A stretch of DNA of 64,000 nt from Pleomorphomonas sp. PLEO (GTDB lineage Bacteria > Pseudomonadota > Alphaproteobacteria > Rhizobiales > Pleomorphomonadaceae). This document shows, piece after piece, positions 1 through 64,000 of the stretch; within the stretch, counting starts at the first letter, position 1, and every line of letters begins with the position of its first letter. The stretch spans positions 186,001 to 250,000 of the forward strand of contig NZ_CP166625.1 of the NCBI RefSeq assembly GCF_041320595.1. The letters run 5' to 3'. The notes beneath the pieces are model-generated. The model worked only from the letters and a program-made list of their open reading frames with translations, searched no databases and had not been told where the DNA came from. The position numbers and the translations under genes were made by a program.

Positions 1-730
1 CTTTGCTGAGATCGGCCGTGGCGAGTTCTTCAACGATGCGGCCGGCGTACATCACCAGCACCCGGTCGCAGAAAGACGAGACGAGACGCAGGTCATGGCT
101 GATGAAGATGAGGCCCATGCCGTTGTCCCGCACCAGACGATCGAGGATACCGAGCACCTCGAGCTGGACGGTAACATCAAGCGCCGAGGTGGGCTCGTCG
201 GCGATGAGCAATTCCGGACCGCAGACCAGCATCATGGCGATCATCGCCCGCTGGCCCATACCGCCCGACACCTCATAGGGATAGAGGCCGAACACCCGCT
301 CGGGATCGGTGATCTGCACCGCCTCCAGCATCTCGAGGGCGCGACGCCGCGCCTCGCGCTTGGTGACATTCTCGTGGCGACGCAGCGTCTCGGTGATCTG
401 GCGACCGATGGTCATCACCGGGTTGAGCGAAAACTTGGGGTCCTGAAGGATCATCGCCATGCGGCTGCCGCGCATGTCACGCCACGTGGCGGAGCCCGTT
501 TTGAGGAGATCGACGCCGGAAAATGACAGTGCGTCGGCTCGGACGATGCCAGGTGGCGGCGTCAGACCCATGATGGCACGGCCAGTCTGCGACTTGCCTG
601 AGCCACTCTCACCAACAATGCCGAGCCGCTCGCGGCCAAGCTCGAAAGAGATGCCGCGCACGGCTTCAACGACGCCGGTACGGGTGGGATAGGTGACCGA
701 CAGGTTGCTAACGGTAAGGAGCGGCTTCAT
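1..730 (-). CDS. Oligopeptide-type ABC transporter ATP-binding protein (DppD-like), 3' end missing
   Basis: This is the first ATPase of a peptide/opine/nickel-type ABC importer; it powers uptake through the DppB/DppC-like permeases encoded just upstream. Reading the minus strand from the ATG at 730 gives a protein opening MKPLLTVSNLSVTYPT. It has Walker A GESGSGKS near residue 40, signature VSGGMGQ, Walker B LLIADEP and a switch histidine in FISHDL. The frame is open to the window edge, so the C-terminal oligopeptide-transporter extension is not visible. The start overlaps the stop of the preceding permease by ATGA, which implies translational coupling. The substrate cannot be read from the ATPase. 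Confidence 0.93.
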   Translation of the reverse strand, partial: MKPLLTVSNLSVTYPTRTGVVEAVRGISFELGRERLGIVGESGSGKSQTGRAIMGLTPPPGIVRADALSFSGVDLLKTGSATWRDMRGSRMAMILQDPKFSLNPVMTIGRQITETLRRHENVTKREARRRALEMLEAVQITDPERVFGLYPYEVSGGMGQRAMIAMMLVCGPELLIADEPTSALDVTVQLEVLGILDRLVRDNGMGLIFISHDLRLVSSFCDRVLVMYAGRIVEELATADLSK

Positions 731-1662
731 CGGCCAGACTCCCTGGGGTCCAGAGCGTCGCGCAAGCCGTCGCCGAGAAGATTGAATCCAAGACTGACGA
801 CCAGGATGGCAAGGCCGGGCATGGTTGCGACCCACCACTGATCGAGGATGAAACGGCGGCCCGAAGCAATCATCGTTCCCCACTCCGGCATTGGCGGCTG
901 GGCGCCAAGGCCGAGGAAGCCGAGGCCGGCCGCCGTCAGGATGATGCCGGCCATGTCGAGCGTGACGCGGACGATCAGCGAGGAGAGGCACATCGGCATG
1001 ATGTGGCGGACAACGATGCGGGTCGGTGAAGCACCCATCAGGCGAACGGCGGCGATATAGTCGGAATTTCGCACACCCAGCGTCTCGGCTCGGGCGAGAC
1101 GAGCGTAGGGCGGCCAAGAGGTGAGCGCGATGGCAATGATCGCGTTCTCGATGCCCGGGCCCAGTGCCGCCACGAAGGCCAGCGCCAGGATCAGCTTCGG
1201 GAAGGCGAGAAAAATGTCGGTGATGCGCATCAGCACCGCATCGATATAGCCGCCGGCAAAGCCCGCGACGGTGCCGATCAACAGGCCGACCGGCGCGGCG
1301 ATAATGGCCACCAGCGCCACCACGGCGAGGGTGATGCGCGAGCCGACGATCAGGCGGGACAAGATGTCGCGGCCCTGATCGTCACTGCCGAGCAAGAAGC
1401 CGGGCGAGCCCGGCGGCAACAGACGGGCGCCGGCAAGGTTGCCGACCGTGGCCGAATGAGGCGCCACAAGATCGGCAAAGATGGCGATGAACACCAGCGC
1501 CAGAATGATCACGAGGCCAGTGACCGCGAGGCGGTTTTCGGAGAAGCGCCGCCAGGTGACATAGGCGCGGCCGAGCCGGGCCTGGTGGCGGGAGTGCGGC
1601 TCGGCGGTGAGCAGCCAGTCACGCCAGCTTTCGGGTGCGGAGGGCGAGGAGTCGGTCATCAC
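727..1662 (-). CDS. Oligopeptide-type ABC transporter permease (DppC-like)
   Basis: This is an inner-membrane permease of the DppC/OppC family, about 311 residues. An N-terminal cytoplasmic stretch precedes a first membrane helix (LAVTGLVIILALVFIAIFAD). The periplasmic segment holds the family motif HLLGSDDQGRDILSR in the form FLLGSDDQGRDILSRLI, and the remaining helices carry the EAA loop (AAVRLMGASPTRIVVRHIMP). Two starts are possible: GTG at 1662 (7 nt after GAGGA) or ATG at 1659. Both overlap the stop of the upstream DppB-like gene. The stop overlaps the next ATPase start by 4 bp. It pairs with the DppB-like protein to form the translocation channel. Confidence 0.93.
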   Translation of the reverse strand: MMTDSSPSAPESWRDWLLTAEPHSRHQARLGRAYVTWRRFSENRLAVTGLVIILALVFIAIFADLVAPHSATVGNLAGARLLPPGSPGFLLGSDDQGRDILSRLIVGSRITLAVVALVAIIAAPVGLLIGTVAGFAGGYIDAVLMRITDIFLAFPKLILALAFVAALGPGIENAIIAIALTSWPPYARLARAETLGVRNSDYIAAVRLMGASPTRIVVRHIMPMCLSSLIVRVTLDMAGIILTAAGLGFLGLGAQPPMPEWGTMIASGRRFILDQWWVATMPGLAILVVSLGFNLLGDGLRDALDPRESGR

Positions 1663-2717
1663 ATGCGCGTCCTCGGATCGAGCAGCCGATAGAGAAGGTC
1701 GGAGAACAGATTGATGGCAATGAACACCGAGCCGATCATGATGGTGCCGCCGAGCACGGCGTTCATGTCGGCATTCTGCAGCGAGTTGGTGATGTAGAGG
1801 CCGATGCCGGGCCAGGAGAACACCGTCTCGGTCAGGACCGACCCTTCAAGGAGGCCGGCGTAGGACAGCGCAATGACGGTGACGAGGGGGACGGCGGCGT
1901 TGCGGAGCGCGTGGAACCAGACGATCCGACGCTCGCTGAGGCCCTTGGCGCGGGCAGCGACGATGTATTCCTGGCCCAGCTCGTTCAGCATGAAGGAGCG
2001 TGTCATGCGGCTGATGTAGGCGAGCGAGAAATAGCCGAGCAACGAACCGGGAAGAATGATGTGGCGGAAGGCGTCCCAGAGGATATCCCATTGCCGCGTC
2101 CAGGCGGCGTCGACGAGATAGAGGCCGGTGATCGGCGTGAACGTATATTCGTAGGCGACGTCGAGGCGGCCAGGATAGGCCACCCACTTGAGACGCGCGT
2201 AGAATAACAACAGCGACAGCAATCCTAGCCAGAAGATCGGCACCGAATAGCCGATAAGGCCAACGATGCGGACGATCTGGTCGACGAAAGAGCCGCGCCG
2301 GACAGCGGCGATGACGCCGAGCGGCACGCCCAGGCCGGCACCGATCAGCGTACCGACGGTGGCAAGCTCCAGCGTCGCCGGAAACACCCTGAGAATGTCG
2401 TCAAACACCGGATTGGTCGTCAGCACCGAGACGCCAAAGTCACCTGTCAATGCCTGCCGCAGGTAGATGAAGAACTGCTCCCAGAGCGGCAGGTTGAACC
2501 CCATCTGCTCGCGGACGCGCTCGACGACGGCCGCCGGCGCGCGATCGCCGACGATTGCCAGCACTGGATCGATCGGCACCACACGTCCGATGAAGAAGGT
2601 GACGGCGAGGAGGCCGAGGAAGGTGGTCGCCAACATGATGGCAAACCGACCGAAATTAACCGCCAGACGGCGGCTACGCCGTCGTCGGGCCGGCTTCGAG
2701 GCTTCGATCGCCGTCAT
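1659..2717 (-). CDS. Oligopeptide-type ABC transporter permease (DppB-like)
   Basis: This DppB/OppB-family permease is 352 residues long. It opens with a basic cytoplasmic tail rich in Arg, then a first helix (FAIMLATTFLGLLAVTFFIGR) and the family hallmark VVPIDPVLAIVGDRA. The C-terminal part carries the EAA-type loop (YIVAARAKGLSERRIVWFHALRNA) and the typical end LYRLLDPRTRM. It starts 6 bp after the stop of the binding-protein gene upstream on the minus strand and overlaps the DppC-like gene, so both are in one operon with the paired binding proteins. The basic N-terminal extension is slightly longer than usual for the family. Confidence 0.93.
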   Translation of the reverse strand: MTAIEASKPARRRRSRRLAVNFGRFAIMLATTFLGLLAVTFFIGRVVPIDPVLAIVGDRAPAAVVERVREQMGFNLPLWEQFFIYLRQALTGDFGVSVLTTNPVFDDILRVFPATLELATVGTLIGAGLGVPLGVIAAVRRGSFVDQIVRIVGLIGYSVPIFWLGLLSLLLFYARLKWVAYPGRLDVAYEYTFTPITGLYLVDAAWTRQWDILWDAFRHIILPGSLLGYFSLAYISRMTRSFMLNELGQEYIVAARAKGLSERRIVWFHALRNAAVPLVTVIALSYAGLLEGSVLTETVFSWPGIGLYITNSLQNADMNAVLGGTIMIGSVFIAINLFSDLLYRLLDPRTRM

Positions 2718-2723
2718 CGTCCA

Positions 2724-4367
2724 TCAGTCCTTCGAGATGGGGAAGACATAGTTGGTGTCGAAGCTGGGACCGAGCTTGAAGTCCTTCACCTTGGACAAAT
2801 AACCGGCAACCTCAATCTGCTGGTAGATGAAGGCATAGGGGCCGGTATCGATGACTTTGCGCTCCAGCTCCTGATACATGGCGGCGCGCTTGGCGGCATC
2901 CTTTTCGAGCAGGGCGGCGTGGGTCACTTCATTGAGTTCGCCCGGATCCCAGGCGTTGCGCCAAGCGAGGGTCTTGTTCTTGCTGGCGTCCGAGTTGTCG
3001 GCGTTGACGGTGAAGGTCTCGGCATTGGAATTGGGGTCGAAATAGTCCGAACCCCATTGGCTGAAGCACATGTCGTGCTGCCGAGCCCGGCACTTGGTCA
3101 GCACCTGCTTGCCGTCGCCGGCGATCAGCTCCAGCTTGATGCCGGCCTGGGCAAAGGTCTGCTGCAGGCTTTCGGCAATGCCGGATACCGGCTGCGTATT
3201 GCGCACGTCGAGCGTCACGGTAAAGCCATCGGGCAGACCGGCCTCGGCGAGCAAGGCCTTGGCTTTGCCAACGTCCAGCGAAAACGGCTTGTCTTCCAGG
3301 GCGCCGAGCTGGCCGGAGGGCAGGAAGGTTTGGTGAACTTGGCCAATCCCCTTGATCAGGGTCGAGGCGATGGCGTCGTAGTCGACCAGATACTTGATGG
3401 CCTGTCGAACCTGCGGCTTGGCCAGATACTGGTTCTTCTGGTTGAGGCCGAGCAGGAACAGCGTGCCCTTCGGCGCCGAAGTGACGGCATAGCCTTCCTT
3501 GGCGGCGATGGCATCGGCGTCGCCAGGCTCAAGGTTACGGGCGATATCGATATCGCCGTTCTCAAGGGCTAGCCGCTGGCCGGAGCTTTCCTTCATGTGG
3601 CGATAGATGACGCGCTTCAGCGCGGCCTGATGGATAGTCGCATTGTCATTGCGCTCCAGTACCAGCGCCTCGTTGGCCTTCCAGACGACCAGCTTAAACG
3701 GACCGGAGCCGGCGTAGGCCGACTTCAGCCAATCGTTGCCGAAGTCGTTGTCATACTTGAACTCGTCGCTCGGCGTCACCGGCTTGACGTGCTGCAGTAC
3801 CACCTCCTTGTCGATCACCGAGGCGGTCATCGACGTCAGGACATTGAGCACGAAGCTTGGCGCGTAGGCCTTGTCGACGGTGAGCTGGAAGGTCAGCGGA
3901 TCGAGCGCCTTCGCCTTTTCCGCGACATTGTCGCCGGTGATGCCGAACTGGGTGATCAGGAAGCCGGGAGCCTTGTCGAGCTTGACCACCCGTTCGAAGG
4001 AATAGGCAACGTCGGCAGCGGTAATCGGATTGCCGGAGGCGAATTTCAGCCCGGGCTTGAGCTTGAATGTATAGGTCAGACTGTCATCCGATATCGTCCA
4101 GCTGTCCGCCAGCTCGCCAACGATCTTCGAAGTGTCCTGGAGATCGAGATTGACCAGCTTGTTGTAGCTGTTGGCGATGAACTCGGCGGCCGAAAATTCG
4201 AAGGCCTCCGCCGGATCGAGGGTCATCAGATCGTCAATGGCAAAGCCCTCGACCAGGGTGTCGGCGGGCGTTGCGGCATAAGTCGGAGCGCCGAAGGTCA
4301 TCATTGCAGCCAGTGCGACACCGGCGGAGAATTCGCGGAAGGCTTGGGCCCGAAGCGGCGCTTTCAT
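2724..4367 (-). CDS. ABC transporter substrate-binding protein, family 5 (promoter-distal copy)
   Basis: This is a periplasmic binding protein of the SBP_bac_5 (DppA/OppA) family, 547 residues, with a Sec signal peptide ending near AAMMTFGAPTYAA. The family signature region reads LTYTFKLKPGLKFASGNPITAADV. It is a close paralog of the protein encoded immediately upstream (4455-6095), with most residues identical in alignment by eye. It differs at conserved places: the usual NDNYFG stretch is replaced by NDNATIHQ near residue 243, and two tyrosines of the paralog (YRARQQDMY) are cysteines here (C426 and C434). It feeds the DppB/C/D-like transporter downstream. Either a second substrate or relaxed constraint on a duplicate would explain the changes. 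Confidence 0.9.
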   Translation of the reverse strand: MKAPLRAQAFREFSAGVALAAMMTFGAPTYAATPADTLVEGFAIDDLMTLDPAEAFEFSAAEFIANSYNKLVNLDLQDTSKIVGELADSWTISDDSLTYTFKLKPGLKFASGNPITAADVAYSFERVVKLDKAPGFLITQFGITGDNVAEKAKALDPLTFQLTVDKAYAPSFVLNVLTSMTASVIDKEVVLQHVKPVTPSDEFKYDNDFGNDWLKSAYAGSGPFKLVVWKANEALVLERNDNATIHQAALKRVIYRHMKESSGQRLALENGDIDIARNLEPGDADAIAAKEGYAVTSAPKGTLFLLGLNQKNQYLAKPQVRQAIKYLVDYDAIASTLIKGIGQVHQTFLPSGQLGALEDKPFSLDVGKAKALLAEAGLPDGFTVTLDVRNTQPVSGIAESLQQTFAQAGIKLELIAGDGKQVLTKCRARQHDMCFSQWGSDYFDPNSNAETFTVNADNSDASKNKTLAWRNAWDPGELNEVTHAALLEKDAAKRAAMYQELERKVIDTGPYAFIYQQIEVAGYLSKVKDFKLGPSFDTNYVFPISKD

Positions 4368-4406
4368 TTCCAGATACTCGTGCTTTTGGTTGTTTCAAAA
4401 AAGAGA

Positions 4407-4441
4407 CTCACGCCGCTCGCCATAGAGGCGAGCGGCGTGAG
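4407..4441 (-). terminator. Intercistronic hairpin followed by T-run between the two binding-protein genes
   Basis: A perfect 15-bp inverted repeat (4407-4421 with 4427-4441, 5-nt loop) is followed, reading the minus strand, by TCTC and six T (4402-4397). It lies after the stop of the first binding-protein gene (4455) and before the start of the second (4367). It looks like an intrinsic terminator or attenuator that would let the first binding protein be made in excess over the second copy and the permeases. Confidence 0.8.
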
Positions 4442-4454
4442 CAACATCAGGTGG

Positions 4455-6095
4455 TCATTTCGAAATGGAAGCGACCAGGTTGGTGTCGTAGGACGGACCG
4501 AGCTTGAAGCCCTGCAGTTTGGCTGAATAGGCTGCCACCTCGATCTGCTGGAAGATCACGACGAACGGGCCGCTTTCCAGCACCTTCCGCTGTAGATCCT
4601 CGTAGATGGCAGCGCGCTTGGCCGTATCCTTTTCGAGCAGCGCCGCCTTGGTTTTGGCATCGAGCTCCTTCGGATCCCAAGCGTTACGCCAGGCGAGCGT
4701 CTTGGTCTTGCCCTCGTCGGAATTGTCCGGGTTGGAGGTAAACGTGTCGGCATTGGAGTTGGGATCGAAATAGTCCGAGCCCCACTGGCCAATATACATG
4801 TCTTGCTGACGGGCGCGGTATTTGGTCAGGGTCTGCTTGCCGTCGCCCGGGATGATTTCGAGTTTGACACCCGCCTGCCCCAGCGTCTGCTGGAAGCTCT
4901 CGGCGATGCCGGTCACCGGCTCGGTGTTGCGGGTGTCCATGGTGACGGTGAAACCATCACCAAGGCCGGCCTTGGCGAGCAGCTCCTTGGCTTTCGCGAC
5001 GTCGAACTTGTAGGGATTGTCGTTGATGGCGCCCAACTGGCCCTTCGGCAAGAAGGACTGGTGGATCTCGCCTATGCCCTTGATCAGGGTCGCGCCAATG
5101 GCATCGTAGTCGACCAGATACTTGAAAGCCTGGATGACCTCTGGCTTGGCGAGGTTGGGGTTCTTCTGGTTGAGCGAGATATAGTAGACAGTGCCCTTTG
5201 GCGCCGAAATGGTGGCGAGGTCCTTATTGGCCGTCGCCGCGCCGAGATCACCCGGCTCAAGGTTGCGGGCGATGTCGATGTCGCCGTTCTCAAGCGCCAG
5301 GCGTTGGCCGGAACTTTCCTTCATATGACGATAGATCACGCGCTTCAGCTTGGCCGGCTCGCCAAAATAGTTGTCGTTGCGCTCAAGAACGACTGCCTCG
5401 TTGGCCTTCCAGGTCACGATTTTGAAAGGCCCGGAGCCAGCCGAATTGGTCTTCAGCCAATCATTTCCGAAATCGGTGTCCCATTTGTACTCAGTGGACG
5501 GGGTCACCGCCTTGGCGTGCTCCATGACCAGCTTCTTGTCGAGCACCGAACCGGCCGTCGACGAAAGCACGTTGAGCACGAAGGAGGTCGCATATGGCTT
5601 GTCGACGGTGAAGGAGACGGTGAGCGGATCGATCGCCTTGACCTTCTCCGTCACATTATCGCCGGTGAAGCCAAACTGACCGAACAGGAAAGCCGGACTC
5701 TTGTCCATCTTGATCAGGCGCTCGGCCGAGAAGGCGACATCGTCGGCGGTCACTGGATTGCCGGAGGCAAACTTCAGTCCGGGCTTCAGCTTGAACGTAT
5801 AGGTGAGGCCATCATCTGAGACGGTCCAGCTGTCGGCCAGATCGCCCTTTACCTTTGTCGTGTCGTCGAGATCGAGGCGGACGAGCAGCGAATAGCTGTT
5901 GGCAGTGACCTCGGCCGTCGACAGCTCGAAAGCCTCGCCTGGGTCGAGAGTAATGATGTCGTCGATGGCGAAGCCCTCGACGAGCGTGTCGGCCGGCGTG
6001 GCAGCAAAAGCCGGGCCGGTGCAGGCCACGACAGCCGCCAACGCAGCGCTGGCCGACAAATATCGAAGATGCTTCACCAGAATTGGCATGGTCAT
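4455..6095 (-). CDS. ABC transporter substrate-binding protein, family 5 (promoter-proximal copy)
   Basis: This is the first gene of the minus-strand importer operon, encoding a 546-residue periplasmic binding protein of the SBP_bac_5 family with a Sec signal peptide (ASAALAAVVACTGPAFA). The start at 6095 has AAGGGG about 8-12 nt upstream; a second in-frame ATG lies two codons later. The canonical NDNYFGEPAKLKR segment is intact, unlike in the paralog encoded downstream. The duplication is recent enough that alignment is gap-poor over the whole length. A strong hairpin separates the two copies. The ligand is unknown: the family binds peptides, opines and also oligosaccharides, and the neighbouring arabinofuranosidase region makes a sugar possible. 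Confidence 0.92.
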   Translation of the reverse strand: MTMPILVKHLRYLSASAALAAVVACTGPAFAATPADTLVEGFAIDDIITLDPGEAFELSTAEVTANSYSLLVRLDLDDTTKVKGDLADSWTVSDDGLTYTFKLKPGLKFASGNPVTADDVAFSAERLIKMDKSPAFLFGQFGFTGDNVTEKVKAIDPLTVSFTVDKPYATSFVLNVLSSTAGSVLDKKLVMEHAKAVTPSTEYKWDTDFGNDWLKTNSAGSGPFKIVTWKANEAVVLERNDNYFGEPAKLKRVIYRHMKESSGQRLALENGDIDIARNLEPGDLGAATANKDLATISAPKGTVYYISLNQKNPNLAKPEVIQAFKYLVDYDAIGATLIKGIGEIHQSFLPKGQLGAINDNPYKFDVAKAKELLAKAGLGDGFTVTMDTRNTEPVTGIAESFQQTLGQAGVKLEIIPGDGKQTLTKYRARQQDMYIGQWGSDYFDPNSNADTFTSNPDNSDEGKTKTLAWRNAWDPKELDAKTKAALLEKDTAKRAAIYEDLQRKVLESGPFVVIFQQIEVAAYSAKLQGFKLGPSYDTNLVASISK

Positions 6096-6360
6096 TTATG
6101 GATTCCCCTTTTCATTTACCCGGTGGTTTCTCCACCTTTGGTCGTTCGGCGCCGTCGCACTATGGGGCGATGGAGCCTTTCGCCTGTTTACCATATCCTC
6201 GACGGCGCCTGAGCGCGAGTGTCGGCTGACGTCGCCAGCGAGGTAACCGGTCGTCGTGAGGGACCGGAGGCGTTGTTTCTGAAGGGAAAGTCGTAATGGC
6301 TCGCCGAAGGGTGGTCAATAGGCAGGCATGCTCAATACTCACGCACCGGCGAGCGGATAG

Positions 6361-7179
6361 TTAGGCAAGCAGGCTCTCGATGCGTTCGGCGATGGCATCA
6401 GTGTCGTTGCCACCGATGACCTCACCGACCTTGGCTTTGACACCGTCGGGGGCATTGCCCATGGCGATGCCAAGGCCAACGCTGGTCAGCATGCCCAAAT
6501 CGTTGAAGTTATCGCCGAAAGCGACAATCTCCGAGGGAGCAATCCCGCGTCCCTCGGCCCAGGACAGAAGGCGGCTGCCCTTACTGCGGCCAGCCGGCAT
6601 GACGTCGATACGATCATGCCAGGAGTATTCGGCGCTATAAGCGGGCATGGCCTCCGCGGCCGCGTACCATGCGGCGAGGCGACCGGCGTCGGAATGGGTG
6701 ACGACGAACTTCCAGACATTGGGAGCGGCGTCCAGCACCACCTCCACCGAGGCGACCTGCCGGAGCTCAGGCTTCGGCCGGGTGGACAGACCATCGATCC
6801 ACGCACCAAGCTTTTGAAGGTGGGGCGTCAGCACCTCGTAGAGCATGACGTCGTCGAGGTAGACCAGCATATCGACGCCGTGCTGGCGGCAGGAGGCAAC
6901 GAGGCGCCGGGCATCGCCGTGATCAAAAGGCTCGCCGCTCAGAACGCGCCCAGCCAAAAAATCATAGACATAGGTGCCGTTACAGCAGATGGCTGGACCG
7001 GATAGCCCAAGCTCCTCGTAATAGGGCCGGGTAACCGAGTGGTGCCGGCCGGTCACCAGCGTGACCTCAAGACCGCGCGCCCTGGCGAAATCCAGCGCGG
7101 CGATGGTGCGCGGGCGGATGCGCCCTTCTGGATCGAGAATCGTTCCATCAAGGTCGAGGGCGATCATCCGAAAGGGCAT
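6361..7179 (-). CDS. HAD-superfamily hydrolase, Cof-type sugar phosphatase-like
   Basis: This is a cytoplasmic haloacid-dehalogenase phosphatase, 272 residues, of the Cof/subfamily IIB type. Motif I is ALDLDGTILD (nucleophile Asp at residue 9, general acid Asp at 11), motif II is VTGRHH with the threonine, a lysine lies in the SKGSRL segment, and motif III/IV is GDNFNDLGML. The cap insertion between motifs II and III is of the size expected for IIB enzymes acting on small phosphorylated sugars or nucleotides. GGAGAGAG precedes the ATG. It sits between the Opp-type operon and the divergently oriented regulator, so it could remove sugar phosphates made by this region; the substrate cannot be told from sequence. 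Confidence 0.88.
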   Translation of the reverse strand: MPFRMIALDLDGTILDPEGRIRPRTIAALDFARARGLEVTLVTGRHHSVTRPYYEELGLSGPAICCNGTYVYDFLAGRVLSGEPFDHGDARRLVASCRQHGVDMLVYLDDVMLYEVLTPHLQKLGAWIDGLSTRPKPELRQVASVEVVLDAAPNVWKFVVTHSDAGRLAAWYAAAEAMPAYSAEYSWHDRIDVMPAGRSKGSRLLSWAEGRGIAPSEIVAFGDNFNDLGMLTSVGLGIAMGNAPDGVKAKVGEVIGGNDTDAIAERIESLLA

Positions 7180-7427
7180 GTCTCTCTCCGGTCACACCGG
7201 GTGGCCAATGGCCCACCCGCGTCAACACGTCACGCAATACAGGCTTTTGCTCGCCGACCTAACCCAAGGATCAGGCCCTGTCGATCCGTAATCGCGTCAC
7301 AACGAGCCAGCGCTCCAACCGCCCCGTCCGTATCCACTCAAGAGTATGCCATATATCGTTTATCCATGGACCCTATCAACATTTATGATATGAATATGCA
7401 AACGCATCACCGCCTTGAGTACCTCCG

Positions 7428-8363
7428 TTGAACCGAAACTTCCTCACGCTGAACGCCGCCGACAGCTACGCCGCGCTCAAAGGCATATCCTCAGCCACCC
7501 GCCTGGACATTCTGCGCCTGCTGCACGCCAAAGGGCCCATGAATGTGAATGAAGTCAGCGCCGCGCTGTCGTTGCCACAATCAACCGTCGCCACGTCGGT
7601 GCAGGCCTTGGAAGAGGCCGAACTGATCGACACTAAGACGGTGAAGGCCAAGAAGGGGCATCAAAAGATCTGCTCGGCGCGCTACGACGAAATCATTATC
7701 CGTTTTGATGATGCGGGCGCGTTGCCGCGCGATGAGACGATCGAAGTGTCGATGCCGATCGGCCTCTACACCAGCTGCGATGTGCGCGCGCCCTGCGGTC
7801 TCTGCTCGGGCGAAGGCGTCATCGGCCTCCTCGACGTACCCAATTTCTTTCTCGATCCCAACCGCATGCAGGCGGGACTCCTTTGGTTCGGGCGCGGCTA
7901 TGTCGAATATAAATTCCCTAATAATGCCAAGATATTGAATGAGGAAATCAGCGCTGTCGAGTTCTCGATGGAGCTGTCATCCGAGGTTCCGGGAACCAAC
8001 ACGAACTGGCCGTCGGACATTACGCTTTGGATCAACAATGTCGATGTCGGCACCTGGACCTCACCAGGCGACTATGGCGACAAACGAGGGGTCTACACAC
8101 CGCGATGGTGGAAGCTCGAGGGGTCGCAATATGGCAAGCTCAAGACCTGGACCGTCTCAAAAAATGGTACATTCATTGACGGTATCAAAATTTCCGATGT
8201 GAAACTGGCGGACTTGGATCTCGACAACCACCATTCAATCCGGATGCGGATAGGCATTGCCGAACAAGCAAAACGTCCAGGTGGCATCAATATATTTGGA
8301 CGAGGATTCGGTAATTACGACCAAGATATCATTATGCGCCTATACAGACCGAATGAATCCTAA
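7428..8363 (+). CDS. ArsR-like winged-helix regulator with large C-terminal putative ligand domain
   Basis: The 311-residue protein has an N-terminal winged helix (about residues 12-75: SATRLDILRLLHAKGPMNVN, then LPQSTVATSVQALEEAELI as recognition helix) typical of ArsR-like repressors. Joined to it is a roughly 220-residue C-terminal part with alternating aromatic/beta-rich segments (WPSDITLWINNVDVGTW, GGINIFGRGFGNYDQDI). A cysteine cluster SCDVRAPCGLC lies between the two parts. The only start after an in-frame stop at 7416 is TTG at 7428. It is followed by the GH51 arabinofuranosidase and its transporter, so it most likely controls them in response to an arabinoside. The C-terminal half resembles a carbohydrate-binding beta-sandwich only by inspection; that assignment is inference. 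Confidence 0.78.
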   Translation: MNRNFLTLNAADSYAALKGISSATRLDILRLLHAKGPMNVNEVSAALSLPQSTVATSVQALEEAELIDTKTVKAKKGHQKICSARYDEIIIRFDDAGALPRDETIEVSMPIGLYTSCDVRAPCGLCSGEGVIGLLDVPNFFLDPNRMQAGLLWFGRGYVEYKFPNNAKILNEEISAVEFSMELSSEVPGTNTNWPSDITLWINNVDVGTWTSPGDYGDKRGVYTPRWWKLEGSQYGKLKTWTVSKNGTFIDGIKISDVKLADLDLDNHHSIRMRIGIAEQAKRPGGINIFGRGFGNYDQDIIMRLYRPNES

Positions 8364-8547
8364 TTTCATATTTAAAATATAATGTATTATTTTTTAAATA
8401 ACTCGATTTTTTCTCCAATTTTGGCGAGATTGCCATCCATATTTATTTTTAATAACTTTCAATCCGTCATTTTATCGAAGGATATTCTATATTTGATCGA
8501 GGGAAAAACTCCCGCATCCGCCTTTCGGCGACCTCTGCTTTGTACCG

Positions 8548-8576
8548 TTGACACACTATTAGGTACGCACCATAAT
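8548..8576 (+). promoter_or_regulatory. Sigma70-type promoter upstream of the arabinofuranosidase
   Basis: TTGACA at 8548-8553 and CATAAT at 8571-8576 are separated by exactly 17 nt. The promoter lies in an AT-rich 267-bp gap (8364-8630) that stands out from the GC-rich surroundings, and it ends 54 bp before the GTG start of the GH51 gene. Confidence 0.7.
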
Positions 8577-8580
8577 CTTC

Positions 8581-8606
8581 GTTATATATCATATCATCAG
8601 ATATAA
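8581..8606 (+). promoter_or_regulatory. Candidate operator just downstream of the GH51 promoter
   Basis: An imperfect palindrome has arms TATATC (8585-8590) and GATATA (8600-8605) with a 9-bp spacer; the match extends outward to GTT and AAC with one extra base. It sits over the expected transcription start, a repressor position. The ArsR-like protein encoded upstream is the obvious candidate to bind it. The same 9-mer ATGATATGA (reverse strand, 8589-8597) also occurs in front of the regulator gene at 7385-7393, which is suggestive but AT-rich enough to be chance. Confidence 0.4.
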
Positions 8607-8630
8607 ACGGAAACGTGCAGCGAGGCCACC

Positions 8631-10139
8631 GTGAAAGCGAACGTGACGATCCACAGGGATTTCACCATTTCTCCTGTCGATGACCGGCTCTACAGCTCTT
8701 TCCTGGAACACCTGGGGCGGGCCATCTACACCGGCATTTATGAGCCCGGCCATCCCACCGCGGACGCCGACGGTTTTCGAGGCGATGTCATCGAACTGGT
8801 TCGCGCGCTCAACACACCTTACGTCCGTTACCCCGGCGGCAATTTCGTCTCGGCCTATAATTGGGAAGATGGCATCGGGCCACGGGGCGAACGCCCGACG
8901 CGCCTCGACCTCGCTTGGCGCACCCGTGACAACAACCATATCGGCGTCAACGAATTCATCGACTGGTGCAAAAAGGCCAATACCAAGCCGATGCTGGCCG
9001 TCAACCTCGGTTCGCGTGGGCTCGACGCAGCGCGCAACTTCATCGAATACTGCAACCACCCAGGCGGCTCTTACTGGAGCGACCTGCGCCGCCAGCACGG
9101 CTGGAAGGATCCGCATAACGTCAAGCTCTGGTGTCTCGGCAACGAGATGGATGGCCCCTGGCAGGTTGGCCACAAGTCGGCGGACGAATATGGCAGGCTC
9201 GCCAACGAGACAGCCAAGGCAATGCGCCTGTTCGACAAGTCCCTGGAACTGGTCGTTTGCGGGTCTTCCAGCGCCGACATGCCGACCTTCCCGGACTGGG
9301 AGGCGACCGTTCTCGACCACACCTATGACGTGATCGACCACCTGTCGCTGCACATGTATTTCGCCAACAAAGAGCATGACACACTGAGCTATCTCGCCAA
9401 GTCCGAGAAGCTCGACCGCTATATCACCTCGGTCGCCGGCGTTATCGACTATATCAAGGCGAAGAAGCGGTCCAAGAAGGACGTCACGATCTCCTTCGAC
9501 GAGTGGAACGTCTGGTACCACAGCCGCGAAGAGGACAAGAAAATCCTGGAAGGCGACGATTGGCCGGACGCGCCGCACCTTCTGGAGGACATTTACAACT
9601 TCGAGGATGTGCTGCAGGTCGGCGGCGTCCTCAACACCTTCATCCGCCGCGCCGACCGGGTGAAGATCGCCTGCATCGCCCAACTGGTCAACGTCATCGC
9701 GCCGATCATGACCGAGACGGGTGGCCCGGCCTGGAAGCAGACCATCTATTATCCGTTCCTGTTCGCTTCGCTTTACGGTCGTGGCACCTCGCTGCGCGCG
9801 GTGGTCGACGGGCCGACCTATGACGCCGACATCGCTGACGATGTGCCGTATCTCGACGTCTCGGTGGTTCGGTCAACAGCCGAGAGCGCCCTCACCTTCT
9901 TCGTGGTGAACCGCCACCTTACCGAAACACTCGACTTGGCGGCGGCGCTCAATGGTTTCCCAACAGCGCGTGTCATCGAGCATATTCAGATGACGCACCC
10001 CGATCTCAGGGCCGTCAACTCAGCCGCCCACCCCGACAATGTGGTGCCCAAGACGGTCGGAGGTACGAGTGTCGAGGAGGGCACGCTCCGCGGCAAGCTG
10101 CCGCCGCTGTCCTACAACGTCATACGTCTTTCGGTTTGA
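8631..10139 (+). CDS. abfA: Alpha-L-arabinofuranosidase, GH51
   Basis: This enzyme hydrolyses terminal non-reducing alpha-L-arabinofuranosyl residues from arabinan, arabinoxylan or arabino-oligosaccharides. The 502-residue protein lacks a signal peptide, so it acts in the cytoplasm on imported oligosaccharides. The GH51 (beta/alpha)8 barrel is recognisable: YVRYPGGNFVSAYNWEDGIG near residue 65, the acid/base glutamate E172 in LGNEMDGPW and the nucleophile E291 in SFDEWNVWY. A C-terminal beta-domain (from about residue 390) follows. The start is GTG at 8631. An Opp-type transporter follows in the same direction and the ArsR-like regulator precedes it, which gives a regulator-enzyme-importer cassette. 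Confidence 0.95.
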   Translation: MKANVTIHRDFTISPVDDRLYSSFLEHLGRAIYTGIYEPGHPTADADGFRGDVIELVRALNTPYVRYPGGNFVSAYNWEDGIGPRGERPTRLDLAWRTRDNNHIGVNEFIDWCKKANTKPMLAVNLGSRGLDAARNFIEYCNHPGGSYWSDLRRQHGWKDPHNVKLWCLGNEMDGPWQVGHKSADEYGRLANETAKAMRLFDKSLELVVCGSSSADMPTFPDWEATVLDHTYDVIDHLSLHMYFANKEHDTLSYLAKSEKLDRYITSVAGVIDYIKAKKRSKKDVTISFDEWNVWYHSREEDKKILEGDDWPDAPHLLEDIYNFEDVLQVGGVLNTFIRRADRVKIACIAQLVNVIAPIMTETGGPAWKQTIYYPFLFASLYGRGTSLRAVVDGPTYDADIADDVPYLDVSVVRSTAESALTFFVVNRHLTETLDLAAALNGFPTARVIEHIQMTHPDLRAVNSAAHPDNVVPKTVGGTSVEEGTLRGKLPPLSYNVIRLSV

Positions 10140-10253
10140 ACCGGCCGGTCGCTTTGGGAGGAAAAGAGGCTGGCCATGGTCTTCAAATTCGGCGTTGCCG
10201 CTCGCTCGCCGGACAACTGAAGGAGGGTATCGGAATCCCATAGGTCTGGAGGA

Positions 10254-10283
10254 CACGGCATGCCGCCCATCTGGCGTGCCGTG
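10254..10283 (+). other. Hairpin upstream of the binding-protein gene
   Basis: An 11-bp stem (10254-10264 with 10273-10283, one G-U pair, 8-nt loop) lies in the 175-bp gap between the GH51 gene and the transporter binding protein, about 20 bp ahead of the AGGGAGGA ribosome-binding site. There is no T-run, so mRNA processing or stabilisation is likelier than termination. Confidence 0.4.
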
Positions 10284-10314
10284 CAACGTGGACACTCTTG
10301 AGGGAGGATACGTG

Positions 10315-12207
10315 ATGAAACTTTGGAGAAAGTTTCTTGCTGGAGCCGCGCTTGCGGTTTTGGCGAGTACAGCGCAGGCGCAGGATATTTCGAACCTGCC
10401 GCGCAAGGAAACCGTGATCATTGAAAACCCGGAAGGAACAGTCAAAAACCCCGGCTGGTTCAATATCTGGGTGAACGGCGGCGGCGGTCTGTCGACAGGC
10501 CTGCAACAGCTGACGATGGATACCCTTTGGTACATCGACCCTGATCAGGGCATCAACGGCGCTTGGTACAACTCACTTGCAGCCGACAAGCCGATATACA
10601 ATGCCGACTTCACCGAAATGACGGTGAAACTCAGGAAAGGCATGTACTGGAGCGATGGGGTCGAGTTCACCGCCGATGACCTCGTTTATACCGTGCAGAC
10701 GAATATCGATCATCCGGGCATGTTATCGAGCGCGCTCTTGTCCGTCAGCGTCGACAGTGTCAAGGCCACCGATCCCTATACCGTCGTCTTCAAGCTGAAG
10801 AAGCCGAACTCACGCTTCCACGCCCTGTTCACGGTGCGCTGGAACGCCATCTGGGTCATGCCCAAGCACGTTTTCGAGAAGGTGGCAGACCCGGTCAAGT
10901 TCGACTTTGCCAATCCGATCTCGATCAGCGCCTACAAGCTCAAGAACTACGACCCGCAAGGCAAATGGTACATCTGGGAGAAGCGCGACGACTGGCAGCG
11001 TACCCCGCTCGGTCTGCTTGGCGAGCCTGGTCCGAAATATGCCGCCTATGTCGATGGCGGACCGCCGGACAAAAAGACCATTGCCCAATTGAAGCATGAG
11101 CTCGACATCATCCACGACAACACGCCGGAAGGTATGTTTACGCTTGTGGATCAGTCGAAATCGCTCGCCACCTGGTTCAAGGGCTTCCCCTACGCCCACC
11201 CCGATCCGACCCTGCCGGCCGTGATCTTCAACACGCAGAAGGCCCCCTTCGACAAGGCGGATGTGCGTTGGGCGTTGGCGTTGCTGATCGACATGAAGGC
11301 CGTCGACCTCGCCAGCTATCGCGGCGCGGCAACACTGTCTGCTATTGGCGTGCCGCCCACTGGCGTCGCCATGACGACCTATCAAGCACCGATGCAAGAA
11401 TGGCTCAAATCCTTCGAGCTCGATACGGGCAAGGAGAAGATCAAGCCCTACGACCCGACGATTCCGACCCAGATCGCCGACATGCTGCGCAAGCAGCCGA
11501 AGTTCAAGGACCAGATCCCGACCGATCCGACGGCCATCGCCAACCAGTTCGGTTACGGCTGGTGGAAGCCCAACCCGAAAGCGGCCGGTGAACTGCTTGA
11601 AAAGGCCGGCTTCAAAAAGGTTGGAGATCAGTGGATGCAACCGGACGGCCAGCCGTTCCGGGTTCGTCTGACCGTCGAGGGCGACAGCCGCTCGGTGTTC
11701 ACCCGCGCCGGCACGCTGATTGCCCAACAATGGAAGCAGTTCGGTATCGACGCCAAGGCGCAGCCGACCACCAATCCCTGGCAGCCCATGCAGGCCGGCG
11801 ACTTCGACACGGCTATTGCCTGGAGTGTCGAAACCTGGGGTGGCGATGCCGACATGTCGTTCTTCCTCGACAGTTGGCACTCGAGCTTTGTGGCCAAGCC
11901 TGGAGAAGTCCAGCCTGCGCGCAACTGGCAGCGCTGGTCGAACCCAGACCTCGACAAGATCATCGAAGGTATCCGCGGGATCAGTTTCGACGACCCCAAG
12001 GGCGTGGACTACGGCATGGACTATCTGAAGCTGGTGGTAAAGGAAATGCCCACCATTCCGATGATGTCCTACAACGTGTTCGCCTCGATGGACACGACTT
12101 ACTGGACTGGCTACCCAAGCTTCCCGGATGATCCCTACACCGATCCGGTTCCGAACTGGGGCAATTCCCGGCTGATGATGATCAAGCTGAAGCCAGCGCA
12201 GCCCTGA
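10315..12207 (+). CDS. ABC transporter substrate-binding protein, family 5, probable arabino-oligosaccharide binder
   Basis: This is a periplasmic SBP_bac_5 protein of 630 residues with a clear Sec signal peptide (MKLWRKFLAGAALAVLAST, cleavage after AQA). The start ATG at 10315 is chosen because AGGGAGGA lies 6 nt upstream; the open frame extends further 5' but without a ribosome site. The segment MTVKLRKGMYWSDGVEFTADDLVYT is the family signature (shown here in part: RKGMYWSDGVEFTADD). Proteins of this family at about 600-650 residues next to glycoside hydrolases often bind oligosaccharides, not peptides. The GH51 gene directly upstream makes arabino-oligosaccharides the likeliest ligand; this is inference from context. 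Confidence 0.9.
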   Translation: MKLWRKFLAGAALAVLASTAQAQDISNLPRKETVIIENPEGTVKNPGWFNIWVNGGGGLSTGLQQLTMDTLWYIDPDQGINGAWYNSLAADKPIYNADFTEMTVKLRKGMYWSDGVEFTADDLVYTVQTNIDHPGMLSSALLSVSVDSVKATDPYTVVFKLKKPNSRFHALFTVRWNAIWVMPKHVFEKVADPVKFDFANPISISAYKLKNYDPQGKWYIWEKRDDWQRTPLGLLGEPGPKYAAYVDGGPPDKKTIAQLKHELDIIHDNTPEGMFTLVDQSKSLATWFKGFPYAHPDPTLPAVIFNTQKAPFDKADVRWALALLIDMKAVDLASYRGAATLSAIGVPPTGVAMTTYQAPMQEWLKSFELDTGKEKIKPYDPTIPTQIADMLRKQPKFKDQIPTDPTAIANQFGYGWWKPNPKAAGELLEKAGFKKVGDQWMQPDGQPFRVRLTVEGDSRSVFTRAGTLIAQQWKQFGIDAKAQPTTNPWQPMQAGDFDTAIAWSVETWGGDADMSFFLDSWHSSFVAKPGEVQPARNWQRWSNPDLDKIIEGIRGISFDDPKGVDYGMDYLKLVVKEMPTIPMMSYNVFASMDTTYWTGYPSFPDDPYTDPVPNWGNSRLMMIKLKPAQP

Positions 12208-12252
12208 TCACGGCAGGCGCATCCTCCCTCCTCCAGATGCGCCTCTCCAAGA

Positions 12253-12284
12253 GACCCGTGCGGGCTTTGCGGCCCGCACGGGTC
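12253..12284 (+). other. Perfect intercistronic hairpin after the binding-protein gene
   Basis: A 13-bp perfect inverted repeat (12253-12265 with 12272-12284, 6-nt loop) sits between the binding protein stop (12207) and the permease start. No T-run follows. Such structures commonly protect the binding-protein mRNA from 3' decay, so that it outnumbers the permease message. Confidence 0.65.
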
Positions 12285-12338
12285 GGGTGGATCAAGATCG
12301 CCGGCTCGGCCGGCCTTGAGAATGGAGCAAGCGATCCC

Positions 12339-13343
12339 GTGACAGGCTACATGATTTTCGTCGCGCGCCGATTTGGCCAGTTGTTGCTGGTGGTTTTTCT
12401 AGGGATTTCGGCGACTTTCTTCATCACCCACATGACGCCGGTCGACCCGGTGGCCGAGACAATCTCGGTCATTACCAACTTCGGCAAGTCCGATCCCGAA
12501 GCCATCGATCTGATGCGCAAGACGCTGACCGAACTTTACGGGCTGCAGGGAAACGTCTTCGAACAATATGTGACCTTCTGGTCGCGGCTCATTCAAGGCG
12601 ATCTCGGGCCGTCGCTGTCGGCCTTCCCGACGCCCGTTTCCCAGATCATCTTCCGCGCCCTGCCATGGACCGTCGGCTTGATGATATCGGCGACGCTGAT
12701 CTCCTTCGTGCTTGGAAATGCGCTCGGCGCTCTTGCCGGCTACTACCGCAAGAGCCGGATCCTGAAGATCATCAGTCTGGGACTGATCGGCCTGCAACCG
12801 ATCCCCTATTACATTCTCGCGTTCATCCTGCTCATTCTGTTCGGCTTCGTCTGGCCGATACTGCCCATCACCGGCGGCTACGAGATGAACGCCGATCTCG
12901 ACCTGTCCTTTGCGCTCGTCCTCGACATCATCCGTCACTCGATCCTGCCGGCTCTGGCGTTGGTCCTGGTCGGCGCCGGATCCTGGCTGACCGGCATGCG
13001 GGCGCTCACCTCCAACATCGTCACCGAGGATTACGTGACGTTCGCGGAACTCGGCGGCGTCGGTTCAACCCGCATCTTGCGCTCTTACGTGGTGCGCAAT
13101 GCCATGGTGCCGCAGCTCACCGGCCTCGCCATGTCGCTCGGCGCCATCTTCAATGGCACGGTGATCACCGAAATCGTCTTCGGCTATCCGGGTATCGGCA
13201 CACTACTGATCAATGCCGTGCATGCCGGCGACTACAGCCTAGTGCTGGGGCTCGCTTCGCTGTCGATCGTCGGCGTCGCCATCGCGGTGTTCCTGATCGA
13301 CATCCTCAGCCCATTGCTCGACCCACGCATCAAGGCGGAGTGA
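12339..13343 (+). CDS. Oligosaccharide/oligopeptide ABC transporter permease (DppB-like)
   Basis: This is the first inner-membrane permease of the second Opp-type importer, 334 residues from GTG at 12339, which has GGAG 11 nt upstream. An ATG at 12351 (MIFVARRFGQLLLVVFLGIS) is an alternative, and the frame upstream is open but lacks a ribosome site. The family hallmark after the first helix is HMTPVDPVAE. The EAA loop reads VTFAELGGVGSTRILRSYVVRNA and the protein ends LLDPRIKAE. It pairs with the DppC-like protein that starts 4 bp after its stop. Confidence 0.92.
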   Translation: MTGYMIFVARRFGQLLLVVFLGISATFFITHMTPVDPVAETISVITNFGKSDPEAIDLMRKTLTELYGLQGNVFEQYVTFWSRLIQGDLGPSLSAFPTPVSQIIFRALPWTVGLMISATLISFVLGNALGALAGYYRKSRILKIISLGLIGLQPIPYYILAFILLILFGFVWPILPITGGYEMNADLDLSFALVLDIIRHSILPALALVLVGAGSWLTGMRALTSNIVTEDYVTFAELGGVGSTRILRSYVVRNAMVPQLTGLAMSLGAIFNGTVITEIVFGYPGIGTLLINAVHAGDYSLVLGLASLSIVGVAIAVFLIDILSPLLDPRIKAE

Positions 13344-13347
13344 GGCC

Positions 13348-14205
13348 ATGTTCACGATCGTTCGCGACCTCATTCGCTACAACATCGAATTCGCCATCGG
13401 CCTCGTCATTCTGCTGCTCTTGATCGGCGCCGTCGTGTTGTCCTTCTTCTCGCCCTATCCACCCTCCGACATCTACGTCGTGCCGCCGGACATGCCGCCC
13501 GACGCCGAATTCTGGTTGGGAACCACATCGCGCGGCCAGGACACTTTCTGGCAGCTGATGATCGGCCTCAGGAACACGCTCGGCTTCGGCATCGGTGTCG
13601 CCTTCCTGTCGCGCATCCTGTCACTGGTGGTTGGACTCACGGCCGGCTATGCCGGTGGCCGCACCGACCGCGTGCTGATGGCGATCAACGACTCCATCAT
13701 GGTCATCCCCCAGTTCCCGATCCTGGTGCTGTTCTATTTCGTGCTGAAAGACGACATGAACTGGCTGATGCTTGTGCTGATCCTGTCGGCGCTCGGCTGG
13801 TCCTACGATGCCCGCCTCATCCGTTCTGTGGCCATGAGCCTGAGGACGCGCCCCTTTACCACCCAGAGCGTCTACTCGGGCATGAGCATGCGCAAGATCC
13901 TCGTCGAGGAGCACTTGCCCTACGTGATGCCGATCGTCTTCGCCACCACCATGAACAACATGATCTGGTCGATCGGTATGGAAATCACCCTGTCGGTGCT
14001 CGGTTTCACCGACGTCGATACCCCGACCATGGGGCAGATGATCTACTGGGCCAACTCTCACTCGGCCCTGATTTCCGGCATCTGGTGGTGGGTGGCCGCG
14101 CCGGTGGGCGCCATCGTGATCCTGTTCATCGGCCTGTTCCTGCTCTCCATGTCGATGAACGAATACATCGATCCGCGCAGTCGTCTGAACCGGATGGGGA
14201 ACTGA
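13348..14205 (+). CDS. Oligosaccharide/oligopeptide ABC transporter permease (DppC-like)
   Basis: This second permease has 285 residues with about six membrane helices. The family motif WLGTTSRGQDTFWQLMIG (in place of the commoner GTDxxGRD) lies between helices 1 and 2. The EAA loop TTQSVYSGMSMRKILVEEHL lies in the second half. GGAGTGAGG precedes the ATG at 13348, and the stop of the DppB-like partner is 4 bp upstream. The C-terminal SMNEYIDPRSRLNRMGN matches the DPR ending typical of this family. It forms the channel of the importer with the preceding gene product. Confidence 0.92.
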   Translation: MFTIVRDLIRYNIEFAIGLVILLLLIGAVVLSFFSPYPPSDIYVVPPDMPPDAEFWLGTTSRGQDTFWQLMIGLRNTLGFGIGVAFLSRILSLVVGLTAGYAGGRTDRVLMAINDSIMVIPQFPILVLFYFVLKDDMNWLMLVLILSALGWSYDARLIRSVAMSLRTRPFTTQSVYSGMSMRKILVEEHLPYVMPIVFATTMNNMIWSIGMEITLSVLGFTDVDTPTMGQMIYWANSHSALISGIWWWVAAPVGAIVILFIGLFLLSMSMNEYIDPRSRLNRMGN

Positions 14206-14209
14206 TCCG

Positions 14210-15238
14210 ATGCAATCCGAAGCGCTCCTCCATAGGCCAGACACAACGTCCGAGCCCATTCTGACGGTCGAAAACCTGAAGGCCTATTACACGACCAAGG
14301 CCTTCGGCATCGACCGCGACATCCGAGCCGTCGACGACATCAGCCTCACCATCGCCAAGGGAGAGATTTATGGCGTCGCCGGAGAGTCATCCTCCGGCAA
14401 GACATCGCTGATCAAGACCATCGTCGGCGCGATCCGACCGCCGCTCCACGTGGTCGCCGGGACCGTCCGCTTCAACTTCGGCGGACAGACCTACGACATC
14501 TACGATCTGAAGCCCAACGAGTTGCAGGCCATCCGCTGGCGGCACCTGTCCTACATCATGCAAGGCTCGATGAACGTGCTGAACCCGGTGCGCCGGATCA
14601 AGCACTCCTTCTATGACTTCGCCTTTGCCCACATGAGGCTCGACCGCGCCAGCTTCTGGAACAAGGTGCGCGACCATCTGAGGAAACTCGATCTTGATCC
14701 CGGTGTGCTCGACAGCTATCCGCATCAGCTGTCCGGCGGCATGCGTCAACGAACGACCATCGCTCTGGCCACCGTTTGCACGCCGGAGTTCATCGTCGCC
14801 GATGAACCGACGACGGCGCTCGATGTCATTGTGCAGCGCGACGTTCTCACCATGCTCCGCGACATTCAGCGCGATCTGGGGTCGTCCTTCCTGTTCGTGA
14901 CACACGACATGAGCGTGCATGCCACGGTGTCGGACCGGGTGGGCATCGTCTATGCCGGTCGCCTCGTCGAGGAAGCTGATACGCCGACGCTGTTTCGCAG
15001 CGCTCGACACCCCTACACACAGCATCTGGTCGCCTCGCTGCCGAAGATCGGCGACACCACCCGGCGCGCCTCGCTGGCTGGTCGGCCACCGAGCCTCGCC
15101 GACCCGCCGTCTGGCTGTCGCTTCCATCCGCGCTGTCCGCTGGCCATGGACATCTGCTCTAGGCAAGTCCCGGTCATGACCAGCCTGACGCCGCGCCACC
15201 GCGTCGCCTGCTTTGCCGTCACCGGAGCTACACCATGA
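14210..15238 (+). CDS. ABC transporter ATP-binding protein (DppD-like)
   Basis: This ATPase of the second Opp-type importer is 342 residues. Walker A is GESSSGKTS, the signature LSGGMRQR and Walker B FIVADEPTTALD. The C-terminal oligopeptide-transporter domain (about residues 270-340) keeps the cysteine-bearing GCRFHPRCPLAMDICSRQ typical of the family. Its start is 4 bp after the DppC-like stop, and its own stop overlaps the ATG of the next ATPase by ATGA. It couples ATP hydrolysis to uptake through the 12339-14205 permeases. Confidence 0.94.
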   Translation: MQSEALLHRPDTTSEPILTVENLKAYYTTKAFGIDRDIRAVDDISLTIAKGEIYGVAGESSSGKTSLIKTIVGAIRPPLHVVAGTVRFNFGGQTYDIYDLKPNELQAIRWRHLSYIMQGSMNVLNPVRRIKHSFYDFAFAHMRLDRASFWNKVRDHLRKLDLDPGVLDSYPHQLSGGMRQRTTIALATVCTPEFIVADEPTTALDVIVQRDVLTMLRDIQRDLGSSFLFVTHDMSVHATVSDRVGIVYAGRLVEEADTPTLFRSARHPYTQHLVASLPKIGDTTRRASLAGRPPSLADPPSGCRFHPRCPLAMDICSRQVPVMTSLTPRHRVACFAVTGATP

Positions 15239-16044
15239 GTCTCCTTCTCAACATCGATCACGTCGGCAAGACCTTCCTACAGGGTGGTCTCCTGTCGCGG
15301 CGCCGTGTCGAGGCGGTGAAAGACATCTCGTTGCAGATCGAAGCCGAGCGGCCGGAAATCCTATCGGTGGTCGGTGAATCCGGCTCCGGCAAATCGACCT
15401 TGGCCGCCATGGTGCTCGGCCAGCAGCTGCCGACACGTGGCCACGTGCTGTTCGACGGCATCGACATCGCCGACATTCGCAGCCGGGCCGACCGACGCGC
15501 TTTCATGGCCAAGGTGCAGCCGGTGCTGCAAAACCCATTCGAAGCCTTCAATCCGTTGAAGCGTGTCGATCGCTATCTGTTCGCCACCGCCACCAATTTC
15601 ATGACGGCCACGGGCAAGCCGACGCGCCAGGAAATCGAGGCGCGAGTCGATCGGGCACTGGTCGAGGTCGGACTGACGCTGGCCGAGGTGCGTGGACGCT
15701 TCCCGCACGAGCTTTCCGGAGGCCAGTTGCAGCGTACGGCGATTGCCCGCGCGCTGATCCCCGACCCGCGCCTGCTCGTGGCCGACGAGCCGGTGTCGAT
15801 GGTCGATGCCTCGCTCCGGATGTCGATCGTCAACCTGTTCGGGTCGCTGCGCGACCGGCTCGGCCTGTCAATCATCTACATCACCCACGACCTTGCCACC
15901 GCCTATTATATCTCCGATCGCATCATCATCATGAAGAAGGGCGAGGTGGTGGAGCAGGGCAACGCGCGGGCGGTGCTCGACAATCCTCAGCATCCCTATT
16001 CGATCGCCCTCAAGAACGCCGTCCTGACACCCGACTTCGCTTGA
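15235..16044 (+). CDS. ABC transporter ATP-binding protein (DppF-like, short)
   Basis: This second ATPase of the same importer is only 269 residues. Walker A is GESGSGKST, the signature LSGGQLQR and Walker B LLVADEPVSMVDAS. Unlike its partner it ends shortly after the ATPase core and lacks the C-terminal cysteine-containing extension, so the two nucleotide-binding subunits are asymmetric. It is the last gene of the operon; two hairpins follow before the convergent gene on the minus strand. Confidence 0.93.
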   Translation: MSLLLNIDHVGKTFLQGGLLSRRRVEAVKDISLQIEAERPEILSVVGESGSGKSTLAAMVLGQQLPTRGHVLFDGIDIADIRSRADRRAFMAKVQPVLQNPFEAFNPLKRVDRYLFATATNFMTATGKPTRQEIEARVDRALVEVGLTLAEVRGRFPHELSGGQLQRTAIARALIPDPRLLVADEPVSMVDASLRMSIVNLFGSLRDRLGLSIIYITHDLATAYYISDRIIIMKKGEVVEQGNARAVLDNPQHPYSIALKNAVLTPDFA

Positions 16045-16069
16045 TCGAAGGCGCGCATGTAAAGAACGA

Positions 16070-16101
16070 AACAGGCAGACGCCGAGGGACGTCTGCCTGT
16101 T
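16070..16101. terminator. Hairpin between convergent operons
   Basis: A perfect 12-bp stem (16070-16081 with 16090-16101, 8-nt loop) lies 25 bp after the ATPase stop and is followed by a pyrimidine-rich stretch on both strands (CCATCTCATTCTCTT on plus, TCGTTCTTT on minus). It probably ends transcription in both directions. Confidence 0.6.
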
Positions 16102-16124
16102 CCATCTCATTCTCTTCGGAGGTA

Positions 16125-16150
16125 CCCGGCGGTGAACCCGCCGGGCTTTT
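16125..16150 (+). terminator. Second hairpin with short T-run
   Basis: An 8-bp GC-rich stem (16125-16132 with 16138-16145, 5-nt loop) is followed by CTTTTC on the plus strand. It backs up the preceding hairpin at the end of the GH51-transporter operon. Confidence 0.6.
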
Positions 16151-16163
16151 CGCATCTAGGGGA

Positions 16164-18276
<2,113 letters not shown>

Positions 18277-18278
18277 GG

Positions 18279-19844
18279 TCACTGATCCTGAGCCGGGTGG
18301 TCGTGAGCGGGGGCGGCGTGGCCCTTGGTAGAGGCGCGGACGATGACCTCGTCGGTCGCCTCGTGGTCGGGCAGGTCGGCGGTGATCCGGCCCTGCGACA
18401 TCACCAGCACGCGGTCGGACACGGCGTGCACCTCCTTGAGATCGGAAGTCGCGAATACAACCGCGAGGCCTTGGTCGGCCAATTCGCGCATGGTGCGGAA
18501 CACCTCTTCCTTGGCGCCGATGTCGATACCGCGCGTGGGTTCGTCGAGCAGCAGCACCTTGGGTTCGGTCATCAAGCTCTTGCCGATGACCACCTTCTGC
18601 TGGTTGCCGCCCGACAGCGAGGTGATGGGCGTTTCCGGCGATGGCGCCTTGATGCGCAACGAGCGGAACAGTGCGTCGACCGCCTTGCGCTCGGCGCCAT
18701 TCTGCACGGTGAACAGCTTCGTCACCTTGGCGAGACTGGCGAGCGACAGGTTCTTGCCGACGGTCAGATTTTGCACAAGGCCGTCGCGCTGGCGATCTTC
18801 GGGTACCAGGAACAAGCCGGCGGCGATACGCCGGGATACCGGCAGTTGATCGACCGCTCGACCGTTGATGGTGACCACGCCACGCGCGTCGGCCCTGAGG
18901 CCGAACAGGCTCTCGAACAGTTCCGAGCGACCGGCGCCCAGCAGGCCATAGATGCCGACGATCTCGCCGGCCCGGAAATCGACGCTGACGTCGTCGACAA
19001 GATAGCCGCCGCCGACGCGCGGCAACTTCAGGTTTTGGACCGATAGCACGGGTTCGCCGACCTTCACGTCGCGCTGCTGACGCTTGGCGAATTCGGAGGT
19101 TCCGAGCATCTGGCGGATGATCCAGGGGATCGTCGCCTCGCCCTTGGGCGCGCTTGCCTGGAAGTGGCCGTCGCGCAGCACGGTGAAGTAGTCACCGATT
19201 CGAACCAGTTCTTCGAGGCGATGCGAGATGTAGATGATGGCGACGCCTGACTTTTTCAGCTCGGCGATGACGCGGAACAGCACCTCCACCTCGGAGGACG
19301 ACAGCGCCGACGTCGGCTCGTCCATGATCAGCACCCGGGCGTCGTCGGCCAGCGCCTTGGCGATCTCGACGATCTGCTGCTCGCCGATCCTGAGGTCATC
19401 GACCAGCGTGTCGGGGTCGATATTGTGCTCGAGGCGGGCGAGCAATTGCTTCGCCCGTTCGCGCTGGCGCGGCATGTCGATGTGAACGCCGCCCTTGGTC
19501 ATGTCGCGACCGAGGAAGATATTCTCGGTAACGCTGAGGTTGGGGCAGAGGTTGAGCTCTTGGAAGACGATGCCGATGCCCTTCTGCGCGGCATCCAGCA
19601 CCGAGGAGAACCGCACTTCCTCGCCGCCCATCATGATGCGGCCGGAGGTCGCCTGATCGACACCGGCGAGGATGCGCATTAGCGTCGACTTGCCGGCCCC
19701 GTTCTCGCCGATCAGTACGTTGACCGAGCGCTCATAGACGTCGAAGTCGACATTCTCGAGGGCAATGGTGCCGGGGAAGACGCGGGTCATCTTCTCGGCG
19801 CGAAGGACCACTGCCGGCGCGTCGGCCTGTTCGAGCGCACTCAT
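18279..19844 (-). CDS. Ribose-type sugar ABC transporter ATP-binding protein (two NBDs)
   Basis: This RbsA/MglA-family ATPase has 521 residues and two fused nucleotide-binding domains. The first has Walker A GENGAGKST and Walker B VLIMDEPTSAL; the second has the degenerate Walker A GLLGAGRSE usual for the C-terminal half of this family, signature LSGGNQQK and Walker B LLLDEPTRGID. GGGAGG lies 7 nt before the ATG. The start overlaps the DUF2291 gene stop by ATGA. It drives the permease encoded at 17224-18276. Confidence 0.95.
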   Translation of the reverse strand: MSALEQADAPAVVLRAEKMTRVFPGTIALENVDFDVYERSVNVLIGENGAGKSTLMRILAGVDQATSGRIMMGGEEVRFSSVLDAAQKGIGIVFQELNLCPNLSVTENIFLGRDMTKGGVHIDMPRQRERAKQLLARLEHNIDPDTLVDDLRIGEQQIVEIAKALADDARVLIMDEPTSALSSSEVEVLFRVIAELKKSGVAIIYISHRLEELVRIGDYFTVLRDGHFQASAPKGEATIPWIIRQMLGTSEFAKRQQRDVKVGEPVLSVQNLKLPRVGGGYLVDDVSVDFRAGEIVGIYGLLGAGRSELFESLFGLRADARGVVTINGRAVDQLPVSRRIAAGLFLVPEDRQRDGLVQNLTVGKNLSLASLAKVTKLFTVQNGAERKAVDALFRSLRIKAPSPETPITSLSGGNQQKVVIGKSLMTEPKVLLLDEPTRGIDIGAKEEVFRTMRELADQGLAVVFATSDLKEVHAVSDRVLVMSQGRITADLPDHEATDEVIVRASTKGHAAPAHDHPAQDQ

Positions 19845-20566
19845 TGGGCGCCTCCCGCCGGGCCGATCAGCACTGGCGTCAGCAGAATCTTGTCGGTAGC
19901 CGAATTGAGCGAGAAGGTTCCGGAATAGGAAATTGTCTGCCCCGGAGCCAGCTTATCGACAACTATCTTGAGTTCGTCGCCGACGTGGCCATTGAAGGCG
20001 CGACCGACCTCGGCAAACTCAAGCTGGTTGGTGAAATTCTGGAAGTTGATGAAGGGCATGGCGTCGCGTAGCGAGTTGCCCTTGATGACCGGCCCGATCT
20101 GGATGGTCACCGGGACGGGGCCACTTGGCGTCGCCACGTCGATCAGCACGGTCCCGGCGCGCGAGGCGGTGTTCTTTTCCTTGATCACCGCCGTACCCTT
20201 GACGACGAAGCTCCAGGGACTTCCCTCCTCGGCTGGGCGATGGCCGAATTCCGGACCGGCCTTGTCGAGGCCGCCCTCGACAGCAGCGATTACTGTCTCG
20301 ATCGGGAAGGCCTTATCACGAACCACCGGGATGACCTCGGTGTCCCAGAGCTTTGTCACGTAGTCGGCGCCGTTGAACTTCTGCGCCGCCGCCTCACTCT
20401 CGCTCTGGATCGGCAGGATCTTGCAGCCAGCCACGGCGACGGCCAGCAGGCCGACAACGACGAGACGCCGCGAAAGTCTTGCGCCATTTCGACCGCCAGC
20501 GGCGGCGAATGGCTGATTATCGGCCGCGCTGGCCAAAAGCCGACGCGACTTAGCATGATCTGGCAT
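19841..20566 (-). CDS. DUF2291-family predicted lipoprotein
   Basis: This protein of about 241 residues belongs to the DUF2291 group, which is repeatedly found next to ribose-type sugar transporters. A Sec signal with lipobox VAGC (LVVVGLLAVAVAGCKI) around residues 35-48 predicts anchoring to the periplasmic face of a membrane after cleavage before the cysteine. The start at 20566 is preferred over the ATG at 20572 because GGGAGG is then 6 nt upstream instead of adjoining. It is the first gene of the transporter operon and overlaps the ATPase. Its function is unknown; an accessory role in uptake of the same sugar is the natural guess. Confidence 0.85.
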   Translation of the reverse strand: MPDHAKSRRLLASAADNQPFAAAGGRNGARLSRRLVVVGLLAVAVAGCKILPIQSESEAAAQKFNGADYVTKLWDTEVIPVVRDKAFPIETVIAAVEGGLDKAGPEFGHRPAEEGSPWSFVVKGTAVIKEKNTASRAGTVLIDVATPSGPVPVTIQIGPVIKGNSLRDAMPFINFQNFTNQLEFAEVGRAFNGHVGDELKIVVDKLAPGQTISYSGTFSLNSATDKILLTPVLIGPAGGAQ

Positions 20567-20611
20567 GCTCATCCTCCCTAGGGTCGTCAGGATCTCCGCC
20601 CGGACCTCGTG

Positions 20612-20640
20612 TTTCGATTATTTTCGTTTTCTATCGTTTG
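20612..20640. promoter_or_regulatory. Candidate DeoR operator, copy A (transporter operon)
   Basis: A 29-bp element carries three TCG cores in T-rich context, exactly 10 bp apart (TTTCGATT, TTTCGTTT, TATCGTTTG). It matches the reverse strand of 21999-22027 at 25 of 29 positions. It overlaps the minus-strand promoter of the DUF2291-transporter operon. Helically phased direct repeats are usual for DeoR-family repressors. Confidence 0.75.
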
Positions 20641-20644
20641 TCAA
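20617..20644 (-). promoter_or_regulatory. Promoter of the ribose-type transporter operon
   Basis: On the minus strand TTGACA (20644-20639) and AATAAT (20622-20617) are 16 nt apart. The promoter lies 51 bp ahead of the first start codon and is covered by the candidate DeoR operator, so repression by blocking RNA polymerase is expected. Confidence 0.6.
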
Positions 20645-20984
20645 CGGATCATTCGCGTCATTCAACTCGCGTCAGGCAGGAGCGTGCCCAAGCCGCCTGA
20701 AGTTTCGGCCGTTTCACGCCACCTTTTACGGCGAAAAGTGGCCAAACGCTTTGTTGCTGACGATTAAGTGGGCAAACCTCATCGCCCGGTCCCTAGCTAT
20801 TAGACAAAAGTCGATAGCATTCGAAAGGTAGTAAGCCGCTCTAGTTTCGCGGCAGACGCGAAAGAGCACCAATGGGCGACCAGATGCCTCGATCCGGCGC
20901 AAATGTCGCCAACCGACAGGCACAAGCCGGAAGGTGCCCGCTCAGAACACCAACCGGAGAAAAATGGATTCTGGCAATTCAGTT

Positions 20985-21842
20985 TCAGGTGGCGACAATC
21001 AGTTCGATGCCACGACGCTCGAACTCCTTGGCATCGCTGTCGGCGATGCCGTCATCCGTCACGAAGGAATGGATGACGTCGAGATTGCCAAGCCGCGTGA
21101 AGGAGGTGCGATTGATCTTGGAGGAATCGGCCACGAGATAGACGTGGGATGCGGCCTTGATCATTGCTTCCTTGAGTTGCAGGTCAGCGAAGCTCGGATA
21201 GGTAAGACCGGCGTCGATCGATACGCCGGCGGTCGCGAGAAACAGCTTCGAGGCAAAGATGTTGCGAAAATACTCAACGGACTTATCGCCGGATAGCGAC
21301 AAGGTCGGCGCCTTGAACTGGCCGCCGGGCATGTGCACCGCGTAGCCCGGCACGGCGCCCAGAATGATGGCTATGTTCAGTGCGTTGGTGATGATTGTCA
21401 GATTTTCGCGCGTCGTCAGCCGCTGGGCGATCTCGGTGGTGGTGGAGCCAGCGTCGAGGATAATGGTCTCGTTGTTGCGCACCAGTGATGCCGCCTTGGC
21501 GCCGATCTTGCGCTTGCTATCCATGTTCTCGATGTGCTGCAGCGACATGGTGCCGACCTGCTGCTGCACCGTTTTCAGATAGGCGCCACCATGCTCGCGC
21601 AGGATGAAACCTTCCTGTTCGAGCCGCTCGAGATCCTGCCGGATGGTGGCTTCCGACACTTTGAAGGCTTGAGAGAGTTCGCGCACGCGGGCGCTCCCTT
21701 CCTCCTGCAACCATTCGAGGATCTTCATCCGTCGAGGTTCGGCGAGCAGACCGGTGAAAGCGGGAGCTTCAGCCGTAGCGGAACCACGCTTGCCGGCGGG
21801 GGCCGTGTCCGTTCCGCTACCATTCGATGATTCTATCGCCAT
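20985..21842 (-). CDS. DeoR-family sugar catabolism repressor
   Basis: This is a transcriptional repressor of about 285 residues from ATG at 21842 (GAAGG upstream); the frame is open further upstream, but that extension is basic and unlike the family. The N-terminal HTH spans PRRMKILEWLQEEGSARVRE and VSEATIRQDLERLEQEGFI. The C-terminal sugar-phosphate-sensor domain includes ILDAGSTTTEIAQRL. A low-complexity stretch of about 25 residues precedes the HTH. The gene lies between the transporter operon and the isomerase operon, each of which carries the same operator-like element, so it most likely represses both and is released by a phosphorylated sugar. Confidence 0.92.
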   Translation of the reverse strand: MAIESSNGSGTDTAPAGKRGSATAEAPAFTGLLAEPRRMKILEWLQEEGSARVRELSQAFKVSEATIRQDLERLEQEGFILREHGGAYLKTVQQQVGTMSLQHIENMDSKRKIGAKAASLVRNNETIILDAGSTTTEIAQRLTTRENLTIITNALNIAIILGAVPGYAVHMPGGQFKAPTLSLSGDKSVEYFRNIFASKLFLATAGVSIDAGLTYPSFADLQLKEAMIKAASHVYLVADSSKINRTSFTRLGNLDVIHSFVTDDGIADSDAKEFERRGIELIVAT

Positions 21843-21969
21843 TGGAACCTTCGCTTTCTTGCGATCCTTATAGCTCCGATTTGCAACCGGCGGCCATGCC
21901 TTTTTGGCAATGATGTCCATCCGAGGCAGGATCAACGCGCGCCGACGCTGAAGCGAGGCAAAAACCCTA

Positions 21970-21998
21970 TTGACAAAATGCCCCTCAAAAAACATCAT
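21970..21998 (+). promoter_or_regulatory. Promoter of the isomerase-transketolase-kinase operon
   Basis: TTGACA (21970-21975) and CATCAT (21993-21998) are 17 nt apart on the plus strand. The candidate DeoR operator begins at the next base, covering the transcription start. Confidence 0.55.
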
Positions 21999-22027
21999 CA
22001 AACGAAAGAAAGCGATAAAAATCGAAA
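21999..22027. promoter_or_regulatory. Candidate DeoR operator, copy B (catabolic operon)
   Basis: This is the reverse-strand twin of the element at 20612-20640 (25 of 29 identical), with TCG cores (CGA on plus) every 10 bp. It sits immediately downstream of the -10 hexamer and 45 bp before the isomerase start codon. Confidence 0.75.
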
Positions 22028-22071
22028 ACTGAATTCATGTCGGCGAAACTTCGACCGACGGGAGGACAGAC

Positions 22072-23538
22072 ATGGCGGACAAATTCAAGCGCGAAGTGAC
22101 CTTGGGCCTGGTCGTGGGCAGCCGGCAGTTTTTCAACGGCGCCCCCTGCATCAAGGCGCGCAATGACCTTGAGGCGCAGGCGGCGCGCCTTGGCATCCGT
22201 ACACTTGTGCCGCCGGTCGATGCTACGGTGAACGGCGCGGTGCAGTCGCGCGACGACGCCAAGCTCTATGGCCGTTTCTTCGCCGCCCATAAGGATGAGA
22301 TAGATGGCCTGGTCATCTCGCTCGCCAACTTCGGCGATGAGATCGCCATCGTCGAAATGGTGATGGCCGCCAGTCTCGGTGTGCCGATCCTCTTGCAGGC
22401 CTGCAACGACGAGTTCGACAAGGTCGACGTGAAAAGCCGTCGCGACGCCTTCTGCGGCAAGATCTCGGTGGCCAATAACTTTTATAACTACGGCATCCCA
22501 TTCACCGAGACGACCAGCCATACCTCCGATCTTGATGGCGAGGAATTCGGCAGCGATCTCGACGCCTTTGCTCGCGTCTGCCGCACTGTGCGTGGCCTCC
22601 ACCATGCCCGCATCGGCGCCATCGGCGCCCGCACCGCTCCGTTCCAGACCATGCGCTACTCGGAGAAATTGCTGCAGGCCATGGGCGTTACAGTGGTGCC
22701 GGTCGACCTCTCGGAGATCATCGGTCGCGCCAAGGCGATCGGCGACGACGCCGCCAGCGTGAAAGACAAGCTGACGGCCATTGGCGGCTACGGCAAGATC
22801 GACGCCCATATCCGGCCGGAGCAGGTGCTGAAGCAGGCCAAGTGGGGTATCGCCATCGACGAATGGATGGCCGAGAACGATTGCGATGCCTCGGCAATCC
22901 AATGCTGGCGGTCGCTGCAGGACAACTACGGCTGCGCGACCTGCCTCTCCATGAGCATGATGGGCGAGAAGCTGATGCCGAGCGCCTGCGAGGTGGACGT
23001 GCTCGGCACGCTCTCCATGTATGCGCTGACGCTGGCCGCCGGCCAGCCGGCCGCCATTCTCGACTGGAACAACAACTACGGCTACGACCCCGACAAGTGT
23101 GTGGGCACCCACTGCGGCAACTATCCGAAGAGCTTCTTCGGTGACACCCCCAACATCGGTGAACTCGACGTGCTGGGCGAGACCATCGGCCGCGACAAGT
23201 GCTTCGGCGCCGTCAAGGGCAAGGTGAAAGCAGGGCCGATGAGCTTCCTGCGCTTCTCCTCCGATGACCTCAACGCCACCATCAAGGCCTATGTCGGCGA
23301 CGGCGCCTTTACCGACGACCCCTACGGCATGGATGGCGGCATCGCCGTAATCCAGGTCGAAAAGCTCCGGCAGCTCCTGAAAGTCGTGACGCAGAACGGC
23401 TTCGAGCATCACGTAGCCATGGTGCGCGGCCAGGTGGCCGGCATCGTCGAGGAAGCGGTCAGCCGCTACCTGAAGCTGCCCATCTACCACCACAACGGCG
23501 AGGCCGCGCCGACGCTCGGTCTCAAGGCCTTCTGTTGA
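22072..23538 (+). CDS. L-fucose/L-arabinose isomerase-family sugar isomerase
   Basis: This 488-residue cytoplasmic aldose-ketose isomerase belongs to the FucI/AraA fold. The three metal ligands of the family can be matched: E307 in ACEVDVLGTLSMYAL, D331 in LDWNNNYG and H447 in FEHHVAMVRG. It is shorter than FucI (about 590 residues) and nearer AraA in length, but its sequence is not classical AraA. GGGAGGAC precedes the ATG. It is the first gene of a four-gene operon with a split transketolase and an FGGY kinase, so its ketose product is presumably phosphorylated and then cleaved by two-carbon transfer. D-apiose to D-apulose is one fitting reaction; other pentoses are possible. Confidence 0.88.
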   Translation: MADKFKREVTLGLVVGSRQFFNGAPCIKARNDLEAQAARLGIRTLVPPVDATVNGAVQSRDDAKLYGRFFAAHKDEIDGLVISLANFGDEIAIVEMVMAASLGVPILLQACNDEFDKVDVKSRRDAFCGKISVANNFYNYGIPFTETTSHTSDLDGEEFGSDLDAFARVCRTVRGLHHARIGAIGARTAPFQTMRYSEKLLQAMGVTVVPVDLSEIIGRAKAIGDDAASVKDKLTAIGGYGKIDAHIRPEQVLKQAKWGIAIDEWMAENDCDASAIQCWRSLQDNYGCATCLSMSMMGEKLMPSACEVDVLGTLSMYALTLAAGQPAAILDWNNNYGYDPDKCVGTHCGNYPKSFFGDTPNIGELDVLGETIGRDKCFGAVKGKVKAGPMSFLRFSSDDLNATIKAYVGDGAFTDDPYGMDGGIAVIQVEKLRQLLKVVTQNGFEHHVAMVRGQVAGIVEEAVSRYLKLPIYHHNGEAAPTLGLKAFC

Positions 23539-23569
23539 CGGCTATCGGCCGCAACCTGGAGAACGCGAA

Positions 23570-24418
23570 ATGTTCCTTTCAACCGCCCCGGCGCCGGTTT
23601 CCGGCGCCGACAGGATCAACATGGTCCGTGCGCGGGCGCTCGCCATCCGTCGCAGCGCCTTCACGATGGTCCACGATGCCGGGCTCGGTCATCCCGGCGG
23701 CGATTTTTCGGCAGCCGACATTCTGGCGAGCCTGTATTTCGCCATCATGCGCTATGACGCCAAACAACCGCGCCATCCGGACCGCGACCGTTTCATCATG
23801 AGCAAGGGCCACTGCACCGGCGCCTTCTATTCGGTGCTGGCACAGGCCGGTTTCTTTCCGGAGGCCGACCTCAAGACCTACATGCAGCCGCTCTCCATGT
23901 TGAACGGCCACCCCAACCGCAATTATCTGCCGGGCATCGAAACCAATACCGGGCCACTCGGCCATGGCCTGCCGGTCGCCGTTGGCATCGCCATCGCCGG
24001 ACAGCTTTCGGCCAAGGACTATCGCACCTTCGTGCTGACCGGCGACGGCGAGTTGCAGGAAGGCTCCAACTGGGAAGCGGCCATGGCAGCTGGCAATCGC
24101 AAGCTCAATCGTCTCACCGTCATCGTCGACCGCAACCGCCTGCAGCAGGGCGACCGTACCGAGGCCACCAACGGTCTCGACCCACTCGACGACAAGTGGC
24201 GCGCCTTCGGCTTCCACGTCGAAATGATCGACGGCCACGACCATGGCGCCCTGCTCGACGTGCTCGGCGCCGACCCCACGGGCCGCGACAAACCGCTTTG
24301 CGTGATCGCCAACACCATCAAGGGCAAGGGCGTTTCCTTCATGGAGGACAACGTCTCCTGGCATCACGGCGTTCCCAATGCCGAACAGTTCGCCCAGGCG
24401 ATGAAGGAGCTTATCTGA
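23570..24418 (+). CDS. Transketolase, N-terminal subunit
   Basis: This is the thiamine-diphosphate-binding half of a two-subunit transketolase, 282 residues. The TPP motif begins GDGELQEGSNWEAAM and closes with VDRN about 30 residues later; conserved histidines lie in GHPGGDFS, SKGHCTG and GPLGHGLP. GGAG lies upstream of the ATG at 23570. The stop overlaps the next gene's ATG by one base (TGATG), as usual for subunits made in equal amounts. In this operon it likely acts on a phosphorylated ketose made by the linked isomerase and kinase, such as apulose 4-phosphate. Confidence 0.93.
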   Translation: MFLSTAPAPVSGADRINMVRARALAIRRSAFTMVHDAGLGHPGGDFSAADILASLYFAIMRYDAKQPRHPDRDRFIMSKGHCTGAFYSVLAQAGFFPEADLKTYMQPLSMLNGHPNRNYLPGIETNTGPLGHGLPVAVGIAIAGQLSAKDYRTFVLTGDGELQEGSNWEAAMAAGNRKLNRLTVIVDRNRLQQGDRTEATNGLDPLDDKWRAFGFHVEMIDGHDHGALLDVLGADPTGRDKPLCVIANTIKGKGVSFMEDNVSWHHGVPNAEQFAQAMKELI

Positions 24419-25374
24419 TGTCGGCCGCCACTAAGTCCAACGAGGGCCTTTACGACTGCCGCGACGCCTTCTCGAAGACGCTCGAGGCGCTGGCCGAGGC
24501 AGACGACCGGGTGGTCGCCGTCGTCAACGACAGCGTCGGCTCGTCCAAGCTCGGCGGCTTCAAGAAACGTTGGCCGGAACGCCTCGTCAACGTCGGCATC
24601 GCCGAGCAGAATATGGTCGGCGTCGGGGCAGGCCTGGCCAACGGCGGCCGCATCCCCTTCGTCTCCTGCGCTTCCTGCTTCCTGACCGGGCGGGCGCTGG
24701 AACAAATCAAAGCGGACGTCGCCTATTCCAATACCAACGTCAAGCTGTGCGGCCAGTCGCCCGGCATCGGCTATGGTGAGCTCGGCCCGACGCACCATTC
24801 GATTGAGGACCTCGCCTGGCTCCGGCCACTGGCCAATCTCCTCACCATCGTGCCATCCGACCCCTGGGAGACCGCCGAGGCCATCCGCTTCGCCGCCGCC
24901 TATGAGGGACCGATATTCATCCGCGTCAGCCGTTATCCGGTACCGGCGCTCGACCACAAGCTCGATCGCATCGAGCCGGGCAAGGCCGAGGTGATGCGCG
25001 ACGGCGATGACGTCGCCATCCTCGCCAACGGCGTCATGCTGCACAAGGCGCTTCAGGCCGCGGACGTGCTGGCGGAACAGGGCGTGTCGGCGCGCGTCGT
25101 CAACATGGCCTGGATGAATCCGCTCGACATCGAGGCGATCGTCGACGCTGCCGGAACCGGCGCCGTCGTCACCGTCGAGGAGGCCAGCGTGCGTGGGGGT
25201 CTCGGCGGCGCGGTGGCCGAAACGCTGGCGCTCCACCGGCCAGTACCGATGGAAATGCTTGGCTTCCCCGGCTTTGCGCCCACCGGCACCGTTGACTTCC
25301 TGTTCGATCATTTCGGGCTGAGCGCCGCTGGCATATCCTCCGCCGCGTTGAAAGCAATCAGCCGCAAGGGGTGA
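24418..25374 (+). CDS. Transketolase, C-terminal subunit
   Basis: This is the pyrimidine-binding and C-terminal half of the split transketolase, 318 residues from ATG at 24418. The catalytic glutamate is in VNVGIAEQNMVGVGAGLA, and the PYR-domain segment GYGELGPTHHSIEDLAWLR is well conserved. The transketolase C-terminal domain with a VTVEEASVRGGLGGA segment follows. The open frame extends upstream inside the N-subunit gene, but the overlapping ATG is the natural start. The product associates with the 23570-24418 protein. Confidence 0.93.
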   Translation: MSAATKSNEGLYDCRDAFSKTLEALAEADDRVVAVVNDSVGSSKLGGFKKRWPERLVNVGIAEQNMVGVGAGLANGGRIPFVSCASCFLTGRALEQIKADVAYSNTNVKLCGQSPGIGYGELGPTHHSIEDLAWLRPLANLLTIVPSDPWETAEAIRFAAAYEGPIFIRVSRYPVPALDHKLDRIEPGKAEVMRDGDDVAILANGVMLHKALQAADVLAEQGVSARVVNMAWMNPLDIEAIVDAAGTGAVVTVEEASVRGGLGGAVAETLALHRPVPMEMLGFPGFAPTGTVDFLFDHFGLSAAGISSAALKAISRKG

Positions 25375-26840
25375 TGATGGACAAGGCTCTCGTCCTGGCC
25401 ATCGACCAGGGAACGACCAACACCAAGGCGCTGCTCGTCGATCGGTCGGGGGCAGTCATCGCCGCCGCCTCCAGGCCGATGACAGTTGACTACCCGGAAC
25501 CCGGCTGGGCGGAACAGTCGGCCGATGACATCTGGGCGGCGGTCAGAGCGGTGGTCGATGAACTGGCCACCAATCCTCGGGCAGTCGATATCGCAGCGCT
25601 TGCCGTCTCCAACCAGCGCGAGTCGATCGTTGTCTGGGATGCGGCGACCGGACGGCCGCTGGCGCCCTGCGTCATCTGGCAGTGCCGCCGTACCGCGGGG
25701 GCCTGCGAGGCGCTAATTGCCGCCGGTCACGGCGACTTTGTCGAGGCGCGAACCGGCCTTGGCATCAACCCGCTATTCCCGGCGAGCAAGATCGCCTGGA
25801 TTCTCGACCGCATTCCCGACGGGCGGGCGCGAGCGGCAGCCGGTACCATTCGGGCCGGTACCATCGACAGCTGGCTGCTGTGGAACTTCACCGGCGGCAA
25901 GACGCACGCGACCGATCATTCGAACGCCAGCCGTACCCAGCTCTTCGACACCGAGGCGCTCGTCTGGAGTGACGAGCTCTGCGCCCTGTTCGGCGTGCCA
26001 AAGACGATGCTGGCCGAAGTCAAATCTTCCGATAGTCGGTTCGGTGAGACGGTCGCCAGCGTAACAGCCCTGCCCGCCGGCATTCCCATACATGGGATGA
26101 TGGGCGATTCCCACGCCGCGCTGTTCGGCCATGGCGTGCGCGAACCGGGAACCGTCAAGGCAACCTACGGCACCGGCACGTCGCTGATGTCGCTGGTACC
26201 GCAGCGCGTTCGCTCGCGCCATGGGCTTTCCGGCACCATTGCCTGGAGCCTCGGCGGAAAAATTTGGCACGCCCTAGAAGGCAACATCTCGGTGTCGGGC
26301 CAGACCGTCGCCTTCATGGCCTCGCTACTCGGCCTGAAGGATGCCGGCGCGCTCGCCGACCTCGCCATGACGGTGCCATCGAGCAACGGCGTCGCCTTCG
26401 TGCCAGCCCTGGTCGGCCTTGGCGCGCCACATTGGCGCAACGATGTGCGGGGGGAAATCTCCGGCCTGTCGCTTGGTACGCAACCGGCGCATCTGGCACG
26501 CGCCGCCGTCGAGGCGGTGGCTTTCCAGGTGGCCGACGTGTTCGCTGCAATGGAGGCAGACATCGGAGCCCCACTTTCCGGTCTTTCGGTCGACGGCGGC
26601 GCTTCGCGCAACGATTTCCTGATGCAGTTCCAAGCCGACATTCTCGGCCGACCGCTTCGCCGCGGCAAGTTCCCCGAAGTCAGCGCCCTTGGCGCCGCCT
26701 CGGTCGCTTTCCACGGCCTTGGTCTCGCCATGACCGGCGGCGAGGAAGGACAGACGCTGTTCACACCGGTCATGCCGACCGAGGCGCGCGAGATGCATCT
26801 CGCCGGCTGGCGCAAAGCCGTCGGTCATCTCTTGGACTGA
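25374..26840 (+). CDS. FGGY-family carbohydrate kinase
   Basis: This ATP-dependent sugar kinase of the FGGY family (glycerol/xylulose/ribulose kinase fold) is about 488 residues. The phosphate-1 motif is AIDQGTTNTKALLVD at the N-terminus; GDSHAALFGHG and ATYGTGTSLM mark the phosphate-2/adenosine region, and LSVDGGASRNDFLMQFQADI is the C-terminal family signature. Start candidates are GTG 25371 and ATGs at 25374 and 25377; all overlap or touch the transketolase stop. By context it phosphorylates the ketose produced by the isomerase and supplies the transketolase. Apulose kinase is a plausible assignment, xylulose or ribulose kinase the alternatives. Confidence 0.9.
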   Translation: MMDKALVLAIDQGTTNTKALLVDRSGAVIAAASRPMTVDYPEPGWAEQSADDIWAAVRAVVDELATNPRAVDIAALAVSNQRESIVVWDAATGRPLAPCVIWQCRRTAGACEALIAAGHGDFVEARTGLGINPLFPASKIAWILDRIPDGRARAAAGTIRAGTIDSWLLWNFTGGKTHATDHSNASRTQLFDTEALVWSDELCALFGVPKTMLAEVKSSDSRFGETVASVTALPAGIPIHGMMGDSHAALFGHGVREPGTVKATYGTGTSLMSLVPQRVRSRHGLSGTIAWSLGGKIWHALEGNISVSGQTVAFMASLLGLKDAGALADLAMTVPSSNGVAFVPALVGLGAPHWRNDVRGEISGLSLGTQPAHLARAAVEAVAFQVADVFAAMEADIGAPLSGLSVDGGASRNDFLMQFQADILGRPLRRGKFPEVSALGAASVAFHGLGLAMTGGEEGQTLFTPVMPTEAREMHLAGWRKAVGHLLD

Positions 26841-26872
26841 CGAACGGCGGCTTCCGAGCCGATGATCGACAG

Positions 26873-26915
26873 GGTGGCGGAGCGATCTCTATGGATCGCT
26901 CCGCCACCTTTTTTT
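26873..26915 (+). terminator. Strong intrinsic terminator of the isomerase operon
   Basis: A perfect 15-bp stem (26873-26887 with 26894-26908, 6-nt loop) is followed by seven T. It lies 33 bp after the kinase stop and is the strongest terminator in the window. Confidence 0.95.
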
Positions 26916-27100
26916 GTTGGCCGCCGCCGCTCGCCAGGGGAAACCGAAGGGGACCTCTGGCGTCAGCTTTTAGTCTAGTCGTCGAGGCATTCTCATCGCG
27001 GTCTCCGTCTCGACGAGACGACCAAGCTAAGTGAAATCCAGCATCACCAAGCACATGGCCGCCATCCGGCTCAGGAATGCATCCCTCCAGGCTTTGGTCT
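26916..27100. other. Intergenic stretch without recognisable feature
   Basis: Between the kinase terminator and the LacI-operator candidates I see no gene, RNA or repeat; open frames here are short and lack ribosome sites. Confidence 0.5.
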
Positions 27101-27116
27101 GAGAAAATGTTTTCTC
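27101..27116. promoter_or_regulatory. Candidate LacI-family operator 1
   Basis: A 16-bp palindrome has arms GAGAAAA and TTTTCTC around a central TG. It falls between a possible -35 (TTGGTC) and a weak -10 (ATATTG), 43 bp before the regulator ATG. Confidence 0.65.
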
Positions 27117-27133
27117 ATATTGACTTCGGTTAA

Positions 27134-27149
27134 GAGAAAAGGTTTTTTC
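27134..27149. promoter_or_regulatory. Candidate LacI-family operator 2
   Basis: GAGAAAA-GG-TTTTTTC repeats the layout of operator 1 with one changed base in the right arm, centred 33 bp (about three helical turns) downstream of it. Confidence 0.5.
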
Positions 27150-27158
27150 ATCACAAGA

Positions 27159-28196
27159 ATGAGGGAGGGAAAACTGGACATCACCGGCGGCAAGCGTGGA
27201 CGCCTCACCATCCACACCGTGGCAGCACTGGCCGGCGTGTCGATCTCGACCGCCTCCAAAGCGCTCAACGGCAGCGGGCGGATGAGCGCTGAAACGCGGG
27301 AGCGGGTGAAGAAAGTGGCGCTGGAGGTCGGCTTTCGACCGAACGCGCTGGCAAGGGGATTGATCACCAAGCGCAGCTTCACCATCGGCCTGCTGACCAA
27401 CGACACCTACGGCCGCTTCACCCTGCCAGTGATGGCCGGCGTATCGGAAGAGTTGGTGGGACACGGCGTATCGGTGTTCCTATGTGCCATTGAAGACGAT
27501 CCCGAGCGGGCACGTGTCCACGTCGACGCCATGCTCGACAAGAGCGTCGACGGCATCATCGCGTCCGGCAAACGCTTCGATCGGCAGCTGCCGGTAGACC
27601 TTACCCACCTCTCGCTGCCGGTGGTCTACGCCTTCTCGCAAGGTCCCGCCGATGGCGTGACACTGCGCTCCGACGACGAACAGGGAGCCCGACTGGCTGT
27701 CCAGTGCCTGATCGACGCCGGTTGTCGGCGAATTGTTCACATCACCGGGCCGCAGAGCTTCCTGTCGGTTGGCGAACGCGCCGATGCCTATCGCGCCGCC
27801 ATCAATGGGCCGGCGGAGGTGCTTCACGGAATCTGGTCAGAAGCCTGGGGGCATGTCGCAGTGGCTCGGCTCTGGGAACGCGGTGGGGAGAAGCCCGATG
27901 GCCTCTTCTGCGGCAACGATCAGATCGCGCGCGGCGTCATCGACGGCCTGCGCGAGCGTGGCGTCCGGGTACCTGAGGATGTGGCCGTGGTTGGTTTTGA
28001 CAATTGGGAAATCATGGCGGCGCAGACGCGCCCGCCGCTGACGACTGTGGACATGAATCTCAGAACACTCGGCAGGGAGGCCGGCCGGTTGGTGATGGCG
28101 ATGTCGGAGGGCCGCGAAGTGCAGGCCGGCATCCGCAAACTGCCGTGCTCGCTGGTGGTCCGTCAGTCTTGCCGGGGTACGGAAGCCCCGGCTTGA
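27159..28196 (+). CDS. LacI-family transcriptional regulator
   Basis: This sugar-responsive repressor has about 345 residues. The LacI HTH is TIHTVAALAGVSISTASKAL with the hinge region GFRPNALARGL, followed by a periplasmic-binding-protein-like sensor domain ending in GVRVPEDVAVVGFDNWEI and LTTVDMNLRTLG. ATG at 27159 is used here; TTG at 27120 is in frame, and the clear GAGGGAGG at about 27162 lies inside the coding region just ahead of a CTG (27177), so the true start is uncertain. It is the first gene of the CUT1 transporter-GH127 operon and probably controls the operon including itself through the palindromes upstream. Confidence 0.9.
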   Translation: MREGKLDITGGKRGRLTIHTVAALAGVSISTASKALNGSGRMSAETRERVKKVALEVGFRPNALARGLITKRSFTIGLLTNDTYGRFTLPVMAGVSEELVGHGVSVFLCAIEDDPERARVHVDAMLDKSVDGIIASGKRFDRQLPVDLTHLSLPVVYAFSQGPADGVTLRSDDEQGARLAVQCLIDAGCRRIVHITGPQSFLSVGERADAYRAAINGPAEVLHGIWSEAWGHVAVARLWERGGEKPDGLFCGNDQIARGVIDGLRERGVRVPEDVAVVGFDNWEIMAAQTRPPLTTVDMNLRTLGREAGRLVMAMSEGREVQAGIRKLPCSLVVRQSCRGTEAPA

Positions 28197-28243
28197 AGCC
28201 ATGGATTTCGCGGGAAGAGGAACCCGCTTAGGAGGAGAGAGAA

Positions 28244-29485
28244 ATGAAAGTCAACAAGCTGCTGGCCGCGGCCAGCCTCATTACGTTCTGCTTCGCCGCC
28301 GGCGCGGCGCAGGCCGATACGCTGCAAATGTGGGTGCGTAGCGGCATCGGCGCGTCGTTCACCAGCCTGGTGAAGGCCTACAACGACAGCCACCCGGATA
28401 AGGTTGCGCTCACCGAGGTCCCGCAGACCGAGTTGGTCCAGAAATATGCCACCGCCATCGCCGGTGGCCAGGCGCCGGACGCGCTGTCGATGGACCTCAT
28501 CTACAATCCTGCCTTCGCGGCAGCCGGCCAGCTCGAGGATCTGACCGATTGGGCCAAGGCCCTGCCATACTTCTCGTCGCTGTCACCGAGCCACGTCAAG
28601 CTCGGCACCTTTGAGGACAAGATCTATGGCCTGCCGATGTCGGTCGAGACCTCGGTCTTTGCTTGGAACAAGGATCTCTACAAGAAAGCCGGTCTAGATC
28701 CAGATAAGGCCCCGACCACCTGGGAGGAGATTTCAGCCAACGCCAAGAAGATTCGTGCGCTCGGCGATGACATCTACGGCTTCTATTTCTCCGGCGGCGG
28801 CTGTGGCGGCTGCATGATCTTCACCTTCACCCCGCTCACCTGGGGCGCTGGTGCCGACATCCTGTCTGAGGACGGCAAGAAGGCAACGCTCGACACGCCT
28901 CAGATGCACAAGGCGGTCGGCTATTATCGTGACATGGTCAAGGCGGGCGTCGTACCGCCGGGCGCGGCTTCGGATACCGGCACCAACTTCCTGTCGATCA
29001 CCAACGGCAAGATCGGCCAGCAGAACCTTGGCGCGTTCGCCATCGGCACGCTGGTCACCGAGCATCCCGACATCCACTTCGGCGTGTCGCTGATCCCGAG
29101 CGTCGATGGCAAGACCTCGTCGTTTGCTGGCGGCGACAATTTCGTCATCACCAAGGGCTCGCCGCACGCTGCACTTGCCAAGAACTTCCTCGAATATGCC
29201 TATTCGCTGGACGGCCAGAAAGTGATGGCGAAATACGGCAGCCTGCCGACCCGGTCGGATATCGCGGCCGAGGTGCTGAAGGATCTCGATCCGCGCATGA
29301 AGGTCGGCGTCGACGCCATCGCCGTCGCCAAAACGCCCTACACGCTGCAGTTCAACGACCTGATCAACAGCGCCAACGGTCCTTGGGCTTCGTTCACCAA
29401 TGCCGCCATCTTTGGTGACGACGTCGACGGTGCCTTCGCCAAGGCTCAGGAAGAAATGCAGGGCATCATCGATAACGCCCAGTAA
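28244..29485 (+). CDS. CUT1-type sugar ABC transporter substrate-binding protein
   Basis: This is a periplasmic extracellular solute-binding protein family 1 (MalE-like), 413 residues. The Sec signal is MKVNKLLAAASLITFCFAAG with cleavage after AQA. AGGAGGAG precedes the ATG. Family features include LMWVRSGIG-like N-terminus (LQMWVRSGI), YGLPMSVETSVFAWNKDLYKK and GGDNFVITKGSPH. A cysteine pair in GGGCGGCMIF (about residue 187) is unusual for the family. The ligand is probably an oligosaccharide with terminal beta-L-arabinofuranose, given the linked GH127 enzyme. Confidence 0.93.
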   Translation: MKVNKLLAAASLITFCFAAGAAQADTLQMWVRSGIGASFTSLVKAYNDSHPDKVALTEVPQTELVQKYATAIAGGQAPDALSMDLIYNPAFAAAGQLEDLTDWAKALPYFSSLSPSHVKLGTFEDKIYGLPMSVETSVFAWNKDLYKKAGLDPDKAPTTWEEISANAKKIRALGDDIYGFYFSGGGCGGCMIFTFTPLTWGAGADILSEDGKKATLDTPQMHKAVGYYRDMVKAGVVPPGAASDTGTNFLSITNGKIGQQNLGAFAIGTLVTEHPDIHFGVSLIPSVDGKTSSFAGGDNFVITKGSPHAALAKNFLEYAYSLDGQKVMAKYGSLPTRSDIAAEVLKDLDPRMKVGVDAIAVAKTPYTLQFNDLINSANGPWASFTNAAIFGDDVDGAFAKAQEEMQGIIDNAQ

Positions 29486-29502
29486 GCGCTATCCACGATC
29501 GA

Positions 29503-29530
29503 CTGGCCGGAAGAACTGCCTTCCGGCCAG
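29503..29530 (+). other. Intercistronic hairpin after the CUT1 binding protein
   Basis: A perfect 11-bp stem (29503-29513 with 29520-29530, 6-nt loop) lies 18 bp after the stop, without a T-run. It occupies the same position as the hairpins after the other binding-protein genes and would protect the upstream mRNA. Confidence 0.65.
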
Positions 29531-29651
29531 CCTCCCCCTCGGACGGCACCGGCCAGCCCGGTCCGTTATTTCGCCCGCCCCCTAGGTTTTCGCATCCGCC
29601 GCTCCGCAGTGTCCTTGACCCGCGGGCGGGTGCCCCAGAAGAACGGCAGCG

Positions 29652-30572
29652 ATGACTCTCGTCGATAGTATCTCCACCCCCTCCCGCAGACGTCGCCCTA
29701 AGGGGCGGTCACAATGGAAGGGCCTTCTTTATATTGCGCCCGCCATGGCGCTGGTGATCGTGTTCTTTATTCTGCCAGTGCTGTTCACCTTCTGGATGAG
29801 CTTGAACAAGTGGCCATTGATCGGCGCTACCAAGTTCATCGGCCTAGGCAACTACATCCGGATGCTTTCCGATGCGCGCTTCTATTCGGCGCTAGGATTT
29901 ACTGCCTACTACACGGTGATCATCACCATCGCCATCTTTGCTGTGGCCTTCCCGCTCGCCATCTTCGTCGAGCGGCAACGCCGGATGGTCGGGGTCTATC
30001 GGACCGCGATCTTCATGCCGGTGGTGGTCGGCCTCGCTTCGGCTTCGCTCCTCTGGGTGTGGTTCGCCAACGTCGACAGCGGCTTTTTGAACCCGCTTCT
30101 GGCCTGGCTAGGGCTCGTCGACCTCAAGACCAACTTCTTTGCGAGTTTCGACAGTGCCTTCTTCATCATCTGTCTGATGGTGGTTTGGAAGGTGGCCGGT
30201 TTCACGATGATCATCCTGCTTACCGGCCTGCAGGCAATCCCAACCGAGCTCGGTGAAGCGGCGCGCATTGATGGTGCCAACCGCTGGAAGCGCTTCATCT
30301 ACGTCACGCTGCCACTGATGCGCAAGACGATGGCGCTGTCGTTGATCCTGTCAGTGACCGGCTCGATCCTCGCCTTCGACCAGTTCTACATCATGACGGC
30401 CGGTGGGCCGCAGAACAAGATGATCACGGTGGTCTACTACATTTTCAATCAGTCCTTCGTGTCGTTCAACCTTGGCTACGGAGCGGCCATGTCGCTGGTG
30501 CTGCTGGCCATTCTGGTGCTGATCAGCATCTTCCAGCTTTGGCTGCTTCGCGTCGGGGAGGACAGGCCATGA
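29652..30572 (+). CDS. CUT1-type sugar ABC transporter permease (MalF-like)
   Basis: This inner-membrane permease has 306 residues and six helices. The basic N-terminus RRRRPKGRSQWKG precedes helix 1 (LLYIAPAMALVIVFFILPVL). The EAA loop is ELGEAARIDGANRWKRFIYV. Its stop overlaps the next permease start by ATGA. It forms the channel with the MalG-like partner. The ribosome-binding site is weak, consistent with lower expression than the binding protein. Confidence 0.93.
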   Translation: MTLVDSISTPSRRRRPKGRSQWKGLLYIAPAMALVIVFFILPVLFTFWMSLNKWPLIGATKFIGLGNYIRMLSDARFYSALGFTAYYTVIITIAIFAVAFPLAIFVERQRRMVGVYRTAIFMPVVVGLASASLLWVWFANVDSGFLNPLLAWLGLVDLKTNFFASFDSAFFIICLMVVWKVAGFTMIILLTGLQAIPTELGEAARIDGANRWKRFIYVTLPLMRKTMALSLILSVTGSILAFDQFYIMTAGGPQNKMITVVYYIFNQSFVSFNLGYGAAMSLVLLAILVLISIFQLWLLRVGEDRP

Positions 30573-31432
30573 CAAGCAAGAAAGAAGCTCGTGTCCGCCG
30601 GGCGTTCTTTTCAGCCGGGGGCTACCACGGCACCGGCATCCTGCTCGCCGTCTTCTTCCTGGCGCCATTCGCTATCGCTATCCTCTCGTCCTTCCGCCAC
30701 GGCACGGAAGCACGACTGCCGCCGATCCCGCCGTGGCCAACCACCGGCTTCAGTCTCGATGCCTACCGCAGCCTCGACAGTTTCGGAGCTGGCATCTGGC
30801 AGCACACGCTGAACTCGGCGGCGGTGGCGATTGGAACGGCGTTTCTCACCGTGGTGGTGAGCCTGCTCGCTGGCTACGGCTTCTCGCGCTATCGCTTCAA
30901 GTTCAAGAATGCGCTGTTCGTGCTGATCATCGCCACGCTGATGATCCCGTTTCAGTCGATCCTGACGCCGCTGTTCATCATCCTCGCCAAATTGGGGCTC
31001 AACAACTCGTTGATCGGCCTGACGCTGGTCTACGTGACGCTGCAGCTTCCCTTCTCGGTGTTCATGATGCGGAATGCCTTCGACGCGGTGCCGAAGGAGA
31101 TTGAGGAGGCAGCTCGCATCGACGGGGCTCGCGACTTGAAGCTGCTCGTCCGCGTGCTGCTGCCGCTGGTGCTGCCGGGCATCGTCACCGTAGCGATCTT
31201 CGCCTTCCTCAATTCCTGGAACGAATTCCTGGCCGCCCTGGTGCTCCTGTCGGACAATTCCAAGTTCACGCTGCCGATCCTGATTTCGGCGGTGCGCGGC
31301 GGTCGGCTCGGCGCTATCGACTGGGGTGCCGTCCAGGCGGGCGTCACCGTGATGAGCGTGCCCTGCCTCTTCGTCTTCCTGCTTCTGCAACGCTACTACA
31401 TGCGCGGCCTGATGGCCGGCGCCGTGAAGTGA
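30569..31432 (+). CDS. CUT1-type sugar ABC transporter permease (MalG-like)
   Basis: This second permease of the importer has 287 residues from ATG at 30569 with GGGGAGG upstream. The in-frame extension to 30539 inside the MalF-like gene is rejected because the ATGA overlap is the usual arrangement. Helix 1 is GILLAVFFLAPFAIAILSSF. The EAA loop reads EIEEAARIDGARDLKLLVRV, and the typical end is LLQRYYMRGLMAGAVK. The gene is followed at once by the GH127 gene. Confidence 0.93.
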   Translation: MTSKKEARVRRAFFSAGGYHGTGILLAVFFLAPFAIAILSSFRHGTEARLPPIPPWPTTGFSLDAYRSLDSFGAGIWQHTLNSAAVAIGTAFLTVVVSLLAGYGFSRYRFKFKNALFVLIIATLMIPFQSILTPLFIILAKLGLNNSLIGLTLVYVTLQLPFSVFMMRNAFDAVPKEIEEAARIDGARDLKLLVRVLLPLVLPGIVTVAIFAFLNSWNEFLAALVLLSDNSKFTLPILISAVRGGRLGAIDWGAVQAGVTVMSVPCLFVFLLLQRYYMRGLMAGAVK

Positions 31433-31458
31433 CACTTTCCCTCACTGGAAATCCGATC

Positions 31459-33426
31459 ATGACCAAGACCAAGAAAGACCGTCAGTTCCGCCCCGTCCCT
31501 GTGCCATCCGTCGTGCTTGGCGGTCTGTTCGGCGCTCGCCAGGACGCCGTTTGCGAGGCCACCGCCGAAACGCTGCTCGACCGCTGCGTCGATGCCGGCA
31601 TGTTGAAAGCGATCGATGTCGAACAGCCGAGCCCAGGGGTCGTCATCCCCTATCATTCGATGAGCCCCACCGTGCCGGCGACCGAGCACAAGGCTATGGT
31701 TTCCACCCAGATGTTCTGGGACAGCGACCTTGGCAAGTCGATCGAGACGGTGGCCTATTCGCTTTACCGCAAGCCCAATCCGAAGCTCGAAGCGCGCGTC
31801 GACGCTATTGTCGACCTCTACGCCAAGCTGCAACGAGCCGATGGCTACCTCAATGCCTGGTATCTGCGCGTGGTGCCGGGCCGCGAGTGGGCCAACCTCC
31901 GCGACACGCACGAACTCTATTGCGCCGGGCACCTGATCGAAGGCGCCGTCGCCTATTACCAGGCCACAGGCAAGCGCAAGCTGATGGACATCATGAGCCG
32001 CTATGTCGACCATATCATCGACAAGTTCGGCCATGGCCCCGGCAAGATTGCCGGTTACTGCGGCCACGAAGAGATCGAGCTGGCGCTCGTCAAGCTGGCC
32101 CGCGCCACCGGCCAGCAGAAGTACATGGACCTCTCCAAATATTTCATCGACGAGCGTGGCACTGAGCCGCATTATTTCGACATCGAGGCGCGTCGAGACG
32201 GGCGCGATCCCAAGAACTTCGTGATGGGGTCCTACCAGTACAACCAGTCGCACCAGCCAGTACGCGAGCAGAAAAAGGTGGTGGGCCACGCGGTGCGTGC
32301 CATGTACCTCTATTCGGGCATGGCCGATATCGCCACCGAGTATAGTGACGATACGCTGACCACCGCCCTTGAGACGCTGTGGGACGACCTCATCACCAAG
32401 CAGATGTATATCACCGGCGGCATAGGGCCGGCGGCGGCGAATGAGGGATTCACCGACTACTACGACCTGCCAAACGAAAGCGCCTATGCCGAGACCTGCG
32501 CGTCGGTCGGCCTGGTATTCTGGGCGAACCGTATGCTCGGACGCGGCCCCAACCGCCGCTTTGCCGACATCATGGAGATCGCGCTCTATAACGGCTCGCT
32601 TTCCGGCCTGTCGCTCGACGGCAAGACTTTCTTCTACGAAAACCCGCTCGAAAGTGCAGGCAAGCACCATCGCTGGATTTGGCACCGTTGCCCCTGCTGC
32701 CCGCCTAACATCGCTCGCCTCGTCGCGTCGGTCGGCTCCTACATGTATGCCGTCGCCGACGATGAGATCGCCGTGCATCTGTATGGCGAAAGCTCGGTGA
32801 AGGCCGAGATTGCCGGTACGAAGGTGGAACTCGCACAAGCCACCCGCTATCCTTGGCATGGGGCCGTGCGGCTGACGCTGAAGGTGGAGAAGCCGACACG
32901 CTTTGCCATCTCGCTTCGCATCCCCGGCTGGGCGAAAGGCGCCAAGCTTTCCATCGATGGCGGGGCAGTGGATCTCGTCTCGGTTATGGTGAATGGCTAC
33001 GCGCGCATCGAACACGAATGGACCGGCAGCGAAGTCATCGACCTCGAATTGCCGCTGATCCCGCGTGCTCTCTGGGCCGATCCGCGCGTTCGTCAGGACA
33101 CCGGCCGCTTCGCGCTGATGCGCGGGCCGTTGGTCTACTGCGCCGAGGGCGTCGACAATGGTGAAGGGCTCAACGCACTCACCGTCACCGGCGATCCGTC
33201 TCGCGCCAACGAAATCGAGATCGCGGCGCTCGGCGGCGCCGTCGCCCTCGACATCGAGGCGAGGCGCGATGTGAGTACTGGTTTTGAAGGCTCGCTCTAC
33301 CGCGAGGCCCCACCAGCGACGGAGCCTGCCAAAGCACGCTTCGTGCCCTATCACCTCTGGGACAACCGCGCGCCCGGCGAAATGCTCGTCTGGATGCGCG
33401 GCGGCCCGAAGAAGACTGGAGCGTGA
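31459..33426 (+). CDS. Beta-L-arabinofuranosidase-like glycoside hydrolase, GH127 (DUF1680)
   Basis: This GH127-family enzyme is 655 residues with no signal peptide, so it acts in the cytoplasm on imported sugar. Characterised members (HypBA1) release beta-L-arabinofuranose using a cysteine nucleophile and a zinc site of one Glu and three Cys. The corresponding residues can be placed: E345 and C347 in AYAETCAS, and C413/C414 in RCPCCPPN, with C413 as the nucleophile equivalent. ATG at 31459 is preferred to GTG 31429, which overlaps the permease. The gene sits inside a CUT1 importer operon, between the second permease and the ATPase. Related families act on other rare sugars, so the exact linkage is open. 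Confidence 0.9.
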
Positions 33427-33431
33427 CGGCC

Positions 33432-34499
33432 ATGTCCGACAGCGGAGTTCAGCTGACCGAAGTGCGCAAGAGCTTTGGCTCGATGGAAGTGATCCATGGC
33501 GTCAACCTCTCGGTTCCCGACGGCGCCTTCGTGGTGTTCGTCGGGCCATCTGGCTGCGGCAAATCGACATTGTTGCGCATGATCGCCGGCCTTGAAGAGG
33601 TGACTGACGGTGAGATTGCCATCAAGGGCCGCGAGGTGACCGACGTCGACCCATCTCAACGCGGCATCGCCATGGTGTTCCAGAGTTACGCGCTCTACCC
33701 GCATATGACGGTGCGCGACAATCTGGCCTTCGGGCTGAAGATGCAACGCACCGACAAAGCGGTGATCGATGAGCGCGTGGCGGCAGCCGCGGCAATCCTG
33801 AAGATCGAACCGCTGATGGACCGGCGGCCGGGCCAACTGTCCGGTGGACAGCGGCAGCGCGTGGCCATCGGCAGGGCCATCGTGCGCAAGCCGGAGGTAT
33901 TCCTGTTCGACGAGCCGCTCAGCAACCTCGACGCCGAATTGCGCGTATCCATGCGCGTCGAGATCGCCCGGCTACACCGCGAACTCGGCAACACCATGAT
34001 CTACGTGACGCACGACCAGACCGAGGCGATGACGCTCGCCGACGTGATTGTCGTACTGCGAGACGGCCGCATCGAGCAGTCGGGCTCACCCCGCACCGTC
34101 TACGAGGATCCCGATAACGCCTTCGTCGCCGGCTTCATCGGCTCGCCGCGCATGAACCTCCTCGACGCTATCTGGCGCGGCGATGGCAAGGTGGAGATTG
34201 CCGGAAAGACGGAAGCCGCGCCGATCGTCGGTACTGGCCTTGTGCCAGGTGAGAAGGTGACCTTCGGCCTGAGGCCAGAGCATCTCATTGTCGGCGCGGC
34301 GGGCGGCATCCAAGCGCGCGTCGACGTACTCGAATATCTTGGCGGCACCCGCTACCTCTATTGCCAGCTCACCGATGGCCAGCCGCTTATCGTCGAATAC
34401 CGGGATGGGCCGGACGTCCGCTCCGGCGACACCATCACGCTCGGCTGCCCATCGGAGCGGCGCTACATATTCAACGAAGGCGGACAGCGCATCCGCTGA
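33432..34499 (+). CDS. CUT1-type ABC transporter ATP-binding protein (UgpC/MsmK-like)
   Basis: This ATPase of the CUT1 importer has 355 residues from ATG 33432; GTG 33423, which overlaps the GH127 stop, is an alternative. Walker A is GPSGCGKST, the signature LSGGQRQR and Walker [16 protein letters not shown], with the His switch in YVTHDQTEA. The C-terminal regulatory TOBE region ([11 protein letters not shown] onward, about 120 residues) is present. It is the last gene of the operon, and a terminator follows. Confidence 0.95.
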
Positions 34500-34528
34500 C
34501 CTCTCCTCCAAACTTCATGAGGCACCTC

Positions 34529-34559
34529 GGCCCGCGTTTCCCCCACGCGGGCCTTTTCT
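34529..34559 (+). terminator. Terminator of the CUT1-GH127 operon
   Basis: A 9-bp perfect stem (34529-34537 with 34545-34553, 7-nt C-rich loop) is followed by TTTTCTC, 30 bp after the ATPase stop. Confidence 0.85.
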
Positions 34560-34700
34560 CGTCCCCACCGCCAGCGGTACGAATTGCCGGCCATTAGGAT
34601 CTTTTCTGTTCGGTAACCTCAATTTATTCTAATCTTCCTTAAAAGGGGTACCAGCGCCAAGCCGGTCGCCGTCCGTCGTGTGAGTGGGAAGGGACGTTTC

Positions 34701-36629
34701 ATGTGGGCCAAAGGGAAGAAGCCGCCCCCAGGGACCGTCCGCTTCGTCGCCGTCGCGGCATCGCTGTTCTCGACATCGCTTCTTCCTCAACAGGCTGCCG
34801 CCTTTGAGCTTTTCGGTCACCGTTTCTTCGAAGCGGCACCCGATCCGGATATATCTCCTGATGCACAGCGCTACACCGTGGCCATCGACACGGTTGGGGC
34901 GGACAACGGACTGCACGCAGCCGTGCTCGCCGCTTCGGCTCTCTGGACCGGCCGCGACGACACGCCACCGCCCTCGACCGCCGCCTTCCTGTCTCGAGTG
35001 AGCGCCGAATACGGGCGCATCACTGCCACCCTTTACCGCGAAGGACACTATGGTGGCACGGTCGAGATCACCGTAGATGGCCAAGATCCCGACGCCATTG
35101 CGCCGGATGCCGTCCTGCCGCAACCGGTGAAGGTGGCGATGCGCGTTACGCCTGGTCCGCTCTTTCGCTTTGGCAAGGTGGAGATCGTCGGCGCTCCGCA
35201 GCTTGGGCCGGAGGACGTGGACTTCAAGAAGTCGACGCCAGCCGAGATCGGCCTTGCCGTCGGTGAGCCGGCACTGGCCGGTGCGGTCACAGGGTCGGAA
35301 AAGCTGCTGATCGACGACTGGCGACGGCGCGGCCATCCGCTGGCCAGCATCGTCAAGCGTGACACCGTTGCCCAACACGACACGTCGACGCTCGATGTGG
35401 CGATCACCGTCGACCCTGGCCCGGCCGCGACGTTCGGACCGCTCGCGGTGACCGGAACCAACCGCATGGATCCCGCGTATACCGCCTGGATGACCGGCGT
35501 CGAAGCAGGCCAGCCTTATAGTCCCGCCGTCATCGAGCGTGGGCAGAAAAACCTCCGGCGGCTACAGGTGTTCTCCAGTCAGCGCATAGAGGAAGCCAAG
35601 ACGCTCGGCCCGAACGGCCAGCTGCCGCTCACCCTCAATGTCGCCGAGCGGCCGCTGCACGTGTTCGGCGGCGGCGTCAGCTATGCCACCGAGGATGGCG
35701 CCGGCGTCGAAGCCTACTGGCAGCACCGTAATCTGTTCGGACACGCTGAATCCCTGAAGCTGTCGGGCGCGGTGAATGGCATCGCCGGTGTCGACCCCAA
35801 GGATTTCAATTACGATCTTTCGGCGACCTTCAGCCGGCCGGGCGTCATAACGCCATTCACGGACTTCACCGCCGTGCTTGAGGCGAAGCGAGAAACGCCC
35901 GACACCTATACCGAGACGGCAATCACCGCGAAGGCTGGGCTCAGCCACGCCATCACCGAACAACTTTCTGCCTCGCTCGGCCTCGGCGTGACCGCCTCCC
36001 GCGACAAGGATGCCCAGGGGACCGACAAGTTCCTGCTCTCGGGCCTGCCGCTCGGTCTGACCTACGACAGCCGCGACGACAAGACCGACCCGCATAGCGG
36101 CTTCAACGCCAAGGTCAGTGCCGAACCGTTCTACGAGGCGAACTTCGGCAATGCCGGCGTCATCGCCGATGCGTCCATCGCTTCCTACCTGCCTGTTGAT
36201 CGCGAGGGCCGTTTCGTCATCGCCGGCCGGCTTGCCGTCGGGTCGATCCTTGGCGCGCCGATCGATGAGATGCCCAACGGCCGCCTCTATTACGCCGGTG
36301 GTGGCTCGTCGGTGCGGGGCTACGCCTATCGCAGCCTCGGTCCCAAGGAAAATGGCGTGGTGACCGGCGGGTTGTCGCATCTCGACGGCTCGGTCGAGCT
36401 GCGGGCCAAGGTGACTGAAAGCTTCGGCGTCGTCGGTTTCCTCGATGCCGGCAATGCCTTCGCCTCAAGCTATCCGGATCTCTCCGAGAGTCTGCGCTTC
36501 GCTGCCGGCGCCGGCATCCGCTACTACACCGGCCTCGGACCGGTGCGACTTGATGTGGCGTTGCCGCTCAACCGCGAGCGAGGCGACTCGACCCTCGGTG
36601 TCTACATCGGCCTCGGCCAAAGCTTTTAA
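34701..36629 (+). CDS. tamA: Translocation and assembly module outer-membrane protein TamA
   Basis: TamA is an Omp85-family outer-membrane barrel that, with TamB, helps export or insert autotransporters and lipids at the outer membrane. The protein is about 642 residues with a signal peptide ending near QQAAA. POTRA-like repeats lie in the first third (HYGGTVEITVDGQDPDAIAP, PLFRFGKVEIVGAPQLG, GPAATFGPLAVTGTNRMDP). A C-terminal beta-barrel contains GLTYDSRDDKTDPHSGF and the conserved GGGSSVRGYAYRSLG. ATG 34701 with AAGGGA upstream is preferred over an in-frame GTG at 34680. tamB follows 12 bp later. Confidence 0.93.
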   Translation: MWAKGKKPPPGTVRFVAVAASLFSTSLLPQQAAAFELFGHRFFEAAPDPDISPDAQRYTVAIDTVGADNGLHAAVLAASALWTGRDDTPPPSTAAFLSRVSAEYGRITATLYREGHYGGTVEITVDGQDPDAIAPDAVLPQPVKVAMRVTPGPLFRFGKVEIVGAPQLGPEDVDFKKSTPAEIGLAVGEPALAGAVTGSEKLLIDDWRRRGHPLASIVKRDTVAQHDTSTLDVAITVDPGPAATFGPLAVTGTNRMDPAYTAWMTGVEAGQPYSPAVIERGQKNLRRLQVFSSQRIEEAKTLGPNGQLPLTLNVAERPLHVFGGGVSYATEDGAGVEAYWQHRNLFGHAESLKLSGAVNGIAGVDPKDFNYDLSATFSRPGVITPFTDFTAVLEAKRETPDTYTETAITAKAGLSHAITEQLSASLGLGVTASRDKDAQGTDKFLLSGLPLGLTYDSRDDKTDPHSGFNAKVSAEPFYEANFGNAGVIADASIASYLPVDREGRFVIAGRLAVGSILGAPIDEMPNGRLYYAGGGSSVRGYAYRSLGPKENGVVTGGLSHLDGSVELRAKVTESFGVVGFLDAGNAFASSYPDLSESLRFAAGAGIRYYTGLGPVRLDVALPLNRERGDSTLGVYIGLGQSF

Positions 36630-36641
36630 GGAGGCGACCAT

Positions 36642-39600
36642 ATGAAGATCAGAGCCGCCTTCCTCGTCCTCTCCGTCCTTGTCGCGGCGCCCCTGGCGCT
36701 GACGCTGGCAGGCGCCCAGGAGGATGACAGCGCCGAGAAGGGCGCTTTCGTCCGCTTCGTCGAGGACAAGATTTCAACGCCCGACCGCAAGATCGAGATT
36801 GGCGCCATCAATGGGGCGCTGTCTTCGGATGTGCGCCTGGCTTCGATCAGCGTGTCCGATCGCGAGGGAGCTTGGCTCAGGATCGAGGGTGTACACCTCG
36901 TCTGGAGCCGCCTGGCGCTTCTTCGCGGCAACCTCGATATCGAAAGCCTCGACGCCGATAAGATCGAGATCCTCCGCAAGCCGTTGCCCGCGGAAACCGT
37001 CGACCCGGCGGCAGGTGAAGGTTTCAGTATGCCAGACCTGCCGGTCTCGGTGAAAGTCGGCCGTCTTTCGGCACCCAACGTCGTTCTTGACGCCTCCGTT
37101 CTCGGCGAGGAAGCCCGTCTTGCCGTCACCGCGTCAGCCAATCTCGCCGACGGCTCGCTCGATACCGACCTTGCCATCCGCCGTACGGACAGTAAACCGG
37201 GCGAGGTAACCCTCAAGGTCGCCTATGCCGCGCAAGGCAAGGCGCTCGATCTCGACCTCAAGGCCGAAGAGCCGGCCGGGGGTGTCATGGCCGGCCTCCT
37301 CAACCTGCCAGGCCGCCCCTCGGTCGGCCTGACGCTGAAAGGTACCGGCCCGCTCGACGAATTTGCCGCCGACTTCGCGCTTACCACCGATGGCATCAAT
37401 CGCCTCACCGGGCGCACCACCATCGCCCGTGACGGCAATGGCTACCGCTTCGGCTCAGCGCTGGCTGGCGATCTCGGGGCATTGGCGCAGCCCGACTATG
37501 CGCTCTATCTTGCCGGCCAATCAGCGTTGGAGATTTCGGGCCGCTTCGACGATGCCGGTCCGATCAGCATCGACAAGCTGGCGCTCACCGGTCCCGTACT
37601 GACCTTGCAGGGCTCGGCGGCGTTTGCCGCGGATCATTTCCCGACAGCGATCGACATCGATGGTCGCATTGCCGGTAAAGACGGTGCGCTGCCGCTCGGC
37701 GGCGCCAGCGCTACGACGCGGCTCGGTGAAGGCCGGCTCCGCTTTTCCTTCGGTCACGGCGGCGCCTGGAGCCTCGATCTTGCCGCCGAGGGCCTTTCGA
37801 CGCCGAGCGTCAGTGCCGGCGCGCTGGAGATCAGCGGTCATGGCGCCGCGACCGATCTTGCCGACACCGCAAAGCGCCGCGTCGACTTTACGCTCAGCGG
37901 TGGCTCGCGCGGTCTCAGCTTTACCGACGCCGCCGTCGGTACGGCGGTGGGTGGCGAACTGTCGTTTTCCGGCAACGGCCGCTGGGCCACGGATACACCG
38001 CTCGCTATCGACCTTCTGAAGCTTGCAACCCCCACCGCCGAGGCATCATTCGCCGGCAAGGTGGAAGAGGGTCGCATCGAAGGCCGGCAGACGCTGTCGG
38101 CTGCCTCGCTTGCCCCCTTCTCGGCGCTTGCCGGCCGACCTCTTCAAGGCAGCGTCGAGCTCTCGGGCAATGGTACGCTCGTCCCGACGACCGGTGCCTT
38201 CGACCTAACGCTTGACGGCAACGCCGTCGCGCTTTCGACGGACATTGCCCGCCTCGACGGCTTGCTGTCCGGTGAGACGAAGCTGACCGGTCGCGTTGCT
38301 CGCGACACGTCGGGTCTCAAGCTCGAGGCCTTCAGGATCGCCAACCCGGCGCTGACTCTGACCGCCGATGGCGACCGTGCTCTCGATCGTACCGATCTCA
38401 CGGCGACGCTGACGCTACCCGACGTTGGTCGCGTCGAGCCACAGGCCAAGGGGGCGGCCGGCGTCACACTGTCCCTGCGGGGTGGTCGTGGGCCGCTGGA
38501 TCTGAAGGCGCGGCTTTCTTCCGATCGTCTGACGCTTTCCGGCAATACCTTGGAAGCACTGGGTGTAGACCTTTCCGGCAAGCTTGACGGGGCTGCGTTC
38601 GATGGCAACCTCCAAGGAACGGGCCGAGTGAAGGGCAAGCCGCTGACGCTGTCGGCCGGCCTGTCGAGTGCCGCCGACGGTACTCGCCGTCTCGATGGCC
38701 TCGCTCTCTCCGTTGCCGACAGTCGGGTGACCGGCGATGTGGTGCTGGGTAGCCAGGGGCTGATGACCGGCCGGCTTGTGGTAGATTCGCCCGACCTCTC
38801 TGCGCTGGCGCCGCTGCTGCTGGTCGATCTTGGCGGCCGCCTCAACGCCGATGTGAGCCTTGCCCCCGATGGCAGCCGGCAGTCGGCCAAAGCCAAAATC
38901 ACGGCGACCGACCTTACAGTCGCCGGCAATCACATTGCCTCCGCCGACGTCGACGCGGCCATTGCCGATCTCCTCGGCGCGCCGAAGATCGACGGTCGCT
39001 TTACGGCAAAGGGCCTCGCGACGCCCGCCGCCAGCGTTACCAGCCTTGACGGCACGGCCAAGAGCGATGGCACGGCGACTGCTTTCACCGTCAAGGCCGA
39101 CGGCATTGCCGCGCCGCAGTTGACCGCCGCCGGTCTCACCGGCTTTGGCGCCACCGCCTCGGGTCGGTTCGAGGGCAATAAGATAAATCTCACTTCGGCC
39201 AAGATGACAGGCCCCACCGGTTTCAGTGCCGAAGCGAAGGGCGTCATCCCACTGTCGGGCGGAGGCCTCGCTGTCGACGCCAACGCCGATCTGCCTCTGG
39301 CGCTGGCCCAATCCTTTGTCGCTACGCGTGGTACCCGTGTTACCGGTACCGCGAAGGCAACGCTGAAAGCGACCGGCAGCCTGGCATCGCCGGCGTTCTC
39401 AGGGCGAGTGACGGTGAGCGGCGCCTCGGTCACCGATCCGCTCACCACCATGCGGCTCGACGCCATCGACCTGGCGCTGCAGCTGACCGGCGACAGTGTC
39501 CGCATCGAAAAAGCAAGCGCCACCGTCAAGGGCGGCGGTCGCCTGTCGGCCAACGGCAGCGTCGGCCTTTCCAGCGGCCTGCCGGTGGATATTCGCATCA

Positions 39601-40568
39601 GTGCGACCAAGGCCCGCTTCACTGACGGCCGGATCGTCACCGCCGACCTCGGCGCGGCGCTCTCAGTCTCCGGCTCGATGATCAACGGGCTCACGGTGTC
39701 CGGCAAGGTGGACGTCGCCCGCGCCGAGATTACCGTGCCCGAGGGCGGCGGCGGCGCGCCGGTTCTGATCGACGTCAAGCACAAGAACACGCCTGATGAC
39801 GTGAACGCGACGCTGAAGCGGATCAACAAGGCGGCCGGCGGTGGCCGGACGAAATCGGGCAGCGGCGGACCATCGGTTGGCCTCGATGTCGTCGTCAACG
39901 CGCCGCGCCAGCTGTTCGTGCGCGGTCGCGGCATCGACGCCGAACTCGGAGGCCACCTCACGGTGCGCGGCACACTTGCCGACGTGCAACCGGTGGGGAG
40001 TTTCACCCTGATCCGTGGCCGCGTTTCGGTCATCGGGCAGCGTATCACCCTCAACGAAGGCACCGTGACGCTTCAGGGCGATCTCAATCCCTATCTGTCC
40101 CTGTCGGCGACCAGCACATCGGATTCGGTGACTGTCACGGCCGCTGTCGAGGGCTACGCCGACAATCCCAGCATCGTGCTCTCTTCGACGCCGGATCTAC
40201 CGCAGGATGAGATCCTCGCCCGTTTCCTGTTCAAGCGTTCGGTCTCCGACCTGTCGGCCATACAGATTGCCCAATTGGCCGAGGCGGTCACCCAGTTGGC
40301 CGGCGGCGGCAGTGGCAACGGCATTCTCGACCGCCTGCGCGCCGGGACCGGTCTCGACGATCTCGACGTGAACACCGATGCCAAAGGCAATTCAGCGGTA
40401 ACTGCCGGTCGCTATATCAGCAAGAAGGTCTATCTCGGTGTTACCGCCGGCGAGGGCGGGCGAACCGGCGTATCGGTCAACCTCGATATCACCAACGACG
40501 TCAAGGCCAGGGCCGAGGCGACGCAAGAGCAATCAAAAGTCGGCGTCTACTTCGAAAAGGAATACTGA
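36642..40568 (+). CDS. tamB: Translocation and assembly module inner-membrane protein TamB
   Basis: TamB is a very long periplasm-spanning AsmA-like protein of 1308 residues, anchored by an N-terminal helix (AAFLVLSVLVAAPLALTLAG). The N-terminal block KIEIGAINGALSSDVRLASI and the bulk of repeated short beta-strands are typical of the family. The C-terminal DUF490 domain (about the last 380 residues) contains PVGSFTLIRGRVSVIGQRI and ends VGVYFEKEY. AGGAGG precedes the ATG. The tamA-tamB order is the common alphaproteobacterial arrangement. Strong Gly/Ala/Thr bias reflects the beta-taco fold and not foreign origin. Confidence 0.95.
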   Translation: MKIRAAFLVLSVLVAAPLALTLAGAQEDDSAEKGAFVRFVEDKISTPDRKIEIGAINGALSSDVRLASISVSDREGAWLRIEGVHLVWSRLALLRGNLDIESLDADKIEILRKPLPAETVDPAAGEGFSMPDLPVSVKVGRLSAPNVVLDASVLGEEARLAVTASANLADGSLDTDLAIRRTDSKPGEVTLKVAYAAQGKALDLDLKAEEPAGGVMAGLLNLPGRPSVGLTLKGTGPLDEFAADFALTTDGINRLTGRTTIARDGNGYRFGSALAGDLGALAQPDYALYLAGQSALEISGRFDDAGPISIDKLALTGPVLTLQGSAAFAADHFPTAIDIDGRIAGKDGALPLGGASATTRLGEGRLRFSFGHGGAWSLDLAAEGLSTPSVSAGALEISGHGAATDLADTAKRRVDFTLSGGSRGLSFTDAAVGTAVGGELSFSGNGRWATDTPLAIDLLKLATPTAEASFAGKVEEGRIEGRQTLSAASLAPFSALAGRPLQGSVELSGNGTLVPTTGAFDLTLDGNAVALSTDIARLDGLLSGETKLTGRVARDTSGLKLEAFRIANPALTLTADGDRALDRTDLTATLTLPDVGRVEPQAKGAAGVTLSLRGGRGPLDLKARLSSDRLTLSGNTLEALGVDLSGKLDGAAFDGNLQGTGRVKGKPLTLSAGLSSAADGTRRLDGLALSVADSRVTGDVVLGSQGLMTGRLVVDSPDLSALAPLLLVDLGGRLNADVSLAPDGSRQSAKAKITATDLTVAGNHIASADVDAAIADLLGAPKIDGRFTAKGLATPAASVTSLDGTAKSDGTATAFTVKADGIAAPQLTAAGLTGFGATASGRFEGNKINLTSAKMTGPTGFSAEAKGVIPLSGGGLAVDANADLPLALAQSFVATRGTRVTGTAKATLKATGSLASPAFSGRVTVSGASVTDPLTTMRLDAIDLALQLTGDSVRIEKASATVKGGGRLSANGSVGLSSGLPVDIRISATKARFTDGRIVTADLGAALSVSGSMINGLTVSGKVDVARAEITVPEGGGGAPVLIDVKHKNTPDDVNATLKRINKAAGGGRTKSGSGGPSVGLDVVVNAPRQLFVRGRGIDAELGGHLTVRGTLADVQPVGSFTLIRGRVSVIGQRITLNEGTVTLQGDLNPYLSLSATSTSDSVTVTAAVEGYADNPSIVLSSTPDLPQDEILARFLFKRSVSDLSAIQIAQLAEAVTQLAGGGSGNGILDRLRAGTGLDDLDVNTDAKGNSAVTAGRYISKKVYLGVTAGEGGRTGVSVNLDITNDVKARAEATQEQSKVGVYFEKEY

Positions 40569-40761
40569 TCTCTAGCGGCATCGGTGGGGTGAGCCGGAGC
40601 TTTGCCGGCGACCCATCTCATTTGTTGCAAAGATCAATTGTATCTCTGTAATCTGTTGGACGGATGGTCGGCGGCCGCGCATTTTTCGCCCCGTTCTTTT
40701 TTGTCGCCGGCCCGGTTGTCGCAACTGGCTCGCGGGCGACGCCCGATAGCGAAGGCAAAGC

Positions 40762-41691
40762 ATGCAAACCTACCAGATTCCCAAGAGCGACCTGTCGGTC
40801 TCTTCCGTCATCCTCGGCTTGATGCGCATCCCCAAGATGAGCGACACCGAAATACGGACGCTGGTCAACACGGCCATCGAGGCCGGCATCAACATGATGG
40901 ACCACGCCGACATCTATGGCGGCGAGCTGCACCTTTGCGAGAAGCGTTTCGGCGAGGCGATGAACCTCACGCCAGCTCAGCGCGAGAAGATCGTCATCCA
41001 GAGCAAGGCCGGTATCCGCAAGGGTTTCTTCGACTTTTCCGAGGCGCATCTCCTCGATGCGGTCGACGGCTCGCTGAAGGCGCTCAAGACCGACTATCTC
41101 GACGTGTTGCTGCTGCACCGCCCCGACGCGTTGGTCGAGCCGGAGGAAGTCGCCGCCGCTTTCGACAAATTGCAGTCGTCCGGCAAGGTACGGAACTTCG
41201 GTGTCTCCAACCAGACCCCCGGTCAGATCGAGCTCTTGAAGACGGCAGTGAAGCAGCCGCTCCTCGTCAATCAGGTGCAGCTGTCGATTACCCACGCGCC
41301 GCTGATCGCCCAGGGCGTTGCCATCAACATGGCCGGTCTCGAGCAGTCGGTCGATCGCAATCTCGGCCTCCTCGACTATTCGCGCAAGGAAGGGATGACG
41401 CTGCAGGCCTGGTCGCCGTTCCAGCGGGGCTTCTTCGACGGCCCGTTCATCGGCGACCGTGAAAACTGCGCCGCTCTCAACGATGCGCTCGACGAGATCG
41501 CCGCCGCCCATGGCGTGACGCCGACCGGCATCGCCGTCGCCTGGATCACCCGCCATCCGGCGAAAATGCAGGTGGTGCTCGGTACGACACGCCCCGACCG
41601 CGTTAGGGAATGTGTGGCCGGCGCCGGCGTGACCTTGTCGCGCGAGGAGTGGTACCGGTTGTTCACGGCCGCCGGCTACATCGTTCCCTGA
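40762..41691 (+). CDS. Aldo/keto reductase, YdhF-like
   Basis: This is an NAD(P)H-dependent aldo/keto reductase of 309 residues with a TIM barrel. The catalytic tetrad can be placed at Asp/Tyr in MMDHADIYGG, Lys in IQSKAGI and His in LLLHRPD. The cofactor-binding end is LGTTRPDRV. The length and the MRIPKMSDTEI opening fit the YdhF-like group. The physiological substrate is unknown. A second, distantly related aldo/keto reductase follows 69 bp later with a hairpin between them, so the pair may be cotranscribed. Confidence 0.9.
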   Translation: MQTYQIPKSDLSVSSVILGLMRIPKMSDTEIRTLVNTAIEAGINMMDHADIYGGELHLCEKRFGEAMNLTPAQREKIVIQSKAGIRKGFFDFSEAHLLDAVDGSLKALKTDYLDVLLLHRPDALVEPEEVAAAFDKLQSSGKVRNFGVSNQTPGQIELLKTAVKQPLLVNQVQLSITHAPLIAQGVAINMAGLEQSVDRNLGLLDYSRKEGMTLQAWSPFQRGFFDGPFIGDRENCAALNDALDEIAAAHGVTPTGIAVAWITRHPAKMQVVLGTTRPDRVRECVAGAGVTLSREEWYRLFTAAGYIVP

Positions 41692-41702
41692 TTGCCTTTG
41701 AT

Positions 41703-41732
41703 GGACGGCGGGAAGGTCTCTTTCCGCCGTCC
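41703..41732 (+). other. Hairpin between the two aldo/keto reductase genes
   Basis: A 12-bp stem (41703-41714 with 41721-41732, one G-U pair, 6-nt loop) lies 12 bp after the first stop. There is no T-run, so it may be a partial terminator or an mRNA stabiliser. Confidence 0.55.
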
Positions 41733-41760
41733 ACCTTTCACCAGCGAAGAGGACAAGAAG

Positions 41761-42612
41761 ATGAGCACGATCGATGCCGGACTGTCCGGCCAATTCAAAA
41801 TCGGTGACCTCAGAGTCAATCGCCTCGGCTTCGGTGCCATGCGCATCACTGGGAAGGGCATCTGGGGGCCACCCGCCAATCGCACGGCGGCGCTCGCAAC
41901 GCTCAGGCGGCTGCCGGAGATTGGCGTCAACTTCATCGACACCGCCGACAGCTACGGCCCCGACGTTTCCGAGGAGCTGATCCGCGAGGCCCTCTCTCCC
42001 TACAAGGGCTTGCTGGTCGCCACCAAAGGCGGCCTCACCCGTGGCGGCCCCGACCAATGGACGCCGAACGGCCGGCCGGACTATCTGATTGGCCAAGCCA
42101 AGAAGAGCCTTGCCAAACTCGGCGTCGAGCGGATCGATCTCTGGCAGTTGCACCGCATCGATCCGAAGGTGCCGCGCGATGAGCAGTTCGGCGCGGTACG
42201 CCGCCTCCTCGACGAGGGCATCATCGGCCATGCCGGCTTGTCCGAGGTGTCGGTCGCCGAGATCGAGACGGCGCGGAAGGTATTCCCTGTCGCGACCGTG
42301 CAGAACCGCTACAACCTCACCGATCGCGCTAGTCAGGATGTCCTCGCCTATTGCGAGGCCAACGGCATCGGCTTCATTCCCTGGTTCCCGCTGGCGGCCG
42401 GCAAGCTGGCCGGGCCGGGTGGCCTCGTCGATCGCATCGCCAAGGCGCACGGCGCCACGGCCGGGCAGGTGGCGCTTGCCTGGCTGCTCCAACGCAGCCC
42501 GGTGATGCTGCCGATCCCCGGTACGTCAAGCATCGCCCATCTCGAGGAGAACGTGGCCGCGGCCGGCCTCACGCTCACCGCCGCGGAGATCGCCGAACTC
42601 GACGCCGCGTAA
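41761..42612 (+). CDS. Aldo/keto reductase
   Basis: This second aldo/keto reductase has 283 residues from ATG 41761 (GAGG about 8 nt upstream); a longer in-frame start at 41692 would run through the hairpin and is rejected. The tetrad residues are Asp and Tyr in [11 protein letters not shown], Lys in VATKGGL and His in QLHRID, and the cofactor segment is PIPGTSS. The sequence resembles small AKRs that reduce pyridoxal or sugar aldehydes, but the substrate cannot be assigned. It is clearly not a recent duplicate of the upstream reductase. Confidence 0.9.
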
Positions 42613-42724
42613 AAAGCGCATTGATATACGTGACCGATGCGGCGGCGACACAAATCGCCGCCGTCATCAGGTGAGCGGCCACCAACCCTTCCTCTTCGGG
42701 GTCGGATGGGGCATTCTCCCCGCC

Positions 42725-44434
42725 ATGCTCAAAACTTTCTTTTCCTACTATCGCCCCTACCGCGCGCTATTCCTGCTCGACTTCGGCTGCGCCGTCATTG
42801 CCGGCCTGCTGGAACTCGGCTTCCCGCTTGCGGTCAAGGTCTACATCGATAGGCTGCTGCCGTCCTCCAACTGGACACTGATCGTCGTCGCGGCCGTGGC
42901 TCTGCTGGCCATTTATCTTCTTAGCGCCGGCCTCAACGCCATCGTCGTCTATTTCGGCCACATGCTCGGCATCAACATCGAGACCGAGCTAAGGCGGCGC
43001 AGTTTCGACCATCTGCAAAAACTCTCGTTCCGCTATTTCGACAATCAGAAATCGGGCCACCTGGTTGCCCGGCTGACCAAGGATCTCGAGGAAATCGGCG
43101 AGATTGCCCATCACGGGCCGGAAGACATATTCATCGCCGTGATGACCTTTTTCGGCGCTTTCCTGCTGATGCTGTCGGTCAATGTGGAGCTGGCACTGAT
43201 CACCGCCGCTATCGTGCCGGCCGTCGCCTTCATCACTGCCCGCTACGGTGGCCGCATGACCGAGAACTGGCATCAGCTCTATGGGCGCGTCGCCGGCTTC
43301 AATGTGCGTATTGAGGAGAACGTGGGCGGCATGCGCGTCGTGCAAGCGTTTGCCAACGAAGACTACGAGCGACGGCTGTTCGCCGTCGACAATTCCGCCT
43401 ACCGCACCACCAAGCTCGCCGCTTACAGGCTGATGGCCGCCACCAACGCGCTATCCTTCCTGTCGATGCGGCTCGTGCAACTGGTGGTGCTGATCGCCGG
43501 CAGCCGGCTGGTGCTGATGGGCGAGCTGACGGCCGGCGGCTTCGTCGGTTTCCTGTTGCTGGTCGGCGTGTTCTTCCGTCCGGTCGAAAAGATCAACGCG
43601 GTCATCGAGACCTATCCGAAGGGCATCGCGGGCTTCCGCCGTTATCTCGGTTTCCTTTCCACCGAGCCGGATATCGCCGACCGGCCGGGCGCCGTTGCCG
43701 CGCCGCCCTTCCGGGGCCATGTGCGCTTTTCGGGCGTCGGCTTCAGCTATGGTGGTGACCGATCGCTGTTTTCGGGCATCAACCTCGATATCGCGGCTGG
43801 CGAAACGATTGCCTTCGTCGGCCCATCCGGCGTCGGCAAGACGACCCTCTGCTCGCTGCTGCCGCGCTTCTATGAGGTGACGGAAGGCGCCATCTCCATC
43901 GATGGCATGGATATTCGCGACATGACCGTCGCCTCACTGAGGCGGCAGATCGGCATCGTCCAGCAGGACGTGTTCCTGTTCGGCGGCACCATCAGAGAGA
44001 ACATCGCCTATGGCAAGCTCGACGCTTCGGAGGCGGACATCGCCGCCGCCGCCGCGCGGGCTCAGCTGGGCGACTTCCTGTCGGAACTGCCAGACGGGCT
44101 CGACACCATCGTCGGTGAGCGCGGCGTCAAGCTTTCCGGCGGACAGAAGCAGCGCATCGCCATCGCCCGCATGTTCCTCAAGGATCCGCCGATCCTGATC
44201 CTCGACGAGGCGACCTCGGCGCTGGATACGGCAACCGAACGCGAAATCCAGACCTCGCTCGCCGAGCTCGCCAAGGGAAGAACGTCGCTGGTCATTGCCC
44301 ACCGGCTCAGCACCATCCGCAACGCCGACCGCATTGTCGTGGTCGACACCGATGGCATCGCCGAACAAGGCAGCCACGACGACCTTCTCAAACGGGGCGG
44401 CGGCTACGCTCGGCTTTACGCGGCCGGCGGCTGA
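42725..44434 (+). CDS. ABC exporter with fused membrane and ATPase domains (MsbA/MdlB-like)
   Basis: This half-transporter of about 569 residues forms a homodimeric exporter. Six membrane helices occupy roughly residues 15-300 (ALFLLDFGCAVIAGLLELGF is the first). The ATPase follows with Walker A GPSGVGKTT, signature LSGGQKQRIAIA and Walker B ILILDEATSALD. ATG 42725 (MLKTFFSYYRPYRALF) is the family-like start; GTG 42671 would add 18 residues without support. The substrate is unknown; lipid, peptide or drug export are all possible. Its 3' end overlaps the convergent dmeF gene by 19 bp. Confidence 0.9.
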   Translation: MLKTFFSYYRPYRALFLLDFGCAVIAGLLELGFPLAVKVYIDRLLPSSNWTLIVVAAVALLAIYLLSAGLNAIVVYFGHMLGINIETELRRRSFDHLQKLSFRYFDNQKSGHLVARLTKDLEEIGEIAHHGPEDIFIAVMTFFGAFLLMLSVNVELALITAAIVPAVAFITARYGGRMTENWHQLYGRVAGFNVRIEENVGGMRVVQAFANEDYERRLFAVDNSAYRTTKLAAYRLMAATNALSFLSMRLVQLVVLIAGSRLVLMGELTAGGFVGFLLLVGVFFRPVEKINAVIETYPKGIAGFRRYLGFLSTEPDIADRPGAVAAPPFRGHVRFSGVGFSYGGDRSLFSGINLDIAAGETIAFVGPSGVGKTTLCSLLPRFYEVTEGAISIDGMDIRDMTVASLRRQIGIVQQDVFLFGGTIRENIAYGKLDASEADIAAAAARAQLGDFLSELPDGLDTIVGERGVKLSGGQKQRIAIARMFLKDPPILILDEATSALDTATEREIQTSLAELAKGRTSLVIAHRLSTIRNADRIVVVDTDGIAEQGSHDDLLKRGGGYARLYAAGG

Positions 44435-45357
44435 GCAGCCCTCGCCTCCACCGTCAGGTGGACGATCTCATGCACGGACCGAAGGCGGCGGCGGACATCA
44501 TCGGCGTCGTCGCCAACGACCGAGACGATGGCGGCATGACCGGCCGGACCGATACGCCACAGATGAAGGTCGACGACGCGGGTATCCGCATCCTCTTCGA
44601 CCAGTTCACGGATCTCGGCCTCTACATGGGGGTCGGTCATGTCGAGCAGTACCGCCGACGCGGCGCGCATCAGCGACCATGACCAGACGGCAATGACGGC
44701 GGCGCCGACGAGTCCCATCGCGGGGTCGAGCCAGGTCCAGCCGAGGAAGCGACCACCAAGCAGCGCGGCAATCGCCAAAACCGAGGTCAGCGCATCGGCC
44801 AGCACATGGACGTAGGCGGAGCGCAGATTGTTGTCATGGCGATGGTCGGCCGCTTCGTGGTGGTGGTCGCCGTGATCGTGATGATGATGGTCGTGGTGGT
44901 GATCAGGACCAAGAAGCGCCGCGCTCACGAGGTTGACCACGAGGCCGAGCACGGCGATCGCCGTTGCCTGATCAAAGGCCACCGGCTGCGGGTTGAAGAA
45001 CCGCAGAAGGGACTCAACTGCGATGCCCAGCGCAACCAGGCCAAGCACCAGCGCCGACGCAAAGCCGGCGAGGTCGCCTATCTTGCCAGTTCCGAAAGTG
45101 AACCGTCGCTCGCCGGCATAGCGCCGAGCCAGAAGATAGGCGCTTGCTGCCACCGTCAGCGCGCCGGCATGGGTGGCCATGTGGAAGCCGTCCGCGAGCA
45201 AGGCCATCGAGTTGAACAGCAAGCCGGCCACGATCTCGCCGACCATCATGCCCAGCGTCAGGACGACGACCCACAATACGCGACGCGTATTGCGATCATG
45301 GTCGTGCCCGAGGAAAACATGGTCATGGACCAGGTCGTCGGCGCCTGACTGCTGCAT
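44416..45357 (-). CDS. dmeF: Cation diffusion facilitator, Co/Ni efflux protein DmeF
   Basis: DmeF is an inner-membrane metal/proton antiporter that exports cobalt and nickel. The protein is about 313 residues with five to six helices. The CDF metal site is visible in MALLADGFHMATHAG (HxxxD-type) and AYVHVLADALTSVLAI. A very histidine-rich cytoplasmic loop (about 20 His in 35 residues, around 150-185) separates helices IV and V, as in DmeF proteins. ATG at 45357 with GAGGA upstream is preferred; TTG 45363 is also in frame. The gene follows the repressor dmeR with 9 bp between, forming the dmeRF operon. Confidence 0.93.
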   Translation of the reverse strand: MQQSGADDLVHDHVFLGHDHDRNTRRVLWVVVLTLGMMVGEIVAGLLFNSMALLADGFHMATHAGALTVAASAYLLARRYAGERRFTFGTGKIGDLAGFASALVLGLVALGIAVESLLRFFNPQPVAFDQATAIAVLGLVVNLVSAALLGPDHHHDHHHHDHGDHHHEAADHRHDNNLRSAYVHVLADALTSVLAIAALLGGRFLGWTWLDPAMGLVGAAVIAVWSWSLMRAASAVLLDMTDPHVEAEIRELVEEDADTRVVDLHLWRIGPAGHAAIVSVVGDDADDVRRRLRSVHEIVHLTVEARAAQPPAA

Positions 45358-45366
45358 TGCCAATCC

Positions 45367-45639
45367 TCACTTTCCGTACCGACGAATAGCGGCCATCAAC
45401 TCGTCGGCCGCCGCCGACCGTGCGGCGTCGTCAATGCCAGGACGGGCCACGTGCTCGCGCAGGTGCCCCTCGATCAGTTCGTCCATCAAGCCGAGCACGG
45501 CACCACGGACGCCGGCCACCTGATGCAGGACGACCGCACAGTCCGTCTCGTCCTCAAGGGCTTTCTCGATGGCGGCCATCTGCCCGGCGATGCGCCGGAC
45601 GCGTGCGAGCAAGGGTTTTTTGTTTGTGGTGGTGTGCAT
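45367..45639 (-). CDS. dmeR: Metal-responsive repressor DmeR (RcnR/FrmR family)
   Basis: This 90-residue all-helical repressor belongs to the CsoR/RcnR/FrmR family. The metal-ligand pattern of RcnR is preserved: H2, C34, H59 and H63. It should release its operator on binding nickel or cobalt and so induce the efflux pump encoded next to it. A perfect inverted repeat around a run of six C/G lies directly before the ATG. There is no separate ribosome-binding sequence; the G-run of the operator is 9 nt ahead of the start and may serve as one. Confidence 0.93.
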   Translation of the reverse strand: MHTTTNKKPLLARVRRIAGQMAAIEKALEDETDCAVVLHQVAGVRGAVLGLMDELIEGHLREHVARPGIDDAARSAAADELMAAIRRYGK

Positions 45640-45640
45640 G

Positions 45641-45662
45641 ATAGGATACCCCCCTATCCTAT
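45641..45662. promoter_or_regulatory. DmeR operator
   Basis: A perfect 8-bp inverted repeat, ATAGGATA (45641-45648) and TATCCTAT (45655-45662), flanks six C. The arrangement (AT-rich arms around a G/C tract) is that of RcnR/DmeR operators. It begins 1 bp upstream of the dmeR start codon. Confidence 0.9.
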
Positions 45663-45876
45663 ATGAAAGAGTGTCTGTGGCAAGGACCGTTTAGTCGGCC
45701 ATCGTAATTGGTCCGCCTTCACGGTCCAATGAAAACAGTCCACCAATGCGGTTCAAGGCAAAACCTTGGAAATCTATGACCGCGAACCAGCACAGCCAAG
45801 ATGCGCCGTGTCCAGTGCCTGATTCTCGAGAGGCGGAAGGCCCGACGGTATCCGATGCTGCCGTGTTCGTGATTAA

Positions 45877-45924
45877 GAGAGCGGCGCGTCTCCTATTATA
45901 GGTAGCTGATCCATAGCCGCTCTC
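45877..45924 (+). other. Wide inverted repeat ahead of the DUF3861 gene
   Basis: Nine-base arms GAGAGCGGC (45877-45885) and GCCGCTCTC (45916-45924) enclose 30 nt and end where the ribosome-binding sequence GAGGAG begins. It could be a 5'-UTR structure or an operator. The rest of the gap between the DmeR operator and this repeat shows nothing I recognise. Confidence 0.35.
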
Positions 45925-45937
45925 CGAGGAGACCATA

Positions 45938-46201
45938 TTGGCCAAGCATCGCTTCCGCATCACAGTCGACGCCATTTCCGAGACCCCAGGCCAGCCGCTG
46001 ACCTTCGAGTTCGGTAGCCATGACGACCTGATTGGCCTGGCCAACCGCCTAGGCAAAACCGGCGATGAAGACCTTCTGTTCTTTGTCGGCCTCAAGATGT
46101 TCGGGGAGGCGCTGCTTGCCCGCAAGGACGATCCGCTTCTCAAGGATTTCCGGCCGCATTTCGGCGAGCTGATGAAATCGATCAAGGGACAGAGGACCTA
46201 G
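45938..46201 (+). CDS. DUF3861-family small protein
   Basis: This 87-residue soluble protein resembles the DUF3861 group (opening KHRFRITVDAISE, with a DEDLLFFVGLKMFGEALL segment). The start is TTG at 45938 with GAGGAG about 7 nt upstream; no ATG is available. Its function is unknown. It stands alone between dmeR (divergent) and a bidirectional terminator. A structured 5' region precedes it. Members of this family are short single-domain proteins of similar length, so it looks intact. Confidence 0.8.
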   Translation: MAKHRFRITVDAISETPGQPLTFEFGSHDDLIGLANRLGKTGDEDLLFFVGLKMFGEALLARKDDPLLKDFRPHFGELMKSIKGQRT

Positions 46202-46214
46202 GGCCCAATGAAAA

Positions 46215-46241
46215 AGCCGGCACCCTGCGGGGATGCCGGCT
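46215..46241. terminator. Bidirectional terminator
   Basis: An 8-bp stem (46215-46222 with 46234-46241) has T-runs on both sides: TTTCTTCTT on the plus strand and TTTTT on the minus strand. It separates the convergent DUF3861 gene and the ribose-type transporter operon. Confidence 0.85.
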
Positions 46242-46255
46242 TTCTTCTTGTATGG

Positions 46256-46277
46256 ACCGACCCGGTTCCGGGTCGGT
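46256..46277. repeat. Near-perfect palindrome with 2-nt centre
   Basis: Ten-base arms (46256-46265 and 46268-46277) are separated by only TT. As RNA this would need an open loop inside the arms; as DNA it could be a REP-like or protein-binding site. It lies between the bidirectional terminator and the end of the binding-protein gene. Confidence 0.5.
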
Positions 46278-46321
46278 TGTCGGCGGAGGAGCGGTCTGTC
46301 GCTTTTATATCCGAGGGTCGA

Positions 46322-47383
46322 TCAGCGCTTCGGCTCGGCGATCCAGGGCGCCATCGACACGTCGGCCTTGGAGAACTGCGGCAGCTTGGCCGCGAGGTCG
46401 TCCATGTTCTTGATGCCCTTCTCAAGGAGCATCTTCTGGGTGATCAGCGTCGGCGGCACCACCACCTGCTTACCGGTTTCGACACCAGCGAGCTGCAGGG
46501 CCAGCGTGCGCACGCAGACTTCGCCGACCACTGCGGACGATGTGGCCGCCGAGGCTGCCCAAGCGCTCTTATCTTCGACCATGGCCGAGATATCCGGGGT
46601 CGAGATGTCGGCCGAGTAGATCTTGATTTTCTCGTTGAGGCCGGCCTCGTCGACGGCGGTCTTGGCACCCTTGGCGAATTCGTCATAGGGGGCGAAGATG
46701 ACGGAGATGTCGGGGTTGGCGCGCAGCACCGCCGCCGTCTGATCGGCCACCGAGTTGGCGATGGGGTTGTTCATGGTGCCCCAATGCGCCACTTCCTTGA
46801 TGCCGGGATACTTCTTCTTGAAGGCCTGCCAGGTCTCGTCGCGACGGTCGAGCGGCGCGATGCCCGGCACGTAGACGTAACCGGCCGTAAAGCTTTCGCC
46901 GTTGTCAGCGATCGCCTGTTCAAGGGCGAGGCGAGCAAGCTCGCGATCGTTCTGCTCGATCTGCGGAATCGCCTCGTTCTCGCAGTTGACGTCGAAGGCG
47001 ACGACCTTGAAGCCTTCCTGCACGGCCTGGGCGGCCGGATCCTTCAGCGTCTCGGTCAGGCCGTGCTGCAGGATGATGCCGTCGACGCCGAGGTTCATCG
47101 CCTGCTGCAGCATTTCCGCCTGCAGCGCCGCGTCCTGGCGGGAATCGAGCACGTGCAGGTCAAACCCGAGCGCCTCGGCCTGGCGCGTCACACCGGCCAG
47201 ATAGAACTGGAAGAAGTCGCCGGTGGAGAGATAGCGTACCAGCGCGATCTTGATCTTGCGCTCACCGACGATGCCGGGGGCGCCGGCAATGCCTTCGGCG
47301 AAGGCGGCGCGCAGCGGCAGGGCACTGGCAACCGATGCGGTGGCAAGGCCGGCAAGAAATGTCCGTCTGTCGATCGTTGTCAT
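46322..47383 (-). CDS. Ribose-type ABC transporter substrate-binding protein with Tat-like signal
   Basis: This is a periplasmic binding protein of the Peripla_BP_4 family, 353 residues from ATG 47383 (GAGGAG 9 nt upstream). The N-terminus MTTIDRRTFLAGLATASVAS carries a twin-arginine motif, ending LPLRAAFA, whereas most sugar-binding proteins use Sec. The body has IKIALVRYLSTGDFFQFY, GVDGIILQHGL and VIFAPYDEFAKGAKTAVDEA. It is the last gene of a minus-strand importer operon that is divergent from mtnK-mtnA, so 5-methylthioribose, 5-deoxyribose or a related nucleoside is a reasonable ligand. That is inference from context. Confidence 0.9.
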   Translation of the reverse strand: MTTIDRRTFLAGLATASVASALPLRAAFAEGIAGAPGIVGERKIKIALVRYLSTGDFFQFYLAGVTRQAEALGFDLHVLDSRQDAALQAEMLQQAMNLGVDGIILQHGLTETLKDPAAQAVQEGFKVVAFDVNCENEAIPQIEQNDRELARLALEQAIADNGESFTAGYVYVPGIAPLDRRDETWQAFKKKYPGIKEVAHWGTMNNPIANSVADQTAAVLRANPDISVIFAPYDEFAKGAKTAVDEAGLNEKIKIYSADISTPDISAMVEDKSAWAASAATSSAVVGEVCVRTLALQLAGVETGKQVVVPPTLITQKMLLEKGIKNMDDLAAKLPQFSKADVSMAPWIAEPKR

Positions 47384-47472
47384 TTTCTCACTCCTCAAAT
47401 GACGTTTCCGTTGATCTTTCCCGGGCGCGCCTCCTCCGCGCGCCGCGTTTTCCAAGTGGGGCCGGAGCCGGC

Positions 47473-48537
47473 TCAGCGACGCTGCGAGGAGGCGAAGCCG
47501 AAGGTGAACAGCAGGGCGAACACAAGGACGAGGCCCTTGACGAAGTCCTGCGCGTAATAAGGGGCGTTGAGCATGGTGAGGCCGTTGAGCAGCGTACCGA
47601 CGAACAGCGCACCGATGGCCGTACCGAATACGTTGGGCTTCTTGGCGCCAAGCACCGCGTAGCCGATCAGCGCGGCGGCCACCGAATCGAGCAGCAGCGA
47701 CGATCCGGAGGTGACATCGCCACGGCCGACGCGGGCGGCGAGCAGGATGCCGCCGATCGAGGCGAACAGGCCGGAGATCATGTAGGCGGCGATCTTGTAA
47801 CGCTCGACCGGTGCGCCGGCGAGACGGGTGGCCTTCTCATTGCCGCCGATGGCGTAGAGCACGCGGCCATAACGCGAGCGCTCCATGAACACCCAGAGGA
47901 TGATGGCGGCCACCAGCATGATGATCACCGGCAGCGGGATCAGGTCGAACAGCCGGTAGCGGCCGAGCGCCAGGAAGGCGTCAGTGAAGGTGCCGGTCGC
48001 CGCCGAGCCGTCCGACAGCGTCATACCCTTGGCGATCGAGCGGCCACCGGTCGGGATGAGCTGCAAGCCGAGCAGCAAGAACATCATGCCGAGCGTCGCC
48101 AGAAGATCGGGAATGCGGCCCTTGACGATCAAAACGCCGTTGAGGAAGCCGATGAAGGCCCCGAGCAGCAGGCAGACGACGACCGCGAGGAAGGTGCCCT
48201 GGTTGAGGATCACCATCACGTAGCTCGACGCCATCAGCGACATGGCCGCCGTCGAACCGATGGATAGGTCAAAGCCGGCGATGGCGAGCGTGACGGTAAC
48301 CCCAAGCGCCAGAAGCGCCGTCACCGACACGGCCTGCAGGATGGAGAACATATTGCGGGCGTTGGCGAAGGCCGGCTCAAGACGCCAGAAGACGATGACC
48401 ATGATGGCCAGAATGATCAGAAGGCCGAACTTGATGACGAAGTCCTTGAACGAGAAGACGGACTTTGACGCGCCAGCTTGCGCGGCGGCCGTCGGCGCGG
48501 CCGGAGTGGGAGCCGGATTCGGGGATGGGGTGCTCAT
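47473..48537 (-). CDS. Ribose-type ABC transporter permease
   Basis: This RbsC-family permease of about 354 residues begins at ATG 48537 (AAAGG upstream); TTG 48561 is in frame but less likely. It has a Pro/Ala-rich cytoplasmic N-terminal tail (PSPNPAPTPAAPTAAAQAG) before helix 1. Conserved segments are TLAIAGFDLSIGSTAAMSLM and DSVAAALIGYAVLGAKKPNV; the latter departs from the usual LGGTSLxGG in this family, which may bear on specificity or merely reflect a subfamily. It works with the double ATPase encoded upstream. Confidence 0.92.
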   Translation of the reverse strand: MSTPSPNPAPTPAAPTAAAQAGASKSVFSFKDFVIKFGLLIILAIMVIVFWRLEPAFANARNMFSILQAVSVTALLALGVTVTLAIAGFDLSIGSTAAMSLMASSYVMVILNQGTFLAVVVCLLLGAFIGFLNGVLIVKGRIPDLLATLGMMFLLLGLQLIPTGGRSIAKGMTLSDGSAATGTFTDAFLALGRYRLFDLIPLPVIIMLVAAIILWVFMERSRYGRVLYAIGGNEKATRLAGAPVERYKIAAYMISGLFASIGGILLAARVGRGDVTSGSSLLLDSVAAALIGYAVLGAKKPNVFGTAIGALFVGTLLNGLTMLNAPYYAQDFVKGLVLVFALLFTFGFASSQRR

Positions 48538-48564
48538 GATGGAAGCCTTTTGTCTTTTCAAGCG

Positions 48565-50082
48565 TCAGGCGAAAGTTGCGTGGGTACCGGCGCCGCTGAT
48601 CTCGGCGACCAGAGCGTCAAGCGACAGCCCGTCGACCGAATGGCCACCGACCACCGAGAAATCGCGCATGACGATGATTCGGTCGGCGATTTCGGTCGCC
48701 TCCTCAAGATCGGCGCAGATGACCAGCGTTGCCCGGCCAGCAGCCGTTTCACGCAGCCGTCGGCCGATATCCTGGCGGGCGCCGATATCGACGCCTTGGA
48801 ACGGCTCATCGAGGATAAGCAGACGACAGGGCTGGATCAGCCAACGTCCAAGCACGACCTTTTGCTGGTTGCCACCCGACAGTGAACCGATCGGTACGTC
48901 GATGGACGCGCATTTGATGGCGAGGTTGGCGACCTGTCCGGTGGCCGCTCGCCGTTCCTGGTCCGGCACGACCAGAGCGAGCTTGGAAAAATGCCTCAGG
49001 AAAGGCAGTGTCATGTTGTGCAGAACGGAAAACTCGGAGACCAGCGACGAATTGCCACGGTCCTCGTGCGCCATGAACACGCCGCCAGCGATCGCCTCCT
49101 GTGGCGAAGTGGCGCGAAGCGGCTTGCCATCGATCGTCACCGAACCGGTGTGAGCGGTGGCCGTGCCGAACAGGCACTCGGCGAACTCGGTCTTGCCTGC
49201 ACCGATCAGACCGGTCAGCACCACCACCTCGCCTTCCCGAAGATCGAGGTCGAATGGCGCAGAGGTTGGCGTGAGGGCAAAATCGCGAATCTCGACCACC
49301 GTTCGGCCGCCAGCGACGGCGCTGTAGGCACCTTCGCGGAGGCGATGACCGACCATGGCGTGGACGATGCCATCGAAATCGAGCGGACGGACAAATTCGG
49401 CGCGGGTGCGGCCGTCGCGCATGACGACCGCCCGGTCGGCGAGGCGACGGATGTCGGACATGCGATGGCTGATGTAGATGATGGCGACGCCACGTGCCCT
49501 CAGGTCCTCGATCAGCGCGAACAGCCGAGCTGCTTCCGCTTCCGACAAAGAGGAGGTTGGCTCGTCGAGAATCAGTACCTTGGGATCGTGCGACAGAGCG
49601 CGGGCGATGGCGACGAGCTGTCGCTCGGCCTGACCAAGTTCGCTCATCGCCTTGCCGAGCGGCAGATCGAGGCCAAGGATCGCCTGGATCTCGCGCGCTC
49701 GGGCCGTGATGACCGCCCGGCTCAGAAGCATCGGCCCCTCGGGCCGGCAGATCTCATCGAGCGCCAGATTCTCGGCAACGGTGAGCTGTTGCACGACGCC
49801 GTCGTTGATGATCTGGTGAACGGTGTGGATGCCGGCGGCGCAGGCCTCAAGCGGCGAGCGGAAAGTCACCGTCTCGCCATCGATTTCCATCGTTCCGGAA
49901 TCAGCGGGATGCACACCGCAGAGAATCTTGATCAGCGTCGACTTGCCGGCGCCATTGGCGCCCATCAGCGCCAGCACCTCGCCACGTCGAATGTCGAGAT
50001 CGACATCGATGACCGCATGCGTGCTGCCGAAACGCTTGTTCAGCCCACGGATGCGGATCACCTCCCTCCCTGGTTCTGTCAT
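48565..50082 (-). CDS. Ribose-type ABC transporter ATP-binding protein (two NBDs)
   Basis: This RbsA/MglA-type ATPase has 505 residues from ATG 50082 (GGAGG about 11 nt upstream); an in-frame upstream extension to 50169 would run into the presumed operator and is rejected. NBD1 has Walker A GANGAGKST, signature LGQAERQ (degenerate, with SELGQAERQLVAIARAL) and Walker B VLILDEPTSSL. NBD2 has GLIGAGKTE, which keeps the catalytic Lys often lost in this half, then LSGGNQQK and LLILDEPFQGVD. It is the first gene of the importer operon. Confidence 0.93.
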   Translation of the reverse strand: MTEPGREVIRIRGLNKRFGSTHAVIDVDLDIRRGEVLALMGANGAGKSTLIKILCGVHPADSGTMEIDGETVTFRSPLEACAAGIHTVHQIINDGVVQQLTVAENLALDEICRPEGPMLLSRAVITARAREIQAILGLDLPLGKAMSELGQAERQLVAIARALSHDPKVLILDEPTSSLSEAEAARLFALIEDLRARGVAIIYISHRMSDIRRLADRAVVMRDGRTRAEFVRPLDFDGIVHAMVGHRLREGAYSAVAGGRTVVEIRDFALTPTSAPFDLDLREGEVVVLTGLIGAGKTEFAECLFGTATAHTGSVTIDGKPLRATSPQEAIAGGVFMAHEDRGNSSLVSEFSVLHNMTLPFLRHFSKLALVVPDQERRAATGQVANLAIKCASIDVPIGSLSGGNQQKVVLGRWLIQPCRLLILDEPFQGVDIGARQDIGRRLRETAAGRATLVICADLEEATEIADRIIVMRDFSVVGGHSVDGLSLDALVAEISGAGTHATFA

Positions 50083-50162
50083 GCCGAAAACCGCCTCCAC
50101 GGATGTTTGGCAGAGGGTCTCCTCCGACCCGATGGCGGCCAACCTAGTCACCCAAACATCAA

Positions 50163-50182
50163 TTGTCAATCGATCTTGACAA
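50163..50182. promoter_or_regulatory. Candidate SorC operator between importer and mtnK
   Basis: A perfect inverted repeat TTGTCAA (50163-50169) and TTGACAA (50176-50182) with a 6-bp spacer lies between the divergent importer and mtnK-mtnA operons. Each arm also contains a TTGACA pointing outward, so the site could overlap back-to-back -35 elements. The 9-mer ATTGTCAAT here recurs, inverted, ahead of the aldolase gene. Confidence 0.55.
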
Positions 50183-50288
50183 ATGACAAAAACCGGAACA
50201 ACTTCCGCTTCCAGCGACCTCTGCCAGCATCGAGGAGCGACGCATCGTCGTGGTGGAGGCGGAATAAGCGAGGGATGGAGAAGACCCC

Positions 50289-51578
50289 ATGACAGACGTT
50301 CGGAGCGCCCGCACCGGCGGCGCCGACTATCGGCCGCTGACCGAGAGCACGCTGGCGCCCTATCTCGCCGGCTTTTCGGAAGTCGCCGCGATTCTTGGCG
50401 GTGAAACGAAGGATTGGAAAGTCACCGAAGTTGGCGACGGCAATCTCAACCTGGTGTTCATCGTGCGTGGCCCGAAGGGAGCGTTGATCGTCAAGCAGGC
50501 TCTTCCCTATGTGCGCCTCGTCGGCGACTCCTGGCCATTGCCGCTCGACCGCTCCTTCTTCGAAAGCCAGGCGCTGATGACCGAGGGCGCCGCCGCGCCA
50601 GGGCTGGTGCCGAAGGTCGTGCTGTTCGACGCCATGCAGGCGCTGGTGATCATGGAGTTCCTCACCCCGCACATCATCATGCGCAAGGGCTTGATCGACG
50701 GCGTTGAGTTCCTCCGCTTCGCGGCGACGCTGTCGGAATTCATGGCGCAGTCGCTGTTCAAGACCTCCGATCTCTACCTGCCGGCCGCCGAGAAGAAGAA
50801 GCAGATGGCGGTCTTCTGCGCCAACACCGAACTTTGCCGGATTACCGAGGATCTGGTGTTCACCGATCCCTACAGGGCGGCCAAACTCAATCACTGGACC
50901 TCGCCTCAGCTCGACGACATCGCCCTTGAATTCCGCGCCGACGGACCGCTCAAGGCGGCGGCCCAGGCGATGAAGCTCAAGTTCCTCAGCCACGCCGAGG
51001 CGCTGGTGCACGGCGACCTGCATTCCGGCTCGATCATGGCCACTAGCACCGACGTCCGCGTCATCGATCCGGAGTTCGCCTTCTTCGGACCGATGGGGTT
51101 TGACGTCGGCGCGCTGATCGGCAACCTGATCCTCGCCTACCTCAGCCAGATCGGCCACGAGGACGAGAAGGGCGGACGCGACGCCTACCGTGCCTGGATC
51201 AAGAAGCAGATCGTCGACGTTTGGACGCTGTTCTCGGCGCGCTTCGTCGAACTATGGTCGACCGAGGGCAAGGGCGACGCCTTTACCGCCGAGCTGTTTA
51301 CCGACGCGGCGAGCCGGGCGGCGCTGGCTGAGGAGCAGGCCCGCTATATGCGCTCGCTGTTCGAGGACATGCTTGGATTTGCCGGCTGCAAGATGATCCG
51401 CCGCATCCTCGGTCTCGCCCATGTCGCCGATTTCGAGAGCATCGCCGACAAGGACGTGCGCTCCAAGGGCGAGCGGCGAGCCCTACGGCTCGGTCGCGAC
51501 CTTGTGGTCAATCGCACGCGCTTTGCCAGCATAGAGGCTGTGGCCGCTGCCGTGGTTGCCGCCGACACCACCCGCTGA
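50289..51578 (+). CDS. mtnK: S-methyl-5-thioribose kinase
   Basis: MtnK phosphorylates 5-methylthioribose (or 5-deoxyribose) at C1 using ATP. The 429-residue protein has the APH-like kinase fold: the nucleotide-loop region VGDGNLNLVFIV, catalytic loop HGDLHSGSIMAT (Asp base) and metal-binding region VIDPEFAFFGPMGFDVG. The MtnK-specific RLVGDSWPLPLDR stretch is present. GGAGAAG precedes the ATG. mtnA follows about 100 bp later. No 5'-methylthioadenosine nucleosidase or phosphorylase is visible here, so the free sugar probably comes in through the divergent importer or from elsewhere in the cell. Confidence 0.95.
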   Translation: MTDVRSARTGGADYRPLTESTLAPYLAGFSEVAAILGGETKDWKVTEVGDGNLNLVFIVRGPKGALIVKQALPYVRLVGDSWPLPLDRSFFESQALMTEGAAAPGLVPKVVLFDAMQALVIMEFLTPHIIMRKGLIDGVEFLRFAATLSEFMAQSLFKTSDLYLPAAEKKKQMAVFCANTELCRITEDLVFTDPYRAAKLNHWTSPQLDDIALEFRADGPLKAAAQAMKLKFLSHAEALVHGDLHSGSIMATSTDVRVIDPEFAFFGPMGFDVGALIGNLILAYLSQIGHEDEKGGRDAYRAWIKKQIVDVWTLFSARFVELWSTEGKGDAFTAELFTDAASRAALAEEQARYMRSLFEDMLGFAGCKMIRRILGLAHVADFESIADKDVRSKGERRALRLGRDLVVNRTRFASIEAVAAAVVAADTTR

Positions 51579-51681
51579 CGGCCATCCGGCCGCATTCGAC
51601 TGACCCCGAGGGCGGCCAGACCGCCCGCCATAAATGGACCGACCGTTGCGCCTTTGGCGCGACGGCGACCGGAGGCCTTTC

Positions 51682-52782
51682 ATGAAAATCTACGGCAAAT
51701 CCATGCGGACGATCTGGGTTTCGGACGACAGCTGGGGGGTCGAAATCATCGACCAGACCAAGCTGCCCTTCGAGGTCAAGACCCGGACGCTTCGCTCCTG
51801 GCAGGAAGCGGCGACAGCCATCCGTGACATGGTGGTGCGCGGCGCGCCGCTGATCGGCGCCACCGGCGCTTATGGCCTAGCGCTCGCCATGCGCGAGGAT
51901 TCCTCGGATGAAAACCTCGAGCGCGCCTATACCGCCCTGCTCGCCACCCGTCCCACCGCGGTCAACCTCCGTTGGGGCCTCGACGACCTCAAGGGCCGCC
52001 TCATCAAGGTCGCTCCGTCCGAGCGCATGGGCCTTGCCTACCGTCGCGCCGCCGAGATCTGCGACGAAGACGTCGAGACCTGCAAGGCGATCGGCCGGCA
52101 TGGCTTTGCCATTATCCGCGACCTTTGGGAGAAGAAGGGCAAGCCGTCGCGCTTCAACGTCCTCACCCACTGCAACGCTGGCTGGCTCGCCTGCATCGAC
52201 TGGGGCACGGCGCTGGCTCCCATCTACATGGCCTTCGAAGCGGGCATTCCCATCCATGTCTGGGTCGATGAGACGCGGCCGCGCAATCAGGGCGCCAGCC
52301 TCACGGCCTTCGAGCTCGGTCAGCATGGCGTCGATCACACGGTGATCGCCGATAACCAGGGTGGCCATCTGATGCAGCATGGTCTCGTCGACATGGCGAT
52401 CGTCGGCACCGACCGCACCACGGCTACCGGCGACGTCTGCAACAAGATCGGCACCTACCTGAAGGCTCTGGCCGCCCACGACAACGGCGTGCCCTTCTAC
52501 GTCGGCCTACCGTTCACCACCATCGACTGGACGCTGGAAGACGGCGTCCGCGAGATCCCGATCGAGGAGCGCGACGCCCGCGAACTCAGCCACATCACTG
52601 GCCGCACAGCCGACGGTCGCCTGGAGACGGTGGATATTCTTCCCAAGGGCAGCTCGGCGCTCAACTACGGCTTCGATGTGACGCCAGCCCGCCTTGTCAC
52701 CGGCCTGATCACCGAGCGCGGCGTCGCCGCTGCCAGCCGCGACGGTCTCCTCAAGCTCTATCCGGAGCAGAAGGCCAAATGA
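51682..52782 (+). CDS. mtnA: S-methyl-5-thioribose-1-phosphate isomerase
   Basis: MtnA converts 5-methylthioribose 1-phosphate (or the 5-deoxy analogue) to the ribulose 1-phosphate. The 366-residue protein is an eIF2B-like isomerase. The catalytic cysteine C164 is in [11 protein letters not shown] and the catalytic aspartate D244 in [18 protein letters not shown]. The start ATG 51682 has GGAGG 6 nt upstream. The mtnB-mtnC-mtnD enzymes of the full methionine salvage pathway are absent nearby, while a class II aldolase lies 1.3 kb away, pointing to the DHAP shunt. Confidence 0.95.
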
Positions 52783-52830
52783 CAAACTGCCCCTGCCCAG
52801 CATCGGTCGCCCGAGCCGGCGCAGGGGCAC

Positions 52831-52866
52831 GCGCCGGTTCCCCCCAACCGGCGCTTCCTTCTTTCG
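52831..52866 (+). terminator. Terminator after mtnA
   Basis: A 9-bp perfect stem (52831-52839 with 52846-52854, 6-nt C loop) is followed by the pyrimidine tract TTCCTTCTTTC. It ends the mtnK-mtnA transcript before the convergent regulator gene. Confidence 0.7.
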
Positions 52867-52910
52867 CATTCGCTCAGAGCCGAAAGCCGCCCGCTCCGTG
52901 GGTTGGCGAC

Positions 52911-53933
52911 CTAGAGTCGCCCGAGAATATTGCGAGCGGTCGGTTCGTCGGTGATCAACGCGGTGACGTAGCCACCGCGCAGGGCGCCAAGAATGGCGTC
53001 CGTCTTGTCCGTTCCGCCAGCCGCGGCGATGCGAGTCGGCACGCTTCGCACGTCGTCGAGGGTGATGCCGATCATGCGGTCGTCCATGGTGCCGCGCAGC
53101 CAGTTGCCTTCGATGTCGTAGAAGCGACCGGCGATGACGCCGACGGCACCGTTGGAGATGTAATATTTGCTCTCGTCGACGGAAATCAGGCCGGAGGCGA
53201 ACACCAGGCTGTTGGCCTTGACCGTGCAGACGCCGAACAGCAGCTTGTTGCAGGAGCGAATGCGGGCGAACTGTTCCTGAATGGTCGGTTCGCGCATCAG
53301 CGCGTCGCGCAGTGCCGCGTTGGACAGGGCAGCCGGCGCGTGCAGGTTGATCGAACGGGCATGCAGCCGACGGGCGATGAAGGCGACGCATTCCTCGGCC
53401 GTGAAGCCGTCATAGGCGGAGCGCTGGCTGCCGATCACCTGCACGACGCAACTGTCCGGCATGGCCTTTTCCGGCAAGTTCTCGGCCAGCGACAGCACCG
53501 TGCGGCCCCAGGCAACGCCCAGAACGTCGCCGTTCATCAGGATCTGATCGAGATACTGGGCGCCGGCCCGGCCGATACGCTCGCTCGGAGGCCGCATGCC
53601 GCCGTCAAAGGGAATGACCATGCATTCGGTAAGGCCGAAGGCGTGCTTGATCTGCTGGGCAAGGTCGATCGAGTTCAGAAGCTCCGGTCGCACAACCACC
53701 TTGATGTAATGCAGGTCACGCGCCTGCTGAAGGTAGTTCACCACCGTCGCTCGCGACACGCCCATCAGGTCGGCGATCTGGCTCTGCGTCATTTCGTCGT
53801 GATGGTAAAGCCAGGACGCCCAAAGGAGCGGATCGGCGAGGTATTCCCCTGGCCGCGGCAGTGGCGCCCGGTTGTCCCCATCGGCGGCCGTCGATCGGTC
53901 AGCCTTGTCCTTCGTCCTTGAGCGTGGCGCCAT
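52911..53933 (-). CDS. SorC/DeoR-type sugar-binding transcriptional regulator
   Basis: This 340-residue regulator of the SorC family has an N-terminal sigma-like HTH (LLWASWLYHHDEMTQSQIAD then GVSRATVVNYLQQARDLHYI) and a large C-terminal sugar-phosphate-binding domain (ILMNGDVLGVAWGRTVLSLA, AAGGTDKTDAILGALRGGYV). A charged stretch of about 30 residues precedes the HTH. It is divergent from the aldolase gene. Similar 9-bp sequences lie in both intergenic regions of this cluster. It probably senses a phosphorylated intermediate of the methylthio-/deoxyribose route. Confidence 0.92.
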   Translation of the reverse strand: MAPRSRTKDKADRSTAADGDNRAPLPRPGEYLADPLLWASWLYHHDEMTQSQIADLMGVSRATVVNYLQQARDLHYIKVVVRPELLNSIDLAQQIKHAFGLTECMVIPFDGGMRPPSERIGRAGAQYLDQILMNGDVLGVAWGRTVLSLAENLPEKAMPDSCVVQVIGSQRSAYDGFTAEECVAFIARRLHARSINLHAPAALSNAALRDALMREPTIQEQFARIRSCNKLLFGVCTVKANSLVFASGLISVDESKYYISNGAVGVIAGRFYDIEGNWLRGTMDDRMIGITLDDVRSVPTRIAAAGGTDKTDAILGALRGGYVTALITDEPTARNILGRL

Positions 53934-53979
53934 GATCTTCCCAACCCCGTCGCCCGAGTCCTGTCATCCCGGATCGACA

Positions 53980-53988
53980 ATTGACAAT
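53980..53988. promoter_or_regulatory. Candidate SorC half-operator upstream of the aldolase
   Basis: ATTGACAAT is the inverted copy of the 9-mer at 50162-50170. It lies in the 148-bp gap between the SorC regulator and the aldolase. A CGAC(A)AT-like half precedes it but a full palindrome is not clear. Confidence 0.4.
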
Positions 53989-54081
53989 CTGAGTTAACAT
54001 AAGCACCCATTCGCGCCAAGTGCCATTGCTCGTCTGGCGTGTCGAACACGCCCTACCCGACCCCTCATCGAGGACATCAGA

Positions 54082-54792
54082 ATGCCTGCCAGCCTTTCCG
54101 CCCTCTCCCATCTCGCCCTCCGGACCGAGATCATCGCCACCTGCCGCGAAATGAATGCCTCGGGCGTCAACCAGGGCACGTCGGGCAATGTCAGCGTGCG
54201 CATCGGAGAGGGACGATTCCTGGTAACGCCCACGGGTATTCCTTACGCCGGCATGACCGAGGACCAGATCGTCGAGATGACCTTCGACGGCACCTATTAT
54301 GGTCCCTGCCGGCCGACGAGCGAGTGGCGTTTCCACCGCGATATCCTGCTTCATCGGCCGGACATCGACACGGTGATCCATACCCACTCGATGTTCTCGA
54401 CGGTGATTTCCTGCCTGCGCCGCGACATTCCGGCCGTTCATTACATGGTGGCCGCCGCGGGCGGTGAAAACATCCGCTGCGCCGAGTATGCCACCTTCGG
54501 CTCGCAAGCGCTCTCGGACCACGCGCTGAAAGCTCTGGAAGGCCGTCTTGCCTGCCTGCTCGCCAACCACGGGCTGATCGTGCTCGGCGCCAATCTCAAG
54601 AAAGCCTATTCCCTGCTGGTCGAGGTCGAGACCATTGCCGCCCAATATTGGCGGGCGCTTGCCATCGGCGCGCCGGTGATCCTCGACAATGCCGAGATGC
54701 AGAACGTCTTCGCCATGTTCAAGGTTTACGGCCGACAGGACGCGGCCGATTCCGATCTCCGCTGCGGTGGTTTGGCAGCGCCAGCCGCCTGA
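54082..54792 (+). CDS. Class II aldolase, probable 5-methylthioribulose/5-deoxyribulose 1-phosphate aldolase
   Basis: This zinc-dependent aldolase of the FucA/AraD/MtnB family has 236 residues. All key residues align with E. coli FucA: E81 in TSEWRFH, zinc ligands H100 and H102 in IHTHSMFS, and H163 in ANHGLIV. The glycine-rich phosphate loop is NQGTSGNVSVR. Keeping the glutamate indicates an aldolase and not MtnB dehydratase-like chemistry, though the two are close. Beside mtnK, mtnA and an importer, it should split the ketose 1-phosphate to DHAP and (methylthio)acetaldehyde or acetaldehyde. L-fuculose 1-phosphate is the alternative substrate. GAGGA precedes the ATG. Confidence 0.88.
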   Translation: MPASLSALSHLALRTEIIATCREMNASGVNQGTSGNVSVRIGEGRFLVTPTGIPYAGMTEDQIVEMTFDGTYYGPCRPTSEWRFHRDILLHRPDIDTVIHTHSMFSTVISCLRRDIPAVHYMVAAAGGENIRCAEYATFGSQALSDHALKALEGRLACLLANHGLIVLGANLKKAYSLLVEVETIAAQYWRALAIGAPVILDNAEMQNVFAMFKVYGRQDAADSDLRCGGLAAPAA

Positions 54793-54806
54793 GGTTGACG
54801 ACAGCG

Positions 54807-55781
54807 TCAGACCGGCGTCGCGTGCACCTCGACGCCGGCGGAGTTGAGTCTGGACAGTTCGTCCGGCGTCATCAAGACGGCCGCCGTCGACAGGGCATCC
54901 GCAAGCGCGGCTTGCCCCGCCACGATGCTGACGGCCGAGAAAGCGGAGGCAACGGCGCCCTTCCGAGGGTGCAGTATGTGGCCAATACGGCCGGCAGCGT
55001 TGAGAAGAGTGCCGTCCATCATCGAGGTGGCAACCGCTCGGTCCTTGAGACGCAGTGTCGTTGCCAATGCGTCGCCATTCGGGCCGGCGGCAAGACCGAC
55101 CTTCCAGCCGCCGCCGTCGCGACCGCCGCCGAGGGCCTGGATCTCGCCGATGTCGAGCAACACGTTATCGAAACCGCGTGCCCGCAAAAGATCGGCGACG
55201 CGGTCGGTGATGTAGCCCTGAGCAATCCCGTTCAACGTCATCGCCATGCCCGGTTTGGAAAAACGCACGACCTCTTCGTCGAACATGACCTGATCGAAAC
55301 CAACGCGTACCAGACTGTCTCCGAGTTCGGCAGCGGGCAGCGCATCGGTCCGTCCGCCCGCGAAATGAGCGGCGTAGGCGGCAAATACCGGCTGCACCGT
55401 GGGATCGAACAGGCCGCCCGTTTCAGCGTGTACGCTGCGTACCAACGCCAAAAGGCGCAGGATGTCGGCCTCCGGTGCGTCGAGGCGGCCGTTGGCGTTC
55501 AGGCGGGATAGCGCGCTGTCGGTACGATAGAGGCTGAACAGGGACTCAAGGCGAGCGATCTCTTGCTCCACCGCGGCGAAGGTCGCGGTCGCAAGCGTGG
55601 CATCGGCGCCGACGAGTTCGATCGAGGCATGGGCGCCGAGCGCATTGCCGAACCAGCGGCGAACGGGCGCCGCTGCAAGAGTGGCGGGGACGAAGGCCAT
55701 GGCGGCGAGCGCCGCGCCAATGCGGATGAAGCGGCGCCGAGCAATCGGCCGAACGAGAAGATCTGGCATGGCGGGCCTCAC
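54807..55781 (-). CDS. nosX: FAD:protein FMN transferase, NosX-type ApbE
   Basis: This is a periplasmic flavin transferase of 324 residues that attaches FMN to a threonine of its target; here the target is NosR, whose flavinylation motif is encoded in the same cluster. A twin-arginine-like signal (ARRRFIRIGAALAAMAF) predicts export in folded form. ApbE-family segments are FSLYRTDSALSRLN, NGIAQGYITDRVADLLRARG and the C-terminal GHILHPRKG. The start overlaps the nosL stop by 4 bp. It is the last gene of the nos operon and converges on the aldolase gene with only 14 bp between. Confidence 0.9.
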   Translation of the reverse strand: MRPAMPDLLVRPIARRRFIRIGAALAAMAFVPATLAAAPVRRWFGNALGAHASIELVGADATLATATFAAVEQEIARLESLFSLYRTDSALSRLNANGRLDAPEADILRLLALVRSVHAETGGLFDPTVQPVFAAYAAHFAGGRTDALPAAELGDSLVRVGFDQVMFDEEVVRFSKPGMAMTLNGIAQGYITDRVADLLRARGFDNVLLDIGEIQALGGGRDGGGWKVGLAAGPNGDALATTLRLKDRAVATSMMDGTLLNAAGRIGHILHPRKGAVASAFSAVSIVAGQAALADALSTAAVLMTPDELSRLNSAGVEVHATPV

Positions 55782-56320
55782 ATCTGCATGTCGGAATGAC
55801 TTGATGGGTCGGCACTGGCCGGACCGAGATATTTGTCAGGGATGTCGGCGAGGCTGACGATCGCGCCGCCTTCACGAGCGACGAAGTCGTCGGCGGCCTT
55901 ACGGCTGCCGAAGGGGATTGCCTCGGGCATGCCCATCGCGCCGGCCTGACGGCTGCCGATCACGAACAGAGCCGCGTCGGCGTCGATCCAGTTGTCGCGG
56001 CCGGGCTCGGCCCAGCTCGGCGCCTTTTCCATGTCGGAAACGTAGACAGCGGTGACATCACCGCGCTTCTCGCCACCACGCAGATAGGTGACGGCGTCGC
56101 TCACCTGCGAGAACCATAGGGGATGCTCCTGCCCCTTTTCATGGATCTGCGCCTTGGGGCCTCCGTGGTCGGCAAGGTACATCTGACAGTAATAGCCAAG
56201 CGCCTCGTCGGTCATGGTGACGGCAGCCGGCTTGATGGCCGCTTCTTCCTTGCACGCGGCAAGCGGCAAGGCCAGGGCAGCGGAGATCACCAGGGCGGAG
56301 AGGAGACGGTTGATCATCAT
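55778..56320 (-). CDS. nosL: Copper chaperone lipoprotein NosL
   Basis: NosL delivers Cu(I) for assembly of the CuZ centre of nitrous oxide reductase. From the ATG at 56320, which overlaps the nosY stop as ATGA, the protein has 180 residues. The signal with lipobox LAAC (ISAALALPLAACKEE) predicts a lipid-anchored periplasmic protein. Segments HPLWFSQVSDAVTYL and GSRKAADDF are typical of NosL, and Met-rich ends (GAMGMPEAIPFG, SDMQM) may bind copper. A longer in-frame start at 56374 is rejected because it lies inside nosY. Confidence 0.92.
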   Translation of the reverse strand: MMINRLLSALVISAALALPLAACKEEAAIKPAAVTMTDEALGYYCQMYLADHGGPKAQIHEKGQEHPLWFSQVSDAVTYLRGGEKRGDVTAVYVSDMEKAPSWAEPGRDNWIDADAALFVIGSRQAGAMGMPEAIPFGSRKAADDFVAREGGAIVSLADIPDKYLGPASADPSSHSDMQM

Positions 56321-57153
56321 GGGCGGATTCTCCGGGTGAGGGCCCAGGCGATGGCAAGGCCTGCGACAAGCCACAGGACGAGCACGACGAGCGCACTGGA
56401 AACCGGGAAAGGAAGGGTCCGGGCGAGGCCATCGAGGCCAGCGATCGGTGCATTCGCTTCGATCAGCGCCAGATTGTAGAGGCGGAAGGCGTCACCAGGA
56501 TTGGCGAGGACGAGCGCTGGAAACACCGTCTTGGTGAACGCGCCACCTTGGTCGACAATCACGGCGCCGAGCAGGGCGAGGTCGTAGAGCACCACCAATA
56601 CCAGCCAGGCGCCGATGGCGAGCGCCGCGGCGGTACCGGTCTGGCGCGGCAAGCTGGACAATGCCATGCCCAAGGCGATGAAGACGGCACCCAGCAGAAT
56701 CGCGGTGACGACGAGCCGGCCCCAGGCGATCAGGCCGGCATCATCAGCGCCATGAACGCCGGCGATCACCGCGCCGGCGATGCCGTAACCAATGGCAATG
56801 GCCATCGCCAGTACGGCAAGATGACCAAGGAACTTCGCCAGGACCAGTTCGCCGCGCTTCAGCGGCGTTGCCAGCACCAGTGCCAGCGTTCCGCGCTCGA
56901 TTTCGCCGGCGATGCTGTCGTAGGAGACAAGCAACGCCATCAGCGGCACGAGGTAGACGGTCAGCGTCGACAGGCTCGCCGCCGTCAGCGTCAGCGCGTC
57001 GGCTTTGAGCGCACCGCTCGGGCCAGAACCGAGGAAGGCGAGCGCCAGCGCGAACAGCGTGAAGGCCAACGTCGACAGCAGGACCCAGCGGTTGCGGAAG
57101 GCGAGACGGAACTCGGTTGCGGCCACCGCCGCCATGCGGTCCATGCCGTTCAT
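56317..57153 (-). CDS. nosY: Nitrous oxide reductase maturation permease NosY
   Basis: NosY is the membrane subunit of the NosFY ABC complex, which with NosD supplies sulfur and copper to the CuZ site. It has 278 residues with six helices. The first is FRNRWVLLSTLAFTLFALAL, and the ABC-2 type motif ALVLATPLKRGELVLAKFLG links to the ATPase. The start overlaps the nosF stop by 4 bp and the stop overlaps nosL by 4 bp. Confidence 0.93.
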   Translation of the reverse strand: MNGMDRMAAVAATEFRLAFRNRWVLLSTLAFTLFALALAFLGSGPSGALKADALTLTAASLSTLTVYLVPLMALLVSYDSIAGEIERGTLALVLATPLKRGELVLAKFLGHLAVLAMAIAIGYGIAGAVIAGVHGADDAGLIAWGRLVVTAILLGAVFIALGMALSSLPRQTGTAAALAIGAWLVLVVLYDLALLGAVIVDQGGAFTKTVFPALVLANPGDAFRLYNLALIEANAPIAGLDGLARTLPFPVSSALVVLVLWLVAGLAIAWALTRRIRP

Positions 57154-58061
57154 TGGGCGACTCCTTCCACGCTTGCCACGGAATAGTGGCGGTAGACGTC
57201 ATCGAGGTCCGGCAGAGCGATGTTGATGTCGGTGACGTCGGAGCCGAGCGCGGCGAGGCTGGCGAGCGCACCCACCTTATCCTCAGCGCGACAGGTGAGA
57301 ACGACGGACCGACCGTTGACGCGCTCGCCGCCGAGATGAGCATGCAAGGCATCGACCCGACCTTCCGCCGCTTCGACGTGAATGCGGATCGGCAGGCCGG
57401 CCCGGCGCGACAGATCGGCGAGCGCCCCCTCGGCGCGCAGTTGCCCCTTGGCCAAAATGGCGATGCGGTCGATGCGATTCTCGATTTCCGACAGGGAATG
57501 CGAGGAGAGGAGGACGGCCGTACCGGCCCGAGCGGAAGCCTCGAGGACAGAATAGAATTCTCGCCGGGAGACCGGATCGAGACCCGACGTCGGCTCGTCG
57601 AGCAGCAGCAAGCGTGGCGTTCCGATCAGCGCCTGGGCAAGACCGAGGCGCTGGCGCATGCCCTTGGAATAGGTGCCGACAGTCCGATTGGCGGCATCAG
57701 CGATGCCAACGGTTTCCAGGAGCGGCAGCGCCGCCTTCGGCGCTACGCCCTTGAGGCGGGCAAAATAGATGAGCACTTCGGCTCCGGTCAGGGCTTTCGG
57801 AAATACCACCTGCTCCGGTAGGTAGCTGACGGCGCGGCGCGCGGCGTTGGAACCAGGAGCGGCATCAACGATGGAGACCCGGCCGCCAGCCGGCTGGAGA
57901 AAACCGAGGACCGTCTTGAACAGGGTCGACTTGCCGGCGCCGTTGTGACCGAGCAGCGCCACCCGTTCGCCGGGTGCGACGGAAAGGCTAACCCCGTCGA
58001 GCGCCGTCACAGCGCCGAAGCGGATCGTGAGGTCCTCGACCGTGAGGATGGCGTCCGTCAT
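57150..58061 (-). CDS. nosF: Nitrous oxide reductase maturation ATPase NosF
   Basis: NosF is the ATPase subunit of NosFY, 303 residues. Walker A is GHNGAGKST, the signature YSKGMRQRLGLAQAL (YSKGM in place of LSGGQ, as is common in NosF) and Walker B LLLLDEPTSGLD. The C-terminal extension of about 80 residues after residue 215 is a regulatory domain shared with related ABC-2 ATPases. It starts 1 bp after the nosD stop and is coupled to nosY. Confidence 0.94.
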   Translation of the reverse strand: MTDAILTVEDLTIRFGAVTALDGVSLSVAPGERVALLGHNGAGKSTLFKTVLGFLQPAGGRVSIVDAAPGSNAARRAVSYLPEQVVFPKALTGAEVLIYFARLKGVAPKAALPLLETVGIADAANRTVGTYSKGMRQRLGLAQALIGTPRLLLLDEPTSGLDPVSRREFYSVLEASARAGTAVLLSSHSLSEIENRIDRIAILAKGQLRAEGALADLSRRAGLPIRIHVEAAEGRVDALHAHLGGERVNGRSVVLTCRAEDKVGALASLAALGSDVTDINIALPDLDDVYRHYSVASVEGVAQ

Positions 58062-58062
58062 G

Positions 58063-59385
58063 TCAGTTCTCCTCGGCGGGAATGAAGCCGACCGTCGCAG
58101 GGGTGTCCAGCGGGCGCGGGCCGGTACCCTCGGGCGACATCAGCGGGTGACTATCGACGACGCCCCCAGGCAAAAGGCCTGGGAAGCGCGACTGCGCCCA
58201 GCGGATAAGCTGTACCGCCGGCGCACCCAACAGAAGCCGGGTCATCGGTTGGCTCCAGGTCAGCAAGTCCACCGTGTCATTGGGCCGGTAGGGACTGTCG
58301 GCCATGCCGTCGCCATCGATGTCGAAGGCGACGTGGTCGGACCAGAAATTGCCAAGCGGGACTTTAGTGTTCTCGGCCGCTTCCGGAACGCCGCTCCATT
58401 CGAGCCAGCGGGTGCCGACGTATTTCACCTGCGTGCGGTTGCCGATGACGGCATTGCCGGTGAAGACGTTCTCGGCCGCGCCACCCGTCAGATGGACGCC
58501 GATGCCACACCCCTCGAGACGGTTGCCCTCGAACCGATTGCGCGTCGCGCCGTAGACGAACAGGCATTTCTCACCGCCGTCGCGCACTTCGTTATGGATG
58601 AGGCGCGAGTCGTTGACCGAATTGAGGAACAGGCCATGCGTGGCATCCCCCTCCGAAAGGTTGTCGGTGGCGGTCACGTTGCGGGAGAACATGAAGGCGA
58701 AGCCGAGCGTGTTGCCGCGCGATACGTTGTGCTCCAGTACAATGTCGTTGGCATACATCGAGTGAAAGGCGAAACGCAGCTCCCGCATCCGGTTGAAGCG
58801 GTAGCGCGCGTGCATCGATGTCGTGACGAAGATGCCGTCCCGGCCCCTGCGGATGTCATTGTGTTCGACAACCAGGCCCGGCGCGTTCCAGACATAGATA
58901 CCGGAGCCCATTTCAGCCCGGTGAAGATCGGTACGGCCAACGATGGTGTTGCCGCTGACCGTGGCATCAATCGCCCCCTGGACGTCGACGCCGATCAAAT
59001 TCATGACGATGCGGTTGCCCTCGACGCGGGCGCGGCGCGTGCCCTTAGCGAGCGCAACGCCGCTGTCGAGCTTGTCGAGCCGACGGCCGGAACCGGTAAT
59101 GTAGAGATCCTTGACCGTCACATCGTCGGCCTGAACCGAGATGACGGTACCCTCGCCACTGCCAATAATCTGGCTGTCGCGGCCCCCGACCAGCGTCAGA
59201 GGCTTATCGATGACGATCGAACCATCATAGCGGGTTTCGCCGAGCCGGAGGACATCCCCCGGCGCGGCGGCTTCGATAGCCTTGCGGAGCGCATCCGGTC
59301 CATTGCCCACAGCGATCTCGGCCGCGCCGGCGGTGCCGGAGCAGCTGAGAAAGACAGCAACAAGAAGACGGAGCGCGCTCGTCAT
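58063..59385 (-). CDS. nosD: Nitrous oxide reductase maturation protein NosD
   Basis: NosD is a periplasmic right-handed beta-helix protein of 440 residues needed for CuZ assembly; it docks on NosFY. The signal peptide is MTSALRLLVAVFLSCSGTAG. The repeated carbohydrate-binding/sugar-hydrolase-like coils include GIYVWNAPGLVVEHNDIRRG and GLFLNSVNDSRLIHNEVRDG, and GNFWSDHVAFDIDGDGMADS is the conserved NosD segment. GAGGA precedes the ATG at 59385, 9 bp after the nosZ stop. Confidence 0.94.
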   Translation of the reverse strand: MTSALRLLVAVFLSCSGTAGAAEIAVGNGPDALRKAIEAAAPGDVLRLGETRYDGSIVIDKPLTLVGGRDSQIIGSGEGTVISVQADDVTVKDLYITGSGRRLDKLDSGVALAKGTRRARVEGNRIVMNLIGVDVQGAIDATVSGNTIVGRTDLHRAEMGSGIYVWNAPGLVVEHNDIRRGRDGIFVTTSMHARYRFNRMRELRFAFHSMYANDIVLEHNVSRGNTLGFAFMFSRNVTATDNLSEGDATHGLFLNSVNDSRLIHNEVRDGGEKCLFVYGATRNRFEGNRLEGCGIGVHLTGGAAENVFTGNAVIGNRTQVKYVGTRWLEWSGVPEAAENTKVPLGNFWSDHVAFDIDGDGMADSPYRPNDTVDLLTWSQPMTRLLLGAPAVQLIRWAQSRFPGLLPGGVVDSHPLMSPEGTGPRPLDTPATVGFIPAEEN

Positions 59386-59394
59386 GTCATATCC

Positions 59395-61308
59395 TCAGGC
59401 GGACTTGGGCTTCACCAGCATGCGGCCGCGCATCTCCATGTGGAGGGCGTGGCAGAACCACTGGCAGTAGTACCAATGCACGCCCGGACGATCGGCGGTG
59501 AAGGTCACCGACGCCGTTGCCTGCGGCGCCACTTCCATCGCAACGCCGTAGTTGGAGATGGTGAAGCCGTGGGTCAGGTCATCGACGTCGTCGAGGTTGG
59601 TGACATAGACGGTGACCTCGTCGCCCTGGTTGACCTCGAAGCTTTCGAGGCCGAAGGCCGGCGCCACCGACGTCATGTAGACGCGCACCTTGTTGCCGTC
59701 GCGGATGACTGTGCTGTCACCCTCGATGTCGACGCCGTCGGCCTTGGCCTGCTTGACCGCATCGGCGAAGAACGGGTCGTCGCGCTTCCACACCGACAGC
59801 GGGTTGACGATGTCGGCCCGCACCACAATGCTGTCATGCGGCTCGGCGAAGGTCGGGCTGTCGTGCACCAGCTTCATTTCGTCGCCGGAGATATCGATCA
59901 GCTGCTCGTTCTCCGGCTTGAGCGGACCGACGTTGAGAAAACGGTCCTTGGAGAACTTGTTCATCGATATCAGCCACTTGCCGTCGGCTTCCTTGGTTTC
60001 GCCCATGGAGGTCGAGTTGTGGCCGGGTTGATAAGCGACGTCGATCTTCTGAACGATCGGATCGACCTTTTCGCCCTTATAGGCGCGGATCGCCTTGTCG
60101 ATATCCCACTTGACGATCTGGCTGTCGAGGAACAGCGTCGTATAGGCATTGCCACGGTTATCGAAGGCGGTGTGGAGCGGCCCGAGGCCGAGTTCCGGTT
60201 CGCCGACGACGCAAGAGCGCGGATCGGCGTTGTCTGTGAACAGCGGCGCCACCTTGTCGACGTCGATGATCGATACCGTCGGCGACAGCTTGCCGTTGAT
60301 CATGATGTACTTGCCGTCCGGCGAGGCGTTGACGCCATGCGGGCTGTTGGGAATCGGCACGTAGCGGGTGTACTTGGAGTTCTTGCCCTTGCGGCCGTCC
60401 AGCACCTTGACGCCGTTCAGCTCCTGATAATCGCCGGCGGCAACGCCCGCCTCGATCGCCTTGATGTCGAAGATGACGACATGATCGACCTCGTTGGCGG
60501 TCATCTCGGCGAGATTGACGCCCATCTCCGAGTTATAGGAGGTGGAGAAGGCGTAATTGCCCTTGTAGTCGGTGTTGGTGTTGTCGAGGTTGCCCGAGAC
60601 GATGACCTGCCAGGACACTTCCATCTTGTCGCCATCGACGGCGGTGAAGATGTTCACATACTGCTTGGGATCGTCGAGGATCTTGCCATCGTTGACCAGC
60701 GGCGCCTCGTGCTCGCCATTGGCGAAGATGTAGCCGGTGCGCGGATACTTCTGCGGGCGCATGCCGTGGATGTCGGAGGCGTTGGGAATCTCGATGATCT
60801 TGTCGCACTTCATGACGTCGCAGCGAACACGGGCGATACGCGTGTTGGCCTTGTCATTCATGAACAGATAGCGGCCGTCGTAGGTGCCCTCGGTGAACGA
60901 CATGTGCGGGTGGTGCAGGTCGCCGTTCTGGTAGGTCTTCATGCCGCGCTTGGCGAGGAATTCCTTGGTCGTCGGCATCAGGCCTTCGGTCAGGACCTTC
61001 AGGCTTTCGTTGGTCATGCCCCAGCCGGTGGCCGAGCAGCGGTTGAACACCGGCACGCGCATCAGCTCGCGCATCGACGGCACGCCGAGAATGCGCATCT
61101 CGCCGCTCTGGCCCGATGACCAGAAGCCATAGTATTCGTCAAGTTCGCCTGGCTTCACTTCGGCCTTGTTGGCCGGTTCGGCTGCCTTGCTGGCGCTGGT
61201 GGCCATCAAGCCGCCAACGGCGGTTGCGGCAACGCCGGCAAACATCGCGGTCTTGGCCGTGCCGCCTAAAAGCGACCGGCGGGACAGATTGTGGGTCTCA
61301 TCAGTCAT
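59395..61308 (-). CDS. nosZ: Nitrous oxide reductase NosZ, clade I (Tat-exported)
   Basis: NosZ reduces N2O to N2 in the periplasm, the last step of denitrification. The protein is 637 residues from ATG 61308 (GAGGAG upstream). The twin-arginine signal [20 protein letters not shown] places it in the Tat-dependent clade I. The seven-bladed propeller carries the CuZ histidines (for example [24 protein letters not shown]-like AEPHDS). The C-terminal cupredoxin domain has the CuA motif [20 protein letters not shown]. nosR precedes and nosDFYLX follow, in the standard alphaproteobacterial order. Confidence 0.97.
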
Positions 61309-61330
61309 ATTGCTCTCCTCGGTTGTTTTT

Positions 61331-63577
61331 TCAGGCTTGCGCTGAACCATCCACGTCGCTCCGCAAGGCATTCATGCCCGCGGATGCCGCTGCCCCCGTC
61401 TGGACGAGACCGTTCTGGCGTTCGAAACGCTCCCGCTTGCGCAGCTTGCTGATCACGACCGGACAGCGAGCCGTGCTCTGGTAGAGCACCTGGCAATGCA
61501 GGCAGGAGACGCATTCGTTGGGATTGATCTCACCCGACGGGTGGATCGCCTGCACCGGACATTCGTGGGCGCAGGTCTGGCAGGGATTGCCGCATTCGCG
61601 GTAGCGCTTCAGCCAGCGGAACATGTGCAGCCGGGCGGGGATGGCAAGGCCACCACCGAGCGGACAGACATAGCGGCAGTAGAAGCGCTCGATGAACAGG
61701 CCCGGCGTCAGCGCGGCGAGCGCGATCAGTATGTAAGGCCAAGGACGATCGAATTTCAGGATGATCGCCGTCTTGAACGGCTCGATCTCCGCGTAATGTT
61801 CGGCCATGTCGAGCGAGTAGAAGGACATGCCGAGGAGCCCCAGGAAGATCATGTACTTGATCGGCCAGAGGCGTTCGTGCAGTCCCCAAGGCAGGCGGAT
61901 CTGTGGCACGCGAAGCCAGCGGGCGATCTGGTTCGACCACTCCTGCAGCGCGCCGAACGGACACAGCCAGCCGCAGTAGGCACCGCGCGCCCAGAACAGC
62001 AGCGCCACCGCCACCGAAAACCATAGGATGAAGATTAACGGATCCATCAGGAAGGTTTCCCAACGGAAATCGCTGACCAGAGCCGACAGCACGGCGAGCA
62101 GGTTCACCACCGAAAGCTGCGCGTTGGCGTACCAGCCGATGAACACCAGCGTGAAGGCCAAGTAAGAAAGACGGATGATCCGGAACACCCGCTCGTTCTT
62201 CGTCGCAAAGGTCTGGAAGAAGAAGATGCCGGACAACACCGCCAGCGCGGTGACGAGAATGGCGACCTCGGTGCGTTTGGACTGCCAAATGCGAAGCCAC
62301 AGGCGGTCACGAGCCGGGGCCGCGTCGTCGGCAGAGGCATCCTGGGCTGGCATCGATGTGGGCGCAACCACAGCGAGCGCCGACCGTGGAGCAGCGGCGA
62401 GATAGGGCGGCGGCAGCGTATAATCGACGTCGTAGGTCAGGAACAGTTTGTCGATGGCGCCGACGGCTCGAGACACCAGCAGCTGTAGTCGCCAAGGCGC
62501 GGCCGCGTCGAAAACCGATGCCTTGGGGATGACGAAGAGGTCCATCTCGCTGAAGGTCGGCGCATCAGCAGGCGCCATTCGGACAACGCGCAAGTGATCC
62601 TTGTCGCGGAAACGAATCGTGCTCTCGCCCTGCAGCAAGGTGATGCGATCGAAAATGCCGCCGCGCACGTAGCCCGAGCCTTTGAAGGACCAGCGGCCAG
62701 TGCTGGCCACGAAGATTGCCTCGTCGCCCTCGCCGAGCCGGCTCTTCAGATTGGCATAGGCGGCGTCGCCAAGCAGAGTGCGGCCGATCGACGGCTGGCT
62801 GACCAAGCCGACGTAAATGTCGATGTAGGGATCGGTGTCGGCGCCCGCCTCGCGATGGTCGGCGGCACGCGGGTCGGCTAGCTTGCCAAAAGCGGCGTTG
62901 ATCTCAGCCACCGACAGGCTGAACCGCCGTACCGAACCATCGCCGGTGAGTTTCGTCCAGTCCGCCACCGCATCCTTGCTGCGATCCACCACCTTCAGGT
63001 CGGCGACCGGACCGGATCCGGCGGAAAAGCCTTCAAGCCCCAGGGCGCGCGCGGCCTTGATGCCGGACCGGCGGATCGAATCGTCGATCACCATGATGGT
63101 GACGGTGGCGCCGGAAACGATGTCGAGATCGTGGGCGGAGCCGGCTGCTTCCCGCTTGAGATCGAGTCCGGTGTATTTCTCGATCACCGCCCTGATCTTA
63201 GCTTCGGGAATACCGACCAGCACGATGGGTTCGGAGTGCTTGACGAGGCGAGCACCGGTGATCACCGCCTTGTCGTCAACACCAATCACAACGTTGATCG
63301 GCTTGCCGGAATAGCCGGTCGTCGGCACGAAATCAGTGTTGAGGAACACCCAACCGACGCGAGTGCCCGCCTTGAGGGCCGGCGCAGCGGGCATATCGGA
63401 GCGAATGGCGCCGTAGGCGTCGGCTCCAGGCACCAGATCCGAAGGAGCGACTTTGCCGAGAAAATCGGTGAGGCTGGCCGCCTTGGACGGCGTCGCGGCG
63501 AGAACCAAGGCGATTGCCAGGCAAAATGCTGCCATCACCCTGATAAGGCCGTTTGCCGTTTTTCCTGCCGGTTTCAT
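61331..63577 (-). CDS. nosR: NosR, flavin/iron-sulfur membrane protein for N2O respiration
   Basis: NosR is a polytopic electron donor/maturation protein for NosZ, 748 residues. After the signal, the periplasmic FMN domain contains the flavinylation motif DIVSGATVT with predicted FMN-threonine T158, the substrate of the linked NosX. The membrane part (from about residue 440) holds [16 protein letters not shown] and [17 protein letters not shown]. The C-terminal ferredoxin region has [20 protein letters not shown] and [18 protein letters not shown], for two [4Fe-4S] clusters. GGAGGGG lies just upstream of the ATG. An NnrR-like box precedes it. Confidence 0.96.
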
Positions 63578-63643
63578 CCGCCCCTCCGGATCCGTTCAAC
63601 ATGAATTATGTTTTCATGTTTTCACGAGATGCAGAGGCGGACG

Positions 63644-63657
63644 TTGCGTTGGCACAA
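63644..63657. promoter_or_regulatory. NnrR-type (CRP/FNR family) binding site upstream of nosR
   Basis: TTGCG-TTGG-CACAA matches the NnrR consensus TTGCG-N4-CGCAA at nine of ten arm positions. Its centre is 73 bp before the nosR start codon, a fitting place for a nitric-oxide-responsive activator. Confidence 0.65.
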
Positions 63658-63664
63658 ACTCGGC

Positions 63665-63678
63665 TTGACTTAGGTCAG
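63665..63678. promoter_or_regulatory. Second FNR/NnrR-like palindrome overlapping the nnrS stop
   Basis: TTGAC-TTAG-GTCAG is a CRP/FNR-like inverted repeat (the FNR consensus is TTGAT-N4-ATCAA), centred 21 bp upstream of the better site. It includes the nnrS stop codon, so it may be fortuitous. Confidence 0.3.
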
Positions 63679-64000
63679 TCCCGTCCGTTGGCGCGCGGTC
63701 CGGTAAGGATGCCGGCATAGCCCACGGCGAAGGTGAGGAAGGCCGCCGCCCACAGAACGCCGGCGCAGGCGAGGACGTGGAAATAGGCGTCGCCTGAGTA
63801 GGGTGCCGCCATGCGCAGAAGAGCCCCGGCCGACACCAAGGCGTAGATGGCAATCTCGAGCCGTCCGGCGGCGAGCGGCCGGCCGGTGTGGCCACGGCTC
63901 ACCCGCGTCATGACGCCGAGCACGGTGAGTCCGACGCTGCCGGCCGTCCAGAGATGCAGCGCCGCCGTCGGGTCGACGATTTCTGGCCAAAGGATGGACA
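63675..64000 (-). CDS. nnrS: NnrS-family heme/copper membrane protein, C-terminal part
   Basis: The last 108 residues of a protein that enters from the right edge are visible. They contain LHLWTAGSVGLTVLGVMTRV followed by SRGHTGRPL, the characteristic NnrS segment (His-rich helix then RxxxGHTGR), and two further membrane helices (YFHVLACAGVLWAAAFLTFA). NnrS protects against nitric oxide stress and is commonly linked to nir/nor/nos genes. The stop lies 97 bp upstream of nosR on the same strand, so it could be cotranscribed or end just before the nosR promoter. Confidence 0.88.
   Translation of the reverse strand, partial: SILWPEIVDPTAALHLWTAGSVGLTVLGVMTRVSRGHTGRPLAAGRLEIAIYALVSAGALLRMAAPYSGDAYFHVLACAGVLWAAAFLTFAVGYAGILTGPRANGRD

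Follow-up and report, generated by a model that had tools for sequence, protein, structure and literature searches.

We propose that a gene cluster of Pleomorphomonas sp. PLEO is likely a regulated uptake-and-cleavage system for 5-methylthioribose (MTR), and probably also for 5-deoxyribose. The cluster occupies positions 46322-54792 of the window, by which we mean the whole stretch of 64,000 nucleotides that was analysed, and comprises mtnK-mtnA, a divergently oriented ABC importer of the ribose type, a regulator of the SorC family and a class II aldolase. The proposal rests directly on the genes, the catalytic residues, conservation, linkage and operator statistics, from which we infer the substrate, the direction of regulation and the effector. 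The open reading frames lie where the original prediction had placed them, and its gene calls (mtnK, mtnA, SorC regulator, ribose-type importer and class II aldolase) agree with NCBIfam and Pfam:

46322..47383, minus strand: importer substrate-binding protein (SBP), predicted MTR-type (Peripla_BP_4; best PDB match 4ry8; Foldseek)
47473..48561, minus strand: importer permease (BPD_transp_2, ribose-permease-like)
48565..50082, minus strand: importer ATPase, probable start 50082 (two ABC_tran matches; start-region sequence)
50163..50182, no strand: candidate operator TTGTCAA-N6-TTGACAA between the ATPase gene and mtnK (genome motif search, conservation, enrichment)
50289..51578, plus strand: mtnK, 5-methylthioribose kinase (TIGR01767)
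51634..52782, plus strand: mtnA, 5-methylthioribose-1-phosphate isomerase (TIGR00512)
52911..53933, minus strand: SorC-family regulator, MtnR-like (PF04198; identity to E. coli YjhU/MtnR)
53981..53987, no strand: single TTGACAA half-site, a weak candidate, in the stretch between the SorC gene and ald (sequence)
54082..54792, plus strand: class II aldolase, ald (Aldolase_II; FucA metal and base residues)

The open-reading-frame list starts the ATPase gene at a TTG at 50169; an ATG is present at 50082 and is probably the translation start instead, which would leave a divergent promoter region of 206 bp (50083-50288). Within the Pleomorphomonas-Siculibacillus group, the order permease-ATPase, mtnK-mtnA, SorC and ald is found at 10 places, L005-L013 and L015, a recurrence that is more than chance; L014 breaks off ahead of the aldolase and hence lies outside this count. 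L006 and L015 are the loci of P. oryzae and P. koreensis. Among the 10 loci the SBP gene is absent only from L007, where the contig ends.

Both MtnK (TIGR01767, 505 bits against a cut-off of 275) and MtnA (TIGR00512, 397 bits against 279) score above the curated NCBIfam cut-offs, and with a clustered class II aldolase carrying the metal ligands and the catalytic Glu they make up the enzyme set of a dihydroxyacetone phosphate (DHAP) shunt, in which MtnP may stand in for MtnK. In the proposed pathway, the ABC importer would bring the sugar into the cell, MtnK would phosphorylate it at C1, MtnA would isomerise the product to the ribulose 1-phosphate, and the aldolase would split the latter into DHAP and either (methylthio)acetaldehyde or acetaldehyde. 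mtnB and mtnD, first noted as missing from the cluster, were not found elsewhere in the genome: no PF03079 match (mtnD) occurs in the whole 5.48 Mb, and mtnB was not found among the four PF00596 proteins, which are the cluster aldolase, an AraD, a RhaD and, adjoining fucI, a FucA-like protein.

The importer unites the three components expected for MTR uptake, namely a CUT2 SBP (Peripla_BP_4, 105 bits in Pfam; under every NCBIfam equivalog cut-off listed), a permease (BPD_transp_2, 147 bits in Pfam; ribose-permease-like and under the equivalog cut-off in NCBIfam) and a double ATPase (ABC_tran in two stretches in Pfam). The solved structure that matches the SBP best, in both sequence and fold, is 4RY8, a Thermotogae protein (Tlet_1677) titled 5-methylthioribose transporter solute binding protein, with a bound ligand that we take to be MTR. 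It is the best PDB sequence match (212 bits, 36% identity, with ribose proteins at 44 bits or less) and heads the Foldseek list at E 7e-34, where the first entry titled as a ribose transporter protein follows at 1e-17; a near-homologue of 4RY8 (654 bits) adjoins mtnK-mtnA in the Thermotogae locus L078. This match is not specific and does not by itself fix the ligand, because a paralogue in the same genome (genome positions 4123134-4124144; 51% identity to the SBP), away from mtnK and adjoining a RuBisCO-like gene and a split transketolase, matches 4RY8 equally well (221 bits). MTR or a closely related 5-deoxypentose is very probably what the importer takes up; the originally predicted import of 5-methylthioribose or 5-deoxyribose is strengthened by the linkage to mtnK and by the 4RY8 match, while the ligand stays a prediction.

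Might the cluster serve mainly 5-deoxyribose, a radical-SAM waste product, rather than MTR? Maturation of nif and anf nitrogenases involves radical-SAM chemistry, and the genome holds nif and anf genes. Identical enzymes handle both sugars, and E. coli MtnK has a tenfold preference for 5-deoxyribose over MTR (PMC10986504). Set against this are the position of 4RY8, an MTR-transporter protein, as closest to the SBP in sequence and in Foldseek, and the finding that, in 6 genomes of one genus, importers of the same type lie 3.4-4.2 kb away from mtnD, which favours MTR since only the methylthio sugar needs mtnD. We consider a mainly 5-deoxyribose role possible but somewhat unlikely.

That the importer instead carries a common pentose or an apiose-like sugar, and owes its place beside housekeeping mtnK-mtnA to descent alone, is improbable, even though it has the CUT2 fold and its own paralogue, beside the RuBisCO-like and transketolase-like genes, also matches 4RY8. 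In a sample of 297 genomes of the order, 45 of 57 SBP matches are linked to mtnK, defined as lying within 10 kb. The 12 unlinked matches fit a common sugar, but all are at 54% identity or less, whereas every match at 55% or more (40/40, own included, across several families) is linked; the conserved divergent candidate operator likewise argues against a common sugar. The neighbourhood comparison suggested in the original prediction thus does reveal co-occurrence of importer and mtnK. As to the partners of the MTR-type importer, a SorC gene is nearby in 28/39 importer-bearing mtnK regions against 2/38 others, and an aldolase gene in 14/39 against 9/38. It is therefore mtnK and SorC, not the aldolase, that accompany the importer, and the predicted tie between importer and shunt stands for the former two, with the aldolase not clearly enriched. 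For this reason, and because one genus pairs the importer with mtnD, we reject an importer specific to the DHAP shunt.

The aldolase (Aldolase_II, 178 bits in Pfam) scores below the FucA cut-offs in NCBIfam. Its E81, H100, H102 and H163, previously recognised as the FucA catalytic residues, are indeed invariant in an 8-row alignment that includes E. coli FucA (48% identity) and E. coli Ald2 (42%). A tree of 35 aldolase rows, built without redundant near-identical rows (13 loci), pairs E. coli Ald2 with E. coli FucA at 100/100, and Ald2 and FucA activities are accordingly not distinguishable from sequence; the same-genome FucA joins the group of cluster aldolases at 90/89. It is very improbable that the enzyme is a second fuculose-phosphate aldolase with the MtnA product handled elsewhere, as its 48-52% identity to FucA proteins and the lack of a nearby aldolase in 25/39 importer-bearing clusters might suggest, given that the FucA-like gene adjoining fucI can serve fucose separately, that mtnD and mtnB were not found in the genome, and that the aldolase accompanies mtnK-mtnA in 10/10 uncut loci of the group.

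The regulator, a SorC-family protein with HTH and Sugar-bind domains (PF04198, 230 bits in Pfam), is 41% identical over 311 aa to E. coli MtnR (YjhU), described as the repressor of the E. coli DHAP shunt (PMC12632272). It probably acts as a repressor of two divergent promoters, that of the importer and that of mtnKA, through the inverted repeat at 50163-50182, and would release the DNA once a phosphorylated intermediate, the presumed effector, accumulates.

This repeat, TTGTCAA-N6-TTGACAA, is a candidate operator and a new element of the present analysis. The pattern TTGTCAAN{4,8}TTGACAA has a single match in the genome, at this site, which is conserved upstream of mtnK in 11/11 loci (L005-L015). 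The 30,800 bp of sequence preceding mtnK contain 18 strict matches, against 1 in 1,348,083 bp elsewhere. These matches are present in 16/30 regions with SorC against 2/47 without, and are absent in 23/39 importer-bearing regions. TGTCAA also tops all 6-mer inverted repeats upstream of mtnK (18/77 regions, the next unrelated repeat reaching 4), and the TTGACAA half-site lies upstream of ald in 9/10 of the group loci (L005-L013, L015) against 0/7 of the other loci listed. Each arm of the repeat contains TTGACA, and the arms could instead be two divergent -35 boxes. A looser motif has at least one match in at least 101/297 genomes, and in other genomes is also found away from mtnK.

Among the closest known counterparts is the mtnK-mtnA-ald2-permease operon of E. 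coli ATCC 25922, with which the cluster shares three enzymes (47%, 62% and 42% identity); both also have a gene for a transporter and a regulator of the SorC type. The E. coli transporter is a GRP-family permease at the end of the operon, whereas here it is a divergent three-gene ABC importer. In E. coli a repeat TTGTCA-CA-TGACAA sits upstream of mtnK, at a distance of 50-37 bp; we do not claim one shared operator, because the spacing is about six bases different from that of the sites described here and the MtnR authors point to CAAATxxxxxxxxxATTTG (PMC12632272).

The idea of scavenging as an extension of the shunt, which the original prediction had put forward, is already published. E. coli with the DHAP shunt grows on external 5-deoxyribose (PMC10986504), and its operon includes a transporter gene under the repressor MtnR (PMC12632272). 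Beaudoin et al. (2018; PMC6079011) described 5-deoxyribose disposal clusters that likewise combine a kinase or phosphorylase, an isomerase and a class II aldolase, drew (sugar) transporter genes in four of them, and proposed salvage of exogenous 5-deoxyribose; the accessible portions of that article hold no mention of transporter class, regulator or the present bacterial group. By their descriptions, the predicted MTR ABC transporters mtrACB and mtnXYZ, which belong to methionine salvage (PMC3228920, PMC4239095), are also sugar-type importers beside mtnK-mtnA but, unlike here, are linked to a complete mtnBCDE and to MetJ or S-box control. In R. rubrum and R. palustris, the DHAP-ethylene and DHAP-methanethiol shunts (PMC5893883, PMC12552129) have the MtnA and Ald2 steps in common with the cluster and use MtnP where it has MtnK and an importer. 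No MtnP was found over the cut-off among 4 of 5 PF01048 matches scanned in the genome, nor among partial ones. We found no description of the importer in this bacterial order in the open-licence PMC literature. The pathway is known; its combination here with importer, regulator and candidate operator is a little-described version.

MTR and 5-deoxyribose are wastes of universal SAM chemistry and are excreted by many bacteria. If our reading is true, an importer, a repressor and a recognisable operator across the order would make these sugars a traded source of carbon and sulfur, and the operator would be a sequence tag for finding the trait. It would also offer a testable answer, at least for these bacteria, to the recognition sequence left open in the MtnR paper (PMC12632272). 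Excretion of such SAM-derived sugars is described for E. coli (PMC10986504).

More tentatively, and on balance we think it unlikely, MTR excreted by other microbes may be imported by this nitrogen-fixing Pleomorphomonas relative and cut by the DHAP shunt, with its methylthio portion passing by way of 2-methylthioethanol to a methylthio-alkane reductase encoded 3.9 Mb away and yielding methanethiol for methionine as well as ethylene. The cluster would then feed a dedicated route of sulfur scavenging, under an MtnR-type repressor whose defined operator is common to the order. A protein resembling MarD is encoded in the genome (592 bits to 9FMG), a feature in common with the methylthio-alkane reductase systems of R. 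rubrum and R. palustris. As an obligatory partner of the cluster MarD is rejected, being present in 6/297 genomes of the order sample (2/7 of the genus), only 3 of those 6 with an mtnK over the cut-off.

The cluster lies on a single contig of 5,476,363 bases, within which the window occupies positions 186001-250000, and is laid out as follows.

Features of the cluster (window coordinates, strand)
46322-47383, minus strand: binding protein of the importer
47473-48561, minus strand: importer permease
48565 to about 50082, minus strand: importer ATPase
50163-50182: candidate operator TTGTCAA-TCGATC-TTGACAA, between the ATPase gene and mtnK
50289-51578, plus strand: mtnK (NCBIfam cut-off passed)
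51634-52782, plus strand: mtnA (NCBIfam cut-off passed)
52911-53933, minus strand: SorC regulator
54082-54792, plus strand: class II aldolase (FucA cut-offs not reached)
within 54807-56374, minus strand: ApbE-family gene, adjoining the cluster after the aldolase

MtnK is 91-95% identical to proteins of Pleomorphomonas species and related soil MAGs (MtnK scan). The aldolase scored 229 and 216 bits against two NCBIfam FucA models (264 and 400 needed) and the importer proteins fell below each equivalog cut-off shown, as expected of a subfamily without its own model. What we take to be a NosL-like lipoprotein gene lies by the cluster in the same minus-strand interval as the ApbE-family gene, the two probably marking the edge of a nitrous-oxide reductase cluster.

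What might the importer carry? The predicted structure of the binding protein (mean pLDDT 92) has as its top Foldseek match 4RY8, the 5-methylthioribose (MTR) transporter solute binding protein of Thermotoga lettingae (E 7e-34, 36% identity), followed by 5ULB from Yersinia (3e-28) and other sugar proteins from 7e-19 down. By sequence, 4RY8 scores 212 bits, 5ULB 131, and other sugar proteins at most 44. The genome holds two paralogues 51% identical to the window's protein, at 4123134-4124144, beside RuBisCO-like, split transketolase-like and BisC-type reductase genes, and at 3517430-3518440. As a control, the first was also searched, and its top match is again 4RY8 (221 bits); the match to 4RY8 thus supports the subfamily assignment, while it is linkage to mtnK that supports the ligand.

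This linkage held up when the neighbourhoods of homologues were compared, a check named in the original prediction. Across 297 genomes sampled from the host's order (up to six candidates scored per genome), 57 binding-protein matches were found in 48 genomes (E up to 1e-40), and mtnK lies within 10 kb of 45 of these, in 40 genomes. All 40 matches of at least 55% identity, the window's own included, are so placed; the 12 that are not are 39-54% identical. Above its cut-off, mtnK occurs in 73 of the 297 genomes (96 at E up to 0.001). We compared 77 mtnK regions, excluding our own window and including one below-cut-off mtnK, and called the importer at 200 bits for the binding protein, 300 for the permease and 380 for the ATPase. 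It is present in 39, which more often carry SorC (28/39 vs 2/38 of the others) and MtnA (33/39 vs 18/38), the aldolase showing no clear enrichment (14/39 vs 9/38). The MtnK-based scan retained 80 of 115 related loci, and tblastn found a binding-protein relative in at least 24, a lower bound because many contigs stop near mtnK. These include Pleomorphomonas, Siculibacillus, Martelella, Treponema, Thermotogae, Chloroflexota and Firmicutes; in the Thermotogae locus, a binding protein close to 4RY8 (654 bits) accompanies ATPase, permease, mtnK and mtnA.

Of the 297 genomes, 8 have acireductone-dioxygenase-type (ARD, mtnD) matches scoring more than 90 bits (12 above the curated threshold; 35 at E of 0.001 or lower), and in six of the eight, all of one genus (G099, G130, G225, G244, G278 and G293), ARD lies 3.4-4.2 kb from an importer-bearing mtnK. 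Since mtnD acts on a methylthio compound, the sugar imported in these six should be MTR. The importer thus looks like one for MTR that is coupled to different downstream routes.

Uptake tied to the shunt, offered in the original prediction as extending it to scavenging, is not itself new: a 2018 paper (PMC6079011) proposed that DHAP-shunt clusters include transporters and that 5-deoxyribose is salvaged from outside, the shunt is described as required for E. coli to grow on 5-deoxyribose supplied externally (PMC10986504), the E. coli operon is reported to include a putative transporter and to be repressed by MtnR (PMC12632272), and methionine salvage clusters have been predicted to encode ABC transporters for MTR (PMC3228920, PMC4239095). 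What is left is a variant in the host's order, in which a divergent ABC importer of the MTR type is combined with a relative of MtnR and a candidate operator.

Over 311 residues, the SorC protein shares 41% identity with YjhU, which was shown to be the DHAP-shunt repressor and renamed MtnR (PMC12632272); the relatives of the SorC protein with solved structures are DeoR, SorC and LsrR. The pattern TTGTCAAN{4,8}TTGACAA has a single match in the genome and is found 5' of mtnK in all 11 loci of the Pleomorphomonas-Siculibacillus group. In the 77 regions of the order, whose counts are not independent because the regions are mutually related, the 30,800 bp 5' of mtnK contain 18 matches to TGTCAAN{4,7}TTGACA vs one in 1,348,083 bp elsewhere; the pattern is present in 17/39 importer-bearing regions vs 1/38 others, and in 16/30 regions with SorC vs 2/47 without. 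A mirrored pattern had no match in these regions, and when all 6-base inverted repeats were ranked, TGTCAA came top (18 of 77 regions; next unrelated repeat, 4). Speaking against exclusivity, TGTCAAN{5,6}TTGACA occurs somewhere in at least 101 of the 297 genomes. Upstream of ald, 9 of 10 group loci have a lone TTGACAA, against none of 7 others. As both arms contain TTGACA, the candidate operator likely overlaps -35 boxes, and repression by steric block would be the natural guess. In E. coli ATCC 25922, a perfect TTGTCA-CA-TGACAA palindrome lies 50-37 bp ahead of the mtnK start codon, differing from the site indicated by the MtnR authors.

Neither mtnD nor mtnB turned up: the whole genome has no PF03079 match, and its four PF00596 proteins are the window aldolase, AraD, RhaD and a FucA-like protein. 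The last adjoins a FucI-like protein (734 bits where 775 are needed; the ORF is cut at the locus end), which places a fucose aldolase elsewhere in the genome. PF01048 proteins occur at five places, none passing an MtnP cut-off: a purine-nucleoside phosphorylase, a uridine-phosphorylase-like protein, an AMP nucleosidase, a nucleosidase-like domain in a very long frame (2206054-2206848; 64 bits to PRK05584, under cut-off) and part of a TIGR01705 MTA/SAH nucleosidase. The gene for the last (1759810-1760393) is in two pieces in two frames, which may reflect a sequencing error or real loss, whereas a single-frame match over the cut-off is present in 9 of 12 further genomes from the genus; internal MTR supply is thus uncertain in the host and likely in most relatives.

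Of eight PF00148 places in the genome, four in one stretch (5.30-5.31 Mb) are taken for putative nifDK and nifEN, and one pair is above the anfDK cut-offs. A pair resembling the methylthio-alkane reductase MarDK lies at 4149463-4152160, its alpha chain scoring 592 bits against 9FMG, reported as a MarDK structure (PMC12552129). MarD is found in just 6 of the 297 genomes and is therefore an optional partner of the cluster. In one relative (G243), the same MarDK-like genes are accompanied by a nifH-like reductase gene and by members of the cystathionine/homocysteine enzyme families.
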